Below the pieces are notes generated by a model. It searched no databases and was not told where the DNA came from. It was given only the letters and a program-made list of their open reading frames with translations. A DNA stretch of 10,851 nucleotides, from positions 1-10,851 of the forward strand of contig JAQBQC010000198.1 of NCBI GenBank assembly GCA_028287205.1, written 5' to 3'. Below, in pieces: positions 1 through 10,851 of this stretch (the stretch's first letter is position 1; every line of letters begins with the position of its first letter). This DNA is from Gemmatimonadota bacterium (GTDB lineage: Bacteria > Gemmatimonadota > Gemmatimonadetes > Gemmatimonadales > Gemmatimonadaceae). The position numbers and the translations under genes were made by a program.

Positions 1-766
1 GGACGCCGATCGCGCCGGTGCGCCCGAGGTGGCGATCGTGAGCGCGTCGCTCGCGAAGAAACAGTGGCCCGGCGAGAGTGCGCTCGGCAAGGTGATCGAG
101 TTCGGCAACATCGACGGCGATCTCACGCCAATGACGGTGGTCGGCGTCGTCGGTGATGTGCGCGAGGAGGATCTCGCCGCGGATCCGCAACCGGCTGTCT
201 ACGTGTCGGATCGCCAGCGGCCCGGCACCGGTGCGGACATAAACGTCATCATCGCGTCGACCGGGCGCGCGCCTGTGACCTCTGCGGCACGCCGGGCCTT
301 TCGCGAGGTTCGCACGGACGTGCCGATGCGCTTCTCCACCGTGGAGGAGATCATCGCGCGCTCCGTGGCGAGTCAGCGTTTCATGCTTCTGCTCGTTGGC
401 GTCTTCGGCGGTGTCGCGCTGCTGCTCGCCACGCTTGGCGTCTACAGCGTGATCTCGTATCTCGTCGCGCAGCGCGGGCGCGAGATCAGCATTCGCGTGG
501 CGCTCGGCGCGCATGCATCCGACATCGTGCGTCTCGTCATCCGGCAGGGAGTGGCGCTGGCGCTGACCGGAGCGGCGGTGGGCGCGGTCGCCGCGCTCGC
601 GACGACTCGCGTGCTCAAGACGCTCCTCTATTCGGTGAGCGCCACCGATCCGGTCGCGTTCGGTGGCGTGCTCGTGATGTTGTGCATCGTCGCGCTCGTC
701 GCGAGCTATCTGCCCGCGCGGCGCGCGTCGCGACTCGAGCCCATGGACGTGCTGCGAGGCGGATAG
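1..766 (+). CDS. MacB/FtsX-type ABC permease, C-terminal part (5' end outside window)
   Basis: The open frame enters from the left edge (first full codon at position 2) and ends at TAG 764-766, giving 254 visible residues. The GTG at 29 lies inside the conserved stretch VAIVSASLAKKQWPGE, so it is an internal valine and not the start. The first ~110 residues are the end of a MacB-type periplasmic core domain (VVGVVGDVREEDL, then a PAVYV segment). An FtsX domain follows: a hydrophobic helix around LLLVGVFGGVALLLATLGVYS, the EISIRVALGA cytoplasmic-loop motif, a second helix (ALTGAAVGAVAAL) and a third (VLVMLCIVALVASYLPARRA), ending in the usual LEPMDVLRGG tail. Such inner-membrane proteins move substrates or transmit mechanical force when paired with a MacB-type ATPase. 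No ATPase is visible, so an orphan ADOP-like permease is likely, as in the full-length gene at 3410-6097. A short AGCGC/GCGCT hairpin spans the stop codon but has no T-tract. Confidence 0.9.
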   Translation, partial: DADRAGAPEVAIVSASLAKKQWPGESALGKVIEFGNIDGDLTPMTVVGVVGDVREEDLAADPQPAVYVSDRQRPGTGADINVIIASTGRAPVTSAARRAFREVRTDVPMRFSTVEEIIARSVASQRFMLLLVGVFGGVALLLATLGVYSVISYLVAQRGREISIRVALGAHASDIVRLVIRQGVALALTGAAVGAVAALATTRVLKTLLYSVSATDPVAFGGVLVMLCIVALVASYLPARRASRLEPMDVLRGG

Positions 767-808
767 CGCGCAAGAGCGCTCGCAGGAACTACGAACACGG
801 ATGTCGGG

Positions 809-2827
809 TCAGCTCGCGACGGGAATCGTGAAGCTGATGATGGTTCCCTCGCTGCTCGTGCTCGTCACCTCTACAGATCCCCCGTGCGCCTCGACGATGC
901 CGCGCACGATCGGGAGGCCGAGCCCGCCGCCACGCAGAGCAGTGGAGCGCGTGTGCCAGAAGCGATCGAACACGTGCGGCACGTCCTCAGCGGCGATCCC
1001 TGGACCGGTGTCCTTCACGGCGAAACGAATCCCCGCCGGACCGCGCCTCGCGCACAGCCTGACGCGGCCGCCGCTGGCGGTGTGCCGTAGCGCGTTTGAC
1101 AGGAGATTGCCTATCACCTGTACCACGCGGCCCGCGTCCGCGGAAACGGCGGGAAGTCCGGGGATCACGCGTGTCTCAAACTCGACGCCCGCGCTCTTCG
1201 CCCGTGCGGCAAACATTTCAGTGGCGGCAGCGAGTAGCGTGGCGGGCTCCTCGGCGCGCCGGTCGAGCGCGAGGCGTCCCGTTTCGATGCTGGCCACGTC
1301 CGAGAGGTCGCGGATCAATCTCTGCATCGATCCCACGCAGCGCTCGATCAAGTCGACCGTCGCCAGAGTCTCGGCCGCAGAGGCCGCGTCGCCTATGGCG
1401 AGAACGCGCGCGCAGATGGCGATCGTACTGAGCGGGCTGCCCAGCTCGTGCGCGACCACGTCGAGCACGTGATCGCGCTGGCGCATGGCCGTCTCCGCTG
1501 CGGCGCGCGCCTGGTGCTCGAGAAGGATCGCTCCCTCCGATTCCGCGAGAACTCGCTCCGATTCCGCGAGGAGTCGCTCCATCTCACGGCGCGCGTGCAC
1601 GTGCGCGGTGACGTCGATACCATGTAGAACGATTCCGGATCGCGTGCCATCGGGCTCGGTGAACGGGAGCAACGTCAAATCGACGAAACGATCTTCCATC
1701 GTGCGCCCATCGGCGCTGCGGCGCTGGACGAGCATCTCCGTTCCCACAAACGTGATCCCTTCGCGCAGCACCCGCTCGCGAATGGCGGGATACCTCTGCG
1801 GCCGGCCCTCGGGAAAGACGTCGTACATTGGGCGGCCGATCAGATCTCGGCGCCCGGCGAAACGGTAGTACGCCTCGTTCACGTACTCGAAGACGTGATC
1901 CGGGCCACGCGTGAGTGCTATGAACGACGGTGCGGCGTCGAAGATCTCCCGCAGGCGCGTGCGCTCCCACTGCACGGTGCTGAGCAACCGCTCGCGCTCC
2001 AGCTCGAGCCCTCGCCGTTCGGAGATATCGGTGATGCCACCGAGCAGGCGAATCGCGCGGCCACTCGCGTCCCGGACGATGCGGCCCGTGCTTACGATGT
2101 GGAGGTAGTGCCCGTCCTTGTGTAGAAACCGGTACTTCTGGGTGAAGTGGCGGGCGTCGCCCTCCAGGTGTCGCCGAGTTTTCTCCTTGACGGAGGGCGC
2201 GTCTTCCGGATGTATGCGCGAGATCCACCACTCGCTCCCGGGCACTTCGTCGAGGCTGAAGCCGAATACCTGCTCCGTGCCGCCGAAATACACCACGCGA
2301 TCGTTCACTACGTCCCAATCGTAGAAAAATCCAACGACCGCCTCGGTGGCGAGCTGAAAGCGCTCTTCGCTTTTCTGGAGTGCATCCTCTGTCAGCTTGT
2401 GGTCGTGAATGTCGGTCATTGTGCCGACGAATGACGTGACCTTTCCGGCTGCATCGCGCATGGGCACGCCACGCGTGAGGAACCAGCGGTACTCGCCGTC
2501 GCGGCTCTGGTGGCGTGCCTCGTTCTCGAATGGCACTTCTGCACGGACCGCTGCGAGCCACTTTGCTACGGTTCCTTCCCGGTCGTCGGGATGCACTGTG
2601 GACCAAGCGGGTGTGCCGCGAAAGTCGACACCGCTATACCTCCGCCAGTAATCGCTGACGAACGTGATCGAGCCGTCGGGTGCCGCCGTCCAGACGACGA
2701 TGGGGAGCGCATCCGTGAGCTCACGGAAACGATCCTCGTTTTCCCGCGACGCTGCTGGGTTTTCCGATTGATTCGCTGCCGGCACGCCAGGCGGCATCTG
2801 CTTGGTCCGGTCGGTCTTCTTACTCAT
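809..2827 (-). CDS. Triple-PAS sensor histidine kinase
   Basis: 672 residues with no membrane segment or signal peptide, so probably a cytoplasmic sensor kinase. Three PAS/PAC units follow one another: about 31-145 (ending MTDIHDHK), 151-270 (ending ITDISERR) and 290-410 (ending GIDVTAHV). The first two resemble the PAS_3 fold, with HP(D/E)D and W/Y-rich segments. A coiled linker (about 411-450) contains a repeated AESER/AESEG heptad. The HisKA dimerisation domain has its phospho-accepting His460 in VVAHELGSPLS. The ATPase domain shows the N box (NLLSNALRH, 574-582), G1 (DTGPG, 606-610), F box (FDRFW, 620-624) and G2 (GGGLGLPI, 633-640), so all catalytic boxes are intact. There is no receiver domain and no adjacent response regulator. 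ATG 2827 is chosen because PAS1 begins soon after it. The nearest AGGAG (2845-2841) is 13 nt away and better placed for out-of-frame ATGs at 2837 and 2831. The gene is divergent from padR and convergent with the upstream permease. Confidence 0.93.
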   Translation of the reverse strand: MSKKTDRTKQMPPGVPAANQSENPAASRENEDRFRELTDALPIVVWTAAPDGSITFVSDYWRRYSGVDFRGTPAWSTVHPDDREGTVAKWLAAVRAEVPFENEARHQSRDGEYRWFLTRGVPMRDAAGKVTSFVGTMTDIHDHKLTEDALQKSEERFQLATEAVVGFFYDWDVVNDRVVYFGGTEQVFGFSLDEVPGSEWWISRIHPEDAPSVKEKTRRHLEGDARHFTQKYRFLHKDGHYLHIVSTGRIVRDASGRAIRLLGGITDISERRGLELERERLLSTVQWERTRLREIFDAAPSFIALTRGPDHVFEYVNEAYYRFAGRRDLIGRPMYDVFPEGRPQRYPAIRERVLREGITFVGTEMLVQRRSADGRTMEDRFVDLTLLPFTEPDGTRSGIVLHGIDVTAHVHARREMERLLAESERVLAESEGAILLEHQARAAAETAMRQRDHVLDVVAHELGSPLSTIAICARVLAIGDAASAAETLATVDLIERCVGSMQRLIRDLSDVASIETGRLALDRRAEEPATLLAAATEMFAARAKSAGVEFETRVIPGLPAVSADAGRVVQVIGNLLSNALRHTASGGRVRLCARRGPAGIRFAVKDTGPGIAAEDVPHVFDRFWHTRSTALRGGGLGLPIVRGIVEAHGGSVEVTSTSSEGTIISFTIPVAS
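1535..1570 (-). repeat. 21-nt tandem repeat in the kinase signalling-helix linker
   Basis: The 15-mer CTCCGATTCCGCGAG occurs at 1535-1549 and again at 1556-1570, a period of 21 nt. On the coding strand this gives two consecutive seven-residue units (AESERVL / AESEGAI) just upstream of HisKA. One exact heptad has therefore been duplicated in the coiled linker between PAS3 and the histidine domain. Adding a whole heptad keeps coiled-coil phase, so signalling geometry would be preserved. Confidence 0.7.
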
Positions 2828-2837
2828 TCATTCTCAT
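2820..2837 (-). other. Five-codon mini-ORF (MRMNE) overlapping the kinase start
   Basis: On the minus strand an ATG at 2837 and a second in-frame ATG at 2831 lead to TAA at 2822-2820. They are in a different frame from the kinase ATG at 2827, and the mini-ORF runs across that start codon. The Shine-Dalgarno-like AGGAG at 2845-2841 lies 3 nt from ATG 2837, 9 nt from ATG 2831 and 13 nt from the kinase ATG. By spacing it favours the mini-ORF. Ribosomes ending at this TAA could reinitiate at the overlapping ATG 2827. Whether it is translated is unknown. Confidence 0.35.
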
Positions 2838-2858
2838 TCGCTCCTAAGCGCACTCCAC

Positions 2859-2874
2859 GTTAGGCACTCCTAAC
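2859..2874. promoter_or_regulatory. Perfect inverted repeat GTTAGG-CACT-CCTAAC, candidate operator
   Basis: Two 6-bp arms separated by 4 bp lie 32 bp upstream of the kinase ATG, in the 241-bp region between the divergent kinase and padR genes. The half-element CTCCTAA at 2867-2873 is repeated at 2841-2847, 26 bp away, where its complement supplies the AGGAG ribosome-binding-like sequence. The symmetry and position suit a dimeric regulator binding near the kinase promoter. I cannot name the protein, and no convincing -35/-10 pair was found. Confidence 0.35.
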
Positions 2875-3044
2875 TAGCGGAGCAACATGCCGCACGCTGC
2901 TATCGTGATGCTCGTTGATCTTGAGGCGAGCTCTCCAGCTTCGCGCCCACGTTGCGACTCGCGCCGATGCACGCGCGGCGGTGCGGATCGCGAGTCAAAA
3001 AAAGACGGCCTATTGCGGGATCCGTCAATCCACATTACCGTCAT

Positions 3045-3061
3045 ATAGGAATCCCATAGGA
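3045..3061 (+). promoter_or_regulatory. ATAGGA direct repeats, 11-bp period, upstream of padR
   Basis: ATAGGA occurs at 3045-3050 and 3056-3061, separated by ATCCC, so both copies face the same side of the helix. The second copy supplies AGGA 7 nt before the padR ATG at 3069 and is the probable ribosome-binding site. PadR proteins often repress their own operons, so the pair may also be an autoregulatory site. That role is inference. No strong sigma-70 hexamers are obvious upstream. Confidence 0.35.
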
Positions 3062-3068
3062 CGGGGCG

Positions 3069-3409
3069 ATGCCGGAAAAGATGGACGTGAAGCAGGGCAC
3101 GCTTGCCCTGATGATTCTCAGAACCCTCGAAGTGCTCGGGCCGCTTCACGGTTACGGCGTAGCTCGCCGGATCGAGGAGACGAGCGAGAACCGCATCACG
3201 CTCAACTACGGCACGCTCTATCCCGCGCTGCTGAAGCTCGAGCAGGAGGGGTTCGTCACGGCGGAGTGGCGGCAGTCCGAAAACAATCGTCGCGCGAAGT
3301 ACTACGCGCTCACCGCCGCAGGGCGCAAGCAGCTCGCGCGCGAGACGCGCGAATGGCAGCGCACCAGCGACCTCATCGCTGCGTTTCTCGCGCCGCGACG
3401 GGAGGCGCC

Positions 3410-3413
<4 letters not shown>
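3069..3413 (+). CDS. PadR family transcriptional regulator
   Basis: 114 residues, the usual size for the short PadR-s2 subfamily. The winged helix-turn-helix is clear: DVKQGTLALMILRTLEVLGPLHGYGVARRI (about 6-35), the NYGTLYPALLKLEQEGFV recognition helix and wing entry (46-63), a wing WRQSENNRRAKYYALTAAGR (67-86), then a short C-terminal dimerisation helix (KQLARETREWQR). The start ATG 3069 is preceded by AGGA at 7 nt. The stop TGA overlaps the ATG of the permease gene (ATGA, 3410-3413), which implies translational coupling. A PadR gene directly in front of an ADOP permease is a recurrent arrangement in Acidobacteriota and Gemmatimonadota, where PadR presumably represses the operon, perhaps released by a compound the permease handles. 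The effector is unknown. Confidence 0.93.
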
Positions 3414-6095
<2,682 letters not shown>

Positions 6096-6097
<2 letters not shown>

Positions 6098-6102
6098 GAG
6101 GG
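6096..6102 (+). promoter_or_regulatory. Strong Shine-Dalgarno AGGAGGG between permease and membrane gene
   Basis: The sequence begins inside the TAG stop codon of the permease. It lies directly before ATG 6103 and 3-4 nt before ATG 6106, which favours 6106 over 6103 as the start. This is the best ribosome-binding site in the window and ties the two genes together translationally. Confidence 0.6.
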
Positions 6103-6105
6103 ATG

Positions 6106-6819
6106 ATGTCCGTGCGGATGACGGTGATGACGCTGCACATCATCGCGGGCAGCCTCGGACTCGTTACGGGCTTCCTTGCGCTCTCTGTCGTGAAAGGAGC
6201 GAGGCTCCATCGCACGAGCGGCACGCTGTTCGTCTACGCGATGCTCGCGATGACGCTTCTCGGCGCCATCATGGCCGCTGTGTGGAACGTGGTACCCGTG
6301 GCGAATATCCCCATGGCGTTGCTGACGGCCTATCTCGTGATCACGGGGCTCACTACGGTGCGTCCACCTTCCGCGGGATCGCTTCGGTTGGACATCGGCT
6401 TGATGCTCGTGGTGTCGGCCGTCGCGGTCGCGCTGTTCTCGTTCGGGGTTGCGGCAATCTCGAGTCCGAGCGGCAAGCTAAATGGAATGCCGTCGGCGCC
6501 GTTTCTCGTTTTCGGCGTGATCGCGCTCCTGGCGAGCATTGGCGATCTTCGGATGTTCCGATCGGGCGGCGTTCGCGCCATTCGCGGCACGCCTCGACTC
6601 GCGCGGCATCTGTGGCGCATGTGCACGGCGCTGCTCATCGCGGCGTTCTCGTTCTTTCTGGGACAGGCGAAGGTCTTTCCCAAGCCGATTCGGATTTTCC
6701 CTCTCCTCGTGATTCCGCCGCTGGTGGTGCTCGCGGCGCTGCTGTACTGGCTCTGGCGCGTGAGAATCAGAAGATCCTTTCGCGGCCTGGTTGTGGTGAG
6801 GGCACCCGAGCCTGTGTGA
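6106..6819 (+). CDS. Seven-helix integral membrane protein, DUF2306-like
   Basis: 237 residues from ATG 6106; ATG 6103 would add one Met. Hydrophobic segments at about 8-28, 40-59, 67-84, 96-117, 131-148, 173-188 and 198-217 suggest seven membrane helices with a basic C-terminal tail (WRVRIRRSFRG). Conserved-looking polar residues are His11 in the first helix (LHIIAGSLGL), His35 in the first loop (KGARLHRTSGTLFVYAM), and His168-Trp170-Arg171 before helix 6 (ARHLWRMC). The KG-x-x-x-HR-x-x-G pattern after helix 1, followed by a Met-ending helix, is typical of DUF2306 proteins as I remember them. Some relatives with histidine-bearing helices are suspected to bind haem, but that is speculation here. 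The start lies 8 bp after the permease stop, so it is the third gene of the padR operon and may act with the permease or be controlled by PadR. Biochemical function is unknown. Confidence 0.85.
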   Translation: MSVRMTVMTLHIIAGSLGLVTGFLALSVVKGARLHRTSGTLFVYAMLAMTLLGAIMAAVWNVVPVANIPMALLTAYLVITGLTTVRPPSAGSLRLDIGLMLVVSAVAVALFSFGVAAISSPSGKLNGMPSAPFLVFGVIALLASIGDLRMFRSGGVRAIRGTPRLARHLWRMCTALLIAAFSFFLGQAKVFPKPIRIFPLLVIPPLVVLAALLYWLWRVRIRRSFRGLVVVRAPEPV

Positions 6820-6945
6820 GTGATGGACGGCGCGGGCCGGTCGAAGCCACGAGGAGATAGGCGGTGCGGAGAGCGACAAAGCTGGTAGATTCGTTCTGAC
6901 GACTCCGCCAGCGCCGCCGCCTCAGGCCTCTCACCCCGCCCAACC

Positions 6946-7527
6946 ATGCGCCGTCTCCTGCTCGTCGTGCTCCTCGCGATTCCGCTTGCCTTCACCCGCG
7001 CGCCGGGAAAGACATACCAGGTCGGCCGCATCGAGACGCGCCTGGGAGAGATCCTGTTCGTCCTCCACGATCAGACGCCGCATCACAAGGAGAGCTTCCT
7101 CAAGCTCGCGTCGTCGCACTACTGGGACTCGCTCACGTTCAATCGCGTGATCAAGAACTTCGTCGCGCAGGGCGGGTGCCCGGACACGCCGGAAGGCTTC
7201 TCGGGATCACCATACCTGCTCGCGCCGGAATTCAAACCGAGCCTGCGTCACGTGTACGGCGCGGTCGGTGCCGGACGTGATGACAATCCAGGTCAGCTCT
7301 CCGCCGGCTGCCAGTTCTACATCGTCGCCAACAAGAACGGGCTCGCGCGTCTCGACGACCACTACACCGTGTACGGGCAGGTCTTCAAGGGAATGGACGT
7401 CGTCGAAGCCATCGTGTCCGCACCGAAGGATTCCACGAACAAGCCGCTCGAGGCGATTCCGCTGCACATCGATGTGGTCTCGATGAAGGCGGACGAGTTG
7501 AAGAAGTACGGCTACGTCCCGAAGTAG
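6946..7527 (+). CDS. Exported cyclophilin-type peptidyl-prolyl cis-trans isomerase
   Basis: 193 residues. The N-terminus MRRLLLVVLLAIPLAFT is a Sec-type signal peptide without a lipobox cysteine, so the product should be periplasmic. The cyclophilin fold follows: IETRLGEILFVLHDQTP (29-45), FNRVIKNFVAQGG (65-77), SAGCQFYIV (119-127) and LDDHYTVYGQVFKGMDVVEAI (136-156). Relative to human CypA, catalytic Arg55, Phe60 and Gln63 are kept as Arg67, Phe72 and Gln75. His126 is Tyr140, Phe113 is Tyr125 and Met61 is Val73. The only two cysteines, Cys78 and Cys122, occupy places where CypA has Asp66 and Ser110. Expected role: proline isomerisation during folding of exported proteins. No good Shine-Dalgarno precedes ATG 6946 (the upstream CACCCCGCCCAACC is C-rich). 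The 126 bp separating it from the membrane gene suggest its own transcription unit, although no convincing promoter is visible. Confidence 0.92.
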   Translation: MRRLLLVVLLAIPLAFTRAPGKTYQVGRIETRLGEILFVLHDQTPHHKESFLKLASSHYWDSLTFNRVIKNFVAQGGCPDTPEGFSGSPYLLAPEFKPSLRHVYGAVGAGRDDNPGQLSAGCQFYIVANKNGLARLDDHYTVYGQVFKGMDVVEAIVSAPKDSTNKPLEAIPLHIDVVSMKADELKKYGYVPK

Positions 7528-7656
7528 CGGGTCGCCGTACGTCCACCGCCTCGCACTGAGCTCCAGAGCTCGCCAGGAGAGCGCAGGAGCCCGGACCACC
7601 CCAGATGTTTGTTTTGCCACCCGGAGACGCGAAACTTAGGGCTCCAGTCACCGCTC

Positions 7657-7660
7657 GAGG
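7657..7660 (+). promoter_or_regulatory. Ribosome-binding site deciding the rsbQ-like start
   Basis: GAGG lies 9 nt before ATG 7670 but touches the alternative TTG at 7661, so ATG 7670 is preferred. Starting there also makes the residue numbering coincide with B. subtilis RsbQ. Confidence 0.45.
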
Positions 7661-7669
7661 TTGGTTCGA

Positions 7670-8509
7670 ATGGTCTCGCCCGTTCTGTCCCGCAACAACG
7701 TGAAAGTCTTCGGGCGTGGTACACAGCCGATGCTCTTCGCGCACGGCTTTGGGTGCGATCAGAACATGTGGCGCTTCGTCACGCCCGCGTTCGAGAACGA
7801 CTACCGGATCGTGCTCTTCGACTACGTGGGATCCGGAAAGTCCGAGCTCGCATCCTACGATCCTGAGCGCTACGCGACGCTCGATGGCTACACGGAGGAC
7901 ATCCTCGACGTCTGCCGCGCACTCGATCTCCGCGAAGTGATCTTCGTCGGGCACTCGGTGAGCGGCATGATCGGTCTGCTCGCGGCGAACCGCGCGCCCG
8001 AGCTGTTCGAGCGACTCATCCTCATCGGTCCGTCGCCGCGCTACATCAACGATGCACCCGACTACGTGGGCGGCTTCGAGCGCGCGGACATCGAAGGGCT
8101 CCTCGAGACGATGGAGAAGAACTACATCGGCTGGGCGAACTTTCTCGCGCCCGCGATCATGAAGAATCCGGATCGTCCCGAGCTCACGGCGGAGCTCGAG
8201 GCCAGCTTCTGCTCCACCGATCCGGTGATTGCGCGGCGATTCGCCGAGGCGACCTTCTTCGCGGACAATCGCGCCGACCTCGCCGCGGTGCAGGTGCCGT
8301 CGCTGATCATGCAGTGCTCTGAAGACATCATCGCGCCCAGCGAGGTGGGAGACTATCTGAGCCGCGAGCTGCCGGGAAGCACGCTGCAAACGCTCCGCGC
8401 CACCGGACACTGTCCGCACATGAGTCATCCGGAGGAGACCATCGCCGTCATGCGCGAGTATTTGCAGGCGCCGGTTGATGGTGTGCAGAGCGCTGCCCAA
8501 ATCGGCTGA
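7670..8509 (+). CDS. rsbQ: RsbQ-type alpha/beta hydrolase (PAS-sensor activating partner)
   Basis: 279 residues, about ten longer than B. subtilis RsbQ (269, from memory). The match runs from [10 protein letters not shown] to GHCPHMSHP, including [45 protein letters not shown] and [13 protein letters not shown]. The nucleophile elbow is GHSVSG with Ser96, the acid is Asp219 (SEDIIAP) and the histidine is His247 ([10 protein letters not shown]), identical in number to the RsbQ triad. The same fold underlies the plant KAI2/D14 receptors for karrikin and strigolactone. In B. subtilis, RsbQ is a cytoplasmic hydrolase needed for RsbP to signal energy stress; it is thought to act on or deliver a small hydrophobic ligand. 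Here the next gene encodes a kinase with an RsbP-like PAS domain, 22 bp downstream or overlapping depending on its start, so the two probably form one operon and one sensor. The 142 bp upstream contain a GTTTTGC/GCGAAAC imperfect inverted repeat (7611-7635) of unknown role. The longer C-terminus is GVQSAAQIG. Confidence 0.95.
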
Positions 8510-8531
8510 GGTTGCGGTTGTCGGCGAGCGC

Positions 8532-9779
8532 ATGACGAGCGATGTGGCCGGGCTGGATCCACTGCTCGACGAAGCGCCGTGCGGCTTCGTGTCCTTTCTC
8601 GACGATGGGCACGTGCGCGTTGCGAACCGCACGCTGCTCGACATGCTCGGCTATTCCCGCGAAGAGCTGCTCGACAAGCACATCGAGTCCGTCCTCGCGG
8701 TGGGCAGCCGCATTTTCTACCAGACGCATTTTTTCCCGCTGCTCCGTCTGCACGGTCGTGCGAATGAGATCTTCCTGCTCTTGCGCGGAAAGAGTGGCGA
8801 GGATGTCGCGGTGCTCGCCAACGCAATTCGCCGCGAGCGCCGTGGCGAGTGGGTAACCGACGCCGTGCTGATGCGCGTGATCGAGCGGCGCAAGTTCGAG
8901 GATGCGTTGCTCGAGGCGAGACGCGTTGCCGAGGAGGCCACCGCCGCTGCCAACGTGCAGCGAGGCGAGACGGAGAACGCGAACGCGCTCCTGGAGCGAC
9001 AGGCGACGGAGCTCGCGGACACCCATTGGAAGCTGGTGATCCAGGCGCTCGAGCTGGACAAGCAACGCACGATCGCGGAGGATGCGAATCGCGCGAAGAG
9101 CGAATTCCTGGCGATGATGAGCCACGAGCTTCGTACTCCGCTCAACGCGATCGGCGGCTACGTGCAGCTGATGGAGATGGGCGTGCACGGGCCTGTCACG
9201 GCTGCGCAGACGGAGGCGCTGGGGCGCGTGACGCGGAGCCAGCAACATCTGCTCCGTCTCATCAACGATCTGCTCAATCTCGCGCGCATCGAGGCGGGGC
9301 GCGTTGACTACGATCTGCAGTCGATCTCGCTCAATGACATCGTGCTGGCGACGCTCCCGATGATCGAGCCGCAGATCGCCGCGAAAGGGCTGCGCTACGA
9401 CGTGGAGGTGCCGCTCACGCTGAAAGCGGCCGCCGACCGCGAGAAGCTCGAGCAGATCCTGCTGAATCTTCTCTCGAATGCGACGAAGTTCACGGAAAAC
9501 GGTGGAAGTCTGCGCATCGAGGCGACCGTTGCCCCGGAGAGCGAAGACTTCGTCGAGCTGAAGGTCGCCGACACCGGCGTCGGCATTCCGGCCGATCGAT
9601 TGGAGCACGTGTTCGAGCCGTTCGTGCAAGTGGAGAGCAGCCACGCCTCACGCGTGGAGGGAACGGGGCTGGGTCTTTCGATCAGCCGGGACATGGCGTG
9701 CGGAATGGGTGGTGACCTCACGGCGGAGAGCACGCTCGGCGTGGGGAGCACGTTCACGATCCGGCTGCGGCGAGGGTAG
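8532..9779 (+). CDS. Histidine kinase with RsbP-type PAS sensor domain
   Basis: 415 residues from ATG 8532. The PAS domain (about 8-118) contains DEAPCGF, ANRTLL, a FFPLL segment and VLANAI; the same short motifs occur at matching places in the PAS domain of B. subtilis RsbP as I recall it. A long charged coiled coil follows (about 120-190). HisKA has phospho-accepting His198 in EFLAMMSHELRTPLN. The ATPase domain has the N box NLLSNATKF (312-320), G1 DTGVGIP (347-353), F box FEPF (361-364) and G2 GTGLGLSI (377-384), all intact. There are no membrane helices, so it should be cytoplasmic. RsbP itself carries a PP2C phosphatase after its coiled coil; this protein carries a kinase instead. Start choice: ATG 8478 (overlapping the rsbQ-like gene) is possible, but ATG 8532 sits just before the PAS fold and shares MTSD and its DNA context with the next gene. 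Neither has a clear Shine-Dalgarno. There is no receiver domain; a separate response regulator is expected. Confidence 0.92.
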   Translation: MTSDVAGLDPLLDEAPCGFVSFLDDGHVRVANRTLLDMLGYSREELLDKHIESVLAVGSRIFYQTHFFPLLRLHGRANEIFLLLRGKSGEDVAVLANAIRRERRGEWVTDAVLMRVIERRKFEDALLEARRVAEEATAAANVQRGETENANALLERQATELADTHWKLVIQALELDKQRTIAEDANRAKSEFLAMMSHELRTPLNAIGGYVQLMEMGVHGPVTAAQTEALGRVTRSQQHLLRLINDLLNLARIEAGRVDYDLQSISLNDIVLATLPMIEPQIAAKGLRYDVEVPLTLKAAADREKLEQILLNLLSNATKFTENGGSLRIEATVAPESEDFVELKVADTGVGIPADRLEHVFEPFVQVESSHASRVEGTGLGLSISRDMACGMGGDLTAESTLGVGSTFTIRLRRG

Positions 9780-9873
9780 ATCTCCGCGCGTCGTCCCGCG
9801 GCCTCGCTATCAGGAAAATGCGCAGGCCGATTTCTTGCGCGGCTGTGGTCGCTCAATCAGTATTTGTCGAACA

Positions 9874-9887
9874 TTCACCCGGGGGAA
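9874..9887. promoter_or_regulatory. Near-perfect palindrome TTCaCCCGGGgGAA
   Basis: Seven-base arms with one mismatch and no spacer are centred 34 bp before the ATG at 9914, in the 134-bp gap between the kinase and the PAS-PAS-GAF gene. Position and symmetry would suit an operator. It could equally be chance in GC-rich DNA, and no promoter hexamers were recognised beside it. Confidence 0.25.
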
Positions 9888-9913
9888 CGACTGATCGCAT
9901 TCGCAGAGCCTGC

Positions 9914-9937
9914 ATGACGAGCGACCTCGCATTCTAG
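9914..9937 (+). other. Short ORF ATG-to-TAG; probable original start of the PAS-PAS-GAF gene, interrupted by an amber codon
   Basis: ATG 9914 encodes MTSDLAF and then meets TAG at 9935-9937, in the same frame as the long downstream sensor gene. Immediately after the TAG the frame continues LAPVGLAELTLAGRFTRCN, which aligns with the PAS start of the previous gene (DEAPCGFVSFLDDGHVRVAN). The 13 bases GCATGACGAGCGA are shared by both gene starts. The simplest reading is that 9914 is the ancestral start and one base change made the amber codon. CAG, GAG, TCG, TGG and TTG are all one substitution away. Alternatives are a sequencing error, or a genuine 7-codon leader coupled to a restart at TTG 9953. 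Confidence 0.6.
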
Positions 9938-9952
9938 CTCGCACCTGTCGGC

Positions 9953-10851
9953 TTGGCGGAGCTGACGCTCGCCGGGCGCTTCACTCGCTGCAACGCGCGC
10001 CTCTGCGCGATGCTCGGGCTGGACCGCGACACGCTGCTCACGTACGCGCTCGACGACCTGGCCTTCGTCGGCGAAACAGCCGCAGCGGATGCCGCTTTCG
10101 CCGAGCTTCGTTCCGGCACGTTAGCTACGTGCACGTGGGATCAGCGCCTCCGCTGCGCCAACGGCGCATCAGGATGGATCCAGGTCGCACTCTCGCTCGT
10201 GGTGGGCTCCGGTTCGGCGCCGTCGCACTTCGTCGGCGCATTTGCCGATGCTACGGAGCGCGTCGAGCTCCAGGAGGCCGAGCGCAATGCGCGCGCGCGG
10301 AACGCGGCGATGCTCGTGTCTGCGCTCGACTGCGTCATCACGATCGACCATCACGGCCGCATCCTCGAATTCAACGACGCAGCAGAGCGGACCTTCGGCC
10401 ATCACCGCGCCGACGTTCTGGGTGTGCCGATCGCCGACGTGATCGTACCGCCAGCGCTTCGCGACGCGCATCGAGCAGGCATGGCTCGCTACCTCGCCAC
10501 GGGCGACGCGAAGGTGCTCGGCCAGCGCCTCGAGCTGCCGGCGATCCGCGCCGACGGCACCGAGTTTCCGGTGGAGCTCGCGATCACGCGCGTTCCACTC
10601 CCCGGCGATCCGATATTCACCGCGTATCTGCGCGACCTCACGGAGCGAAAGGCGCGCGAGGCGCGCCAGCGCATTCTGGTCGACGCGAGCAAGCTGCTCG
10701 GCTCCTCACTCGACTACGAGAAGACGCTCCGCGCGCTCACCGACGTGGTGCTGCCGGCGCTCGCGGACTGGTACGTCGTGGATCTGCTCGAGAACGGGGC
10801 GCTGAAACGTCTCGTCGTCTCCCATCGGGATCCGCAGAAGTTGCAGCTCGC
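9953..10851 (+). CDS. PAS-PAS-GAF sensor protein, N-terminal part (3' end outside window)
   Basis: 299 complete codons are open from TTG 9953 to the right edge; the next in-frame ATG is at 10010, inside PAS1. PAS1 spans about 1-102 (AELTLAGRFTRCNARLCAMLG to FVGAFADATER). PAS2 spans ~114-233 and is a strong match: ALDCVITIDHHGRILEFNDA, IVPPALRDAHRAGMARYLATG, RADGTEFPVELAITR and the PAC end YLRDLTERK. A GAF domain begins at ~238 (ILVDASKLLGSSLDYEKTLRALTDVVLPALADWYVVDLLE) and is cut off. This N-terminal architecture usually leads to a histidine kinase or a SpoIIE/PP2C phosphatase, and the output cannot be seen. An in-frame amber codon at 9935-9937 separates the coding region from the better-looking start at 9914. 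The protein may therefore start at TTG 9953 with a shortened PAS1, or the gene may be damaged. No Shine-Dalgarno precedes the TTG. Orientation and proximity suggest a link with the RsbQ/kinase pair. Confidence 0.8.
   Translation, partial: MAELTLAGRFTRCNARLCAMLGLDRDTLLTYALDDLAFVGETAAADAAFAELRSGTLATCTWDQRLRCANGASGWIQVALSLVVGSGSAPSHFVGAFADATERVELQEAERNARARNAAMLVSALDCVITIDHHGRILEFNDAAERTFGHHRADVLGVPIADVIVPPALRDAHRAGMARYLATGDAKVLGQRLELPAIRADGTEFPVELAITRVPLPGDPIFTAYLRDLTERKAREARQRILVDASKLLGSSLDYEKTLRALTDVVLPALADWYVVDLLENGALKRLVVSHRDPQKLQL

Follow-up and report, generated by a model that had tools for sequence, protein, structure and literature searches.

The window, a whole contig of 10,851 nucleotides that ends at position 10851 and belongs to a draft Gemmatimonadota genome (3.09 Mb, 68% complete), was found to contain a gene for an RsbQ-type alpha/beta hydrolase immediately upstream of a gene for a histidine kinase with an N-terminal RsbP-type PAS domain. 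Very probably, the two gene products work together as a cytoplasmic sensor of the RsbQ-PAS type known from the literature, coupled to a histidine kinase. Gene content, domains, the class of the PAS domain, the conserved pairing and the co-variation of hydrolase and PAS were all established for this module. The arrangement of hydrolase, RsbP-type PAS and kinase was already published by Nadezhdin, Brody and Price in 2011 (PMC3183031, cited here from part of its text), and the example described here comes from a lineage for which we know of no earlier description. That report described 45 pairs of RsbQ and RsbP-PAS with PPM phosphatase, histidine kinase or diguanylate cyclase outputs, the histidine kinase being the output in Gram-negative bacteria (PMC3183031). 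Among the titles and abstracts of later literature that were listed, none was found on the kinase form of the RsbQ-PAS module and none announcing its signal.

The hydrolase and kinase genes

The pair and the frame that follows it consist of the following features:

7670..8509, forward strand: RsbQ-type alpha/beta hydrolase, 279 aa, from ATG 7670 to the stop at 8509 (PDB and Pfam matches)
7955-7957, forward strand: codon of hydrolase S96 (residue number checked)
8324-8326, forward strand: codon of hydrolase D219 (residue number checked)
8408-8410, forward strand: codon of hydrolase H247 (residue number checked)
8532..9779, forward strand: PAS histidine kinase, 415 aa from ATG 8532; the ORF 8475-9779 opens at TTG 8475
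8559..8885, forward strand: RsbP-type PAS domain, about residues 10-118 (model, residue map and tree)
8886..9083, forward strand: single long helix between PAS and kinase domains, residues 119-184 (predicted model)
9093..9299, forward strand: HisKA dimerisation and phosphoacceptor domain (Pfam HisKA, E 7e-21)
9123-9125, forward strand: His198 in the SHELRTP motif (read off the sequence)
9435..9770, forward strand: HATPase_c catalytic domain (Pfam HATPase_c, E 6.1e-27)
9953-10849, forward strand: PAS-containing frame after the kinase, opening at TTG 9953 and running off the contig

Comparison with the PDB showed B. subtilis RsbQ (1wom/1wpr) to be the top match of the hydrolase (E 3.2e-115, 387 bits, residues 3-268). 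The second-ranked match (282 bits) was the Olei00960 entry, which we take to be from Oleispira, and plant D14/KAI2 proteins were found among further alpha/beta hydrolases with 203 bits at best. Besides an Abhydrolase_6 match in Pfam (E 4.6e-23), the hydrolase showed an intact catalytic triad, S96/D219/H247, so that both the RsbQ-type assignment of the original prediction and its residue numbers proved exact. Four other weak relatives were found in the same genome, the best at E 5.7e-10; thus, the hydrolase does not belong to a set of near copies.

The hydrolase stop at 8509 is separated by 22 bases from ATG 8532, which we chose as the likely start of the kinase. Clear Pfam matches placed HisKA and HATPase_c at the C-terminus, where RsbP has PP2C, as had been predicted. 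The PAS domain was matched weakly by Pfam (PAS_9, E 1.6e-4, under the family cut-off). The motifs DEAPCGF, ANRTLL, FFPLL and VLANAI, from which a likeness to RsbP had been proposed, were all present in it, and the likeness was borne out by alignment to an RsbP sequence in which all nine published residues land at their published positions.

An AlphaFold2 model of the PAS and helix region, made from an alignment of 73 sequences (the window and 72 of the 77 available loci, without L012, L058, L068, L073 and L076), predicted a PAS fold followed by one helix at residues 119-184 (mean pLDDT 94.9, pTM 0.71). According to the model and the residue map, F62 and H66, which correspond to F55 and Y59 of RsbP, sit in the long PAS helix 57-74. 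The solved folds nearest to the model were PAS domains, including haem PAS domains (best 50 of 1462). A single-sequence query detected no solved relative of the PAS at E <= 0.001, and a profile query of solved structures matched only ordinary PAS domains at E 8.8e-5 and weaker. The coiled coil that had been predicted in likeness to RsbP was upheld as a long helix, residues 119-184 of the model, but not as a heptad pattern, as a crude heptad test on this 66-residue predicted helix fell short of significance, with scores as high in 3597 of 5000 shuffles.

The other genes in the window were predicted to encode FtsX/MacB-type permeases, a PadR regulator, another PAS kinase, a weakly matched DUF2306 protein and a cyclophilin. 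Downstream of the kinase, an ATG at 9914 reaches an in-frame TAG at 9935-9937, and the PAS domains lie in the frame that opens at TTG 9953; a broken start, an assembly error or a later start may account for this in 9914-10849.

A candidate route from hydrolase to kinase

By analogy with the B. subtilis proteins, the hydrolase would bind the N-terminal PAS domain of the kinase, probably at the helix containing F62 and H66. In B. subtilis, RsbQ contacts the RsbP PAS, and F55A and Y59A were reported to reduce this contact in a two-hybrid screen (PMC3183031). The contact between hydrolase and PAS would then be altered by binding or turnover of a small molecule at S96/D219/H247, and an intact active site may be required for this, as in published B. 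subtilis work. We infer that the change would be passed through the long helix to HisKA-HATPase_c and alter phosphorylation of His198, which would in turn feed a response regulator encoded elsewhere. A receiver scan of eight related loci detected a receiver in one of them (L240), in a separate 1393-aa frame about 1.8 kb off.

Two models were set out in 2011: in Model 1 a product is delivered to the PAS, and in Model 2 the hydrolase is itself the receptor (PMC3183031). The small-molecule receptor linked to a kinase that the original prediction put forward is already contained in these two models (PMC3183031). Model 1, in which the hydrolase would make a product and pass it to a pocket of the PAS, with the PAS as the sensor, is a serious contender that we place slightly short of an even chance. 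It agrees with the intact triad and with the finding that substitutions in the triad abolish signalling in B. subtilis (PMC3183031), although a receptor that binds its ligand in the active site would need an intact site too. Haem PAS domains are among the folds nearest to the PAS model, a further point in favour of Model 1, but this likeness is general among PAS domains, and the 2011 report, in the part cited here, knew neither a ligand of the RsbP PAS nor the signal of the module (PMC3183031).

PAS class and output domains

The RsbP-PAS class was described by an RsbQ homologue encoded directly upstream, nine residues, absence of a DIT motif and a coiled coil of at least 21 residues (PMC3183031). 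At RsbP positions 10, 13, 48, 53, 55, 56, 59, 72 and 86, the PAS domain in the window carries C, V, L, R, F, Y, H, E and A, and thereby satisfies eight of the nine class-residue rules, which were taken from the 2011 figure legend with the letter classes at 13, 53, 55, 56 and 59 according to our own reading. The exception is Ala at position 86, a position that is important in RsbP and is occupied by Pro in 112 of 142 PAS domains adjacent to RsbQ relatives. The Pro at position 62 (P62), which was remarked on in the 2011 paper, is shared by the window and 139 of these 142. The 142 adjacent PAS domains (window excluded) satisfied 7.96 of nine rules on average (range 4-9), compared to 2.2 of nine for 30 ordinary PAS domains from the window's genome, in which 32 PAS_9 matches were found; the MAFFT alignment was used for these counts, and an hmmalign control left most ordinary PAS unaligned at the nine columns. 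Towards the end of the domain, a D-[ILV]-[ST] motif was present in 21 of the 30 ordinary PAS but in none of 143 pairs, the window included. In a tree of 174 rows, the 144 RsbP-type PAS domains (window, RsbP and 142 loci) were separated from the 30 ordinary ones by a branch with support 100/96, the tree being unrooted and based on few columns, the ordinary PAS having long end branches and all coming, as the outgroup, from a single genome. The grouping with RsbP that had been proposed for the kinase PAS was thus recovered.

When identical pairs were counted once, 143 distinct pairs including the window's own were obtained, with histidine kinase outputs in 80, GGDEF in 41, PP2C in 13 and none found in nine; these counts are not natural frequencies, since the sample was shaped by the searches and score cut-offs. 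Kinase outputs were found in Gemmatimonadota, Acidobacteriota, Bacteroidota, Chloroflexota, Verrucomicrobiota, Cyanobacteriota and Pseudomonadota, and PP2C in Bacillota only. GGDEF was found in Bacillota, the Paenibacillus order, Cyanobacteriota, one Pseudomonadota record and one locus of the window's phylum. Two kinases (L013 and L036) were found to carry a receiver domain and a third (L021) GAF and receiver domains. At least seven changes of output are required on the PAS tree. The original prediction had the output swapped from PP2C, but an unrooted tree gives no direction for such a change, and the kinase is the commonest output (80 of 143).

In Paenibacillus and its relatives (L054, L057, L067, L073 and L217-L236), RsbQ was found to be followed by a short PAS protein without an output domain. 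These proteins extend 30-78 residues past the PAS, as found in 18 of 20 regions examined and in the four named loci (L231 and L073 being one place). Of the 99 matches of a PAS search in the Paenibacillus order, 24 fall in frames that are 152-225 aa long; a second PAS gene, of greater length, is present in five genomes. Past the outputless pair, the 20 regions showed no next gene in common, and two of them have a receiver-bearing frame downstream. In two of the 20, a PAS is present but the hydrolase is damaged, lying in three pieces in L220 and matching over just 16 residues in L225, and some of the short outputless modules may thus be decaying. RsbQ with an outputless PAS in Paenibacillales is possibly a new variant, absent from this window; the part of the 2011 report cited here mentions no more than two outputless pairs, of which one lies at a contig end and the other is frame-shifted (PMC3183031).

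Besides, a 231-aa protein (P0106) showed an RsbP-type PAS 70% identical to that in the window and a C-terminal sigma-70 region 4 match under the cut-off. It was set aside as a candidate for a new DNA-binding output, being a possible chimera (one protein on a 1197-base contig, with its match below the cut-off).

With respect to Model 2, the hydrolase might truly serve bacteria as a small-molecule receptor in the manner of KAI2/D14, acting by a ligand-dependent contact with the PAS; it would be connected to kinases, cyclases and phosphatases and, in the Paenibacillales, to an outputless PAS-helix protein. We propose this tentatively and consider it rather doubtful. If it is true, the histidine kinase form would be the handiest for finding the ligand. 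This form is the commonest in the sample (80 of 143) and provides autophosphorylation as a simple in vitro read-out for a ligand search; the survey also places kinase outputs in loci of Gemmatimonadota, Acidobacteriota, Chloroflexota and Verrucomicrobiota.

A role of the pair upstream of SigB-type partner switching in response to energy stress, like that of RsbQ-RsbP in B. subtilis, is very unlikely. The one point in favour is the likeness to RsbQ-RsbP, but the protein in the window has no PP2C domain, through which RsbP is connected to this pathway, and carries kinase domains instead. Energy stress, which the original prediction named as the signal in Bacillus, is called an unsupported assumption even for B. 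subtilis in the 2011 discussion (PMC3183031), and the present results give it no further support.

Conservation of the pairing and comparison with known systems

From the matches listed in a search of genome contigs with the hydrolase, 80 loci were kept out of at least 580 confirmed relatives, and in 77 of the 80 the hydrolase is followed immediately, in the same orientation, by an RsbP-type PAS. The exceptions were a locus where the contig ends (L017), one without a PAS (L042) and a Planktothrix locus (L053) in which the RsbP-type PAS gene lies 5′ of the hydrolase rather than 3′. From nine loci of another hydrolase search, one with a 33% identical hydrolase and no PAS (L094) was dropped.

Conversely, when the PAS alone was the query, seven genomes from different groups contained a single match each at E <= 1e-8, in every case beside a hydrolase. 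At E <= 1e-10 the window's phylum yielded the PAS in 21 of 342 genomes, the phylum to which L062's genome belongs in 12 of 349, and the order that includes L054's genome in 94 of 296. An RsbQ relative was found directly upstream on the same strand in all 70 PAS-found loci examined, the window's own included, which were drawn from four PAS searches with the order of L054's genome contributing the best 30 of 99 places. The spacing between hydrolase and PAS in these 70 loci, measured at domain edges, ranged from an overlap of 13 bases to 223 bases apart; L180 and L185 contain part of the hydrolase match only. The conserved neighbourhood that the original prediction expected in relatives was thus found from both directions. 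Chance adjacency of a general metabolic hydrolase and an unrelated PAS kinase, conceivable because both gene classes are common (the 32 PAS_9 matches and four weak hydrolase relatives in the genome), is refuted by these reciprocal counts and by the single PAS match per genome beside the hydrolase.

Within the window's phylum, the hydrolase was found in 28 of 346 genomes at 29 places, with an adjacent PAS at 27 of the 29; at the other two (L107 and L115) an adjacent PAS was not detected. These genome and pairing counts show a module that is scattered across the phylum and, wherever it occurs, tightly paired. The hydrolases of the more diverged loci L105-L116 were 50-63% identical to that in the window, the adjacent PAS, where detected, scored only 40-100 bits with the family profile, and partner recognition may have drifted in these loci.

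Fourteen loci of relatives, chosen for holding the pair (13 distinct, L007 being the same as L242), were used for a comparison of neighbours. The upstream cyclophilin was found in one of the 14, from the same genus, and the downstream frame in none at E <= 1e-15, two loci (L010 and L244) having little downstream sequence. What is conserved as a unit is the pair of hydrolase and kinase itself.

For 70 of the 80 kinase-type pairs, hydrolase distances correlated with PAS distances (r 0.61, partial 0.53) and with catalytic-domain distances (r 0.39, partial 0.12), and the PAS correlation exceeded that of the catalytic domain in 500 of 500 bootstraps, a distance correlation from which shared ancestry is only partly removed. 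At sequence level, this co-variation fits the PAS as the partner of the hydrolase.

As a probable sensor of the RsbQ-PAS kind, the pair in the window has in common with the RsbQ-PAS-kinase module of 2011 an RsbQ encoded upstream, an N-terminal RsbP-PAS, a helical linker, a kinase and a Gram-negative host, with the class residues mostly kept and the DIT motif missing. It differs from the class in that the usual Pro86 is replaced by Ala, and its host is a member of the Gemmatimonadota. With B. subtilis RsbQ-RsbP it shares the numbering of the hydrolase triad, a homologous PAS and a linker helix, but the C-terminal part is a PPM (PP2C) phosphatase in RsbP and HisKA-HATPase_c in the kinase of the window. 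Plant KAI2/D14 receptors, which bind and hydrolyse a butenolide, belong to the same hydrolase family as the protein in the window and are more distant from it (203 bits) than RsbQ is (387 bits); they signal via other kinds of partner protein.
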